Of a stretch of 64,000 bases of DNA, positions 1 through 64,000 are shown piece after piece. The DNA comes from Pyrrhoderma lamaoense (Eukaryota > Basidiomycota > Agaricomycetes > Hymenochaetales > Hymenochaetaceae): contig NBAZ01000001.1 of the NCBI GenBank assembly GCA_002794735.1, positions 3,038,001 to 3,102,000 of the forward strand, written 5' to 3'. Positions within the stretch are counted from its first letter, which is position 1, and every line of letters starts with the position of its first letter. Both the position numbers and the translations under genes were made by a program. Below the pieces are notes generated by a model. The model searched no databases and was not told the origin of the DNA. It was given only the letters and a program-made list of their open reading frames with translations.

Positions 1-143
1 TAAGTCCATCTTTCTTAAATCTAGACCTTGAGAGATATATCCTTTATACTGAAATTGAAACGCTCTAGCATGTAGATAATATTACAGTGGCTTGTACCAA
101 AATTCAAATATCTAAATTAGATTTATCTGATGAAGCTTATTAG

Positions 144-167
144 TATCACGTGATCGCGATAATAGGG
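144..167 (+). promoter_or_regulatory. Conserved upstream block of kinase copy 1
   Basis: A palindromic TCACGTGA core is followed by CGCGATAAT. Related blocks occur upstream of the other kinase copies at 3725-3751, 6104-6131, 10035-10058 and 13758-13785. A CACGTG core is the usual target of bHLH factors, but binding here is inference. The rest of 1-408 shows no gene. Confidence 0.5.
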
Positions 168-408
168 TAACCATCATTACGTGAATCGGAAGAAAGTTGG
201 AGTTTGAAATCGCTAGATATATGATACAGTTGATGATAATTTTTAATTTATGGGGCTGATTTGATTCAAGATTCTCTCCGGAAATAAAAAAAAATAAGTA
301 AAAATCTGTTAAGCTTCCTCTGTATGTAGAAATTCGGATGGCGCACCTTATATAACAATTGTACTTGTCCGTATTATTTCCTTCTTTACCACTCCGTATA
401 ATATTGGC

Positions 409-2290
409 ATGCCCTCTTCAGGAAAAGCGAGGCAAGTCTGGCTGTCTCTGCGCCGTCTCCGCCCCGTGTCACAGTTCGCATACGTTTTCTACCCTGAGTC
501 TATCACTACTCCGACTCGTTGGCCTCAACATCGCGCATTCTCTAACATGGCACATTACCCTACGGACCTTTTCGAATATACGTCAGGAAAGTGGATGTGA
601 GTCTCATACATGACCCTCTATAGGCTGCACACCTAACCCGTAATCTGTCACACTTAGCTATAATAATGAACTTCGTCACAAAGAGCGCAGACGTATATTT
701 GACGTCGATGAGCTCAGTCGACTTGCAGCAGAGTCTGTCAATCGTAGTCCAAATGATGTTGCTAGTCTGGTAAAACTGGCTGAAGGTGGGTTTAACCGTG
801 TATTCCTCATCTCCATGCACGATGGTTTCCGAATGATCGCTCGTATCCCATACCCGATTATGGATCCCAAGTACTTCGCTATTGCTAGTGAAGTAGCTAC
901 TATGGACTATCTCCGTTCAGTAGGCATACCTATACCTGAGGTGTACGGATACTCTCCCGTACCAGACAATGCGGCAGGGACGGAGTATATATTCATGGAA
1001 TATATACAAGGCACCAACTTGGGTGACATATGGTTTGATCTAGAAGAAACAGATATCATTTCTATAACACGGCAATTGGCCCAACTAGAATCGAAGATGA
1101 TGTCGATTTCTTTCCCAGCTGGCGGTAGCTTATACTATACTAAAGACCTTAAGGATGTGCCTGGGAGTGAATCTGGGAATACCAGGTTAGGAATTACATT
1201 AGAGAAGGATACACGCTTCTGCGTCGGTCCAGATACAGATCTATCTCTATGGTTTGGAAGGAGATCACAACTCAACATAGATCGAGGACCATGTAAGCCG
1301 TTCTCTGAAAGTTATAAAGTCACTTCATATAATAAACCGACAATTATAGACAAGAATATAGAGGAAACTCTAAGAAGAAGAGCTGAGAAGGAAATAGCTT
1401 ATCTGGAACGATTCGGTAAACCGCTTCTACCATTTGAACGTATGAGGAGGGAAGCCTATAATTACGAGAAGCAGTCGCCAATGGATCACATTGAGAATAT
1501 AAAGCGCTATCTCAGCATCGCTCCATCAATAATCCCAAGAGACCCAACCCTCAGACATTTTCGCATCCGCCATCCTGATCTTAGACCAAGCAATATCTTT
1601 GTTTCTAGGTCCTCGACCACTGACTTACACATTGTCAACCTAATTGACTGGCAAAAAACCTCTATTCTACCTCTGTTTCTCCTTGCTGGTACCCCTCATG
1701 AGATACAGAACTACAATGATAATGGCTGGAAGACTAAAGAGCGACCGTCGATACCAGAAGATCTTGCAAATTTAGACGAGGCTCAGCAAAGCAATCAGAT
1801 GGAACTCTATCGCCGCCGTCTTGTCCACTATCACTACATCAAAAACACGGAGAAGTATAATGAACTTCATCACGCGGCATTGGCGGACCCGATGGATGTG
1901 CTCCGCCGCCGCCTTTTCAGCTTCTCTGGTAGCCTATGGAAAGGGGAAACTCTGGAGCTGAAGGTTGCTCTGATAGAGGCAGTGAAGAGATGGGAGACAC
2001 TGACAGGAGGAGGACTATCGTGTCCTATAGCGTTCGAAACCGATGATATAGAGAAGACTATGAAGTTGTACGCAGAACAAAGGGAAGCTGACGAGATAAT
2101 TGGAAAGATTCGGAGGTCGATTGATTGTGCGCCAGATGGATGGGTAACTGTTGATCGCTACGATAAGGCCATGGAATTCTGTAAGGAGTTGAAGGAGGGT
2201 GCTCTTGCAGCGGCAGAACTGGAGGGTGAACTAGCCCAGATTGCGACACACTGGATACTGGATGACATGGACGAAGAAGACTACTTATGA
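409..2290 (+). CDS. AIM9-like mitochondrial kinase-fold (APH family) protein, copy 1
   Basis: The coding parts are 409-596 and 658-2290, joined across a 61-nt GT-AG intron, giving about 606 residues. The N-terminus is Arg/Ser-rich and ends in RAFSN, like a mitochondrial presequence. The kinase-fold core follows, with conserved family stretches such as EGGFNRVF, IARIPYP, SEVATMD and FMEYIQG. The Brenner-type catalytic motif is HPDLRPSN (His about 368, Asp 370, Asn 375), and the metal-binding Asp lies in IDWQ (about 393). This fits the fungal aminoglycoside-phosphotransferase/AIM9 family; the substrate of that family is not established. The C-terminus is acidic (DMDEEDYL). The start was chosen because ATG 409 aligns with the starts of the other copies. 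The gene is the first unit of the array and its small-gene partner, if any, lies left of the window. Confidence 0.85.
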
Positions 2291-2654
2291 AGATTTGAAC
2301 TATAGACTATAAATTAATGATATCGCACCACATAATGAAGCCGTATTATTGATTTTAATACTGTCTCTTTGATATAATTTGTAAAATATGCTCTGTATAG
2401 TGAGAATAGCACTGTGTTCACATGTAGTTGTACACTCCTGTGTAGTGAACATATGCATGTCTATGTGTCTCTTAAAAAAGTGTAAGGGTGGGGCTGGTCG
2501 TAAGCTACACTTATTCAACGTTGATTGAGCTCAGTCTTCTCATTCTGGATAGTAAAAATGCACTTTCATGCGGGCGCATAATATGCAGGAGAATATAAGG
2601 TATATAAAAAAAGAACAGTAAACAACAGCTTCGGCCCACTCAGGGCTCGCTTTG

Positions 2655-2980
2655 ACGCCTTGCTAGTAAATCGATACTATCCATTTTGTTCAGATTGCTT
2701 CCTACAGTGCTTCAGCGGAGGTATCAGACAATAATAAAGCAATCATATAGTGTGTATGAATTGGATAGAAAATATTGACAGGACCAATATTACTCGCCAG
2801 TATCTCCGAAAGGAATAATAGAAATATTAGAACAATAGAATAAGAAGAGACCATGCGTTTCTTTCCCACATTTTCTGTATCTCCATCATAGATCTCTCAT
2901 CTGAACAACCCTCAACTGTAGTTGTCAAGACAGATCTGCTAAAATGTACCATTAAGCACGCTACTGTAGCGCCTAATCAA
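2655..2980 (-). pseudogene. Sec14-gene 3' fragment, unit 1
   Basis: On the minus strand this stretch resembles the last two exons of the Sec14-like gene at 15529-17792. Matches cover the last-exon segment near 2655-2735 and the preceding exon near 2925-2980, including the part equal to GIAPDGT. It is too degraded to code and is a scar of the segmental duplication. Confidence 0.6.
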
Positions 2981-3329
2981 TGATGTGATGAGAAAAAGGG
3001 AAAGTGTAGCAGTCGGTATCAATTTGTTTTTTTGTATCAAGCTCCGGTGGATAATCTGGATGAAAAAATAACTGTAATTGTATGAATATTACTATCTAAG
3101 TCCTCTTCTTTTTATTACCGTAAAACTTGAAATAATATAGTGGTATTGCTGTCGTTATCACCAGATTATACACAGTCTCCGAAAAATAGGAAAAACGTGC
3201 AGCAGCAGAAAGTGAGATAGAAATCAGTAAACTTTAATAAGTATGCGCATGTACAGAGACTACAGAGGCCTCGTACAGGATCAGCGGTGTAACTAGTTCC
3301 CTATTATGAAAGAACAACGTCCAGTCAAA

Positions 3330-3545
3330 TTTTCACCTATTTGAATGATCCCTCCAAAGATAGCTCGACATCCTCTTTACTACCATTTCTCTTTACAAGT
3401 AGTTAAGACATGACATCGTGGGCGCTTCATTTTGCCTCTTTCCACTGCGCAAGTCATGGGGGTACTTTATCAGACTCTGGCTTCATCTAGAACTTGTGGT
3501 ATAGCGTACCATTTGATCCCTTGATCTCCCTGTTACAGTATTAGT
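3330..3545 (-). pseudogene. Remnant of the small ~120-aa gene, unit 1
   Basis: Reverse translation gives recognisable pieces of the small protein encoded at 13134-13496: GEIKGSNG, YHKF, a degraded QW-containing segment, and KEDVELSLE. Several stops and indels interrupt it, and the first ~40 codons are not recognisable. It would have been divergent from the decayed kinase copy starting near 3770. Confidence 0.65.
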
Positions 3546-3837
3546 GCATATAAGATCTTTCCTTTCAATTCTCAGCATCTAATCTAGATAGGATAGATAA
3601 TCTGGAATAACATTTCCTTATAGTTATAAGCCAGATGCACCAAATTTAGTTACTAATATAGTAGCTAAAACAGGAACTTGCGCCTTTTAATTCTTATTTG
3701 TCTGATAAGACCGTATATTTATTTGCGTCATGTACTTGCGTATAATAGGGGCTGGCGACTGGATGGAGTTTCTTACATCAGATCCCCCACATATTAGTAT
3801 GCACTCCTTTGAAAGCTTGAAGTAAATCCGGTAACCT

Positions 3838-4249
3838 CTGCGCCGCCTTCATGCCTCGTCTCGTGGCATGAACGCTCCGATGGGTAGCTCCGTTGCCGCC
3901 TTTACATTTACGTGAAACTCTGGATCTGAGGCTTGTACTGATCGAGGCAGTGAAGGTCTGGGGGACACTGTCTAAGGGAAGACCGCCATGTCCTATTGTG
4001 TTCGACCCGATGAAGTAAGTGAGACTATGAAGCTGGATGCAGGACAGAGAAGCGGTAGATATTATAGAAGGAATCCGGAACTGTGAAAGGCGTTGGGCCG
4101 CACAGTTGGATACCCGCCGAGAACTATGAGGAGCTCATGAGTCGTAGCAGAGATCTTGAGGAGGTAGAACTAGTGGCATAGAGGAGAACCGTTCCCTGAC
4201 TGCGGCGCACTGGCCGTTCGCCGACATGGATGAAGAGGACTACTCGTAG
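3838..4249 (+). pseudogene. AIM9-like kinase remnant (C-terminal part only), copy 2
   Basis: Only the C-terminal quarter survives. Recognisable segments include the ETLDLRLVLIEAV-like stretch near 3930 and the terminal DMDEEDYS followed by a stop at 4247-4249, matching the DMDEEDYL terminus of the open copies. Frameshifts and stops are frequent. The upstream 3725-3835 sequence resembles the promoter and 5' part of copy 5, so the N-terminal and catalytic parts were lost by internal deletion. Confidence 0.75.
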
Positions 4250-4862
4250 ATGAATTGAACTCTGAATACTCTAGGATAAGATATCTTACTAGATAGTGAA
4301 GCAGTTCGCTAATAAGCTTTGGAATAAAATATAATAACGATGCTATGGGAGGTTTAAGCTTGACCCATAGCCTTGGGCGCTAAAAGGATGTATACATGTG
4401 GGTATAAGAAGGGGTGCTAGGAACGACAAAATGTCATAGATTTTTTGAATAGTTTCTTGTTTGGAAGAGAATGGCCATATAGCTCCTGGAGTGGTTCGTC
4501 TATGTATCCCACCTGTATACCACACGCTCGTGGAAAGGCACATTTCCGGAAACCCGAGCTCAAACAACATAACTTTTAGACCTCACAGAATACAGGAACA
4601 TATACTCAAACGGAATCCGTCTATTTTGACTTCTTACGAAATACTAATACTAAACTAACTCTAAGAAATTATTATTTAAACAGGAACGAGCAAAACAAAA
4701 CCAAACATAAAAAATACGAGAAAGATTTCTGTAAGAAAATGTTATTGATGATACTAGACAAGTATAATGCGATTATTACAATCAGAATTTGTCAAAGCAA
4801 GTACAGTAAGTGGATATACGAGAAGATGGGAGGAAGAGAATACATACCGTTCGTCTTAATCA

Positions 4863-5120
4863 AGAGACGACGTTGACTTGTGCGAGACACTCGGGGGTTC
4901 CTCTTGATGTATTGTAAGTCTAAAACGTCCATTTATTAAGAGTACTATGTATATCCACACCTGCAGTATACTCAAATGATGATACGGATTTTCAATGATG
5001 AAAAAAAGGTAGCCCGTCAATTCTACACAATCTATCTGTGGTCTGGATCACTTTCAGTTATAGATTCTGAATTAATATGCTCACTCGTGTACCGTCGAGT
5101 TCAATACTTCAGTGCTTATC
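4863..5120 (-). pseudogene. Sec14-gene 3' fragment, unit 2
   Basis: The segment 4863-4990 matches the terminal exon of the Sec14-like gene, including its stop region and the LAKHRDEPRVSLEQ-encoding part. Positions 5060-5120 match the previous exon. It contains indels and has no open frame of useful length. Confidence 0.65.
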
Positions 5121-5483
5121 TCAGAGGACGATGTGATAAGAAGAGAGATGGATATAAGAAGTGGCGTTTAGTTACTCTCCTGGATAGAGTGCTAGTAAAT
5201 GCAAATAAAAATATATATGTAAATTTCTGAATAACTATCTAGAGAGTTCGCAACGCAATTTATCCTGATAGAAGTAGCAGATGGTGAATGATTGAAGTAA
5301 GAGCTAAGAGGATACAGTTATATCCATTACTATAAAACTCATCAAACTTATTTAATTATTAATTAGGCTAATTCATAAAACAGTAGGGTGGTGAGTAAAT
5401 ACAAGTTAATTCTCAGTAGCGTTATATACCAAACGAGACAGATGATGTCAAAGAGGCAGATCAGTATAGCAGACAAGAAGCCT

Positions 5484-5842
5484 CTAACTCTTAACCTGAT
5501 TGATAGCATTCTCTAGGCTCGTTTGGGCATCCTCCTTAGTACCGTCCTTCTTTACATAGACATTGGCCATGACGGCATGAGTGCCCCCATTCTTCTCCCT
5601 CCACTGCTTGATTGACGAGGGTATCTTTGTACCAGCGTTCGGTTGCATCTGGAACTTGTGATAGGTTAATCCATCGGATTTCTTGACTTCTCCATCGTAG
5701 TCCCAGCGGACTCCGATTTTTTCCTTATCAGCCTCAGTTTTGGATATGTTGTCTTGCCTCTGAGGACAGTGGGGTTAGTGAACTTCTTCCATCTGGAGCT
5801 ACTGATGGCATTGGCGACAGCTGCTTTCAAGGCTTTGTTCAT
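5484..5842 (-). pseudogene. Small ~120-aa protein gene with one frameshift, unit 2
   Basis: This copy is close in sequence to the intact gene at 13134-13496 over its whole length, from MNKALKAA to a terminal QVKS. One base is missing from a run of A near 5743, in the segment coding for YPKTEAD, which breaks the frame. The 359-bp length is one base short of a codon multiple. Because other conserved genes in this window also carry single-base deletions, this could be an assembly error and the gene may be functional. A TATA box lies about 90 bp upstream and the promoter is nearly identical to that of the intact copy. Confidence 0.7.
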
Positions 5843-5930
5843 TGTATCTGTTCAGAGGCTTATTGAGTAGTTGAGAATATGTGAGAAGTGTTTGTTTCGT
5901 TGATGTAGATTGAAGCAGGAAAAGTATGGC

Positions 5931-5937
5931 TTTTATA
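5931..5937 (-). promoter_or_regulatory. TATA box of small gene (5842, minus strand)
   Basis: TATAAAA on the minus strand, about 90 bp upstream of the ATG at 5842. It is conserved at the same distance in front of the intact copy at 13496. Confidence 0.55.
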
Positions 5938-6103
5938 GTTGAAAAAACCCATCTTGCTTGAACAACTTATCCGAGAATGCGCCTTGCTCATAAGATTGAA
6001 AGCAATACATTATGGTGTATTAATAGGAAGATGGTGGCCACTGGCTAAAAGAAGACAGGTAAATGGGTATTTTGCCTGATAAGTTGCACGCGTATCTCTA
6101 TAT

Positions 6104-6131
6104 GCGTCACATGACCGCGTATAATTAGACC
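6104..6131 (+). promoter_or_regulatory. Conserved divergent-promoter element, unit 3
   Basis: GCGTCACATGACCGCGTATA and following bases, identical in position and nearly identical in sequence to 13758-13785. It lies between the small gene (-) and kinase copy 3 (+). Confidence 0.5.
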
Positions 6132-6151
6132 GGCCGTCACTCCCGATGGGG

Positions 6152-6610
6152 ATTGTAAACTAGGTGCGTTCAAAGTGACGGCACTGAATGCTGCTTGCCC
6201 ATGTCGTCCTAAGTGTATAAATAACCAAGTACTATGTGAATGCAATAGATCAATTGTTCTAAAAGACGGAATTCTCTATTTAAAAAAAGCCCAGGAAAAC
6301 GCCGAAAAAAGCAACCGAGTTGAAAAGCGGGCCCTGTTTTTCAAAATGTTCCGATAGAATAACATCACCTACTAACTTTCTTCCTAATTACATAGTACAG
6401 GTGAATTTTTCTTCTCAAAAAATAATTTTAGATAGGCATGCTTTTTAAATTTTATGTTGTAATTCTTTGGAGTTTTCCTGGGCTTTTTTTTTGAAAAGAA
6501 TAAATCTCTTACGTTCACGTAGCGACTCCTACGGAAGCAAATAGTGCATTAGCACGTGGCACTAGTAACTAAGTAAGAGAGTTCAAAGTGCCGTCACCAG
6601 AACACGGTCC
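6152..6610. mobile_element. Putative insertion with nested inverted-repeat element
   Basis: The near-identity with 13514-13804 breaks at 6151. The extra sequence begins with TAGGTGCGTTCAA at 6161-6173, the same 13 bases that begin the MITE at 52988. Inside it, 6283-6300 and 6473-6490 form an inverted pair (AAAAGCCCAGGAAAAC against its complement), about 210 bp end to end. GTGACGGCACT near 6176 and its complement near 6590 form another inverted pair. No coding sequence was seen. The exact ends are uncertain. Confidence 0.45.
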
Positions 6611-6730
6611 GCTCTCCCAAGTATAGCATAATATTTGCACTCGCCAAACTCGGCTGAAAATTGGGTCTATTACAATAACATAGTAGGGAATATTGTTCAT
6701 GCTGAAACACTGAACTCTCCTAATAATAGC

Positions 6731-8600
6731 ATGCCTCCTCTCGGAAGAGCAAGGTTAATTTGGCTGTCTCTGAACCGTCCTACTCCCTCTTATTTACAGT
6801 TATCTCACATCTCTTGCCACAACTCAATCGCTACCTCACGTCGCTTGTTCTCTAATATGGTACATCCTTCATCTGACCTCTTCGAATACACAACAGGGCA
6901 GTGGATGTAAGTCTCATACATACTATTCTATAAAATATACATTTAATCTATAATCTATAATCTACTATGCTCAGCTACAACAATGAGCTTCGTCACAAAG
7001 AGCGCAGACGTATATTTAACGTCGATGAGCTCAGTCGACTTGCAGCAGAATCCATCAATCGCAGTCCTAGTGAAGTCGCCAGTTTGATAAAACTGGCTGA
7101 AGGTGGATTAAACCGTGTATTTCTTATCACCATGCCGATGGCTTTCAAATGATCGCTCGCACTCCGTTCCCGTTATGGTTCCTAAGTACTTCGCTATTGC
7201 AAGTGAAGTGGCTACTATGGACTTCCTCCGCTCACTCGGGATACCCGCCCTCAGGTGTACGGATACTCTCCCGTACCGGACAATGCGGCAGGGACGGAGT
7301 ATATATTCATGGAGTTTGTGCAAGGCGATAGCTTAGATGATGTATGGTTTGACTTGGAAGAAGCTGAGATCACTTCGATAACACGGCAACTTGCTGAACT
7401 AGAATCGAAAATGATGTCATTTTCTTTCCCTGCTGGTGGGAGCCTATACTATGCTAACGATTTAATCGATGTGTCTGTGAGTAACTCTGGAACTTCTAGG
7501 CCGAGAATCATACTAGAGAAGGACAATCGTTTCTGTGTCGGTCCAGATACAAGCGTACCTCTATGGTATGGTAGGAGAACACAGATTGATTTAGATCGAG
7601 GACCATGTAGGTGACTCTTTGCCTCTTTCTAGATCACATTGTCAATTAAACTAACAATTATAGATAAAAATGCAGAGGAAACACTGGTAAGAGGAGCTGA
7701 AAAGGAGATCGCATATTTGCAACGATACGGTCAACCGCTGTTACCGTTTCAGCGTGTAAGGAGGGAAGCTTATAATTATAAAAAGCAATTGCCATCGGAT
7801 CACATTGATAACCTGAAGAGATATCTCAGTATTGTGTCGCCACTGATACCCAGACGCCTGGACCTCAATCGTTTTTGCATCCGCCATCCTGATCTGAGAC
7901 CAAGCAATATTATCGTTACTAGGTCCCCGGACCGTGAATTGCGCATTGTCAGCATGATAGACTGGCAACACACTTCGATACTACCTCTGTTTCTCCATGC
8001 AGGTATACCACAACAGCTACAGAACTACAATGATAGCGAGTGGAAATCCACAAAGAAACCTTCACTTCCGGAGGGCTTGGCCGATTTAGACGAGTCTCAG
8101 CAAAGTAATGAGATGGAACTCCACCGTCGCCGTCTCGTCCATTACTATTACGTCGAGAATACAGAGAAGTATAACAAGACTCATTTTACGGCATTGGCCG
8201 ATACCATGGGTGTGCTCCGTCGACGCCTCTTTACTCATTCCAGTAGCCCATGGGAAGGTGAAACTCTGGAGCTTAAGGTTGCACTAATAGAGCAACGAAT
8301 AACTGGGAGACACTCACTGGAGGCCAGACATGTCCTATTGTATTCGACTCTGATGACGTAAATGAAACTATGAGGTTATATGCAAAACAGAGAGAAGCAG
8401 ACGAGACCCTCGAGGTATGCCAGAATATGATCGGATTCGGGCCAGAGGGATGGGTTCCCGCCGAATACTATGACGAAGCGAGGGCACTTTGCAAGAAGAT
8501 GAAAGATGATGGGTTAGCGGAGGCTGAGTCAGAGGAGGAACGGGCTCAGACTGCGGCACACTGGCCGTTGGACGACATGGATGAAGAGGATTACTTGTAA
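6731..8600 (+). pseudogene. AIM9-like kinase, copy 3, multiply frameshifted
   Basis: Exon 1 (6731-6906) and the intron (6907-6974) are intact and encode a presequence ending in SRRLFSN. Exon 2 then carries single-base deletions relative to copies 1 and 4 near 7136, 7172 and 7250, a net loss of four bases near 8291-8325, and in-frame stops just after 7610. The stops could be avoided if 7607-7663 (57 nt, GT...AG) is an intron absent from copies 1 and 4. The catalytic HPDLRPSN and IDWQ motifs and the DMDEEDYL terminus are still present. With at least four frame breaks I call it a pseudogene despite the error-prone look of the assembly. Its divergent partner is the small gene at 5484-5842. Confidence 0.8.
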
Positions 8601-9082
8601 ATTGATTGATTTGTGGAAACTCTGGGCTGAGGTATCTTGTTTGCTATTGAGGACGTATTACTACATGGTTTTGACGTAGAATAGATGGCGTACTACTAGA
8701 GGGAAGTACGTTTTTCTTATGGTCTCAAGCGCTTGAAGAATTTATATAGGTAAGTTATACGATAGGATGCTAGGAATAACAACTATCATATGTCTTTACA
8801 TTCCAAGTCAGCCTCATTTCAAACACCTTTAGACGATATATAAATATGTTTTTTTTTACATAAATTAAGAGTATAGGAATACAAACGCCACTGGAAGGTG
8901 TTGCTCTATTCATTTCCTTGCAAATTATAATCATACTTAATCATAACACTAAGAATTAGTATCGGAACGAAAGAAACGTTACTGAGAAAATCAGGCAAGC
9001 CCAAAGCGATTGATATAGTAGAATATCATCAATGAAAGTAGTTACTCGAGAAGATGCGGAGCGGACGTTACCCATTCGTCAT

Positions 9083-9215
9083 CATCAAGAGATAATCGAC
9101 TTGTTCAGATGATACTCATAGATCCTCTTGATGTTTGCTAAGTCTAAACCGTCTATTTTGAACAAATTACTATCTATATCCATATCAGCAGTAGTCTCAG
9201 ATGAACCGATTCTCT
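9083..9215 (-). pseudogene. Sec14-gene 3' fragment, unit 3
   Basis: Matches the terminal exon of the Sec14-like gene, including the stop region and the segment coding for KLDDLDLAKH, with indels. It cannot code on its own. Confidence 0.6.
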
Positions 9216-9534
9216 AACGAAAACCTTTCATAATATTATTGCGCTGATATATCGGCGTTATTCGTAAACTTCACTGATAGAAAATAGAGGACACTAGAAT
9301 AGGGGAAAAATACGGTTTACTTCCTTCTTCTCCGTATTCAAATGAATCAGTAACATCTTTTTCTGATTTAGACCATGTGATATCAGTATCATCATATTCA
9401 GTTTACAAAAAAGAAGGAAGTACATGAAGTAGTAGGTAGTAGAGCAACAATAAGCCCGCTTTCTTATGTGATCAGAGTGGCAGATAGATACAGTCGAATT
9501 TCTAGATCAACATAATTTACAAAAAGAAGAAGTC

Positions 9535-9840
9535 TGAGTATCCTTTACCTGATCGATACCCACCCTCAAGCATGCTTCGGTACCCGGATTACTTCCGCCC
9601 TTCTATACAAATGTATTCTCCTTGACGGCATGAGTGCTCCTATGCCCCTCCCCACTGTCGACTTGACGCGGGTATCAAGATAGAGTTTAATTGTATTTGA
9701 ACCTTGTGATAGAGAGTGCCATCGGGGCGCTTGATCTTATTGCCACTCTTTCCAGCGGCTAACCTTTATTTCCTTTTTGTCCCTAGTTTCGGGAGTACTC
9801 CTCTTTCCCCTGTCGATGATGAGGACCGAAAATTTTGCCC
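9535..9840 (-). pseudogene. Decayed small ~120-aa gene, unit 3
   Basis: Minus-strand translation gives scattered matches to the protein encoded at 13134-13496: AHAVKENTFV, then a C-terminal GIDQVKDTQ-like end. Stops and frameshifts occur throughout. It is divergent from the open kinase copy at 10290, so that pair keeps the kinase and has lost the small gene. Confidence 0.6.
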
Positions 9841-10034
9841 ACTATTGGTGTTACTATAGCAGAAGATATGAGCATTTATAGCTTGGTATACTGCCTTATT
9901 ATATCAGTTGAAAAGAGATCCTCTGAGTTCGAAGGCCATATGTTCAAGCATATAGATACTATTACGGTGACCAAAACAAGAAGTAAACTCCATAATACAT
10001 GCATTTCGTCTAATGAGGCCGCGTTTATATTGTC

Positions 10035-10058
10035 TATCACGTGACTGTGTCAATTGAG
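10035..10058 (+). promoter_or_regulatory. Conserved upstream block of kinase copy 4
   Basis: TATCACGTGACTGTGTCAAT, then at 10065-10074 the CATTACGTGA element also found at about 175-184 upstream of copy 1. Confidence 0.45.
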
Positions 10059-10289
10059 TGGCCATCATTACGTGAAATGGAATATAGTTGAGTTCTGATG
10101 TTCAATCATATTGATGAAATATCTCTATAATGAACTTAGATATGAAGTTGGAGTACAAAACTAATGTAATTTTCAAATGAAGTTAACATGTTTCAGTAGT
10201 GAGACAACATTAACTTATACAGTACTCACGTGATCACAAAGATATTGCTCTTACCATCTATCTCTTCTCCTGCAACTCCGCATTGTAAC

Positions 10290-12195
10290 ATGCCTCGTTT
10301 CAGGTGCATGAAGCCTATTTTCGACCTTCCACTTACCCCAATCTTGCGTTATACGTGTCGCTTACGCCTCACATCCAATCTACTTCGCGTTTCCTACTCT
10401 AACTTCATCGCTTCCCCGACTCGTTGGTCTCAACAACGCGCATTCTCTAACTTAACACAGTACCCTACTGACCTTTTCGAAAATACAACAGCGAAGTGGA
10501 TGTCAGTATGATACATGCTACTCAACTGGGTATACGCCTAAATCGTAATCTGATATGAGTAGCTACAATAATGAACTTCGTCACAAAGAACGCAGACGTA
10601 TATTTGACGTCGATGAGCTCAGTCGACTTGCAGCAGAATCTGTCAACCGTAGTCCAAATGATGTTGCTAGTCTGGTAAAACTGGCTGAAGGTGGGTTTAA
10701 CCGTGTATTCCTCATCTCCATGCACGATGGTTTCCGAATGATCGCTCGTATCCCATACCCGATTATGGATCCCAAGTACTTCGCTATTGCAAGTGAAGTA
10801 GCTACCATGGACTATCTCCGTTCAGTAGGCATACCTATACCTGAGGTGTACGGATACTCTCCCGTACCAGACAATGCGGCAGGGACGGAGTATATATTCA
10901 TGGAATATGTACAAGGCACCAACTTGGGTGACATATGGTTTGATCTAGAAGAAACAGATATCATTTCTATAACACGGCAATTGGCCCAACTAGAATCGAA
11001 GATGATGTCGATTTCTTTCCCAGCTGGCGGTAGCTTATACTATACTAAAGACCTTAAGGATGTGCCTGAGAGTGAATCTGGGAATACCAGGTTAGGAATT
11101 ACATTAGAGAAGGATACACGTTTCTGCGTCGGTCCAGATACAAGCATACCTCTATGGTTTGGAAGGAGATCACAACTCATCGTAGATCGAGGACCATGTA
11201 AGCCGTTCTCTGAAAGTTATAAAGTCACTTCATATAATAAACCGACAATTATAGACAAGAATATAGAGGAAACTCTAAGAAGAAGAGCTGAGAAGGAAAT
11301 AGCTTATCTGGAACGATTCGGTAAACCGCTTCTACCATTTGAACGTATGAGGAGGGAAGCCTACAATTACGAGAAGCAGTCGCCAATGGATTACATTGAG
11401 AATATAAAGCGCTATCTCAGCATTGCTCCATCAATAATCCCAAGAGACCCAGCCCTCAGACATTTTCGCATCCGCCATCCTGATCTTATTCCGACCAACG
11501 TCATTGTTTCTAGGTCCTCGGACACTGACTTACACATTGTCAACCTAATTGACTGGCAAAAAACCTCTATTCTACCTCTGTTTCTCCTTGCTGGTATCCC
11601 TCAAGAGATACAGAACTACAATGATAGTGGCTGGAACACTAAAGAGCGACCGTCAATACCAGAAGATCTTGCAAATTTAGACGAGGCCCAGCAAAGCAAA
11701 CAGATGGAACTCTATCGCCGCCGTCTCGTCCACTACCACTACGTCGGGAACACATGGAAATATAACAAGCCTCATTACTCAGCATTAGCGGACCCGATGG
11801 ATGGGCTCCGCCGCCGCCTTTTCGAGTACTCTGGTGGCCTATGGGAAGGGGAAACTCTGGAGCTGAAGGTTGCTCTGATAGAGGCAGTGAAGAGATGGGA
11901 GACACTGACAGGAGGAGGACTACCGTGTCCTATAGCGTTCGAAACCGATGATATAGAGAAGACTATGAAGTTGTACGCAGAACAAGAAAGAGCAGACCGG
12001 ATTATGGAAAATATTCGGAGGTCGATTGGTTGTCCGCCAGATGGACGGGTAACTGTTGATCGCTATGACATGGCTATGGAATTTTGCAAGGAGTTGAAGG
12101 AGGGTGTTTTTGCGGCGGCAGAACTGGAGGGTGAACTAGCCCAGATTGCGACACACTGGGTACTGGATGACATGGACGAAGAAGAATATATGTGA
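10290..12195 (+). CDS. AIM9-like mitochondrial kinase-fold (APH family) protein, copy 4
   Basis: The coding parts are 10290-10501 and 10563-12195 across a 61-nt intron with a GTCAGT donor, giving about 614 residues. The N-terminal ~60 residues differ strongly from copy 1 but again form an Arg-rich presequence ending in RAFSN. The kinase-fold region is nearly identical to copy 1 up to the catalytic loop. There it reads HPDLIPTN (His about 376, Asn about 383) instead of HPDLRPSN, and the metal-binding IDWQ is intact. Changes also cluster near the C-terminus, for example at ENTEKYNE versus GNTWKYNK. This is the best preserved copy and probably functional. A start at 10555 without the intron would give a shorter protein lacking the presequence. 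Confidence 0.87.
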
Positions 12196-12657
12196 TAAAT
12201 CGTAATGAAGGATCTAAGCTGGAGATTTCTCATTGTATAATGGACTCTTATTGCTATGAGACTTGTGAACGTAGGGAGATCTTATTTGATAGTATTAAAG
12301 ATTCCAAAGGAAGGGCAAGATATAGGAAGGGGCGCCAGAAATGATAAGCAGCACTTTCTTTTTGGATAATTTCTTGCTTGGAATAGAGGAACCTGCTGCT
12401 TACGAACTGTTTACTGATACCACTCTTTGTATACCCACATGAATACTAAGCGCCGCGGAGGTGTCGAGAGAGTGTGTCGCCTACTATCCATCTATGAGAC
12501 TCTGTAATCTACCAGGGATGAAGTAACATTTAACTGGTAAAACTCACGTATATCCCGATTCCCTCCCTCTATAACACGTTCAACTGACGAATAAACATAT
12601 TTTCACATGCATAAGGAATACAGGAGCAAGAATGTGTATTTGTATGTGGTGTTATTT

Positions 12658-12760
12658 CCATTTTTCTGATCCGGACTACGCTCTGCTGCAGATGCTGAAG
12701 CAGATCTAATTGCATGTGTACCGTTAGGTGCGATTCCGCAGTGTCTAATCAAAGAGATAT
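12658..12760 (-). pseudogene. Sec14-gene 3' fragment, unit 4
   Basis: Matches the exon of the Sec14-like gene that encodes GIAPDGTRVNRPASA and the start of the acidic linker. The terminal exon is not recognisable here. It is not coding on its own. Confidence 0.55.
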
Positions 12761-13133
12761 ATACAGTAAGAAAAAAGAGGTGTACGCAAGTTAGTGTTAA
12801 GCTGTTCTCTAAGAATAAGTGATAGTAGGTGCGAATAGGTAAAGATCTGTAAATTCATGATTATTAAGATCAAGAGAGTCTGCAACGTATTCTATCCCGA
12901 TAGTTTGATAAGTTGTAGTGATTTGATAAAAAATTAAGAAGATTTATTTGCATTAATCACTATCAAACTCATTAACTTTATTCATTTCCAGAGAAATACA
13001 TAAAATAATAGAAGGTGGGGTGGAAAAAAGTTAACTCTCAATGGCTATCAGATCAGCAGGTGCTACGGAGGTCATATACTAAACGAGACAGGTGCAGTCG
13101 AAGAGGCAGATCGGTATAATAAATGAAAAGCCT

Positions 13134-13496
13134 CTATTTACTCTTAACCTGTTCGATAGCCTTCTCCAAACTCGTTTGCACATCCTCTTTAGTACCGTCC
13201 TTCTTTACAAGGACATTAGCCATGACGGCATGAGTGCCCCCATTCTTCTCCCTCCACTGCTTGATTGCTGTGGGTATTTTTGCTCCAGCGTTTGGCTGCA
13301 TCTGGAACTTGTGGTAGGTTGCACCATCGGATCCCTTGATCTCCCCGTCATAGTCCCAGCGGACACCGAGTTTTTCCTTATCAGCCTCGGTTTTGGGAAA
13401 TACCGTCTTGCCTCTGTTGACAGTTGGGCTAGTGAATTTCTTCCACTTGCTGGCGTCAATGGCTTTGAGTGCGGCTGCTTTCAAGGCTTTGTTCAT
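13134..13496 (-). CDS. Small lysine-rich protein of the array, intact copy (120 aa)
   Basis: A single-exon 120-residue protein of unknown function. It is Lys-rich and hydrophilic, with no signal peptide, membrane segment or cysteine. Sequence landmarks are MNKALKAA at the N-terminus, GVRWDYDGEIKG, YHKFQMQPNAG, KQWREKNGGTH, and a helical-looking KEDVQTSLEKAIEQVKS end. I do not recognise the family. A TATA box lies about 90 bp upstream, with a promoter shared head-to-head with kinase copy 5. Its coding frame has survived while the divergent kinase copy 5 decayed. Three other copies in the array are broken or fragmentary, and their reading-frame matches support that this ORF is a real gene. Confidence 0.75.
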   Translation of the reverse strand: MNKALKAAALKAIDASKWKKFTSPTVNRGKTVFPKTEADKEKLGVRWDYDGEIKGSDGATYHKFQMQPNAGAKIPTAIKQWREKNGGTHAVMANVLVKKDGTKEDVQTSLEKAIEQVKSK

Positions 13497-13584
13497 TGTA
13501 TCTCTTAAGGGTCTTGTTGAGTAGTTGAGAATATGTGAGAAGTGTTTGTTTCGTTGATGTAGATTGAAGCAGGAAAAGTATGGC

Positions 13585-13591
13585 TTTTATA
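13585..13591 (-). promoter_or_regulatory. TATA box of the intact small gene
   Basis: TATAAAA on the minus strand, about 90 bp upstream of the ATG at 13496, conserved with 5931-5937. Confidence 0.55.
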
Positions 13592-13757
13592 CTTGAAAAA
13601 ACCCATCTTGTTTGAGCAGCTTATCCGAGAATGCGTCTTGCTCATAAGATTGAGAACTATACGTTATGGTGTATTAATAGGAAGATGGTGGCCACTGGCT
13701 AAAAGAAGACAGGTAAATGGGTATTTTGCCTGATAAGTTGCACGCGTATCTCTACAT

Positions 13758-13785
13758 GCGTCACATGACCGCGTATAATTAGACC
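13758..13785 (+). promoter_or_regulatory. Conserved divergent-promoter element, unit 5
   Basis: GCGTCACATGACCGCGTATA and following bases, between the intact small gene (-) and kinase copy 5 (+). Confidence 0.5.
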
Positions 13786-13844
13786 GGCCGTCACTCCCGA
13801 TGGGAGGTCTCTTACATTTGATCCCTTTGCGTATTAGGGCTGAC

Positions 13845-14815
13845 ATGCGCTCTCTTGCAAGGTAATAGTCAAATTGTACGTCTCTATGAGATATACTTGC
13901 TCCTCATTGAGGTTATCTCACATTTCCTACTCCAAGTCCATCACGACCTTAAGTCGCCTGTTCGCTAACATGCTACATCCTCCTAACGATTTCTTCGAAC
14001 ACACAACAGGGAAGTGGATCTAATTCTCATAAATCTTATTAGCCTATGAAGACATATACATTGGGATCATACTCTAAAATATATAATTATAACAATGAAA
14101 CTCGCCATACTGAGATCATGGCAATTTGCCGAACTAGAGTCGTATATGACGTTAATATCCTTCTCTGCTGTAGATCTAATAATATACTAAGGACTTATTT
14201 TATGTGTCTGGGAGTGGCTCTGGGTTTGCTAGCTCGGGCAACACACTAGAGAAGGATGGATATTTCTGTGTCGGATCACGGTCCGGATACAAGTATACCT
14301 CTATGGTATGGTAAGAGAGAACAGCTCAATTTAGCCATAAGGCCATGTAGGCCACTCTTTGCCTCTTTCTAAATCATATTGTTAATTGAACTGACAATTT
14401 TAGATAAAAATGCAGAGGAAACACTGGTAAGAGGAGCTGAAAAGGAAATAGCTTACCTACATCAGTTCGGTCAACCACTGTTACCGTTTCAGCGTGTAAG
14501 GAGGAAGTTTGTAATTATAAGAGCAATTGACATCGGATCACAATGATAATCTGAGGAGATATCTCAGTATCGTGTCGCCACTGATATCCAGATGCCCGAC
14601 CCTCAATCGTATCTGCATCCGTCATCTTGATCTCATACTGAGCAATATTAAAGTATCTAGGTCCCGGGAGTTTTGACTCATACATCTTCAGCTTGATAGG
14701 TTGGCAATACACCTCGATCTTACCTCTGTTTCTCCACGCCGACAGACCACAACGGTTACAAAACTATAATAATAGTGGATGGTGATCCACAGAGCGACCT
14801 TCACTAGACTCCGAA
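13845..14815 (+). pseudogene. AIM9-like kinase, copy 5, degraded
   Basis: A 5' remnant near 13945-14021 still reads SRLFANMLHP and TTGKW, then stops. A large part of the N-lobe is deleted between about 14110 and 14180. Later pieces resemble the EKDGYFCVG segment, the AEETLVRGAEKEIAYL segment and a broken catalytic region near 14620-14720 in which the HPDL motif reads HLDL and the IDW motif is lost. Stops and indels are frequent, and homology ends near 14815 before the C-terminus. The 57-nt GT...AG stretch that replaces coding sequence in copy 3 is present here too (after 14346). Sequence downstream (14870-15000) matches the region downstream of copy 3. Confidence 0.8.
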
Positions 14816-15528
14816 CTAAGGAATTTTACATGTTATCGAGAGAGTATTGCTACAACCAAGGCTTTGTTGTAGTTGTAGAATAATTGTCGTGCTACTAGAG
14901 ACAGGTATGTTTTATTAGTGGTCGCAAGCGCTTAAAGAAAGTATACAAATAAGGTATACGAAAGGATTTCAGGAACAAGTAGTAGCATACACCTTTTGGG
15001 CATTTTCTTGCTTGGGATAGTTGAGATCTTCGCTTATGCATTCATGAGTTATGTTGTCTTTTTTTGAAAATCTCCTGTATATTATACTCTCGCGAAAGAT
15101 TAAGAGAGGGTGCCACTTATTATCCTTATATGAAAGTTCGAGCTGAGTCGAGGATAAAGAATGTTGTCTAGTGTAACTCGTGTACACGTGCATTCTAGTT
15201 CAACCCCATCTTATCATCTTAAGACAACATATAAACATGTATTTTCACACACATAAAGAATACAGGAGTATACATGCGAGCGGAGTGGAGTTGTTTTTTA
15301 ATTCTCTACAAATTCTTTATCATAAAAAATCTAAGAAACAAAGTTGGGACGTTTAAGAAAAAGAAAGACAGGAAGAGAGAAAGTTCACAACAACATCTGT
15401 AAGAGAAAATCGTTACTGATGATACCAGATAAGTCTAAAGTAAGTGCTACGATAAATAATTAGCAGTGAGGGCAATATAGGTGAGTACAGGCGACAATAA
15501 CGGAGTGAGGAGTTCCTCAACATTTTCA

Positions 15529-17792
15529 TCAAGAAACGACGACGTTAACTTGCTCAAGAGACACCCGAGGTTCGTCTCGATGTTTTGCTAGGTCTAAATC
15601 ATCCAATTTGTTCATGACACCATCTACATCTGCATCAGCGGTGGTCTCGGATGATGATACAGATTCCCTAGTATATAAAAAACATGATATTTTCGTTGAG
15701 CTGATTGATATCCAGAAGAAGGGATTAAGAGAAGAACATACGATTTCTCAACCTTTCCTCCTTCTCCATCTTCATCATTTACATTTTTCTGATCTGCATC
15801 AGTCTCATCTGTAGGTGCTGAAGCAGGTCTGTTCACACGTGTGCCATCAGGTGCGATACCACAAAGCCTAATTTAGGGAAAGAAGTGATGTAGAGAACAA
15901 AGAAGGGAGAGTTTTAGGAGTGTAAGTCAGATGAGGTAAAACGAAAACAAAGACTTCATCAGTATGGTTCTTTGAGTCAGGAAAAAGAGTAGGTAAAAAA
16001 AGAAGAAGGATATATCCAACTTACTCTACGATCTGTTCCCAGTAGCTGACCGGTTCAAATTCATACTCGAATTTCCCACCGAAATCAGCATCAAGTTGTT
16101 CTCCCGGAATAAGCTCCAGTAAATCCGGATTAAAACGAATCTGTAGGTGTGTGTGTGTGAAGAATTATGAACCGCGGTAGTTAGCCATCGCAGTTCTTTC
16201 CCGGTGGATTTTATCAAGTGATAGAGGGGTTGAAGTAAGAAACAGAAAGTGAAAGAAGAATGCTCCATACTCGTCACTATCGAATCCATCAAATTAAAAA
16301 AAGGAAGAGAAAAAAGGAAAAGACATGAGGCAGTACGGTGCGGAGTTGAAAAAGAAATTCAACTTCTCATAAGTTGGATCAAACTGGAACAAATCGGTAT
16401 CCAAGGGAAGGAGATAGACAGACTGGAGATATACTACCGGTTAAAAAGATCGAGAAGAAATTGGTTTAAACAACGGAACATAACTCCCTTGGCATAGCCT
16501 AGAATCATTTCTGCCCATACGACTTGACCTTTTTTGATCACTACTTTTACTAAAAATCCGCATACGCCGGGTGCATAAAGATACACGACGGACGGATATA
16601 CGGAAGATAAAGGAACACACAACTAACACACAATAATAATTCATAAAAAGAGTTTACATGCAGCTTACCTTGTCTCTGGTCACCGGATCCATAAACGGTG
16701 CGATACCCTTATAGAAGAATGCAAGTATCGTTGGCATGTTCACCACGAGGCCGCGTCCCAAGGTTTCTGGGTAATGGGCCTGTAGGATATGAAGCACTTT
16801 CCGCGCAATGCTGATTGATGGGTTCGTTCGTAACGTCGTGGACTTGTAGTCTACAACAATTGAAACTGACTCTACACCGGGAGGTTGAAGGTCTTTGGCG
16901 CGTTCACTGGATAACGTTATTTTTGTAATAGAGAAATTGGTTATATAAATCACAGATGTTATTGAAAATAGGGTGTATGGTAACCTACAGACACCAAACG
17001 AGATGTCGGAGCTGGCGAGGAGATTGAGAAGTGTTTTCTCTTCCAGGACGCATGTAGATGACCGGTCGTCCATCCAAATCAAATCCATTGAGAATACTAT
17101 TGAATTTCAAGTGTTACAATTATTTGATTCAGTGATATTTTTTTTTACCTCATGACAGAATGTGAAAACTTACATCTTACCAGTCTCACTTTCAATCCGG
17201 ACCTAACAAGTAAAACAGGACCCCACATCAGAGCAGCCCTTCACCAAACAACGAAAACGAGGAAATAATTAAAACAAATAGATAGGAGATTCTGACCTCT
17301 TCGGGAGGTATTAAGTCAGGTTTAAACTCCCTCCTCCATTCCAACGTAGCCTTGAGTCTTTTCTTTGCATCGTCCAGTTTCCACTTCGCGCGCGCATATA
17401 ACGAGGAATAGTATCCGCCCGATCAAGCCAACGTTTTTCCCAAGGATAATAATCATCGTCTTCTGGTAGCATCTCATGTTTTGACCACTAAAGAGAATAC
17501 AAATAGAGGAGGTTATTCATAGTATTGTTAGCGCTCTAGTAAATCCTAGATCCATAAACCAAGCATGCGTTGTTATACAGGAGACCGCCAAGGAGTGATG
17601 ATGAAAAATTGTGGAGTTTGACAAGATTTTTTCCAGTTTATAGATAGGATATGATGATAATAGGATTGAGTTGAGGATGAGACTTACCTCTCGAAGTTGA
17701 TCAATTAACGAGCGCTGTTCGTCATTGTACGTCCATGGTTTCACCACAGTCTGGGGCGCTGGTTTTGCATGCACCTTATGAGTCTTGGCCAT
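15529..17792 (-). CDS. Sec14-like CRAL-TRIO domain protein
   Basis: Eight exons can be read on the minus strand, from MAKTHKVHAK at 17792 to a stop at 15529-15531. A CRAL-TRIO-N region is followed by the lipid-binding CRAL-TRIO domain: IILNGFDLDGRP, the segment around IYMRPGREN, VDYKSTTLRTNPS, LQAHYPETLGR and DPVTRDKIRFNPD. An acidic Ser/Asp-rich tail follows. Such proteins carry phosphatidylinositol or other lipids between membranes; this one resembles the fungal Pdr16/Csr1 type, which is inference. One exon is only 29 nt (encoding VRIESETGK). A single missing base near 17390 in CGCGCGCGAAG breaks the frame between RYMRA and KWKLDDAK; restoring one base gives the family consensus, so this may be an assembly error. 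Its 3' end is copied in every array unit. Confidence 0.8.
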
Positions 17793-18806
17793 AATATGAA
17801 TCTCTAATCTCTAAGCTCTAGTACTTAATTTTATGGAGAATTGATCTAGGTTGTTGAGACTGGACGAGAAAGTGAGAGGGAAAGAAGGAACTGAGTCAGA
17901 TGGAGATGCGCAATTGACGGGAGGAACATGATGGATGGATTCGGCATACAAATAAGACTGGTAAATAAATTACACATCACCGTTCATCACTTCTCATCCA
18001 ATCGGTTGTCCCGATCTCGGATCGGTCACCCTTCACGTAAGCATTTCTGACCCACTTCTTAGTATTGTAAATAATTAGTTAGATTTTTAAGAGATGTTTT
18101 GCATTTGCACTTTCAAAATCCTACTGGATTTCGTGTGTATCAATAGGCTATACTAAGAATGCGGGGTAGTATTGGACACAAATTTACTAATACTATTAAG
18201 AAAGTAATGAAGAGGAAGAAAAAAAGAGAAAAAAAAAAGAGGAATAAAAGGAGGGACGGAGAAGATGCGAAGAATTAGGTTTGGAAGGCTTGATGAAGAA
18301 TGAGATTAATACATAGCAAAAGGAATAAAAAAACGAGTTTAAGAATGATGAGTAGGAGGATTGATGGGTTGAGACGAGAACAGTAGGGAAGAAAGGAGAG
18401 AGGAAGAGAGAGAACAAGAACGTATGCAGCATAAAATAGCGTGAGTCTCGAGGTGTCGATATAGTATCTGGGAAAAGGGAATCAAGATAGGACTTTGAAA
18501 GAGAAGACACCACAAAGCTAGAAGGGCATAGGCTCTGCAAGAATAAGAGAAGGGGGTAAAAGGGGGGACACCAAGAAACTGTGAAGTAGAGATGAACTAA
18601 AGAAATGAACGGATATGTTTGCGAGATGAGAAGAATAAAAGGCCAAAAGGAGTTGTGTAGTAATAGATAAATAGCCACGAATAGGTTTTCCCGTCCGTTC
18701 AAAAAAAGTAAAGAGAAAAAAAACACTAAACTCATTTATGGTCCCAGTCGTTCAAAATAGAGAGGTATAAAAAAATAATGTCCATACTTGAACATAATGA
18801 ATAACT
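17793..18806. other. Intergenic region, promoter side of the Sec14-like gene
   Basis: A long purine-rich stretch at 18190-18760 produces an open minus-strand frame of about 180 codons with F/L/S-rich composition. I consider it a composition artefact in the 3' flank of the next gene. No RNA gene or repeat was recognised. Confidence 0.5.
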
Positions 18807-21800
18807 TTACGAAACAGCCTTCCAACTTGAAGGAGGCCCGCTAAGTTGATTTTGTCGGTGTTGCGAAGGTAGTGGGGCGTTTGATGGTGCTGTCCTCGTC
18901 CTCGGTCTTGCGTTATTTTTAGTAACACGATTAGGTGAACTCACTTGCTGAGAGCTAGGCGAGCCTCCAGGGAAGACAACCGAATCACGAACATTTCCAC
19001 TGAGTATTTGTGAACGGCGTGCGTTCGCCGACATGGATGGGCCAAACGATTCGCCGTATACACTAGATGCACCCCAACCCGCTTCACTCATTGCTCCTCC
19101 CATACTTCCAGCGTACATAGAACGAGGGGCTGCCGGGAACATCTGTCCACCCCCACCCCACATACCACCCATGCCACTCATAGCCGCCATAGGATTCATC
19201 CCACCCATCCCATAACCACCCATACCCATATTACCCATATTACCCATAGTCATCCCCATCCCATTCCGCCTCCATTCGGCGCAAAGGCGCTGACACTCGA
19301 GCCACGTTCCCATTCATCTGCAGCAGCAGCCATCGCTTGCTGGGCTACAGCATACTGATAAGCCTGTTTTGCAATAGCCATTGCCTGTTGATGGGCAACT
19401 AGGAAATTAGGGTCGGCCCCTGGAACAGCGGGAGGAACCATAAACTGTTGCATATTCATATTCATGCCTTGTGGACCCTTCATTCCGTTCATGGGACCCA
19501 TCATTGGAGATGACATGCCTTGTTGTTGCCAGCTCATTTGCATGTTATTGAAGTTCAGGCCTAAACCACCACCCAAGCCCATATGGGGAAGCTGAGGTAG
19601 CATACCATTACGCAAGATTGGATCATCGTCGTCATCGTCTTGTATGGGACCATTTCCATTGATAACCTTCCCAAGCTAAAATAATGTAAGCTAAATAGTC
19701 TAAAGATGAAACATTGTAATTTGAGACAAACCTCTATTGCTGCCTTCGCCTCGCTTCTTCTTCTCTCCTTTAGTCTAGACTCACGCTCCTCCAGTAAACC
19801 TTGGTCATCTACCTTGGATGAACCCATACTTGTACTCCTTCCTCTTATTGTTTCATCTTTATCGGATATCTGATCCTGGAAAGTCACACTTGCACGTTTT
19901 GTATGCCCTCCTCCACGACCTCCCTTCAGAGCGCTGGGAGGTGTAGCATTGATAGAACTACCACTTGGGCTATCTCCGTTTCCACGAATAGCGGGAACGA
20001 AGTAATCACTACCATCCATAGGAGTCAGAGGCCCCTTTCCATTCGATGATCCTCCTGTAGAGCTGGCAGGACTCTCTTGGCGTTTGTTTGCTAGCACAAA
20101 CGGCCGCTGCGGACTGCCTTGCGCGTTCGATCGAGAGGGAGGGGATGACAATGAGCCCGAACCAGAGCCTGAGCCTGAGCCTGAAACTGATGCCGAATAA
20201 TTTGAAGCAGACCCTGAAATGGAAGTTCCAGATTGTGATGAAGCAACTAGAGGTTTTGATTCAAGACCACTTAATGGACGTGAAGTTATAGTAAACGAAG
20301 ATGAATGGCGGTGGTGTGAAATTGCTGTAGACCTTTGTTGCTCGTTTGATGTAGGGGCACCTGAAGGTGGGACGGTGGCAGATTTCTGTGGCCTGGAAAC
20401 CACTGTGAAGCCAGAATTCTTCTCTGTTCTGTCTTTCACAGGTATAGGACGGAAATCTCCTGATCTGGCTTTAATCATATCAGTAGGTGATGAAAGTGCC
20501 CTTGACTGTCGTGGACTCATGGGTTCTGGGGATTTTGTGAGGACAGGCGGAATCACCGTTTCCGTGGAAGCAGGGGATATTGATTTTGAGGAATCCATAA
20601 ACGATGGTTTCGGAATTGCCATCTTCGCCAAGTTCGCCTCGCTCTTTGCATTATTAATGGTTCGATGGTCATTCAGCCCAGCTTGGACAGTCAAATTTGC
20701 TAGTCTTCCATTAATGTTTGTAGGGCTCAACATATTAGAACGTGACGGCGGAGCTTCGGTGGGCGAGTCCAAAGGCTTCCCAGTGATTGGGTTACTCCTT
20801 AAATTGAGATCAATTAGTGGTTTGCGGGATGAAGCAAAACTGCTGTGGGAAATGTTGCTACTCGGGCGGCGAGGTTGTTTAAGAGAGGCAAGGGGCGCGT
20901 CCTCGTCGGAGGAGTCGCTTTCCGAACTTGTCTCCGAGGTATCACTATCACCACCAATTTGACTCTGACTAGCTTGGCGTTCTTGAAATTGGATCAAGAA
21001 ATTATTAAGAAATATTCATTAAAAATAATATGATGATAAAGTGTTACCTCGTTCATTAGCTTGTGCAAGCGTGCTTGCTCGTTGTGCTGCAGCGTTAGGA
21101 TTAAGCTCGCTTGTTGAATAGCTAGCACGTTGTCTCCGATAGATACTTAATGAACGTGTTCCTGTAAGATTCTCTGTAGTATTTTGAAAAGAGGAAGGTG
21201 GGGGTCCACGAGATGGAGACGGCTGCGCTATTCGGGGTGAAGAATGGCCATGTTCAGAGCGCGCCCAGGGAGTTTGACGCTGCTGCTGCTGAGAGTGGAT
21301 AGACACGCGTGAGCTGTCATGTCCAGCATCCGACTTTGCCCCTTGACTTCTCTTCGTAATTGTGTGCTGGCGACTGAGACGTGACCTAGGTCGTGACCGA
21401 GAAGAGCATTCGGAGTCTGACTCATCTGAGGATGTAGTTTCTGAAGAGGATATTGCAGAGGAGTTACGAAAGGTTTGGGGTTTCCTTCCATTTACAGGAC
21501 TAGGCGAATCTGAGATTGAGGGGTGAACAGATCGAGGTGGCCTCGGCGGAATGAGATCCGATGTTACAGAGTTTGCCAAAGAAATAGGTCGTATCGTGGG
21601 ACTTGGTGATCCGCTCACCAAGTTGGTGCTGCTTCTGCGTGCTTGTGCTTCTCGAAATGCCGCCACAGATATGCGTTGCGAGGAGTCCGCTGAAGCAACG
21701 CTGGCACCTCGAGGCCGAGCCGGGGGTAAAAGCGAAGTAGGAGAGGGAGATTTAGCAGGAGAGCGGCTCGGTGGTGAAGTTGACCGAGATTGTTCGGGAA

Positions 21801-22404
21801 GGACATGACGAAAGGATTTGAGATTAAATGAGTCGTCAGAAAGAGGTGGGAGAACGAGAGTTTCTATTTCAGGTTTTGAGGGCTTCGATTTTTTACGTTC
21901 TCTCCAACCAAATAGACCACCATTTGTCTTATTTGGAGCCGAGGCTTCACTTTTTTGTAAAGCAGTTGGTTGAGGACGAGAACGAGACACTGCTGGTTCT
22001 GGTCGAACTAAGGTTGGAGAAGAGTTGGACTGGTGAAAGGAAGGGAAGACTGGAGAATGAGGGAGAATAGATGGGGTATTATCAAGACTAAGAGAGAGTT
22101 TGTCATTTGAGTAGTTTGGCACGTTTCGTGATGTGTCGATGGGGCGAGTGAGAGGACTTGAAGGTGATTGAGACGACTTTTTGGAAAATGGCAACCTCAT
22201 TTTCTTTGAAGACGCGTTGGAAACGAAGCTCGTTGTGGAAGAAGCATAGCCGTCGTCACCATTCGCAACAGTAGGCAATACCAGAGACGGTGGCGAAAGG
22301 ACGTAATCTTCAGCAGACTCGTTCTCAATGACTACGGAGCTGGTGCTCGCTTGTGAGCTAGACGTTTTGGACTTGTCCTTCTTGAAGAGTCCAAAGATGG
22401 CCAT
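18807..22404 (-). CDS. Ser/Pro-rich protein with Met/Gly-rich tail, unknown function
   Basis: Three exons: 22404-21048, 20981-19732 and 19675-18807, about 1150 residues. The N-terminus MAIFGLFKKDKSK is basic, followed by long Ser/Pro-rich disordered sequence with many potential phosphosites. A short charged helix (GLLEERESRLKERRRSEAKAAIE) precedes a Met/Gln/Gly-rich C-terminal region with GMGGYGMGGMNPMAAM-type repeats. I do not recognise a catalytic domain. Around 19262 one base is missing from a GGG run: one frame ends at 19250 while the next (GMGMTMGNMG onward) continues for about 160 residues to 18807. Both parts look like one protein, so either the assembly lacks a base or the protein is truncated. 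An ORF antisense to exon 2 is a shadow. Confidence 0.75.
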
Positions 22405-23273
22405 CCTCGGTCAGAGTAGGTGTGGCAGCTTGATCGACAATTTATACAGGCAGAGGGGCGGCGATGGAAAGTATTGTCGACGACACCGACGCCGCCAATA
22501 AAAGTGAGGATGGCCGTCGCTGGAAGAGATGGTATGTAACGGCCTCAGTACCGTGTCAAGCCAAGCTAAATGAGTTTATCCCAAATTGGGCAGTAGTGGC
22601 ACCATACAAATTAGGAAATTAATAGTAATAATGCTCAAGTCCTCAGCTTTATTAATATAATTTACCCGACATCGAATTCCCTCGAAATGTCATGTTTTAT
22701 CCCTTTTTAGATGTGCTAAACCACTCATTATGCATGAAGAAAAAATCAGAGTTATAAAAAAGCACTGAATGTGCAGATACGACGGCCGGTTTTTCTAGCG
22801 CGTGAGTAAGTTTCGAGGCGCATGCTTAAACCCCTGGCAGGGAAGAAGGTGCATGACCCCTGCTTCTTTACCATTGGAATGGTAGTCATCATATTCGACC
22901 AAGTTCCCTTGCGTTCTAAAACACTCAAGACGTTACAAGTGCAGGGGCACGTAATATCTCATCAATATCGAGGTGTATCATCGCAATCTCTGGATTCCGA
23001 AAAATGTTCAACGTCACGTATATACCTCAGAGATTGGCATACTCTCTCATGACGTCGAATTGACTTTGCCGACTAAAGCATGCGGCGGGTGCCCATATGA
23101 ATTATGGTCCTGGGCAACGATATCGGTGGCGTGTAAGGTTCCCCAAGGAGGCCAATGCTTTCGCCACATTACATGTTTTATTCAACCCCTGCCGTAAGGC
23201 CTGGAAGAAAACATCCTGGGTTTAATCATGGGCATATCATATTTCAGCACTACGCATCTACCACTTTTTTCTT
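22405..23273. other. Intergenic region
   Basis: Between the start of the Ser/Pro-rich gene and the end of riboflavin synthase. It should hold the promoter of the former. I saw no gene, repeat or RNA. Confidence 0.5.
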
Positions 23274-24115
23274 TCACTTTATTTCCTTCTCCTTCAGTAC
23301 ATCTTCTACCACCTTCCTTACCAATGCCTTGATCCCCGGGTTTCCACTCTCGCTTCCGCCTAATGCCGCGATCACACTTTTCTCCACATACTTCCCGACC
23401 ATATCAACTTCTATATTTACTTTTGCCCCAACCTGCTTGCTCCCAAGTGTGATTCTTTCCTGGGTGTGCCTTATTAACATCACTCCAAATGTCCGTGCAA
23501 TATCGTCCACTTGCGTGACAGTAAGAGAAGCTCCATCAATAGCAACATATCCTTTAGGGATAATATAAGGTAGGACAGATGGAATCTCGGGGTAGATGGG
23601 GAAAGTTCAAAAACAAGGCGAACAGAATCACCATCAGGAACACGAGATATTATGGTAGCAGTAGTATCGACGTGAGCTTGAACAAAATGGCCTCCAAAAC
23701 GTACATGTGCTCCCATAGCTCTTTCCAAATTTGCGGGGTCGCCTACCTTCATATCACCTATTCCGATATTACTGTTATATGACCGATTTTTTCAGAATAA
23801 ATATGAATACTTGCCCAGATCAGTCCTTTGAAGTGTTTCGTTTGCAAGCCAGACTGTAAACCATCCACCATCATTATCTTGTAAGGGATCAAAGTCTGTT
23901 ACTGTTAGACAAGCGCCATTCACTGCAATCGAATCGCCTATATGACAATCGTCCAGTATAGCAGCAGCATTACCAATGGTTAGCGTGCAGCCACCATCGT
24001 CGCGAACTATTCTTGAAACTCGTCCAAGGTGCTCAATCTACATGCCGATTTATCATGAACGGATATGTCATGGGTTCTCCAGTAGGGAATAAAAACGGAC
24101 CAGTCCAGTGAACAT
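23274..24115 (-). CDS. RIB5: Riboflavin synthase
   Basis: Converts two 6,7-dimethyl-8-ribityllumazine molecules into riboflavin plus a pyrimidine, the last step of riboflavin synthesis. Exon 1 is only 15 nt (24115-24101, MFTGL). Exon 2 runs 24037-23815 (IEHLGRVSRIV, NGACLTVTDFDP) and exon 3 starts at 23757. Two lumazine-binding repeats are visible: NGACLTV in the first and AIDGASLTVTQVDD in the second. FGGHFVQAHVDTTA matches the GGHxVxGHVD motif with Ala in place of the usual Gly. The 57-nt second intron has a GC donor (GCAAGT). A one-base deletion near 23590, in ACCCCGAG, breaks the frame just before EIPSVLPYIIPKGY; downstream sequence through the QERITLG and VDMVGKYV motifs is fully conserved, so I suspect an assembly error. 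The gene is divergent from TAF2. Confidence 0.88.
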
Positions 24116-24486
24116 TGGGATATTATATAGTCTGAGTATAGTTCACTTCTCAATGTGAGTGAATGCTTTTGAGCCGTGTTTACACTATCGTAAGCATAAT
24201 GAGGTAAGAAAAGCCCAAGTTGTTATGTCACGCGTCTGGCCAAACAAGGAACTCAGTCACACTCGTGACTAAGCGTCCAACTGCGACGACTTGTCACTTG
24301 TATCACTTTCGTTTCATACGACAACCACAGTTTGGGCGTGGTTGCGCCGTACTCCCTATCCTTTTGTCTTCTTTGTATCAAAGAAGCGATCCTATCTTGC
24401 ACTTGCTGCTGCTCTAATCAACCTCTGACTTTATATCTTTCTTACTTATATAATTACAAAGGCGTGTCGTTCCATGCAACGAGAAC
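24116..24486. promoter_or_regulatory. Divergent promoter between RIB5 and TAF2
   Basis: A 371-bp spacer between two divergent starts, so it must hold both promoters. No clear TATA box or repeated motif was recognised. Confidence 0.5.
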
Positions 24487-27400
24487 ATGGGAAGAAAGGA
24501 TTCTCTATATAAGTATCATTTACACAGATATACTACTGGTAACTGTAACTAATCTCACTCTGATATCCACTAGTCACCAGAAGGTGGTTTTGGAGATAGA
24601 CTTTTCGGGTATTCTTTTTGTATGTCAATCCTAATGAATGCCCACATCAATCATATAATTCATTGACCTTGCCCCTCCAACAGGGGTACACCGAAATTAC
24701 AATTGTACCAACCAGCAAGGATTTGAAAACGATTTTCTTACATTCAAGACAATGCTGTTCGTATCAAACTCTGTCACTGGGATTAACAAACTTTTATTGA
24801 CATCGTGATTAAGCGATCAGCTCTGTCCTTGTTGGAGGCTATCCCGTTCAAGACTGGGTTTGCCACGATCCTCTTACCAATGTCGCAATGTCGGACATCA
24901 CAGACTGCCATAGTCATCCTGAAGTGAAGAGGAAGCTATATTCAGCATTGGCCGAAAGTGACGAGGGTGAACTTGCCATACCGATTCCACGACAGGTGTC
25001 AGTAAAAACCCTTGGTACATCTACGAGATCAATAAACGGTGACGGTGAATATCTATATATAATACTTAGCTTAATACAAGACTAATATCTTGAAAGGCGC
25101 GACACCGGAACCTCAGACCCCAGGGCAGTTACATGTGCAAAACTCCTTTACAGAATTTTCACCGATTCAAATTCGAATCAATTACTCTTTGCGCAACCCT
25201 GTTGAAGGATTCCAGTTTATCACCCCCAGTGACGCCTATCCTTATGTGCGTACTAATATTTAATAGGTAGTAACCACTCATTCAATTCATATATATAGCG
25301 AGTTCCACACGCTTACACTACGCCATCATCACCTGATGCTGCGAGATGCTGGGTTCCTTGTTTAGATAATTTATGGGAGAAATGTACTTGGGAATTCGAG
25401 TTCATAGTACCGAAGAGTTTAGAAGATACTTCGGATGATGCATATGCGGATGTGGATGATTCAAACGGCAATCCTACCATTGTAATTTGCAGCGGTGAGC
25501 TGGTTGAAAAGGTGTGACATATTATTTTCTGCTAGCTCTATATTATCTAAAGACTTTTTTTTCAGATTGCTCATCCAAATAACCCGAACAAGGTTATCTA
25601 CCTTTTCTCACAACCTATTTTGACTTCAGTTCAGCATATCGCGTTCGCAGCTGGTCCCTTTGTCGTTTATCCAATTCCTACTGAAGTCGCAGGTCTCACT
25701 GAAGAGTCTGCGGGGTCGCAGACACTAATGCATGCATTTTGTTTGCCAGGTTATGACCCATTCCTGTCGCAAACTGTGTCCTTTTTACGGTCCTCCATGA
25801 ATTTTTATTCCACAGAATGCGGTTCCTATCCTTTTGGTTCTTACAAACTTGTGTTTGTTGATGATTTATCCAGCCAACGGTTTGATAGTGCTACGTTAAC
25901 TTTGGTATCCTCTGATCTGTTGCATGGAGAAGATGCTATAGACCAGGTATTTGAGACTCGCCAAGCCTTGATGCATGGATTGGCCTGTCAGTGGGCTGGG
26001 GTGAATATTATTCCAAAGACGTTTTCTGACCTCTGGCTTGTCAACGGTCTTGGACTATACATCGCTGGTCTATGTTTGCGAAAACTTCTGGGAAACAATG
26101 AATACCGCTTCCGTCTGAAAAAGGACATTGATAGAGTTGTGGAACTTGACAATGGTGCAATGCCACCAATTTGTCAACCTGGAAACATGGAACCTCCAGA
26201 TCCATCAACTCTGGCATTTATAAACCTGAAAGCCCCTTTGGTTTTACACATTCTTGACCGTCGCCTTGGAAAATCTGGTACATCGTTGGGATTATCGCGG
26301 GTACTTCCTAAAGTTTTTCTTTCTGCGATTAGTGGAGAGATGGCCCAAAATTGCCTATCTACCCATTCGTTTTTAAGGACTTGTAGAAAAGTTAGTGGTG
26401 CAGATCTTCGATCTTTTGTCGAGCAATGGATACATGGCAGTGGATGTCCACAATTTAGTTTTCTGGCGACCTTCAACCGAAAGAGAATGGCGGTTGAGAT
26501 ACAGATGCGCCAAGAGTGTCCGGCTCATATGGTTCATCAGAATGATCCTCTCAGTACTGCCGTCTTAAAGCCGGTCCCTTTTTTCGAAGGTCAAATGACC
26601 GTAAGGATCCACGAAGCAGATGGAACACCTTATGAACATGTTTTGGACATCTTAGCGCCCATCAAGAGATTCGAAGTTCCTTTTAACACAAAATACAAAC
26701 GAGTGCGGAGGAATACGAAAAGGTACCTAGCTCGTCAGGCTGCTGCTCAAGCTGCCGCAGAAGGTGATACCGAAGCTGCTGAAGCTATGGGGATGGTGGA
26801 CATGAGCTTCGGCCTTGAGATCTGGGAGAACGAAGAGGAACGAGAAAAATGGAAGGTTACTGATTGGACGGAAGAGGAAGAACAGGCTATGGCTGGTGCA
26901 ACCTATGAGTGGATTCGAATGGATGCCGATAATGAATGGATTGCAAAAGTTCAATTCGAGCAGCCGGATTTTATGTGGGTTTCGCAATTGCAACGTGACC
27001 GAGATGTTGTAGCTCAAGTCGAGGCAAGTATAGTGGATGAGTGAGAAATTTAAATACAAACCTAACGGTTTTGTGTAAAATAGGCTGTTCATGCACTTTC
27101 GAGACAACCTACACCTATCGTCTCAAGCACACTCACTAAAACGGTTTTGGTGTCGAATTACTTTTTCCGAGTTCGTTGCGAAGCTGCAAGAGCACTTGTT
27201 TCTGTAAGTTCAAGTACAATTTTTCGAGCTAGCTTTTGCTAAATCTACATTAAAGTGTGCTTCAGGGAATTTGGACTATATTGGATTGTTTCATCTATTC
27301 AAACTTTTCCTCCGTTACTGCTATGAGCCAGAAGACCCTGCCGCCGATCTGTTTTCGCATACATACGTTCCCAGACCAAATGATTTCTCTGATTTTTCAG

Positions 27401-30400
27401 AGTACTTCATTCGGAAGGTATGTAATCGCATTTTTGCTCACTTCGTAATATACTCAACTCTCGCCATCACAGGCCTTGGTCAATGCTATCTCTCAAGTTC
27501 GCCTTGAGTATGGTAAAACTCCTCCACAAATTCGTCAATTTTTCATTGATCAGCTGCGTTATAATGACAATACAACAAACCCCGTATGTATATATCTTAT
27601 CTCCAGAAGACTCTATCCTGATTTCCACATAGTATTCTGATGCTTATTACATTGCAACCTTGATTTCCGCCCTGGCGTGTGCAACCATCTCAACCCGTCC
27701 TCCTGAGCATGGGGTGCTTACACAGTCCGAACCCAAGAGCGACCAAAATTCTGATGATGTCCAGCTCCTTAAGGCAGCGATCACAGAAGTGGAGCGTTAC
27801 CGGAGTATGGACCGTCTAATACCTTCGGTACATAATGTGGTCACCATTGCGGCTCTAGAGGTTTGATAGTCCGACTGTAGATGAGATGATCACGAATAAC
27901 CTATTTTTTTCCAGTTTCATGTGATGTTGGCCATGGCTAACCTCATCCCGAGTGATCCAAAGATCTTCTTACTTTCTACCCGCGAAGGCAACGCTACACA
28001 AGTTCGCTTAGCAGGTTTTGATGGGTTATTCCTAACCAAGTGGTATGTTCCTAAGATCATGAGCTACATATTCGCTATCATTGCGAACGATCCATCGAGG
28101 ATTGTACGGCGTCATGTGGCTCGCAATGTTTGTCAAAGTCTCGCCCTATTAGCTTCGATTGGTGAAATTAAAGCGCCCGCGAAAGAATCAGAAGCTCTCC
28201 TTATTGAGGAAGATGGATCTTTACCAGACAAATCAAAGGAGAACAAAAAATCCGATACTGAGCTTATGATCCGTGCTTTGCGAAAGGATAGGGAAGTCGG
28301 CAAGAATGAAGTTGTCCGACAGTATGTTATGCCCGTTGTAGCGTGAGTCCCTCTTTTTATCTTTTTATTTTTGAGCCGTACTCAAACAAACGGTTTCAGA
28401 GACCCCCGTGCAGATTCTGAAGTTCGATGGTGTATGTTAAAACTAGCAGATCTCGTCGTCCGCGGAGCAGATGAACCCCTTCCTAAGCATACGATTCATC
28501 TGCCACCAACACCGGTTGTCGAACCATCTCCTCAATCACCCGCCACCCCCGCTCTCCCTGGAATCAAGATTCTCAACAAGAAGCCTTCACTCAAAGTTGG
28601 TCCTCGGAAAAGTTCTATCATTGCGACCTCAGTTCCTCCGGCGGCAAATAATGTTTCTACACCTCCACCGAAACTGCGCTTGGCACCTTCGGGTGTTTCG
28701 ATTCCCGCAAAACCTGTGGCAGGGAAGGAGACTAACAAGCATAAGGGCGAGTTTAAGGAGCCTCCCCTATTGAAGCCACTTAATGCTCCGCCGAGAAAGG
28801 AAAAACCAGGATCAAAGGCTCATTCTAAGGGGATGAGTATGCATGATCTGAAAGCATGTCAAACAGCCCTGAAGCGCATTAACCCTTCTAAGCATGCGCG
28901 GTTATTTCTACAACCTGTCGATCCTATCAGGGACAATGCACCTGAGTACGTATAGTCTTTCCTTGTTTTGGTAATTCTTTGCGGCTTACGGATAACTCTT
29001 TATAGCTACTTCAATGTCATCAGATCGCCGATGGATCTTCAGACTATGGGCACTAAGCTTCAAAATGGCCAATACAAAGACCGTGATGCATTCGAATTAG
29101 ATTTCCGTCTTATGATTCAGAACTGCAAAACATATAATCCACAAGGGAGCTATGCGTATAATGAGTGCCTGGCTCTTGAAGCTCAGTTTGATAAAAGTAT
29201 GTCATATCTCCTTTTTGTGTGAAAGTATTAGATTTATTCAGGTCATCAACATAGTATGGGCAAAGATCAAAGCAACGGTGGAATCGGCTGAAAAAGCTAA
29301 TCCTAAGGCTGAGCCTGTTCCTACGCCTAAGCCTCAGGAGTCTCCGGCTCAAGTTCCACCACGAAAGCCCACCCCTGCACCTGCTGCTCCTATTGTGGTC
29401 CCAGAGTCCAACAACTCGCAGGCCCCCAAATTAAAGCTTAAATTGGGATCTACTCATTCGCAACAGAACGGCGAAACTCCGAAGCCTGTTGCGAAAACAA
29501 AGCCTACACCGAAACACCGTAAATCTAAACCAACTACAGATATGCCACCGCCCCCATACATTGATGATGGCTCTCACGATCTGCTCCAAGAAGTCATTGC
29601 CATGGAGGAACTTGAAAAGTCTCCTAATAAGGCGTCAAGCTCCAAGCGTAAGCATATCGAGATGGAGCCTGAGGACGAGCTCCTGGATCTTGCCGACACC
29701 TCATCTACCACGAAGCACTCTGAGCCAGATCGAGATCGTCAGAGCACTTTCGACAAGCCTCGTCTCCATGCCCATGTACCTCCGACCCCTGTTTCACATG
29801 TTTCTACTCCCAATCTTCCGAAGATCAAAAAGATAGGAGACAAGACATCTCATGGTCACGGACATTCTAATTCTCAAGTTACCCTCAACAAAGGAAAGGA
29901 GAGAGAGCCTCACTCTACACCCACACCCACTCCGGCGCCCGCCACTCCGAGTTCAAAGCCGAGGAAGGCTCCTACTCCTTCAGGTTCCACGCCTCCAGCT
30001 TCCTCTACGCCGATTTCTGAGAAGAGGTGTAAGGAAGTACTCAAGAGTCTCTTGGCTATTCCTCAGTCGTTCATCTTCGCTAACCCGGTGGACCCAATTC
30101 GGGATGGCTGCCCCACGTAAGTCATTCCGTCATCTTCCCGTATAGTGTGTGCATGTGTTTCTAACTGTGGCTTAGCTACTATGAGGAGATCAAGGATCCC
30201 ATGGACTTCGCAACCATGGAACTCCGCCTCAAGAAGGGGCACTATAAAACGATGGAGGAGTTTGCGAGCGATATAGAGCTGATTTTTGCTAACTGTCGCC
30301 AGTTTAATCCTCCGGGGACTCCACCGGTAGAGTGTGCGGATGCTGTCGAGAAGGTGTTTAAGAGAGAGTGGCCTAAGGCTATGGAGAGGCGACTGACCTT

Positions 30401-30912
30401 CAAGGAAAAGCGATCTCTAATGTCTCTGATGACCAAATTTAGAGACGACATCGCGTAAGTGTCTTTTTCATATCGCTTATCTGTCTGTATCTATCTTCTT
30501 TGTAACTAATCATTCTTCCTAAAAACATAGATGGTTTGTCTTTAAGGAGCCTGTCGACCCGATCCTGCTCGGGATTCCAATGTACCACGACATAATCCCG
30601 AAGAAGGAAGCTCGTGACCTTCGTACGATCCGGAGTAAGCTTGATACGGACAAGTATGATTCCATAGATGCTTGGGAAGCAGATATGATGTTGATGTTTA
30701 GTAATGCCATCAAGTTTAACGGGTTGGAAAGTGAGGTCGGACAGGTTGCTGTGCAACTCGAAGAGAAGATGAAGGAAGAGGTCGGAAAATTGAGGGCCCA
30801 GCTGAACCAGAGCGTGGTTGGGAATGGTGGGAACAATAAGAAGCGGCCTGCGAATGGGGATTTGAAGAGTGGTTCGAGTACGCCGATGACAAAGAAAGCT
30901 CGGACGACTTGA
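24487..30912 (+). CDS. TAF2: TFIID subunit TAF2 with three C-terminal bromodomains
   Basis: Seventeen exons can be joined in frame, giving about 1824 residues; every join after exon 1 preserves phase. The first ~700 residues are the M1-aminopeptidase-like TAF2 body: SHQKVVLEIDFSG, INYSLRNPVEGFQF, CWVPCLDNLWEKCTWEFEF. The peptidase HExxH site is replaced by HGLAC (about residue 373), so it is a non-catalytic relative, as in TAF2 generally. Three bromodomains follow at about residues 1225-1320, 1585-1695 and 1700-1785, each with a PVDP shelf and a conserved Asn (TYNP, QFNP, KFNG); the third lacks the usual PMDL helix start. The 27024-27083 intron has a GC donor. The start is uncertain: ATG 24487 joins in frame, but ATG 24474 gives a more family-like GKKGFSI that does not join. 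Confidence 0.88.
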
Positions 30913-31683
30913 TTCCTTACTGTGTATTGTTCGGAAATGTTGAGGTTTATCCTGAATTTGTAGATCTAGGATCTCTGGTTATGTTTTTGTGGTGCAGCAG
31001 ATGAAATTCGATTTGTAATACGTCCGGAGAACAATATCAGGAATACTTTCCTCATTCTGTCTAACCTATGATTCCCTTTATCCACGAATCCGTTTTTTTT
31101 CTGTTTTTTTACTCTTACTGTTTGTTTTTTTCACTTTCCTCTCCGGTGCTTTCATTTTTTCTTTGCATTGTAATGTCGCTTTCGCCTGTTGAACAAACAC
31201 AGTCTCATCCTGCAATTTTCGTCTTCGATTTATCATTTTCACACTTTCTATTAAACGTATAGTACATGTAAATTTTCTGTATCAATACCTAACTCCGTAT
31301 TCTGTCATTGTTGCTGTGTGTGTAGTGATCAATAAATAAAAAAAGGAAATATAATTTTTATAATAAAAAGTACGCGGAAATCGGCGAGATCTAAGCGAGT
31401 GAGAGAAAGAGTTGTCATCATTTTATACTTTACACTTTACTCCGCCGATGAAATTAATTCTCTAAAATGCTATACCAGCCTTGCTCGTGCTATATATAGC
31501 TCGTATTTCCTCAACACCCCCCTCCTCACCCGTACCCAGGGCTGCCTCTCGCTTTCTCCCTTTTATCTGTCTTTGAATTTTTGTCTTCCAAGTTTCTAAT
31601 CTCTAATTGATTATTTTAACAACGATTCAGAGCACCGATTCTTCTCAGTTTCTGTCGTCTTGGTTGACGACGCTACTCTCTCA
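30913..31683. other. Intergenic region between TAF2 and methyltransferase
   Basis: Probably the TAF2 3' UTR followed by the promoter and leader of the next gene. A pyrimidine-rich stretch lies at 31500-31620 just before the next ATG, as in many fungal promoters. A TATATATA-like stretch lies near 31490. Confidence 0.45.
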
Positions 31684-33763
31684 ATGCCTTCATCATCATC
31701 GTCTTCCCTTTCTTCTCCCGACTATGACGGTGATGATAGAAGGAGCGGGAGTAGCTCTGGTAGTAGACAGAGCAGTCCCTTTCACTTCCAGTCTCCAATC
31801 TTGTCTCCTTCTGGTAGCTGTACTTCTCTTGACTTTGAACGAGACTCTCAAGATAGTGAACAAGACGAAGATAATGAAGAGTCTCACTCTGCGTTAGGCC
31901 TCTCCCCGGAACCTTCGGTATACTCCCTGACAGACTCTCTGAAGGAACAGTCTATACGCTTCGAATATGGTCGAGACGTAAATACCCACTCGGAGATATA
32001 TAAACTAGCAGCCGATGAACGTGAAGCAAGTCGTCTAGGTAATGTTCATTCCTTTTACCCCTTCCTCTCCCCCTCCACTATTTTTTCCATTCTATAGTAT
32101 TCCATTTCCCCCATATGCCCTTCCCATAATTCTTCCTTTGTGTCTCTCTCCACAAACGAATTAGTATCTGTGTTTGGACTTCCCGATTTTCCACGTAGAA
32201 TTTTCTTCGCTCATGCTGAAACATAAAAATTCAATCTTGGGTTTGGGATTCCTTTCTTTTTTTTTAAAAAATATACAGACCGAGAACATCTCATGTACAA
32301 GCGACTAGCTGGCGATTATGTTCCGCCGCTACGTGAGGTCTTAGCAGCTGATAACAACGATCCTCTTAATCCGAAAGCGTGCCTGGATTTAGGCTGTGGC
32401 TCCGGTGTATGGTAAGCGTTAAAGAAAAAAGGACTTGATTCCCTTTTTTCTTTTTTTAAATTTCTATTATCCCTTCTCCCCCCTTTTTTTTCACTGTTCT
32501 GGAGTTTGAGTTACTAAAATGATTTCTTTTTTTATAACTCATTCTTTGGGGCTCACTCTGGGTTGGGATTAATTAATGGATTGAAATGAATCGGAAATGG
32601 ACTGGGATTTCGGAACTTTGGCTGAAACAAGGATTATTGAACTTGCCAATGAGTTTCCTCATGTGAAATGTACTGGAGTGGATCTGATCCCACTTCCGAC
32701 TATGTAAGTTCCCGTCTACTCCTTACTTCCTATCCTATATCTGTATCCTTCGTTTCTTGCTTTATATCCAACATATGTTATCGACAAGCATTCCATCTAC
32801 TATTTGCTATACTAATCTGGACATTTTAATTCTTATAGTAGTGCATCAGAACATAGGATACCTCCGAATGTTCTATTCGAAATTGACGACATCACACTCG
32901 GCCTGGACCATTTTGCGGGAGACTTTGACGTTGTACATGTCCGAAGCATCTCGTCAGGTGTGAGAGACTACTACCGGATAGTCGACGACGCAGCACTTGT
33001 CCTTCGACCACGCGGACTAGCAGATTTCTCAGAAACAGATTGGAGGTTATATGATATAGATAAACAGAACATTGTTCCTACTAATGAGGAGATTTGGGGA
33101 GATGTGGAGATGCCTAGTGGGTGGAGAGGAACGGGGATGACGAGAGTCGGAGGTAGTGGCGGCGGTAATGGTGGCGGTGAAGGTGGTGGTAAAGCAAGAC
33201 GATCTGGATCCTTCAAGAAACGACATCTTCCATCTCCGAGCCCTTACCTTGCTCGTTATATCACTCTCGCACGCCAGGCTGCTCAACGCCGGGGAGGTCA
33301 TATTGATGCTGCTCCTCTTCTCAACCGATGGTTCTCGGAACATCGACAGTTCGAAGATGTCGTGTATAAAGAACTGTGGTTCCCCTGTTCTTCGTGGATA
33401 GAAGATAAGGAAGTACAGAAGCATTCGTCTTTCCGGAATCTATCACAGGAAGAGATCAATTCACTATGTTATATTGGGAGAGAAATGGGTGAAGATCTTT
33501 TGGTTAGTCCCTTTTCCCGTATTTGTATAGATGCTTTTTCTAGCGTCTTACTTACGTGGGAATCATAACAGGAATTCATGCAATCTACTCGACCTCTTCT
33601 TCTTGGGACTGGTGTTCCGGAAGAGGTTTATGAGAGACTTAAAGAGGGTGCAACACGTGAGATTTATGAGGGTAAGCAACCAATGTACATGCGGGTCCAA
33701 CATGTTTATGCGCGCAAGAAGGCTACTAGACAATCCCAGGCTCAGGTTAATCAAATTCAATAA
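31684..33763 (+). CDS. SAM-dependent class I methyltransferase
   Basis: Five exons: 31684-32038, 32279-32411, 32632-32703, 32839-33502 and 33572-33763, giving 471 residues. The Ser/Asp-rich N-terminal ~80 residues look disordered. The methyltransferase core then follows: YKRLAGDYVPPLREVL, motif I CLDLGCGSGVW (SAM-binding glycines), motif II GVDLIPLPT, FEIDDITLGLDHF and DFDVVHVRSI, then LRPRGLADF. This layout resembles the broad fungal LaeA/trans-aconitate-like group, which modifies varied substrates; I cannot tell the substrate. A Gly-rich insertion (GGSGGGNGGGEGGG, near 33148) sits inside the C-terminal half. Introns 1, 2 and 3 are unusually long for the window (240, 220 and 135 nt). The start at 31684 is the first ATG of the frame. 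Confidence 0.82.
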
Positions 33764-36744
33764 AGCTTCCTCGAAGTGACTGGATAGAATGATATAAATA
33801 AATATCTAAGAAGGATGCAAGTGGGAAAAGGAGGAAAGGAAGAATGAAAAAAGGGAGGCCAGACCTTCTCATCACGATATCTTACTCAGTATTCAATTTT
33901 TAATTTGTAGTAACAGTGTTTTCTCTCTTCTACCTCTCTCTTTTTGAACTTGTTCTGATTTGTACAATTGATTCTTGCTTTACGTGTTTCCCTTCTCCCC
34001 CCCCCCCCCTCTCGTTTTTCTTCTCTAGCCTGGAGGATACCTAACAAACAACACAGAGAGACAATCAAACAGATACGATTTACTAGTCCCCCTTCTCTCT
34101 TATATTCCATCTTGTCTATCCGTATCTCTCTGCACTTGTATTTCTAGCATAATGCACTAATCACATATCTCATAACATCTTTCATCCACATGCACGCACT
34201 CTCAATTCCTTCCTTAACATATTACATACTTGGACACCTTTCCTCTCCTTTCTCCAATCCCTTTACTTTTTCCCTTGTCAAAAACTGCTTTGCTCCGTTC
34301 TATCCTATCACATAAATGTTTTTCAGCCTCTACTACTATACTTTTGGTTCCGTACGGTACCCCTTCCCTCTTTAACACCGCCCGCCTCACATGTGAAAAA
34401 GAGTTTTTAACATAAAAAAAGTATTTGCATAAGGGTAATACCAATTCGAATTCCAAATTGAACCTGTCAGTTCTCGTTTTCTCTTCTTCTACTTATTCTT
34501 GTGATATATCGATCCACTATTACGAGAAACGAAGTCGAACATCAGTTTGCGAGTTGACATAGAAGGCTGGGGGAGGAGGTGGCTTGGAAATTTGTATTTT
34601 TTCAGAATAGTAGAAAACAAAACGGACAAAAAAATGAGGTTATACGGCGTTCTTTTGCTAGTCACATATCGACTTATATGCCCAAGTATGCGAAATTGAA
34701 GAATAAAAAGTTAGAATTAGTGTTTTGTGAATTTAATGTTTCATGTCGTTATCCGCGAAGTTTTCGGAAATAAAATTTGAAATAAGTAAAATGAAGTGGA
34801 TCCTTGAGTGATATTTATAGTATACACATCTAAATAAAAAAGAGAAAGAAGGATGAATTTGGTTTTAAAAAATGCATGAATTGTATCAAGATCTCGTATT
34901 TTTTTTGGAAAAAAAGATAGACTTGGTATCTGCGTATCTCCGTGAGTGCTTTTAACATGGACGGCCCGACCCGAAAATACAAGCAGCTTAGATCCAGAAT
35001 TAGATACAGGGCACAGCCTTTAGTCTTTTATTTTATTTATCCGAACTTTCTCTTTAGCTTTATTTTTCTGTGGCTCTAAGGGGTGTGACGCGATTCTGAC
35101 TTGTGGATGTTAGTTGTTTTTTTTAGGTACTTGAACACGTTTTGGATTACTGATACTGATGCTGATACTGGGTACTTATTCTTAGCGTTGGTTGTATTTC
35201 TGTAACTTCTGTTTACACATATTAGTAAGATCGGACTGGTAGATAAGAGGCTTGAAGTAGATTGGTGGACAGATAGTTCGTACTATTGTTACTTGATACA
35301 TTATTTCAGGAACAAGAGGGTACGTTAGCGATGCGTGATCGGTGTGATGTTCTTTGTTACTTCTTTACTTGATTATTTAACATCTATCTTATAATTGCTG
35401 TAGGACCGTGACGAAAAATGTGACTTGTCGTTATGGATCCTTATTGAAAAGCAGGACATGTATAACAATATTGAGACTTGAGAAGAACGAGAGAGAGAAG
35501 GAGAAAACGTCATTCTAGTGTCTCTGTATCTCGTGCAAAAGCTGGTTTTACTTTCCCTTCGGGTTTACTAGTGCTAGCTTGTGCCTAGTGGTTGGTGGAG
35601 GCTAAACCTGAACTGAACCTGAAATTAAACTCGAACCTGATACCCTGATACCTGACTTCGGAATCTCAAGTCCCGAGATTCCAAGAACCCAACCGACTCG
35701 ACCTATAGCTAACTCGTACCAATAGTACTAACCTTTTACATCCAATAGAGAGGATCAGAGATCGTCTATATTCAACTTTAGTCTCAAATTCTGGAGTTCT
35801 TGAAGTTCTCGGTAAAGAATTCTTTAAACGCTAAACCAAACTAAAATAACATTGTAAAGATCGGAGATCGATTTAGTGAGGCGCGAAAAGGTAGTAATGA
35901 CTAGAGTACTTGTAAACTAAGACTTAGAGATCCTAAAGAACTTGAATACGAACCAGTACTAGTACTCATCCACTTATTCACGCGGCTATTTAAAAAAGCA
36001 TCCAGTTACCCGGTGGATAGATCACGTTCACAATTTCATGTTTTTTTTTCATTTTTTTCATGAGATCTCTCCTTTCTTTTGAATTGTTCCACACGATCAT
36101 CTTAAGTTTGTTATACACTTCCGCAGCAACAACCATATATTTCTTTCCGAGCTTAAGGATCCCTTTTTTTCTGCTTTCCCAAGATTACTCCGAATCTCCA
36201 CATCATTCGGTGAAAATAGTGTTAGTGTGTGTGAGTTCGCTGATTGTGTAGATCACCACATCCCATCCATCATTCTTTTGTACTTCACTCTTCTTAAAGT
36301 ACGTGTACACAAAATAGTACACGTAGGAAGAAGGACGTGATGGATTGGAAGTCGGGTAGAAAACGGAACGGAGAATACTAGTAATGGTAACAAGACTAGT
36401 AGGAGAAGTAGAACTATTCAAGACTAATCTTGTATATCACAGCATAGCAAAACCGGACTCGATTATAGAATTCCGCCGCCGTCACCCCCGAAAATGAGGA
36501 AGAGTAGGGATGGGGTAAACACAAGGGAAATCTTCATGAATAGGATTTGGTGTTACATATGTATGCACGTATACATCATTGAAGAACGTGTGGATATGAA
36601 CGTGGACGGGGATGATAATCGATGACTGATGATTGAAGAGAAGGTGACAAAAGAGAGAAAAAAGGATTAATAGAGAAGGGATACCGATTCCCGTGAATGA
36701 GATCACCCTTTCCTCTATTGTCTCCTCTACTTGTACAACCATTT
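33764..36744. other. Long gene-free stretch
   Basis: About 3 kb between two convergent genes (methyltransferase + and IST1 -). It has pyrimidine- and purine-rich tracts, a C run near 33998-34008, and short imperfect repeats of CTGAAC/CTGATAC type near 35600-35660. No ORF has coding character and no RNA gene was recognised. Confidence 0.45.
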
Positions 36745-38300
36745 TTATCGTCGTTTCAGGGCTTCAAGCCGCTTGGCAAGAGCCGCGAATTCATCTTCGG
36801 GATCCTCCTTGCGTGTGGGAGCAACCGGAGGAGGAACTGGACTAGTCTTCGTCGTCGTCTTCGAAACAACTGACCCCTTCTCGTTCTCCTCCTTCGAACC
36901 TTTCTTCGGATCTTCCGTCGGTGGAATATCCGGCAGTTTCGGTACCTTTGTATCCTCTGCGATCTTATCTGCCACATGCGATGTTGATGATGAGACTGAT
37001 TCAGCTATGGATGTTTCCTATTTGAAAAGAAATGAATATTTGAAGGTCCTGATTTGATTGATGTAAAGTTCATAATTATTGAAGGGGAATCTCTTATTTT
37101 CTCTGTTTTTGGCTGTATTCATCAATAGCTCCCGGCAGAGGGAAGACGAGCAGAAGTGGAATAGGGAAAGGGAAAGAAAGTTAATTAAATTCAAGGGACG
37201 AAGTTCGCTGACCTTCAACCCTCCTCCGCCGATAGAATCGTCATCGTCAGTTTTAGGACGAACAGTCCAATTAACGCCGTATCCCTTTGCTATCTCCTCC
37301 AGATAGGCATCCACGAGTTCTGTTGGGGGTGTAGCAAACGTGAGCTTTTTCATAACCTACATGTTAAGTGTTGATGTGCGTGGATTTCGGGCAGGGATAA
37401 TCAATTTAGCACATTCACAGAATGAAAAGTAAGGCAATGGTAGCTTACACGTTCGCTTACGCAGTTGTCGCGGTTCTCCATTACTGCGATGGAGAATTCG
37501 CGCCCGTATTTATGCATTAACATGTCCCGGAGAACATGGAGCTCTGTAAATATCATACGAGTTATTAGAATATTTCCCAGTACGATACATAGCACAGTGT
37601 ATAAAAGCATTTATTTGTGAGATAACTCACCCTTTAACTCGGTATGAGGAGCCGCATATATGATACTACAGATACCTTCACTCACTCCTGGATCAGGTTC
37701 CCGCGTACTAAGCGGGTTATCGCGCGTGAGACATATGTTATTAATTAAATATAGTAAAGGGAAGAAAAAACTGACTTCTGATCAACCAAGCCAAATCTGG
37801 CTATCAGCAGCTCGCAGTAGAGCTCCAAGAGTTCTAAGAGTTCAATATGGATATCGTCGTTGATGACTGTACACTCAATACCAGAATCAGTTCAGTCGTT
37901 CCTTGTTTCATAAGATTTCTCTCTCTTCTCTTAAAGTACCGAGATTTAAAAGGAAGATGGAACGAAGGGAGTAATGAACTTACTCACTTGTCTCTACTTT
38001 AACGCGTGCCTTTTCAACTTTTCGTTGTTCCAGGAGCAGTGCGATATCTCTTCTTGATACCTTAGCTTGTGCTTCCTTCTTTTCTTGTAAGTTTCGCAGC
38101 CGCTGCACTGCTATTCTGATTTATATTGTTTAAGATTTATGTATTATTGTGATTTGGATGAGTTATCTTAGCATATACTCGATATCGTGAACACCGTACC
38201 GTAATTGGACCTGAATAGATATATTTCATTATTAAAGTGATTATATAGTAGTTAAGTGCTTGAAAATCACCTTTGTCTTAGTAGAGTTCCATGGAGGCAT
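36745..38300 (-). CDS. IST1: IST1-like ESCRT-III regulator
   Basis: IST1 binds Did2 and Vps4 and tunes ESCRT-III disassembly on endosomes. Eight exons are readable on the minus strand. The first (38300-38271) encodes only MPPWNSTKTK. Then come the helical IST1 domain segments: RIAVQRLRNLQEKKEAQAKVSRRDIALLL is split over two exons, and later ones are NDDIHIELLELLELYCELL, IIYAAPHTELKELHVLRDML, KYGREFSIAVMENRD and VMKKLTFATPPTELVDAYL. The order and spacing match the family. After GYGVNW the tail is acidic and Pro/Lys-rich, ending in EDEFAALAKRLEALKRR, a C-terminal helix that looks like an MIT-interacting motif with L-x-x-R-L-x-x-L-K spacing. All exon joins I checked keep phase. Confidence 0.88.
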
Positions 38301-39192
38301 CTTGCTAGTTTGTTTACACACAAGTCGCTACTCTACTCTGAGTGCTCAACATCTTCGGATTTTGATGACGATATATCACGAGACTTACCTTGCTTATGCA
38401 AGACACTATTATATTATGTCACCTATCTATGATCAAAAATATTAGTCAGACTAATCCCTCGAGATAACAAATTATCTGAGGAAGTCCCAGCCAGTATACT
38501 ATCCTCTCTATATAAGAGTCGCCGTGAAACTTTCAATCAAACGGGGAAGGGAGAACACTAATTTATGTACTATGCTTAACATAATTAAGTACTGAGCTAA
38601 ATCCACTTTTATTACAGAAAGAGTAACAAGATTCGTTTTCAATCTCTAAACTTTGTGCGATCCAGTCCTTTCCTTGAGTAGTGTAATAAGCTGAATTTAC
38701 TATAATGAAGCTTGTTCACTATACTTTCATATCAATGAAGTCCGTAAATCAGCCCAAATCACTGAGAAAAAGAATAATAACAACTGTTAGGCGCAAAATT
38801 CATTAATTCTAGGAGACTTGTGAGAGTATGGTACATAAATGTCAGAAGGATAGAGAGACTACGTATCCAGAAACGAAGAAAAAAGTGTAATGGAAGATGT
38901 ACTTAGTTATACGATTGTAGGAATATAGAAGACGAGAGTATACGACACGAAGAAGGGGAAAGATGAAAAAATTCTATGCATACATTTTTATTTGTCCATT
39001 CGTGAGAATATAAAACTTTCGATGCTATGTCATTATTAACTCGAGAGGGAAAGGAAGAAGGGAATAAGAAAGTGAAAGCCAAGTCAGCAGATGGTATAAT
39101 GTGTTGTGCATGTGTACTAAATGGAGAATGAGAAGGGGAACAGATGGGAAGTAGAAGCTAGGGATTAGTGTTAGAGGAAGTTTACTAACTAA
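38301..39192. other. Intergenic region
   Basis: Promoter side of IST1 and 3' side of the lipid-transfer gene. No gene or repeat was recognised. Confidence 0.45.
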
Positions 39193-42100
39193 TCAGTCAA
39201 TTTCCTTCAGAGACGTACGAAGCTGATTGATACGACTCTCAACATTGTCAAGGATATTATTAAGTTCATCAACCTCTAACTGATAATCACCAAGGGAAGA
39301 AGGATTTAACGTGGGCGGAACTCCAAGGTAGGGATGGTGTCTTCCGGCTTGTCGTTCTTCCCACAATGCACCAACAATACTGGATACCCATTTTTTCTGC
39401 TCTTCAATCTTTATCATTTCTTTTCTTCGGCCAACTTCTTCCCGCCTTCCGACCATAACTAAGGTCCAGAGATTGGACATCACGAGTATAACAATGACGA
39501 AATACAAGATTGTTGTACTGCTTGACTGGTCCCATGCATCGCTGACAAGGTCAATGGCATCAAGGGTTGATTGACGTGCGACCTTCCATGCACCCATGAC
39601 AGTATCAAATGCCCATTGGGTAGCACGTTGATTACGTTCGTGTTCCCTCTTTTTTCCCGCTTCTTCTTCAGTGAGAGGCACGTTATTGTTTGTGATATTT
39701 GCCACAGCAGCTTCTTCATCGGCGGCGTTGAGAATTGACGGAGAATCAAGAACATCTTCCATCCCTTCAGGAACAAACTCGTTCTTGTGTTCGGCGATGT
39801 ACTTTCTCATCGCCCTCTCCAGATCCAAATGATATTTCTTCTGTCCTTCTATAGCTGAGCTATTGATCATACCTAAATCGCATATTATTAGTATCGGAAG
39901 GAGTTAAAGCTTGCTTTGCGTCGAAGAAATACATACCTCTGATAAAGCTTCTGCCCGTCCATTCTACCTCAGTGGTAACAACCACTTTAGTAGTTGCCAC
40001 ACTAGCCCACATGATACAGGTCTTTGTCTTCACCGAGAAGACTGAGCCACTAGGAACGTCCGGCGTCCTTGTAGTCGTGAGAGTACTGATATAGTCGTTA
40101 AAGTCGCAGTGAAGCGTCTCGTCTAATAAATCACATCTTGTCTGTTTCACTACACCGTTTAGAATCTTGATGTAAGAGAACTTGCGAAAGAGCAGTTGCG
40201 TGTTAGGATCGGGAGTCCAGTCAGATATCTGTAGATCTATTAAAGTAAAATAATTCAGTCGTTGATACTTGACAAAAACAAGGCTACTGACCCTTCAGAT
40301 TCTGATCCTCTTGCATAAAGTTCTTGATGAATCCGCTCGTGAACATCAAATTATAGATTTTCTCGGGAGTCCCAGGGAAAATTGCAACCATTGCAGTCTC
40401 AGGATAGTGTGCAGTCTTCCCTGCGCATTTACATTGTGTAACCTTCTCTGGAACAGGGCTAAGTAATGACGTGCCGACGGTCGAGGATGGACCACTTTTA
40501 AGTAATTCAGGGTCGTCAAAGGAGGCTCTCCCGCTCGCCTCGCCGGATCGAACTGATTCAGCGTCAGGCCGAGCCAGTCTCCAGATATTATGTATGACAT
40601 CATATGTCGTATCCCGCGACAAGAATGAGGCAAATGTATATTTGCTTGTACGAGTGGTAATCTGCAATGCATTCGGTATGAATAGTGCAGTCATCTTCTT
40701 CTCAATAGAAATTATTTCATAAACAGGAATAATTAACTTCATTACGGGAGAGGAATGTGTAATTAATTGATTAGTTGATTATTTACGCAGTGGGAAGAAA
40801 TACATACATCGGTTATCCACCCAAAAATGTTCGCATGAAAACAAATATGGTTCTCTGATATATATAATCGTCCTTGAATAAGAATTTCGCGTTGTAAAGC
40901 ACAACCATAGTCTATGTGAAGAATATCATATAGCTTTTGAGGATTAAAATAACTCAGACATATTTACCTTCAATAAGATAGTCACCTTCCGGTACTTGAG
41001 GAAACATCTCATGGAAATCCGCGTTCCGCTTGTTACTAGCCACAGCAAATCCAGTTACAGGTATTTCCTCATTGAGGTCCAATTCATCATCGTACTCGTC
41101 TGAGCTCGCATCGGTATAAAATTGTTCTCCATTTGTTCCAATTTCTTCAGTCATGTTTACGGACCCTGAACCTGCTCGTGATCGTGCCTTACCACCATTC
41201 GAGACTACACGCGTACGGTCGCCTTGGAATGATTGTCGTGGACTCTGAGGCTGCTCCGTGATGGAGAGACCGGAATTGGTGGTGGTGGCGGAACAAATTG
41301 TGCGAGAGACTGTGATCCAGTTGGATTGGCCATCATGAGGCCCGACGCGGCAATAGCACTAGCAAGGCCACTCGTTGGTTTACGTTTCTTGCCGGACCCA
41401 CCTGAACCACGCCTCCAAGGCATTTTCTTGCTCGCCGTGCTTGTAACAGAAACCGCATCTGAATCCTTTATCCCATGTGGAGAAAGAGATGAACTTGACA
41501 TGACGCTCATAGACGGAGAAATAATTGTACTAGCAGAAGTTGTTGGCTCCAACTCAGCAATATAGGAGAAGTTGGCTACGGTCGGCGTATGATCCGATGT
41601 AGGAGATTCAACGAGTATCGTGGTCTGGGAGCGAGGAGGAAGTTCAACCTCTTGCACATCCGGGTTCATAGTAGCCGCCCTTGGTGGATTCGGAGCTTGC
41701 TGCGATGGTGTTGTCTTCAAGTCGGTGAGTGACCTAGCGGAGAACTTACGTTTGATCATGTTCTCAATACCATTTGAAAGAGATGCTTCTGCAGGTAATC
41801 CGGATGCCTGAGAATGTGGACTAACATTAGCACTCGCTGGCAAGCCGAGATCAATCCCTAGGCCCATATTGTTATTTTCAATTTCACTGGGTCTTGTGAC
41901 ACTATTCGATGAAGCCTCTACTTGCGCGTTTTCTTGAGAAGACCCTCCTAGTAGCTTGTTGCGGTCGGAAGGAGAGAGAGATTCTGAGCGAGTTCGACGT
42001 TCGTGGGGAGAATCTGAGCGATGCAAGCTACCGGGGTAGATGGTTGAACAGGTGAATTGTTCTCATTAGTGAGAATAAGAGAAGGAGGCGGGATGGATGC

Positions 42101-42232
42101 TTTGATGGGACCTGTTATTGTGCTTGCACGATGCGGACCAATGTCTGACGTCGTACGCACCCGCTGATGACCATTTGTTGGAGCAAGCGACCCGTTTGTT
42201 TTTACGAACTTGGATAGAAAATTCGGAGCCAT
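39193..42232 (-). CDS. GRAM/VASt-domain membrane-anchored sterol-transfer protein (LAM/Aster family)
   Basis: LAM proteins sit in the ER at membrane contact sites and move sterol. In order: a Ser/Pro-rich disordered N-terminal half; a GRAM domain starting at NADFHEMFPQVPEGDYLIE and including RLYISENHICFHANIFGW and VYEIISIEKK; a VASt domain from KTAHYPETAMVAIFPG through DLQISDWTPD and CDFNDYISTLTTT to VEWTGRSFI; and one hydrophobic segment near 39430-39500 (TTILYFVIVILVMSN). A C-terminal coiled coil follows (VDELNNILDNVESRINQL). The frame appears to break twice by one missing base in the disordered region: near 42035 (ACCCCGG) and near 41255 (TCTCCATC). After each, a family-like frame resumes (SLHRSDSPHERR; QSPRQSFQGDRTR), so I treat it as one gene with probable assembly errors. 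Confidence 0.82.
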
Positions 42233-43084
42233 TCGGCAAAATTAGACTCGTTGGCGCTGTGATTGTTGGCGGTTAGGAAATAGGTCTTACTCTCTAAGTC
42301 TCTCGTTCAACTGATGTTCCCCCAACACAGCAATTGGAACTGTTATTTGACCGGCGCTGCGCTGTGTCTCCACGGTCACGACGCCAATCTAGAGGTCGTC
42401 TTTTGGTCGATAAATCACCCTGTTACTCAAGAAAAATAAATTTGCCAAAACTGTTGCGAGGACGATGCTGTGTCTATTGGAACTCTCGTTAGAATATTAG
42501 CGACTTGCTTCCAGAATTTGTGCTTTAGTGCACGCCAGTTCTAGTCCATCATCACGTCACAGACAGATTTTCTTTTTTAAGATGTTGTATAGTCACATTT
42601 ACTCTTACACTTAGCATCATTACGATATCATTGATATATTAACTGCATATTCTTCGAAATCTTATCTCCAATATAGATTAAATGCACAACATGGGACTTG
42701 CTCGCTTTTAGGAATCTCCTCTTCGTTCAATCCTTCTCATCCCACTGACTCTCAGATTTGATATCACATAACATTACCTGATTGATAACTTATGTGTCAG
42801 CAAGCCAATCAATTAATACACAACGTATCGTCATCTCTCATCACGTGCGCAAATTAATCAGATCCTGGTCTGGCCGACCGAAAGCGTCAATCTTTGCAAC
42901 AATCTCGTCTTTCAGTATATATAGAGTCGTTCATCACTCCACGCAGTTCATACAGAACGTCTCTTGTTGACTGACTCTCATACTCCAGGTCTTTAACTCC
43001 TAATATTTCACTCTTGAATACGTAGTTTGACCCGCATATATCTAGCCTTGAAGATTCCCTGCCTTTGATTCACGATTAGCAACC
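42233..43084. promoter_or_regulatory. Divergent intergenic region (lipid-transfer gene / thioredoxin)
   Basis: An 852-bp spacer between two divergent starts. TATATATAGAG-type sequence near 42920 is a possible TATA box for thioredoxin. Nothing else was recognised. Confidence 0.4.
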
Positions 43085-43584
43085 ATGGTTAAGGAAGTTA
43101 CATCACTTGCTCAATTCAAGGAAATTGTATGTTTGCTCATTGCTGCTGACCCTTCTACCGTTATCGACAATATTCCTGCTAGATTTCTAAGGACATCTAC
43201 ACTGTGTTTGACTTCTGGGCAACATGGTGTGGTCCTTGTCGAATGATCTCCCCCATCTTCGAAAAACTCGAAGGCCAGGCAGATAGTTCGAAAATCGAGT
43301 TTTACAAGATTGATGTCGATGCCGTTCCAGATGTTGCGCAAGAAGTCGGCGTGAGGGCTGTAAGGGCTCCTATGATAAATCACGCAATTTGCTGATGCAC
43401 TGACTATACGTCGTTATCTTTAGATGCCAACTTTCTTCCTTTTCAAGAACGGTGAAAAGGTTGAAGAACTTGTAGGAGCAAACCCAGCCGGTCTCAATGT
43501 ACGTTCATCAAAAGATTTCCAATGCACATCTTAGAAACTGATCGATCCGCTTTTGGACAGTCTCTTATTGCGAAGGCCTCATAA
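43085..43584 (+). CDS. Thioredoxin
   Basis: Four exons: 43085-43126, 43183-43359, 43424-43498 and 43561-43584, giving 105 residues, the usual thioredoxin length. The redox-active site is WCGPC (in DFWATWCGPCRM), and the cis-Pro motif MPTF follows the third exon start. FKNGEKVEELVGANP is the typical last strand and helix. No targeting sequence is present, so the protein is probably cytosolic. It reduces disulfides in enzymes such as ribonucleotide reductase and peroxiredoxins, using thioredoxin reductase and NADPH. All introns are 56-64 nt and keep phase. The start at ACCATGG has a good context. Confidence 0.93.
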
Positions 43585-44563
43585 TTGAGCAACATATATA
43601 AAGTTGATAAATTAGTTAGTTATACTGTAAATTGCCATTACATTACATTACTTGAAAGTGAAATGAAATTGTATCATTAAGAGTTTTGTTTTTTCCGTCG
43701 ATTATGAGAATCAGTACATGAGACCCGCTTGCGGAACTTGTAGAAGGCATTATCATGATCACGATGATACAACGTGGTTTCGTAATCACATAATAGAAAA
43801 GGAAGGAATCGCTTGGAGCGTGCAATAGTCGGAAACCTTTTTTTCTCTGTGAACAACACCGTAAATCGGAGCTTCGATGGTTGATCTTAGCGTGTCAAAT
43901 CCTGAGATACACTTGAGATACACTTGATTTGAGTTGGAAAATTGTATTGATTTCTAGAAGATTCACGGGGTGTGCGTCAACGTCATTGTTGGTTCCGTTA
44001 TTGACTCTACTCAGAGCCGTCCCTAACGAAAGTCAAAGAAATAATAACAATGATCGTAACTGTGATTGCAATGTATAACAGCAACCTTTGTCTTTGACTG
44101 TTCGCTTAAGGCTTTCGGGAATTGAAGGATAGTGGGGCAAACAAGAACAAATAACGCGCTCGCGCCATGCTTCAGGGAAGTTTAACATGCACCGTTGAAC
44201 TAAACTACATTTTCTACTTCTAGTTCTTGCAGAAACTGCTCTACTATTTTGATCATATATCCTAACTTCGCCATACCGCTGCAAGATATTTTTGTTTTCT
44301 TCCGTCAAGACACTCAATATAACCGTACACACTGTTAAGGGCCAATTTGGTCAATTTGTAGCCGGAGAAGCACTCGCTTCGATTTCATCTATTTTTCTCA
44401 CACCTCTTTTGAATTGCCTGCGGATGTACACACCTTTGATCGGGTCTAGTGCATCACATCCGAGAATATGCAAAATCATGATAAGGTCTTGCCTGGTGAG
44501 TCGTATTGAAAACTATTAGATGCTTTCTGCTAAACCTTTTTCATCATATTTCATATGTAGCAT
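43585..44563. other. Intergenic region and possible RdRP 5' exons
   Basis: Holds the thioredoxin 3' flank and the promoter of the RdRP gene. Upstream RdRP exons could be present here, but I could not join any with confidence. Confidence 0.35.
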
Positions 44564-47500
44564 ATGGCAATGGTGAGCCCCTCCCTCTTCCCCGCAGGTC
44601 TCCAAAGAAGTCTGGAAATAGTCGTGTGGAGAAATGCGTTGCAACGACAGGAAGAGTAGGTAGGGTGCTATATATCCTTGTAATACTGTTGCCTTGATTG
44701 ACCGAAGTTCAATGTTCAGTAACAAGGAGTGAATCACCGACTCCGGTTCGCTACCCAGCTTTGAGTCGGATGCCAATGGACTCTTCTCCAAGGATAGGGA
44801 GACTCTCATCGAGCTCGAGCCAAGTGAGTATCATATTTTTTTCTACATTGGCTTATCCAATGCAAATATAGGTATCGTTTTGGCCAGGTGATGAGGAACT
44901 CGAGGACCTCGTAAGAGAGCATGGAAAAGAACTCGATGAGCTAGAAGAGCAGGAAGGTAAGTAAAGGAATAGCATTAAACCTTCAATTAGTGGATGAAGC
45001 TTTTTTTTCACAGTTGAGCATAGTAAGTGATGCCATGTATTTTGTTTGCCGTCATTTATGAACATGTGCATTTGTAGTGGCGGAGACGCAGCCGAGCACT
45101 GAATCGAGTACTGCAGTCATTTCAGCCATCTCCCGTCAAGGAAGTGGCTATTCTGGCACTTCAATATTTTCGCAAGTTTCTGTGGTTTCCACAGCTGCAA
45201 CATCTATTCCATCTGCCCCTGTGAGTCCAACTAAACGTCGCAAACGATGCGAGAGCTTTGAGGAGGATACCACCAGTATAGTAAAAGGTCTTTTTGAAGT
45301 GGAGATAAAAGCGTTAACAGTTGAGAACACTGCAAGCCCTTCTGTTGAGGCAGATGATGTCGAGAAATTTTTCGGTAAAGAGCTCCTGTCTCGCTCCTCT
45401 CCAAATGCAAGAGCGAGAAAGCAAACGAGATTGATAAAACCAACCGAAATCTCGGGGGAAAGATTATTGCTCCTGATATATCAACTATCACTAGTGTTGG
45501 TAAACTTTATAGTTGTCAGACAAAGACGTCTGCATCGACTCTCAAGTCTGTTGAGCAAGCAACGACCTTAGTGAACAATCGGAATTGTGTATATACGGCG
45601 ACCACGGAAACACCGTCTTTGAGGAAACCCCGTCTTACAAAAGCTTGCCATGAGCCTATATTTCTAGCGCATAATAGAGAGGTACAAGCCTTGATGGATG
45701 GTCATAACATCGCAAGAGGTGTGCAGGTCGAGCTTGCACGGGGTGTCACTCAAGGGTGGTGGGGATGGAATGATATCACACCTACAGTGCTTGAACAGCT
45801 TCGAGGGTCAAATGCAGAAGTAGCCAACAAGATCTCGACCATCATTGGCAAGGAATCGAGACTATACAGTCCAAGTGCAATGGCAACTCGTAAGGAGATT
45901 TTGTAAGTACCCCTTGCATCCTTCTGTCCATGACTTGATGGAATTATTGTCAATAGTATGGATCTTGATCGTGAACATGCAGCTCTCTTGGAGAATAAGG
46001 GCCGAGGACTTGGCCTCATGGGCCCTTGGATGGGTTCAGAGAAAGAAAGTTGGTACGGTGGATGTGTTCAACTTTCCGCTCGATTAGTTTTTGGTAAGGA
46101 GGGCAACCCCTACACAACATACATTAACCCACTGAGATTTGGGAAATCCAATCGAGCTACTCGCTATATGACTTCCTTGGGGATAATTTCTTTAAAGGTT
46201 GATACATCAAACCTTGATGGGTCAGAAGATGTCACGGAGCTTCTTGGTAGACGTTTTGTACTTCTTGGACGCTGCTACTTACCCTTCTATACTAAGGAAG
46301 GGAAGTTGATGCTAGTGGAAAGCAATGAAGACTATGAGAGATCACCAGTCGCAGTGTTTGGAGATAATTATCGCATATCGTACAATGCGTTTGTACGGTG
46401 GCATAATCCCCAAAATATAACAAAAATCAGGTATGAACTAGGTCATTCATATGAGTTATTACCTATTTATCTATCTAGCCTATGAATAAATGGCTCGCAA
46501 GATGGTATGTATGCTTTTCTGACTCGAATGCTATATGCTTAACATGGTGGCATTTGCTAAGGGCCCTTATCCTGTCAACTTCAAAGCCTGTTCTTGAGTT
46601 TGAACAAGATAATATCCTATTCATTGATGATGAATGTATGTACGTGATTCATGTTCAGATTAAATATGTTCATAACATGCTTTTAGATGGGTCTGATGGA
46701 AAGGTGAAGAACGGTAATGAGATGACTGATGGATGCGGTTTTCATTAATGCTGTGGCTTTGCAGAAAAGTAGTTCAAAACTCTGTGCTATGTTGCATGGT
46801 CAGTAACTGACTTTAAACGATCTAGTCGCAGTTGCAACTGGACTTCGATCCCTGTGGCCATTCAGGGACGAATTGGGGGTGCAAAGGGGATGTGGCTTAT
46901 GCATCCCAGTCCTGAACATCAAAAGATGGATGTAGAATGCGAAGATCCTCCCAAGATCTGGATCAGAAAATCACAGTTGAAAGTAAAACATAGAGAGGGT
47001 GTTTCTCTGGATCGTTCCTTACGAATTTTCGATCTCGTACGACTCCCACGAGTTAATACACCCGCAAGCTTGTACATGCAGAGCATCCTGAACATGAACC
47101 AAAACGGTGTCCCACATTCGATATTTGACCGAATACTAGAAAATAGTGTAAAGCCGGTCCTTGATACTTTTGCGAGTTGGTCAGGGCCCAAGGCTTCGAT
47201 CTGCTTAGCCAAATCTGTCGCAGATACAGGAAGAATGATAGGGAAGCGTTTGTGCAAAGTTGCTGGTTCAGAAGCCCGATTACGAGGGTATATACGGGAT
47301 GAGAAAGGCAATGATGAGGAAGATATGTATGGCGAAGAAGAAGAGGAAGAGTCTATCATCGATAGGATTACATATAGTGGCTATCCTGTAGATGCATACG
47401 AGTCAACGTTTGGTCTACTTCTTGCTGGATTCTCCCCATCGGATTGTAATTTCCTTCGTCAACAGCTGAGGTTGCTCCTTAGTAATGTCATGAATCCTAT

Positions 47501-49309
47501 TTTGGAGAAATATAGAATTCCATTGTCGGGACGATCAGCTGAGGCATTCATAGTACCTGGTTCGTAATATCGTCAGAAATGTCCATTCACTATCAACTGA
47601 TCTATCTAAAAAGACCCGTTTGGTGTCTTGAACGAAAGGGAGATATACTTCCGAAGCTCAAAAGAGGTCGATGACTCTACTCAGACTACGGATGCCAATA
47701 CTTTCCTTGGTGAAGTTTTAGTACGTATTTCTTGATCTTTTATAATGCTTCAACCTCCTGATCTTATTTTATATAGGTAACCAGAAATCCCACCAAAGTG
47801 GCGTCTGACGTACAAAAAGTAAGACGATTTCGCAGTACTATTTTTACGTTATTCTTATGGATATAGGTCATTGCTGTGAAATGTCCGAGCTTCAGGCTTA
47901 TAAGGACGTTATTGTCTTTTCGATAAAAGGATCTAGGTCCCTGGCGAGTATGTAACTCTACATACCTTCACTGCGTCTTTTGAAACTAAATAGATTTTCA
48001 GGCTATCTTGGAGGCGGTGGTGAGCTGCCAGAGTTATTTATATGATATATCTGAAGACTAACATTAATTATCTGTAGATTATGATGGAGGTATGAGAAAT
48101 GAAAAATTCTGGTGAAAGGCGAAATGTTGAAAATTGTTCACTCTAGACACTGTTACTGTGATAGCGGAACCCGAAATCGTCAATAGTTTCAAGCATCCCC
48201 AAACAATTGACGAGCCCTCTACACTTCGCGAAGCTTTTGAACAGGAGATTGAAAAAGTTTCTTCCTTCCAGCGACGATTGAAGGAATTACCTGCGCAACA
48301 GAGAGAACAAGAAAAACTCAAAAAAATTGTCAAGTCCCTTAACAACACTAATGATGTTGGATTGTACTCTCGGTTTCATGATAATGCAGTGTATTCTCTA
48401 GGTTACAATCACCCAGAGACAATCCGTTTAGCTTATATGTGAGTTTTATGTCTAGTGCTTTACTCAGTTGTATTGGGCTGATGAGCCCAATACAATAGGT
48501 TCACAACCTGCTTAGATTCCGTTAAAACAGGCCTTCGAGTTAAGGGAGAGGTGTTGAGGCCGATAAACTCAAATGGGACAGAGAACGCCCTGAGTCTATG
48601 CAGGACTCCGACGAACAGGAGAGGGTCCTAAATAGGGCTTCCAATGGCGTTCCGTTGAAGAGGAAGGAAGAGCTGGGTCCTTTTATCCTTGATCAGCTAC
48701 AAAAGCGAGCGAGGAAGATTAGGGACGAGATTATGATAAAGTATGAGGCTCAGGGCTCTTCCTCAGAAGGCAATGATGATGTGGAACAGCCCATTTACCT
48801 CGCTGAGAAGGCCGCTCGGGAATGTAGAAAGGCAAACTATTTGGTTCCTTGGACGAACATAGAGAGGATCCACGAGTTTGTCAATAAGCTATTCGATGAG
48901 TTTAGGGAAGAGCTAGGCCCTATATACGGGGAAGCACGAAGCCCCTCAAAAAGGCTCAAAGTTTGACTGGTGAGATGGTCAATACGAAGACGAGGCGTAT
49001 CTGGGCCATATACCAAAAATATTCGGAACGGTTTGAGCGGGATTAGAAGATTTGAAAGCTAACGATCCGAACGTGAGGAGAGTAATGGCGTCGTATGCCT
49101 ATCATAAGAGTAAGCAGTATGGGTATTCGGTAACGAGGATGGTTTTCCCGTTCGTTGTGGCTTACTCAACATTGACGACGATAAAAGCTGAGGCACAGGG
49201 TAATGCCTTCAGTATGAATTTGATGGGGGCTGACTATATGATGCTGGCCGGTCCGCTTGTTAATTCTATTTCGGCACATAGTGCTGCTGGGAAGCAGATG
49301 GATGACTGA
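44564..49309 (+). CDS. Eukaryotic-type RNA-dependent RNA polymerase (QDE-1/Rdp1 family)
   Basis: This family copies RNA into double-stranded RNA for RNA silencing (quelling). Landmarks in order: low-complexity N-terminal part; GVTQGWWGWNDITP; ENKGRGLGLMGPWMG; GRRFVLLGRCYLPFY; EMTDGCGFINA near 46730; IQGRIGGAKGMWLMHPS; VLVTRNPTKVASDVQKV; FSIKGSRSLASYLGGG and the catalytic DYDGD. The catalytic motif is split by introns: the middle codons lie on a 12-nt microexon at 48078-48089. The C-terminal part includes PFILDQLQ and YAYHKSKQYGYSVTRMVFPFV. Apparent one-base deletions occur near 48554, 48950 and 49043, and one extra T near 46738. Downstream frames stay family-like, so either the assembly is faulty or the gene has begun to decay. 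The 5' end is uncertain. Confidence 0.82.
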
Positions 49310-51995
49310 TCATTTTCTCGTCCTTTTATTCATTTTTCCTAATTCTTGAAGGATTTACTTGGTCAAGTCTCATCATTTCCTGTATTAGTATGATTCACAT
49401 TTTTGATATTGGCTTTCAATTCACTTCATACTTACCTGCATTTCATTTTGTGGAGACTTTATTCTCTCTTCTTTATTTTTACCTCTGCTGAAGCTTTTTT
49501 TTCGCACTTTGTTTTGTTTTTGTAGATGCTTCGCCTTTTTTTAACTTGTTTTCCCTTTTTTTATCCCACAGTTGCTATCTTCTTGTTTTTTTTGGTTTAT
49601 GTTCGTTAACGCTGATTGTCTGGTTGGATTGGATTTTCATTAGTCTTTCGGCTTCATTTACTCGCTTTCTTGCATATATATTCCCTATTTCAGTTTTTTC
49701 TTTCTCAGTATAGTGTATAGCTAGAAAAGAGCGTGTGCATTGCATTCCTTGTATCTCTGTAAAAACATGTATATATTTTGTAGTACGTGCGAACGTACAA
49801 ACAAATTTTCACAAAGCAAAGAACAAAAAAGGAGTGGATCTTTTTCTTGATCCTCTCCTTCCCTTGGTATCTCAAAAGCCACACCTGAGTTAACTTGATA
49901 GTCGGAACTCGGAAGTCAAAGTCAAACGAAGTCAAAATGTGTGTGCGTATTAGGAACCGAACAAGAGTCCCCCTTTTCCTTTCTCTATACCTATCACTAC
50001 TTCCACCTAGTTTAACCGGTCTGTGTACTCGAATGTTCGTTTCTCTTAAAGCGGAGATACTTCTCCATTTTTGTGGTTTCTATTTATCTATTTATGAAGA
50101 CTTATTTACCTCTTTGGGGAGGGGATCATTCAAGTTTAGAGTTACACGTAAGATCTTGGAGTTCAAACGAAAAGAGAAAGAGAGATAGATGGAGGGGCTG
50201 AGAGAGAGGTTGAATTCGGTTCACCCGAGGGATTTTCTTTTCTCTTTCTGAGGTACTTTTGTTTTTGTTATCGTCTTCTATGTTGATATATAATCAGTGG
50301 TGAATAACAACTATCAGCTATCAACTATCAAGTAGCAGTCTGCGGAAACGAGATCGGTACTCTGTTAGATTGATACGTTTGATACTCTGTTACTCTGATT
50401 GTTACTGCTATATTTGATACTTGATATACACTACGTACTATAGCTGGAAAAAGGGGGAGAGCCAGCCACACAACAGATCTACTGATCTCCTGATCTACGG
50501 ATCCACATACACGAGACACACAGAAAACACACGACACAACATACGTGTGTGAATAGTCCCTCTAAAAAAAGAGTCTTAAGAAAAGATAGAAGAGATATCC
50601 CACCAATCCACCTAATCACTAGATCACTAACGAGTTTGGCTAATCATTTCGAGTTATCCACATTGTCTTGTTTACGTCTCATTTAACTTCCCTTTCATAC
50701 ATCATCATCATTTACGACGAGATAGCACTTATGGTATCACCAGAACAAAAAGAAATCGTCTCTGATGAGATTGATCTTCGCACTCATCATCATCATCTTA
50801 CATTCTTAGATGATTTTTCTGTTTGTACGAGGGGTCAATCAACGTAGGAAGGAAAAGGAAAGAAAAGAGTAAAAAAAGAGTTCTGATTTTATAAGTGTAC
50901 CGCATACAAACAGAAGAGACAGAGGACAAAGACAGAGGCAGAGAAAAAGGAATTCTTATAACAATAAAACCAGGGCATTTTAAGTATTTATGCGTAAGCA
51001 AGCACGTTGAGAGGAAATGGTGCAAAAAGATAGAAGAGAGTGAAGAAAGGGGGAGATAAGAGAAGTTAAGTAGTCCATTTTTGATGAAATAACAAACAAC
51101 GAAACGGGTTTTAGAACAATAATAACAGTCAATAACTGATACCACTACTACTACTACTAATACGACAAGAAAATAAAAACTTTTCAGCACAAAAAAGTAC
51201 GAAGCCCACATAGTCCAATTTGAAATGGAAGATAGAAGAGTTAGTTTAATAATCAGATAAAGAGGGAAAAGGCTGAGGTGACGGAAGAAAAGAAAGGGGT
51301 CAATAATGTATATACTATATTTATGTTTACATGTTTACGGAAGAAATAAAAAGAAAAACCATTTGATAACGTATAGGATCAGAAGCGAAGAAAAAAGAAA
51401 AGAGAAAGAAAGGCGTATTAGAGAATAGATATTGAGTGTACACAGAATAGACGCAGGCACGGAGAGAGACAGAAAGAAAGATGGAGAACAATGTTATTTG
51501 GCAGTTGATGTTATGTCCAGCTGGAATGGAAGTGGAATGAGAAGGGGAGAGAGAGGGAGCACAGCCAGGTATTCGATAGTTAGGTTAGTTGGAGAAAAGA
51601 AAAGGGAGATGTAGCCGCCGGACGGAGATCGCTCTTAACTTGATTTAGCAGAAAGAGTAACTGTTTGTGACGGATGTAGAAAGAACGTTGCGAAGATGAA
51701 AGTCACCAGTTCTCTCATAAACTTATAAGTCCCGGATTTAGAATATTAAGTAAAGGGGAACAGATGTAAGGGCTTAGAGAGTTTGGGGGGATTGAGGGGT
51801 AGATTGATGGTGATGGTGGTGGTGATAATAGTGAATTTTAGGCCCCGCAAAGACTTTAAGTTAGTCCTGGAAAAAAAATAAAATTCAAGATAGATCTCGA
51901 CTTTGCAAGATTACGTGTTTCTTCACTTCACGGGAAAAAGAGTAGGAAGGATCACGGAGATGGGGGAGGGGTAGGGAGGGAGGCAAACAGAACAA
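49310..51995. other. Long gene-free stretch
   Basis: About 2.7 kb between convergent genes. Purine- and pyrimidine-rich tracts give spurious open frames (for example minus strand 50798-51211). A short CAT/ATC-rich stretch lies near 50700-50800. No RNA gene, transposon or coding exon was recognised. Confidence 0.4.
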
Positions 51996-52785
51996 TCAAG
52001 CCTTGAGCTTTTTAGTTTCCGACTCTCCTTCTTCGTCCTCTTCCTCGTCGCCACTGTCACCGGAAGTCTTGCGCTTCAGAGAACCAGATGCTGATACAGT
52101 ATTATTGAGTGAAGAAGAGCCGTTTGTGTCTGCGGAAGTATTTTCTTCTGCATCAGGGGTTAGAGGCCGTTTGTTGCCGTCCACGGGCAGGTCAGCGGGA
52201 TCAGTCTCTCCAGGGGGGGCATAACCCTCGTCATTTTCGTCTTCAACAGGGTCTCCCTTTTATTTTTTGATTGTTGATTGTGTGATTTATGTTTGACGAA
52301 TTTATGTTTATGAAAGAGAGAGATTTAAGATAAGTCAGATAAGGTTAAGAAACAATGTGTTTTCTCTCTCTTTGGAATGGAACTCCCCCGAAGAAAGTTT
52401 TATGTGATACCAGGTGAAGAAAACAAATACTTACGGAAATGAGAAGAGAAGTTAGGTTCTAAAAAAACGGGGACGAGAAAAATGTGAAATGGAAAAAAGG
52501 ATGGATTATTCTTTAGTTTATTATTCGTGCGCATACAGGTTGAACAAGTTGGGATTGGATTCTTCTTACCTCTCCACCTTCTTCTTCCTCTTCATCATCA
52601 TCGTCTTCCTCATCTTCCTCGTCGTCCTCGTCATCCGCTGCAGCATTTGCACCGTCTTCGGGTTGATATCCTTCGCCGTCGTCATCTTCGATGTCATACT
52701 CATCACTCTCATAGTCGTCTAGATCCTGCTCCTGGTCGTGATCCTCAGGAAGGTCAACGTTTTCTTTCTCAGGGGGAGAAGACAT
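51996..52785 (-). CDS. Small acidic protein, probably nuclear, unknown function
   Basis: Two exons: 52785-52570 and about 52259-51996, phase 0, about 160 residues. The N-terminal half is extremely acidic (DYESDEYDIEDDDGEGY, then long Asp/Glu runs). The middle reads GYAPPGETDPADLPVDGNKRP, and the Ser-rich C-terminus carries a basic patch (LKRKTSG) and KKLKA. The pattern of acidic block plus short basic patches resembles histone-chaperone-like or nucleolar proteins, but I do not recognise a family. The first intron is long (about 310 nt). The start at 52783-52785 gives MSSPPEKENVDL; a longer upstream frame reads through the leader and is less likely. A CA-rich repeat near 52905-52935 lies in the promoter. 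Confidence 0.65.
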
Positions 52786-52989
52786 TTCTTGATATTCTGA
52801 AATAGTGAAGATAACTACTTCTGATGTGAGAAATGAGGTCGGGTAATAGGAAACGAGACGGTGGCGGGGTACTAAGAACAGATAAAGTGGGGGAGCTGGG
52901 AAGACGGGGGAAGTGTGTGTATGTGTGTGTGGCTGAGAGAAAAATGAATTTTTAAAAATCTTCAAGTGACAAGGCGCTGGCTGAGAGTA

Positions 52990-53507
52990 GGTGCGTTCAA
53001 GTTACCAGAACATGTTCTTGTTCGCGAACATGTTCCACTCCTTCCTAATAAAGTAAAAATTACTAATCAAAAGTCGCGTCTTACTTAATTTACATGTAGA
53101 TCATAATCTATTAGTAATACAAAATGCATCTCAGTATTATCCTTTTTAGACATAATATTAGGATTGACATTACCATATTAAGAAGCAAAAAGCGCGTCAA
53201 TGCCGACACATCATCTATTTTTTCCACCTATCACACTTCATACTCTACATTTTTTGAGCTACTCAGCCTATATCTGATCAAATAGAGAAATTTATAGTTT
53301 TTTGTGTCCAATATGGTGATGTTAACTTTATTATCATCATTATGTCTATATAAGAATGACTGAGATGCATTATGTATTACTAATAAATCATGATCTACAT
53401 GCATATTAAGTAAGACGCAACTTTTAATTAGTAATTTCTACTTTATTAGGAAGGAGTGGAACATGTTCGCGGAACAAGGAACATGTTCTGGTAACCTTGA
53501 ACGCACC
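52990..53507. mobile_element. Foldback MITE, 518 bp, flanked by TA
   Basis: The left end GGTGCGTTCAAG and the right end CTTGAACGCACC are exact complements. Complementarity continues inward, with some mismatches, for about 190 bp, including ATGCATCTCAGT, TTACTAATA and ACTTTATTAGGAAGGAGTGG pairs. TA lies on both sides (52988-52989 and 53508-53509), a target duplication typical of Tc1/mariner-type elements. The ends also contain nested palindromes (GAACATGTTC). The ~130-bp centre codes for nothing, so the element is non-autonomous. The same 13-base terminus occurs at 6161. Confidence 0.85.
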
Positions 53508-54679
53508 TAGTTAGTTTTTCCAAATTCTCATTGTGTCTATAATTTTTTACCATGTATAGTTATGGAGATGATTGGATAAAAACGGGCGAGAGATGAGAAA
53601 AAAAGGGAGGCGGGACTGTGAATTATCACCTGTAGTGAACAGTAACCATATTTGGTTATTGTAGTCAATTCCCACGAATACAAAACCGGGGTAATCTATT
53701 ACTCCTGTTCTAGACTCGGTGACGTAATGTATTATGTTACAGAAAACCAGTTCCAAGACCTGGGTATGTTGTCGTATTGGAGGTAGGAATGGGAGGTCTC
53801 AGATTTAGCACTCGGGCTGCATAGTATCAGTGTATGATCGTGCACAGGTTGGCGTGTTTCGGGCTCCTATTTCTGTCCATTGCATGCAATGCCTTTTTAA
53901 TAGCCATACGAGTCATTAAATACAAACTTTACGGAAGAAACATTCATAATCATAATGGAATAAGAGTGATATTTCGTAGCCGACAGATAATAGAGCGTCT
54001 TGCAAAGAGACAAGACGAACGGCGGAGAGCTTTATTGTATATTTTTTTGTTATAAACTCCTCGCTAAACGGTGTGCTGCTATAGACCCGATAGAGCAGAA
54101 ACTCGCGCCTAATTTGGCCTCTTTGATAGACGTCACTTGCTCATAGATAGCAACCACTTCCCTCTCTTATTCCTCAACTTTTTTATCCTCATACCACCAC
54201 CTCCACGCAGTCTTTTACAGACTTCTCTCCATCTCGTCTCACGACCGTACCTCGTCGCTGCTTCGACGCGCGACATCACTCTCGTCTCCGAACGGGTTGC
54301 ACGTATTCTTCGGGACTGATTGATCTATAAACTCTCCCATAAACCCCAACGCCGGCCTCGAGGCAGACACGCACCTTCCTCACACCACGCATATTTTTTA
54401 CTCTCTCTGTACTCGTCTGCCTTTTCAGCCAACGCATTGGCGCCGCACCGCATACGCTCTTTATTTTTCTGGTTTAACTATTTCCTTTCGGATCAGCAAG
54501 GATAGTGCCGACAAATACCGTCTCGTAAGTTCATCTCTATCCAACTTCCTTCAGCTACTCGTTTTTGTATTCACTCTTCATCTCATATCTCCATTACTCG
54601 TCTCTTTTCGTCTCTTCTTTCCCTTTCACCTCTGTTTCTTTAAATAGCCTGGCCGCAGTCATCCTATACACTCGTATCA
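53508..54679. other. Intergenic region upstream of AGC kinase
   Basis: A 73-codon open frame at 53834-54055 starts with a hydrophobic stretch (LACFGLLFLSIACNAFLIA) and ends basic. It could be a small membrane protein but nothing supports it beyond the frame. The pyrimidine-rich stretch at 54500-54660 is typical of a highly expressed fungal gene leader. Confidence 0.35.
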
Positions 54680-57600
54680 ATGGATACAACAACGGAGACT
54701 CCCGCGGCTATTGCTAGTCGTATCCCCCGTTCGCAGTCCGCCGACCCCGACAAGCAAACGCGTATGGCTCTCGGTATCCAGTCATCTCCAGTTAAACACG
54801 ATGGGGACGAATCGGCTGTCGAATATGAAAGTGAAGCTCTGGCGGAAACGGAAATGGAGGAGGCAAAAAGTACTACAACGGTCGATGATGACTCGTCTAT
54901 ATCTACATCCGACCCCAAGCCCAAGCCCAAACGTTCAAAGTCTGTATTGGATAATAATAAAACAAAAAAGGGCAAATCAGCGAAAAAGGTCGTCGTGAGT
55001 GATTTTGAGATGATGCGAGTGCTGGGAAAGGGTTGCGCGGGCAAAGTTTTGCTTGTCCGGCACAAGAAAACTGAAAATCTATATGCGCTCAAAGCTATCA
55101 CTAAGCGCCATGTGCTTGCACATCAAGAACTACAACACACGTTAACTGAACAGGCAGTCCTCAAACGAATGGCTCGTGAGGCTAAAGACCCTTTTGTTGT
55201 GAAACTCAGATGGTCTTTCCATGATGATCAACATCTATTTCTTGTTATGGATTTCCATCCAGGTGGTGATCTCGCAACCCAGTTGGCACGCTGGGGCCGG
55301 CTTGGCCGTGATCGCGCCCGGTTCTACGCCGCCGAGATAGTAGAAGGCGTCGACGGACTACATGCAACAGGTGTCATCTACCGTGATTTGAAACCTGAAA
55401 ACATTCTCATCGGCGCGGATGGGCATATCGTCCTTACCGACTTTGGTCTTTCAAAGGAATTCCCAAGGAAAACGTCACCGACGACGGCTCCCGCGACTCC
55501 AACCGGTTCGCGCTCTGATTTCCACGCTCAACAGCCCTTGCCATATTGGATGAAGGGTGAAGAGAACAAGAGTTCGTGGCCGATAGGTCAAAATGATACG
55601 ACTACTACGTTCTGTGGAACTGCTGAATACCTTGCTCCTGAAGTCATCCAAGGTCAACCATATAGTTATGAGGTTGACTGGTGGAGCTTTGGTACTATGT
55701 TATATGAAATGCTGACCGGTATTGTAAGTGTTATCATTTTGAAGTGTACCTTAACCGGTCAGACATGCTAATTTAGTATACGCGTAAACTCATAGACTCC
55801 CTTCTGGGCCAACAACCACTCGGATATGTACTACCGAGTATTGCATGACGAATTAAAATTCCCTGATGATAGGGTAATGGACCAGGATACAAAAAGTCTC
55901 ATTCGTGGTGTAAGTGTGTTGAAGTCCGACGATATATGATAGGTAGTTAACAATCATCGCATATATAGCTGCTTCAACGAAATCCTGCATTAAGGATTAA
56001 GCAACCACGCATCAAACGTCATCCATATTTTTCAATGATGTTCGTTCTTGCTTAATTAAAAATATAGTCTTATCCCTGACTTATCGTTTGCAGTGACTGG
56101 TCCCACGTTTACTATAAACGTTATATACGTACGTCCTTCCTTTCAATAATAGTCCTTCACTTACTTACAGACCATCTATAGCACCTTACATACCTCCAAT
56201 CGATCCTCTAAATGCGAGTGATACCCAGAACTTTGATGACACATTCCTAGACATGGATCCGGTCATTGCTGATGACAATGACCAAGCAGAGTCAGGAGAC
56301 GGGGAAGCCGGAGAAAAAACTGACGGAGAAGACAATGGCTTACGAACGCCAGCAAGGTCGTCTCCGACGTCCACTCCCCAGGACGAAGAACCTGATCTTT
56401 TTGATGGCTACTCCTTTAAGGGAGACACTCTATCCTCTTTGAGGAAGATGATGATGAGGATGCCGATGAGGAGGATGGATCCGAGGAAGAGACCAGTGAC
56501 GAGGAGGAGGACATTAAGAGGTTGGCCAATGCTGACATCGGTCAGGAGGTTGAGGTTGATGAACAGTCCATCGTTGAAGAAATAGAGGAACCGAAGACTC
56601 CGGAAGCGAAGAAACCTGAGCTACCAGATCTTACGGAAGCAGAAGAGATTGCGGCCTTGCATAAAGCTGCTATGGCTGCGGCTGAGATTGCTGAGACAGA
56701 ACCTTCAACACCCGCAACGCCCGTCTTGAAGGAGTCTGAGAAGAAGACAGAGTCCATAGTTGAAAAGGAGGTTGTAACCGAACTTCCTTCTCCCCAGACT
56801 CCTGTCACCCCTCAGGCAACTGCACCATCACCACCTCGTCCAGCTATTTCCGATATGATCTCAAAGCCTGTACTCCCTCCTGTTCTCCCTACTACGAGGA
56901 ATACTGCTGGACGAAACTCAGTGCTACGTCCAGATTTGACTGGATTACCTGCCTTGGATAGGTTCCTCACAGATGGCGCAGTCGACGAAGAGAAGGAGAA
57001 AGCGCTTGACGAAGACGATGACTGGGACTTTGTCGAAGCTCTTCCTGTTGGTGCAGAGGAGAGGAATGGGGTCAAGGGACCAAGCTTATTCGCTCGCGGT
57101 GTCGTGGATAGATACAAACTCGTAGTCTTCCGAAAGTCGTCGACTCCAAGCAAGAACACGCAGAGTAAACGGACGAGGCGTAACAAAGATCCCAAAGAGC
57201 CAAAGGGATCTAAGCGATCAAAGGACAGTGAATCAAAGGAATTGAAGGAATCAAAGGAGCTCAAAGAGAAGGAGTCTAAAGAACTCAAAGAGGCAAAGAG
57301 TTCTCATGATACTTCTGTAAGGCTTAATGGGAGCAAGGAAAGTGAGGGTACAAAGCGAACAGTATCTGGTGTCTCGGCAGCCTCGGATGCGGCAGCATTG
57401 AGCGATGCACCTTCACCCTCACCTTCTGAGAAGAGAAGGGGCAGAACACCTGGTATCACTTTCCGCAAGAATCCAAAGCAGTTCCTGAGAGCTCTTTCAC
57501 CTCCTCCTCCACCCTCAGCAAGTGCTGCCGCATTGAATGGTGCGCTGAATGGAACAAAGAACGCTATTCGCAAACGATCAAGCTTTACGTCATTTTCTAT

Positions 57601-57973
57601 GACGCACAGTACCAGCAGCATCCTTACACCAACGTTGTCTTCGCAGCCGAGTACTATCACTGGTCCTTCGCTGAAGACGAAGGAGTCGTCAAAGAGTATG
57701 GGGTCTCCTGCCTCATCTGACGATACGTCACTTAATGGTGACCTGCCGGTAACTGCAGGAACAGGTACGAGTACATCTTCTGACGTACTCACGAACGGGA
57801 CCCAGTCACCTGATGCAAGCAAACGTACGGTAGCTATTGAGAATGTTGAACATGAAAAGGAGCATACCGAGAAAACGAAGACTAAGAAGTTGAAGAAGTA
57901 CAAGGAAGGTGCTGAGAAGATGTTCTCGTTATTCTCATCACCACGCCAACATCCTCAACATCAACAGTCATAG
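54680..57973 (+). CDS. AGC-family Ser/Thr protein kinase with long C-terminal extension
   Basis: Exons: 54680-55723, 55796-55909, 55969-56039, 56094-56128 and 56182-57973. The kinase domain has the glycine loop GKGCAG (residues about 116-121), Lys138 in ALKAI, catalytic YRDLKPEN (Asp 236) and DFG (254). The activation site is Thr in TTTFCGTAEYLAPE (about 310), and an unusual ~35-residue insertion lies between DFG and that site. TPFWANN and LLQRNPALRI are typical AGC lobes. The C-tail has PPYIPPIDP and a hydrophobic motif FDGYSF, as in Akt/Ypk/Sch9-type kinases. About 480 Ser/Lys/Glu-rich disordered residues follow. One base seems missing at AAGGGAGAC near 56421: the GYSFKGD frame ends at 56585, whereas RHSILFEEDDDEDADEE continues in the frame that runs to 57973. 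I take it as one gene. Confidence 0.83.
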
Positions 57974-60196
57974 TCGCTGGACGTTTTCATACTGTGTATG
58001 TTCGCTTATCTAGAAACCCCCTTTCCTTTCCTCTTCCTTACCGTCCTTATCCTCTCTTACTCTCTTGTTTAATGTGGGCTTCATGTTATGGAAAATTTGT
58101 ACACACACACACACCATCCTTTTTCACCTTACTTCACCCCCTCTCATACTCACCCGCCTTATTATCTTCTGCATCTCCCTCTTCCTCCCTCCCGTTATTA
58201 TGTTTTTTCATATATTTCTTTTACCCTCTCCACCATATTTTTTTACCACATATATATTTCTGCAATTCAATCACACAAATACACCTGCCATTCATTATCT
58301 TGCACGATACCCCCAAATCGCTCATTGAAACCGAAAACCCTTCTTTTGCATTTTGCCGCTGGTCTGCGCTAATTTGAGACAACGGACTCGTCGTCCCCTC
58401 GCTTAGTTTGAGCGGGGTGAAGAGAGGGGGATAATCTTAATAAAGAGATATCACCCGCTCGCCACACTTAGTCCCTCTCTCCAGTAACTCTATTTTTAAA
58501 CTTCTTCTCTTTTGGCTTGTTAATTATTGGCATCATTTCAATTTCTTACAAATTCTCCTGTTATTAATTCTTTCTTATCCTTCTTTTTCTATTTCTCCCT
58601 CTCTCTCGACATGGCACCGGGCTTATATGTATGGCCTATAGAACGCTCATTTAATTCAATTGATCTATTTGGACATAAAAAAGAATGATTTTATTATTCT
58701 CTTTTTCTCCCTTCACACGTTCTTTTGTTGATAATTTTGTTCTTACCTCCTTTCTTCTAATCTTTCTTTCTTTCTTTCCCTCTCTCTCTCCGTGTTTCCA
58801 TTTTATATACCTGTTATAATATGAAAGAATGTGAAAGTGAAATCTTTATAGTTTGTATGCAGCCTTTCTCTCTTTTTTTTACTAATACGATATAAAAGTG
58901 AACCAAACAATAATTTGAATAAAACAATAAAGATGGATTTGCCTTGTGGAGAGGACGTGTTGTCATTTTTGATAAGAGAAGATTCAGACTTTGCATATGA
59001 GCGCTAAATAAATCTGTACTTGGGAACTAAGACTAACTCAGGAAGGGAGTTCTAATCCCCATTCTCTTTCTCTTTCCGTTTCCTTTCGATATTGATAGAA
59101 AAACTCCGTAAGAGGAAACCGGCTATCGGTTTAAGGGTAAAAGAGAGAGGAGGGGGGGGGGGCTGTGCTGACTAATTGGGCTCTTTTTAACCCCTCTTTA
59201 AACTTTCTTCTATGATGCCTCATGGATTAGAACTTTGTTTAAAAATAAGCGCTTCTGTTATGAGTTGCATGATGTAGTTGTACTAGTCTAGCTTGACACC
59301 ATTGACTCTTTTGATTGATTTGGAGGTTGAGGTCGTGATGTTTCCTTCTTTTTTCTTTGTATAGCCCAGTAATATTAGATATACGATTGGCGGAGCTAGT
59401 TTGGAAACGCCTATCGAACGGAGATACTAGGTATGGTAATGTCGATCGTCATTCCCTGGACGTTCTTCCACTTTGGGGTAGAGAGAGAAACTCAATCTGG
59501 AACAAAGTTGATCGGCGTGCGCATACAGTGAGGGGTGACATAAACAAAGTTTCAGATTACAGACAAGAACATGTTTCCTCATTGTATACAGGTGGGAGGG
59601 ACTTTGATGTTGTTGTATTTATAACTCGTATTAGGGACTAGACTCAGCATAAGGGTGCTATAGGTATTTTATCAGAGAGAGAAGACAGAGCAGATAATGA
59701 TGATATAGGGGGGGAGGTGTATAGAATGATTCTAAACGCTGCCTTTTTGAGGATAGTGAGGTAAGGATGCATTGGGCCCTTCAACCCCATTGACGAGTCG
59801 CGCGCGTTTTAGAATGACTCAGGCGCACACCACGATTAACCACGCCTCTCCCATCTCTCAATCGACCAACCTTACTTGATATACCACAAGTTCCCTCAAT
59901 ATTCTCTTTTTTTCCATCTTTTTATATAATTTATATAACGATAACGCACATCCTAACCTCCCCTTTTGATTCTTTAAACTCGGCATTTTCTTCGATTTTG
60001 CTTTTCTCTCCTTTTCTTAACTAAAGCCCTATATTTACTACTTACTATTACTACACTTTGCACTTTGATTGTACCCATTTCTTGATTCTCACCGTACACT
60101 TCGTACACTCACCTCATCCTTGACTTTTCCTTCTTCTGTCTCTCGAGTTACAAAGACTGAGAGAGAGCGCTTTTTTGGGACTTTGGCAACTGTTTG
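57974..60196. other. Long gene-free stretch
   Basis: Kinase 3' flank and promoter of the BCAS3-like gene. It holds a short CA repeat near 58100-58112, a G run near 59151-59162 and pyrimidine-rich tracts at 58730-58800 and 60110-60170. An open frame at 59357-59641 has no ATG at its start and no coding character. No RNA gene was seen. Confidence 0.45.
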
Positions 60197-63100
60197 ATGA
60201 CTGACACGCCCTCCTCGTACTCATCGAAGAATGGTCATTCCAGGAGACGTAAAGGTAAAAAGCATAGACAGATTGAACCTGCGGAGACGCCCTCTAGTAG
60301 GGGGTCACCGTTCACTCAGGCTGAGAGCACGGACGTGGCTATGGATGCCACTGGAGGAAGTGGCAAGCAATCGTTGCTGCTGGCAACACCAGAGATAGAG
60401 CCCTTATCTTTGGGTCGTGGAGATGGAGATGGAGATGAGCTAGGGGCTTTCATGCATGAAGAGGAGGAGCAACCTGTCTTCGCTTTTAGAGGGGAGATGG
60501 ACGGTGTAGGTACCCTCGCAGACTGGAATGGTTGTTCATCAGATGAGAATAAGAATGTGGATACTGCTATGGGTTTATCCTTTAACACCCCTTCTTACCT
60601 CATTACTCGTGATAGTGGGAACGTCAATGATATCGCTACTCTCTCTGCTGATAACGACGACGAGGTCTTACCACCTGCTGCTGTTATGGTAAGCTCGGGA
60701 CCTCATACCACCGAAACAGGGCTTCCGGCATCCAATCCAGAGCCCTCACACCTCGACTTTCGTGAAGTTGCAGCTACTGAGGAATATGACCCATCTCCTC
60801 CTCCTTCTCTCTCCCTTATTCATTCACGCTCTCAATCTCAATCTCGTTCTCAATCCCGTTCCCAGAGCCAGATTCGTGTTGACACCAGTCAGGTTCACAA
60901 TGTTCCGAATGTGGGGTTCGGCGACATGTCTGACCTCGTGATCCCTGCTACACGGCCTGAGGAGCCTGAACCCGTTCTTGTACCCGCTGTGACGCGATTA
61001 GATTCACCTCCTCCTGTTTCTCCGCCGCCTCGCAGCGCGGGGCGTACTAGAGCTCCTATTCTTGCATCCCGGTATGTCGGATATTCTATCTACATTACTT
61101 CAGCTTCTTGTATTACGCTGCCACTGATTTGCTAACGTTCTTGTTGTTATTTGTCATCTATAATTAATAACTAAAGATCCCCCGTGTCACCTTCATCACT
61201 CTCTCGGAAACTACAGAACGTGCAAGCTATACTTCCGTCTTCCCCCCATTTACCTTCCATTGGTGGTTTTTCGAATCCTTTGGCCAATTTCGCTGCTCCG
61301 AGGATCTCGAATGTTACTGTCAGCGGTTCTAGCTTTAACCACCCGACCTCACAGCCTGCTGCTGCTGATCCGTTTTCTGGCGCTAAAGAGGCTCGACGAC
61401 GAAGTACTGGAAATTTCGGTGATACCAGAGATAGGGACCGCGCACGGTTGCGAATGACTCAGGCCCCTTCTAGGTCCAGTGAATCTGATGAAGAAGACCC
61501 GTGATTATGCCTACTTCTGCCACGACCATGAAGCATATAGGGTACCCGTCTTCAAATTCTGGTAGCAAGGATAAAGTTGTTTTTTCATCATTTGCAGTGC
61601 TGGAGGCGACGGCGTTATCAGCATTTCGGAGGCTTTTATTCGTTGGATACGAGAATGGACTCCAGATTTGGGATATTTCTCATCTTGGTGAGGTCCGTGA
61701 AATCCTTAATCGCCGCATGTCTGGTGCCGTAGTCGGATGCAGTGTTCTTCCTGCACCTCGGATAAAGGCGAGACATCCATCATTGGCAGATGAATTTGCA
61801 AAGCAGAGGCCGTTGATTGGGATTGTGTAAGAATTTACCCTTCTTTCTCTCTTTTGAGAATTATTTGATTCATAATTACGAAAGCTGATGTAATTTGTTT
61901 TGTTCTGCTTTCTCCTGCATAGAATTGAAGAGCATGACGCTAATTATTTTATGGTCTACTCTTTGGCTACTCATGAAGTTGTCAAGAAACTTGATTTTTC
62001 TGGAGCTACCGTAACGTCAATACAAGCAAGTAATTCATTCATTGTTGTTGTAAGTCTTAGACTTTTTCTTGATGAAACAATTTATCTGATCAATATTTCT
62101 GTAATCACCAGAGCACTGTTCAACCTTCATCTCTGCACATATTATGTTCTCGAACACTTAACATTTTACACACTATCCAATCACGTCAAATTTTTTCTTT
62201 TTCTCGACCTGTATCAATACATACTTCTGAGGGTTCTGTAGAAACTACTTATACTGCGCGACAAGATCGCCCTCATCCAGTTTTCACTTTATCTTCACGT
62301 TTACTTGCGTTTGCATCTATATCAACTTCTCCTGACTCTTCTTCTTTAACGAATATATACCCACGCATGGCTGTCCCACATTCTCCGTCCATTCAACTTG
62401 GACCAATACATGTCTCACAGGCAGATATTGGAAATGCAGCCATGAAGGTTGGTGGAGGTTTGCTGAGTGGTATGAAGACGTTGGGAGGACTTGCCGTTGC
62501 TGCTGCACGAGGGGAAAGGGCTTCCTCTGCTACATCTGCAGAAGGAGGTGGATTCCGCAAGTTTTTCTCACGTAGTGCGCCAGCGGCTACTCCTACTGTT
62601 CTTCACAGTCGAAGTGTGTCTGAGTCTATGACAACAACAACCGATATTTATAATAGACAGTCCTCCCAAGGCGTGTCTCATCCTACGGCCCTATCTCCTT
62701 CTCAACCAGATGCGGTTCATGTAACGATCCTGGATTTACAGCCGTTACTCGATGATTTTGAGAGTGGGAGACCAGAGTGTTTGTCTGATTTCACTGTGTC
62801 AAGTGGACAGACTGTGGCTGGACTGAAGTTCTCGGAAGATGGTAATAATATTGCTGTCGTTCCTGATGATGGTGGTACAGTACGTTTGTATCAGATTAAG
62901 CCTCGTTCTCGGACCCTCCGAACTGCTGCTCTCAACAATAGCATTCACAGTCTTCGGGATAAACCTGCTTTGGAACTTGTACGACAAGATTCTGTTGGGG
63001 GTGTTGAGAATCCTGCTACGCTTCCTGGTGATGAGACGTTTATTGACAATGCACCGTGGCACGTTTATGATCTGCGTCGTGGGAGGACGAGTGGAATTAT

Positions 63101-64000
63101 AGAATCTGTACAATATTCTTATGATAGTCGTTGGGTTGGGATCAGTACAAGAAAGCGCACGATCCACGTATTTGCTACAAACCCTTATGGTGGCAAGCCA
63201 GATGATGCGAGTCACCTTGAAGGTAGGGTGAAGAACGTGGATGAGATCGTAGGTTTTTTTCTTACGTATTCTAAGAAATTCATTTTACTAATGTAATAAA
63301 AATATCACTTTCAGCCTCCGCTTTCAACTGAATTGAAACCCATTGTACGACTGCGTTCTAATCCTGTGACATCTCGGGAGCAGCATTCTGTTCCTTTAGT
63401 TTTTACGTTTATTTCGTCTTCTGAATCATTACCTACCAAGTTTTTACCTGCGTTTAACACATTTTCTCCTCCTTCCTCTGTAACATCATCAACCCCACCA
63501 TCTGTGCCTCATAGACGCACACAATCCGTTTCACCGAGGCTTCCTGCAAGGCCTACGAATTACCAAGATATCCTAATATTTGACCCTTCTGATGGGACCC
63601 TGTCTTTACGTCGAATGGTTATTTCTGTGAGAGTTGGGGATGTTGGGTCATCGTTTTTGGCTTCCCTACCTATTCCTACTGCTACTAGTATTTCTCTTCC
63701 TGGAATGGGTCTCATGGGTTTTCCAGCTGTAGCATCACCGAAGATGTCAGCTACAACCTCTTCTAGTTCAACAAATGAGAATGTTGTTACCGAGTTGGTT
63801 GCTAAGGACTCGACTGTAGCGACTTGGAATTTAATGAGAGACTCAAAGTGGAGCGATGTGAAGGAGCCGCTAAATATTGAGAATACACCTCAGCAACGGA
63901 GGGTCATCTCAAAGTCAGAGTGAGTACATATGTTTCAGAGAAGCTTTTAGACTTTTGTGATTAAGTCAATATTCTTGTTTTCTATAGGTGGCTAGCTCAG
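60197..64000 (+). CDS. BCAS3-like WD40 protein, 3' end cut by window edge
   Basis: BCAS3-family proteins are beta-propellers; in animals BCAS3 binds phosphoinositides in early autophagosomes. The N-terminal ~400 residues are Ser/Pro-rich and disordered, with an SQSRSQSRSQSQ-type repeat near 60830. WD-type blades follow: RLLFVGYENGLQIWDISHLGEVREIL, YFMVYSLATHEVVKKLDF, VTILDLQPL, VAGLKFSEDGNNIAVV, VRLYQIKPRSRTLR and SVQYSYDSRWVGISTRKRTIHVF. The run of small blades with a long insertion (GGGLLSGMKTLGGLAVAAA) matches the family. One base seems missing near 61500, at GACCCGTGATT; restoring it joins EEDP to VIMPTSATT. The gene runs off the right edge while coding, just after a 3' intron acceptor near 63988. 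The start is the first ATG of the frame. Confidence 0.8.

Follow-up and report, generated by a model that had tools for sequence, protein, structure and literature searches.

A decaying tandem array of paired small-protein and AIM9-type kinase genes in a fungal genome as a possible mobile selfish cassette

Introduction

The SPOK genes of Podospora and the FuSpok genes of Fusarium are toxin–antidote genes whose resistance function requires a kinase domain, and two reports describe them as carried by transposons and present in active and degenerate copies (PMC12693581, PMC12941216). The wtf family of fission yeast is described as a long-lived family of driver genes. The wtf genes are clustered, and they undergo decay and gene conversion. 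For the PKL/CAK/Fmp29 kinases, one study reports an expansion in Coprinopsis cinerea and in Laccaria bicolor (PMC4215621), and another counts 98–258 phosphotransferase-family genes in ten Onygenales columns, 40 in column Pl, and 33–47 in three outgroups (PMC4751544, Table 2). In the open-licence papers searched, we found no function assigned to the PKL/CAK/Fmp29 kinases and no link between them and the small protein described below. The Pl column of the phosphotransferase table is presumably Paracoccidioides, and we know of no accepted reason for the expansion of APH-type kinases.

Here, we analysed a 64,000-nucleotide stretch of Pyrrhoderma lamaoense DNA (the window; C1:3038001–3102000, window position p being C1 position 3038000+p) from a 30.65-Mb genome in 72 contigs, in which a small gene (S) and a kinase gene (K) recur in tandem. 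No description of the S–K pair was found in the open-licence papers searched.

Results

A six-unit array in which most copies are dead

The S5, S1, and K4 proteins, together with exon 1 of K1, served as queries to locate the copies, and putative gene models were derived from alignment to relatives. The array comprises six kinase copies (K0–K5) and five small-gene copies (S1–S5), with K0 and S1 lying to the left of window base 1 (Table 1). The first-pass annotation had placed a two-gene, head-to-head S(−)/K(+) cassette in each unit of an array spanning 1–15530. The recurrence of the pair was borne out; however, the array starts outside the window at C1:3034486, its last kinase or S sequence ends at 14806, the repeat also includes a decayed CRAL-TRIO 3′ piece, and S is found in five of the six units even when wrecks are counted, no S having been detected alongside K0 in a protein-based search of the array. 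Repeat identities were 72–99% across 96–300 bases, far above chance.

Open kinase frames are retained by K0, K1, and K4. The 120-aa small gene of the first-pass annotation holds for S5 and, at 119 aa, for S1, but S2, S3, and S4 are broken. Unit 1 (S1–K1) is thus the sole unit with both genes intact and, S1 being outside, no unit within the window has an intact S and an intact K. Most array copies are pseudogenes, and the array is decaying copy by copy. A protein from a public metagenome, P0002, matches S3 at 99% over 85 aa and at 86% over the first 42, in what are two frames here. P0002 looks like a near-identical intact S3 allele, so that other individuals may carry a living S3, provided that the frame change seen here does not stem from misassembly.

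Genome-wide, all five S matches fall inside the array. The kinase search gave a single weak match outside the array, at C10:193291 (40% across 74 aa), where the genome-wide S search gave no match. A PF01636 genome scan found at least seven places; as it missed the array itself, these numbers are minimum values and were set aside. The nearest named relatives of both S and K are mushroom genes.

Table 1. Features of the array and its flanks, and linked pairs in other species; positions are those of the window unless prefixed C1
Feature	Position	Strand	Description
CRAL-TRIO 3′ copy	C1:3032235–3032953		decayed; left of K0
K0	C1:3034486–3036390		open frame; left of window
CRAL-TRIO 3′ copy	C1:3036936–3037420		decayed, in pieces; after K0
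S1	C1:3037468–3037827	−	119 aa, intact; left of window
S1–K1 intergenic	1–408 (window part)		581 bp in all; TCACGTGA at 146; S1 begins C1:3037827
K1	409–2290 (exons 409–596, 658–2290)	+	AIM9/Fmp29-type APH-fold kinase, 606 aa, intact
CRAL-TRIO 3′ copy	2637–2996	−	decayed; 59% to 15562–15897
S2	3331–3564	−	small-gene wreck, 6 stops
K2	3914–4248	+	kinase remnant, about the last 115 codons, stops inside
CRAL-TRIO 3′ copy	4566–5007	−	decayed; 64% to 15234–15682
S3	5487–5842	−	small gene with frame change
S3–K3 intergenic	5843–6730		TCACATGA at 6107
K3	6731–8600	+	disabled kinase, 5 stops and frame change
CRAL-TRIO 3′ copy	8961–9253	−	decayed; 62% to 15395–15712
S4	9543–9885	−	small gene, heavily decayed, fragments
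S4–K4 intergenic	9886–10289		TCACGTGA at 10037 and 10226
K4	10290–12195 (exons 10290–10501, 10563–12195)	+	kinase, 614 aa, intact
CRAL-TRIO 3′ copy	12654–12778	−	decayed; 70% to 15777–15903
S5	13134–13496	−	PF28515-family small protein (by homologue annotation), 120 aa, intact
S5–K5 intergenic	13497–13865 (right end set by analyst)		TCACATGA at 13761
K5	13871–14806	+	kinase wreck, fragments
CRAL-TRIO (Sec14-like) gene	15529–17810 (ends approximate, from open frames)	−	domain at 16657–17106
Leucogyrophana	contig of 615492		linked S and K
Laetiporus	contig of 470656		linked S and K
Armillaria novae-zelandiae	contig of 2037916		linked S and K
Sanghuangporus baumii	contig of 1961673		linked S and K, consecutive tags
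Sanghuangporus sanghuang	contig of 2357379		linked S and K, consecutive tags
Sanghuangporus weigelae	contig of 1974957		linked S and K, tags 206 apart

Growth of the array and its shared intergenic region

CRAL-TRIO 3′ copies follow each of K0–K4, with one more to the left of K0, and are 59–73% identical to their parent in the self-comparison. As the repeat unit includes this flanking 3′ end, the array arose by tandem duplication of a segment containing S, K, and the CRAL-TRIO end. Sequence similarity between kinase copies is uneven in 72-base windows: K0 and K1 are 94–99% alike over 432 bases and 68–97% elsewhere, and K1 and K4 match at 97–100% in the first 576 bases and at 76–100% beyond. 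This patchwork suggests gene conversion between the kinase copies.

The S–K intergenic regions of units 1–5 are 286–888 bases long, and a common core aligns in all five, in agreement with the shared region proposed by the first-pass annotation. TCACRTGA occurs in four of these five regions, which hold five of the seven distinct sites in the window; counted on both strands there are 10 matches, a number reached in 4 of 100 shuffles. No site was found in the 1376 bases upstream of K0. Since the intergenic copies are kin, the recurrence reflects descent and retention rather than independent gain. TATAAAA lies 95 bases upstream of the S3 and S5 starts, and none was present within 160 bases of the S1, S2, or S4 start.

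The kinase and the small protein

K genes have two exons and encode 606–614 aa, with an intron of 60–61 bases in the same placement in K0, K1, and K4; the splice donor is GTGAGT in K1 and the unusual GTCAGT in K0 and K4. The APH domain scored above the Pfam cut-off of 23.2 in K1 (36.7 bits) and K4 (36.4 bits). K is 66% identical over 99–100% to Suillus paluster and Laetiporus rows named PKL/CAK/Fmp29, a name carried by many of its close relatives. Its fold is that of APH, with 9–15% identity to solved enzymes, extra C-terminal helices, and a basic leader. By sequence, domain, and fold, K is a member of the PKL/CAK/Fmp29 (AIM9-type) kinases, as the first-pass annotation had proposed; AIM9 is also known as FMP29. 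K1 and K4 retain the glycine loop and the H-x-D...N and D-W motifs, which hold the catalytic residues in APH. Among 62 aligned kinases, K0 alone lacks both G-loop glycines (G44 and G45), so that its open frame may encode an inactive kinase. The N-terminal 50 residues are basic and acid-poor (K/R 7 in K1 and 9 in K4; D/E 1), and the K N-terminus is predicted to be mitochondria-like.

Relatives of S number 106 among 120 candidates, each annotated PF28515, and the assignment of S to this family rests on the precomputed annotation of these homologues. P0001 is 99% identical to S5, with one change. Six residues are invariant across 76 aligned S rows. The structure of S was predicted confidently, and comparison of the predicted model with known folds gave no match of useful significance. 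Searches of bacterial, archaeal, and viral collections confirmed no relative, and no S-like stretch was found at E ≤ 1 within longer proteins (366–1164 aa) among 312 candidates.

Nei–Gojobori dN/dS was 0.24 for S1–S5, with dS at 1.27 and hence near saturation, and 0.38, 0.47, and 0.45 for K0–K1, K0–K4, and K1–K4, values that gene conversion blurs. These ratios show both K and S frames to be under apparent purifying selection.

Linkage of S and K in other fungi

Linkage was read from tables pairing the 11 named basidiomycete S rows with the best 120 of at least 672 kinase matches, so that more links are possible; a pair was scored as sharing a contig when species and contig size were both equal. 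The first-pass annotation had proposed checking whether the two genes are neighbours in other species, and among the kinases listed, a K relative shares the contig in six of the 11 rows (Table 1). The other five, from Tulasnella, Lactarius, Suillus fuscotomentosus, Gloeophyllum, and Dichomitus, have no same-contig K among those 120. In two of three Sanghuangporus species, the locus tags are consecutive (ACEPAF_1645/1646 and ACEPAG_8385/8384); Leucogyrophana, Laetiporus, and A. novae-zelandiae offer no comparable tags, and linkage there means the same contig. Leucogyrophana belongs to Boletales and Armillaria to Agaricales. The chance of six same-contig coincidences was about 1e-8, a crude figure that depends on the genome sizes assumed.

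The divergence of linked S and K was correlated (r 0.84) across six pairs, namely five linked pairs and S1–K1, with S. weigelae left out because the tag of its listed kinase is 206 away, and 4 of 720 permutations reached this value. Adding the non-adjacent S. weigelae pair gave r 0.56 (106 of 5040 permutations). The first-pass annotation had taken co-duplication to suggest that S and K work together. Co-duplication itself is weak evidence of partnership, since an unrelated CRAL-TRIO stretch was co-duplicated too, but the linkage and the correlated divergence support the notion that S and K belong together beyond their shared duplication in the array. For the ascomycete S rows, a literature search by locus tag yielded nothing on point about neighbours.

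Similarity across orders

The kinases of Amanita muscaria (Agaricales) and S. paluster (Boletales) are 95% identical, whereas those of A. muscaria and A. rubescens are 80% identical and that of S. paluster is 86–93% identical to those of three other Suillus species (86% for S. spraguei). Likewise, the S. paluster kinase is 91% identical to that of Ramaria (Gomphales), and the kinases of Sparassis (Polyporales) and Sanghuangporus weigelae (Hymenochaetales) share 93%. Small proteins of Tulasnella (Cantharellales) and Lactarius (Russulales) are 89% identical, and the Aspergillus carbonarius small protein is closer to that of Coccidioides (85%) than to that of A. terreus (78%). Cross-order identity above within-genus identity suggests horizontal transfer. 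Paralogy could depress the within-genus values but not lift the cross-order ones; strong constraint could lift the latter, and dN/dS of about 0.4 among the window copies argues against it. Horizontal transfer of S and K relatives between orders is therefore likely, as judged from the identities of S and K alone.

Few branches are firm in either gene tree. The K tree was built from 43 kinases among the 120 listed and has 16 of 43 inner branches starred; in it, the window kinases stand on their own long branch (0.42), so that no recent transfer into the genome of the array is shown. The S tree holds 29 named rows of 106, with 10 of 28 inner branches starred and the window's S rows unplaced; these 29 comprise 11 basidiomycete and 18 ascomycete rows. 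A kinase row labelled Ophiocordyceps (P0119) groups with mushroom kinases; as it comes from a short contig of 38.7 kb that could be foreign, nothing was drawn from it.

Discussion

We tentatively favour the reading that the array descends from a mobile selfish cassette, with a harmful S and K as its antidote, that spread horizontally and was then shaped by tandem duplication, conversion, and decay. In this view, an S–K cassette beside the CRAL-TRIO gene, its genes transcribed apart from one intergenic region, was copied in tandem; gene conversion acted among the kinase copies, and the units are decaying one after another. The pair would spread horizontally as a selfish element. S would harm the cell, and K would neutralise it through phosphorylation, either of S or of the mitochondrial target of S; loss of K would be punished and loss of S would be harmless. 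This reading is placed narrowly ahead of the others on two grounds: S is a small protein with its own fold that belongs to no recognised enzyme family and was not found within longer proteins, and SPOK, a well-studied fungal killer, owes its resistance to a kinase domain. Kinase frames that persist where S is gone (K0 and K4) were counted in favour of selfishness. Counted against it was that K0, one of the two kinases outliving S, is the copy without G-loop glycines. S5 also stands intact beside the dead K5, where other K copies may provide cover, and transfer with patchy spread suits detoxification genes equally. Nearly as likely, and close behind, is that K phosphorylates a mitochondrial small molecule or protein with S as activator, inhibitor, or carrier, the two forming a resistance pair gained, amplified, and lost with exposure. 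However, the APH fold names no substrate at so low an identity to solved enzymes, and the nearest recognised genes, a polyprenyl synthetase on the left and the CRAL-TRIO gene on the right, are not transporters or detoxifying enzymes.

S and K might instead be functionally unrelated, an old adjacency carried along by duplication as the CRAL-TRIO fragment was. The co-duplication of that fragment in the same units and the survival of the K0 and K4 frames without S fit such passengers, but the CRAL-TRIO copies have all decayed whereas S1 and S5 have not, and S and K are linked again in fungi belonging to several orders, making this explanation unlikely. Still harder to credit is a vertically inherited, strongly constrained pair with a housekeeping role, such as a kinase and the mitochondrial assembly factor it acts on, with cross-order identity being mere conservation. 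Purifying selection on both genes and the mitochondria-like N-terminus of K would suit such a pair, and the identities were compared for S and K alone; on the other side, cross-order identity exceeds within-genus identity, the open-frame kinases differ by 9–20% in protein, most copies are dead, and S matches just 106 of 120 candidates.

Returning to the toxin–antidote interpretation, a broader form of it, which we regard as rather doubtful, is that PF28515 and an APH-fold kinase make up a horizontally mobile toxin–antidote pair that occurs throughout Dikarya and whose toxin has a new fold, and that leftover kinases explain the APH-type expansion in mushrooms and Onygenales. Against the selfish reading stands the size of the K family, with at least 672 matches compared with 106 for S, so that many K proteins probably act without S. 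A conserved S partner, linked in mushrooms and apparently hopping between orders, raises the question of whether some of the expanded kinases are antidotes or detoxifiers.

Like the SPOK genes, the locus has a kinase and both intact and degenerate copies, and a toxin–antidote role here would be by analogy. SPOK unites nuclease-like killing and kinase domains in one protein; no single protein of this kind occurs here, as S and K are encoded separately, one on each strand. Moreover, S matches no nuclease, and K belongs to the APH type. Linked genes kept across lineages, as would befit a toxin and its antidote, were found for six of the 11 named basidiomycete S rows. The wtf genes, unlike S–K, make both products from one gene and involve no kinase. 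With the APH-type antibiotic phosphotransferases, K shares the fold and the H-x-D...N and D-W pattern, but it differs from them in its 9–15% identity, basic leader, extra C-terminal helices, and linked S gene.

Duplicated copies and kinase-like sequence in the genome

Degraded copies of the 3′ end of the CRAL-TRIO gene that flanks the array recur within it and mark its duplication breakpoints. Both glycine-loop glycines were lost in K0, the kinase copy left of the window, and in no other of the 62 kinases aligned, and its sequence suggests a possible pseudokinase produced by duplication. Among the matches listed, a segment of contig C10 was the sole other place in the genome to resemble the kinase of the array (40% across 74 aa).

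Coordinates and state of the array features and the C10 segment
Feature	Position	State
K0	C1 (NBAZ01000001.1):3034486-3036390 (= L016:6386-8290)	open frame
CRAL-TRIO 3′ ends	window 2637-2996, 4566-5007, 8961-9253, 12654-12778	decayed, repeated
S3 (small-protein gene copy)	window 5487-5842	frame change in this assembly
Kinase-like segment	C10:193291-193509 (L015)	

Relatives of the small protein and the kinase

P0002, a public metagenome protein, resembles an intact, near-identical allele of S3; against this intact-looking relative, the S3 frame change would represent either a live/dead polymorphism or an assembly error. Kinase P0119, labelled Ophiocordyceps sinensis and carried on a 38.7-kb contig, groups with mushroom kinases, a position that may reflect either transfer or contamination. 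Across its homologues P0012, P0041 and P0052, the small protein is more similar between Aspergillus carbonarius and Coccidioides (85% identity) than between two Aspergillus species (78%).
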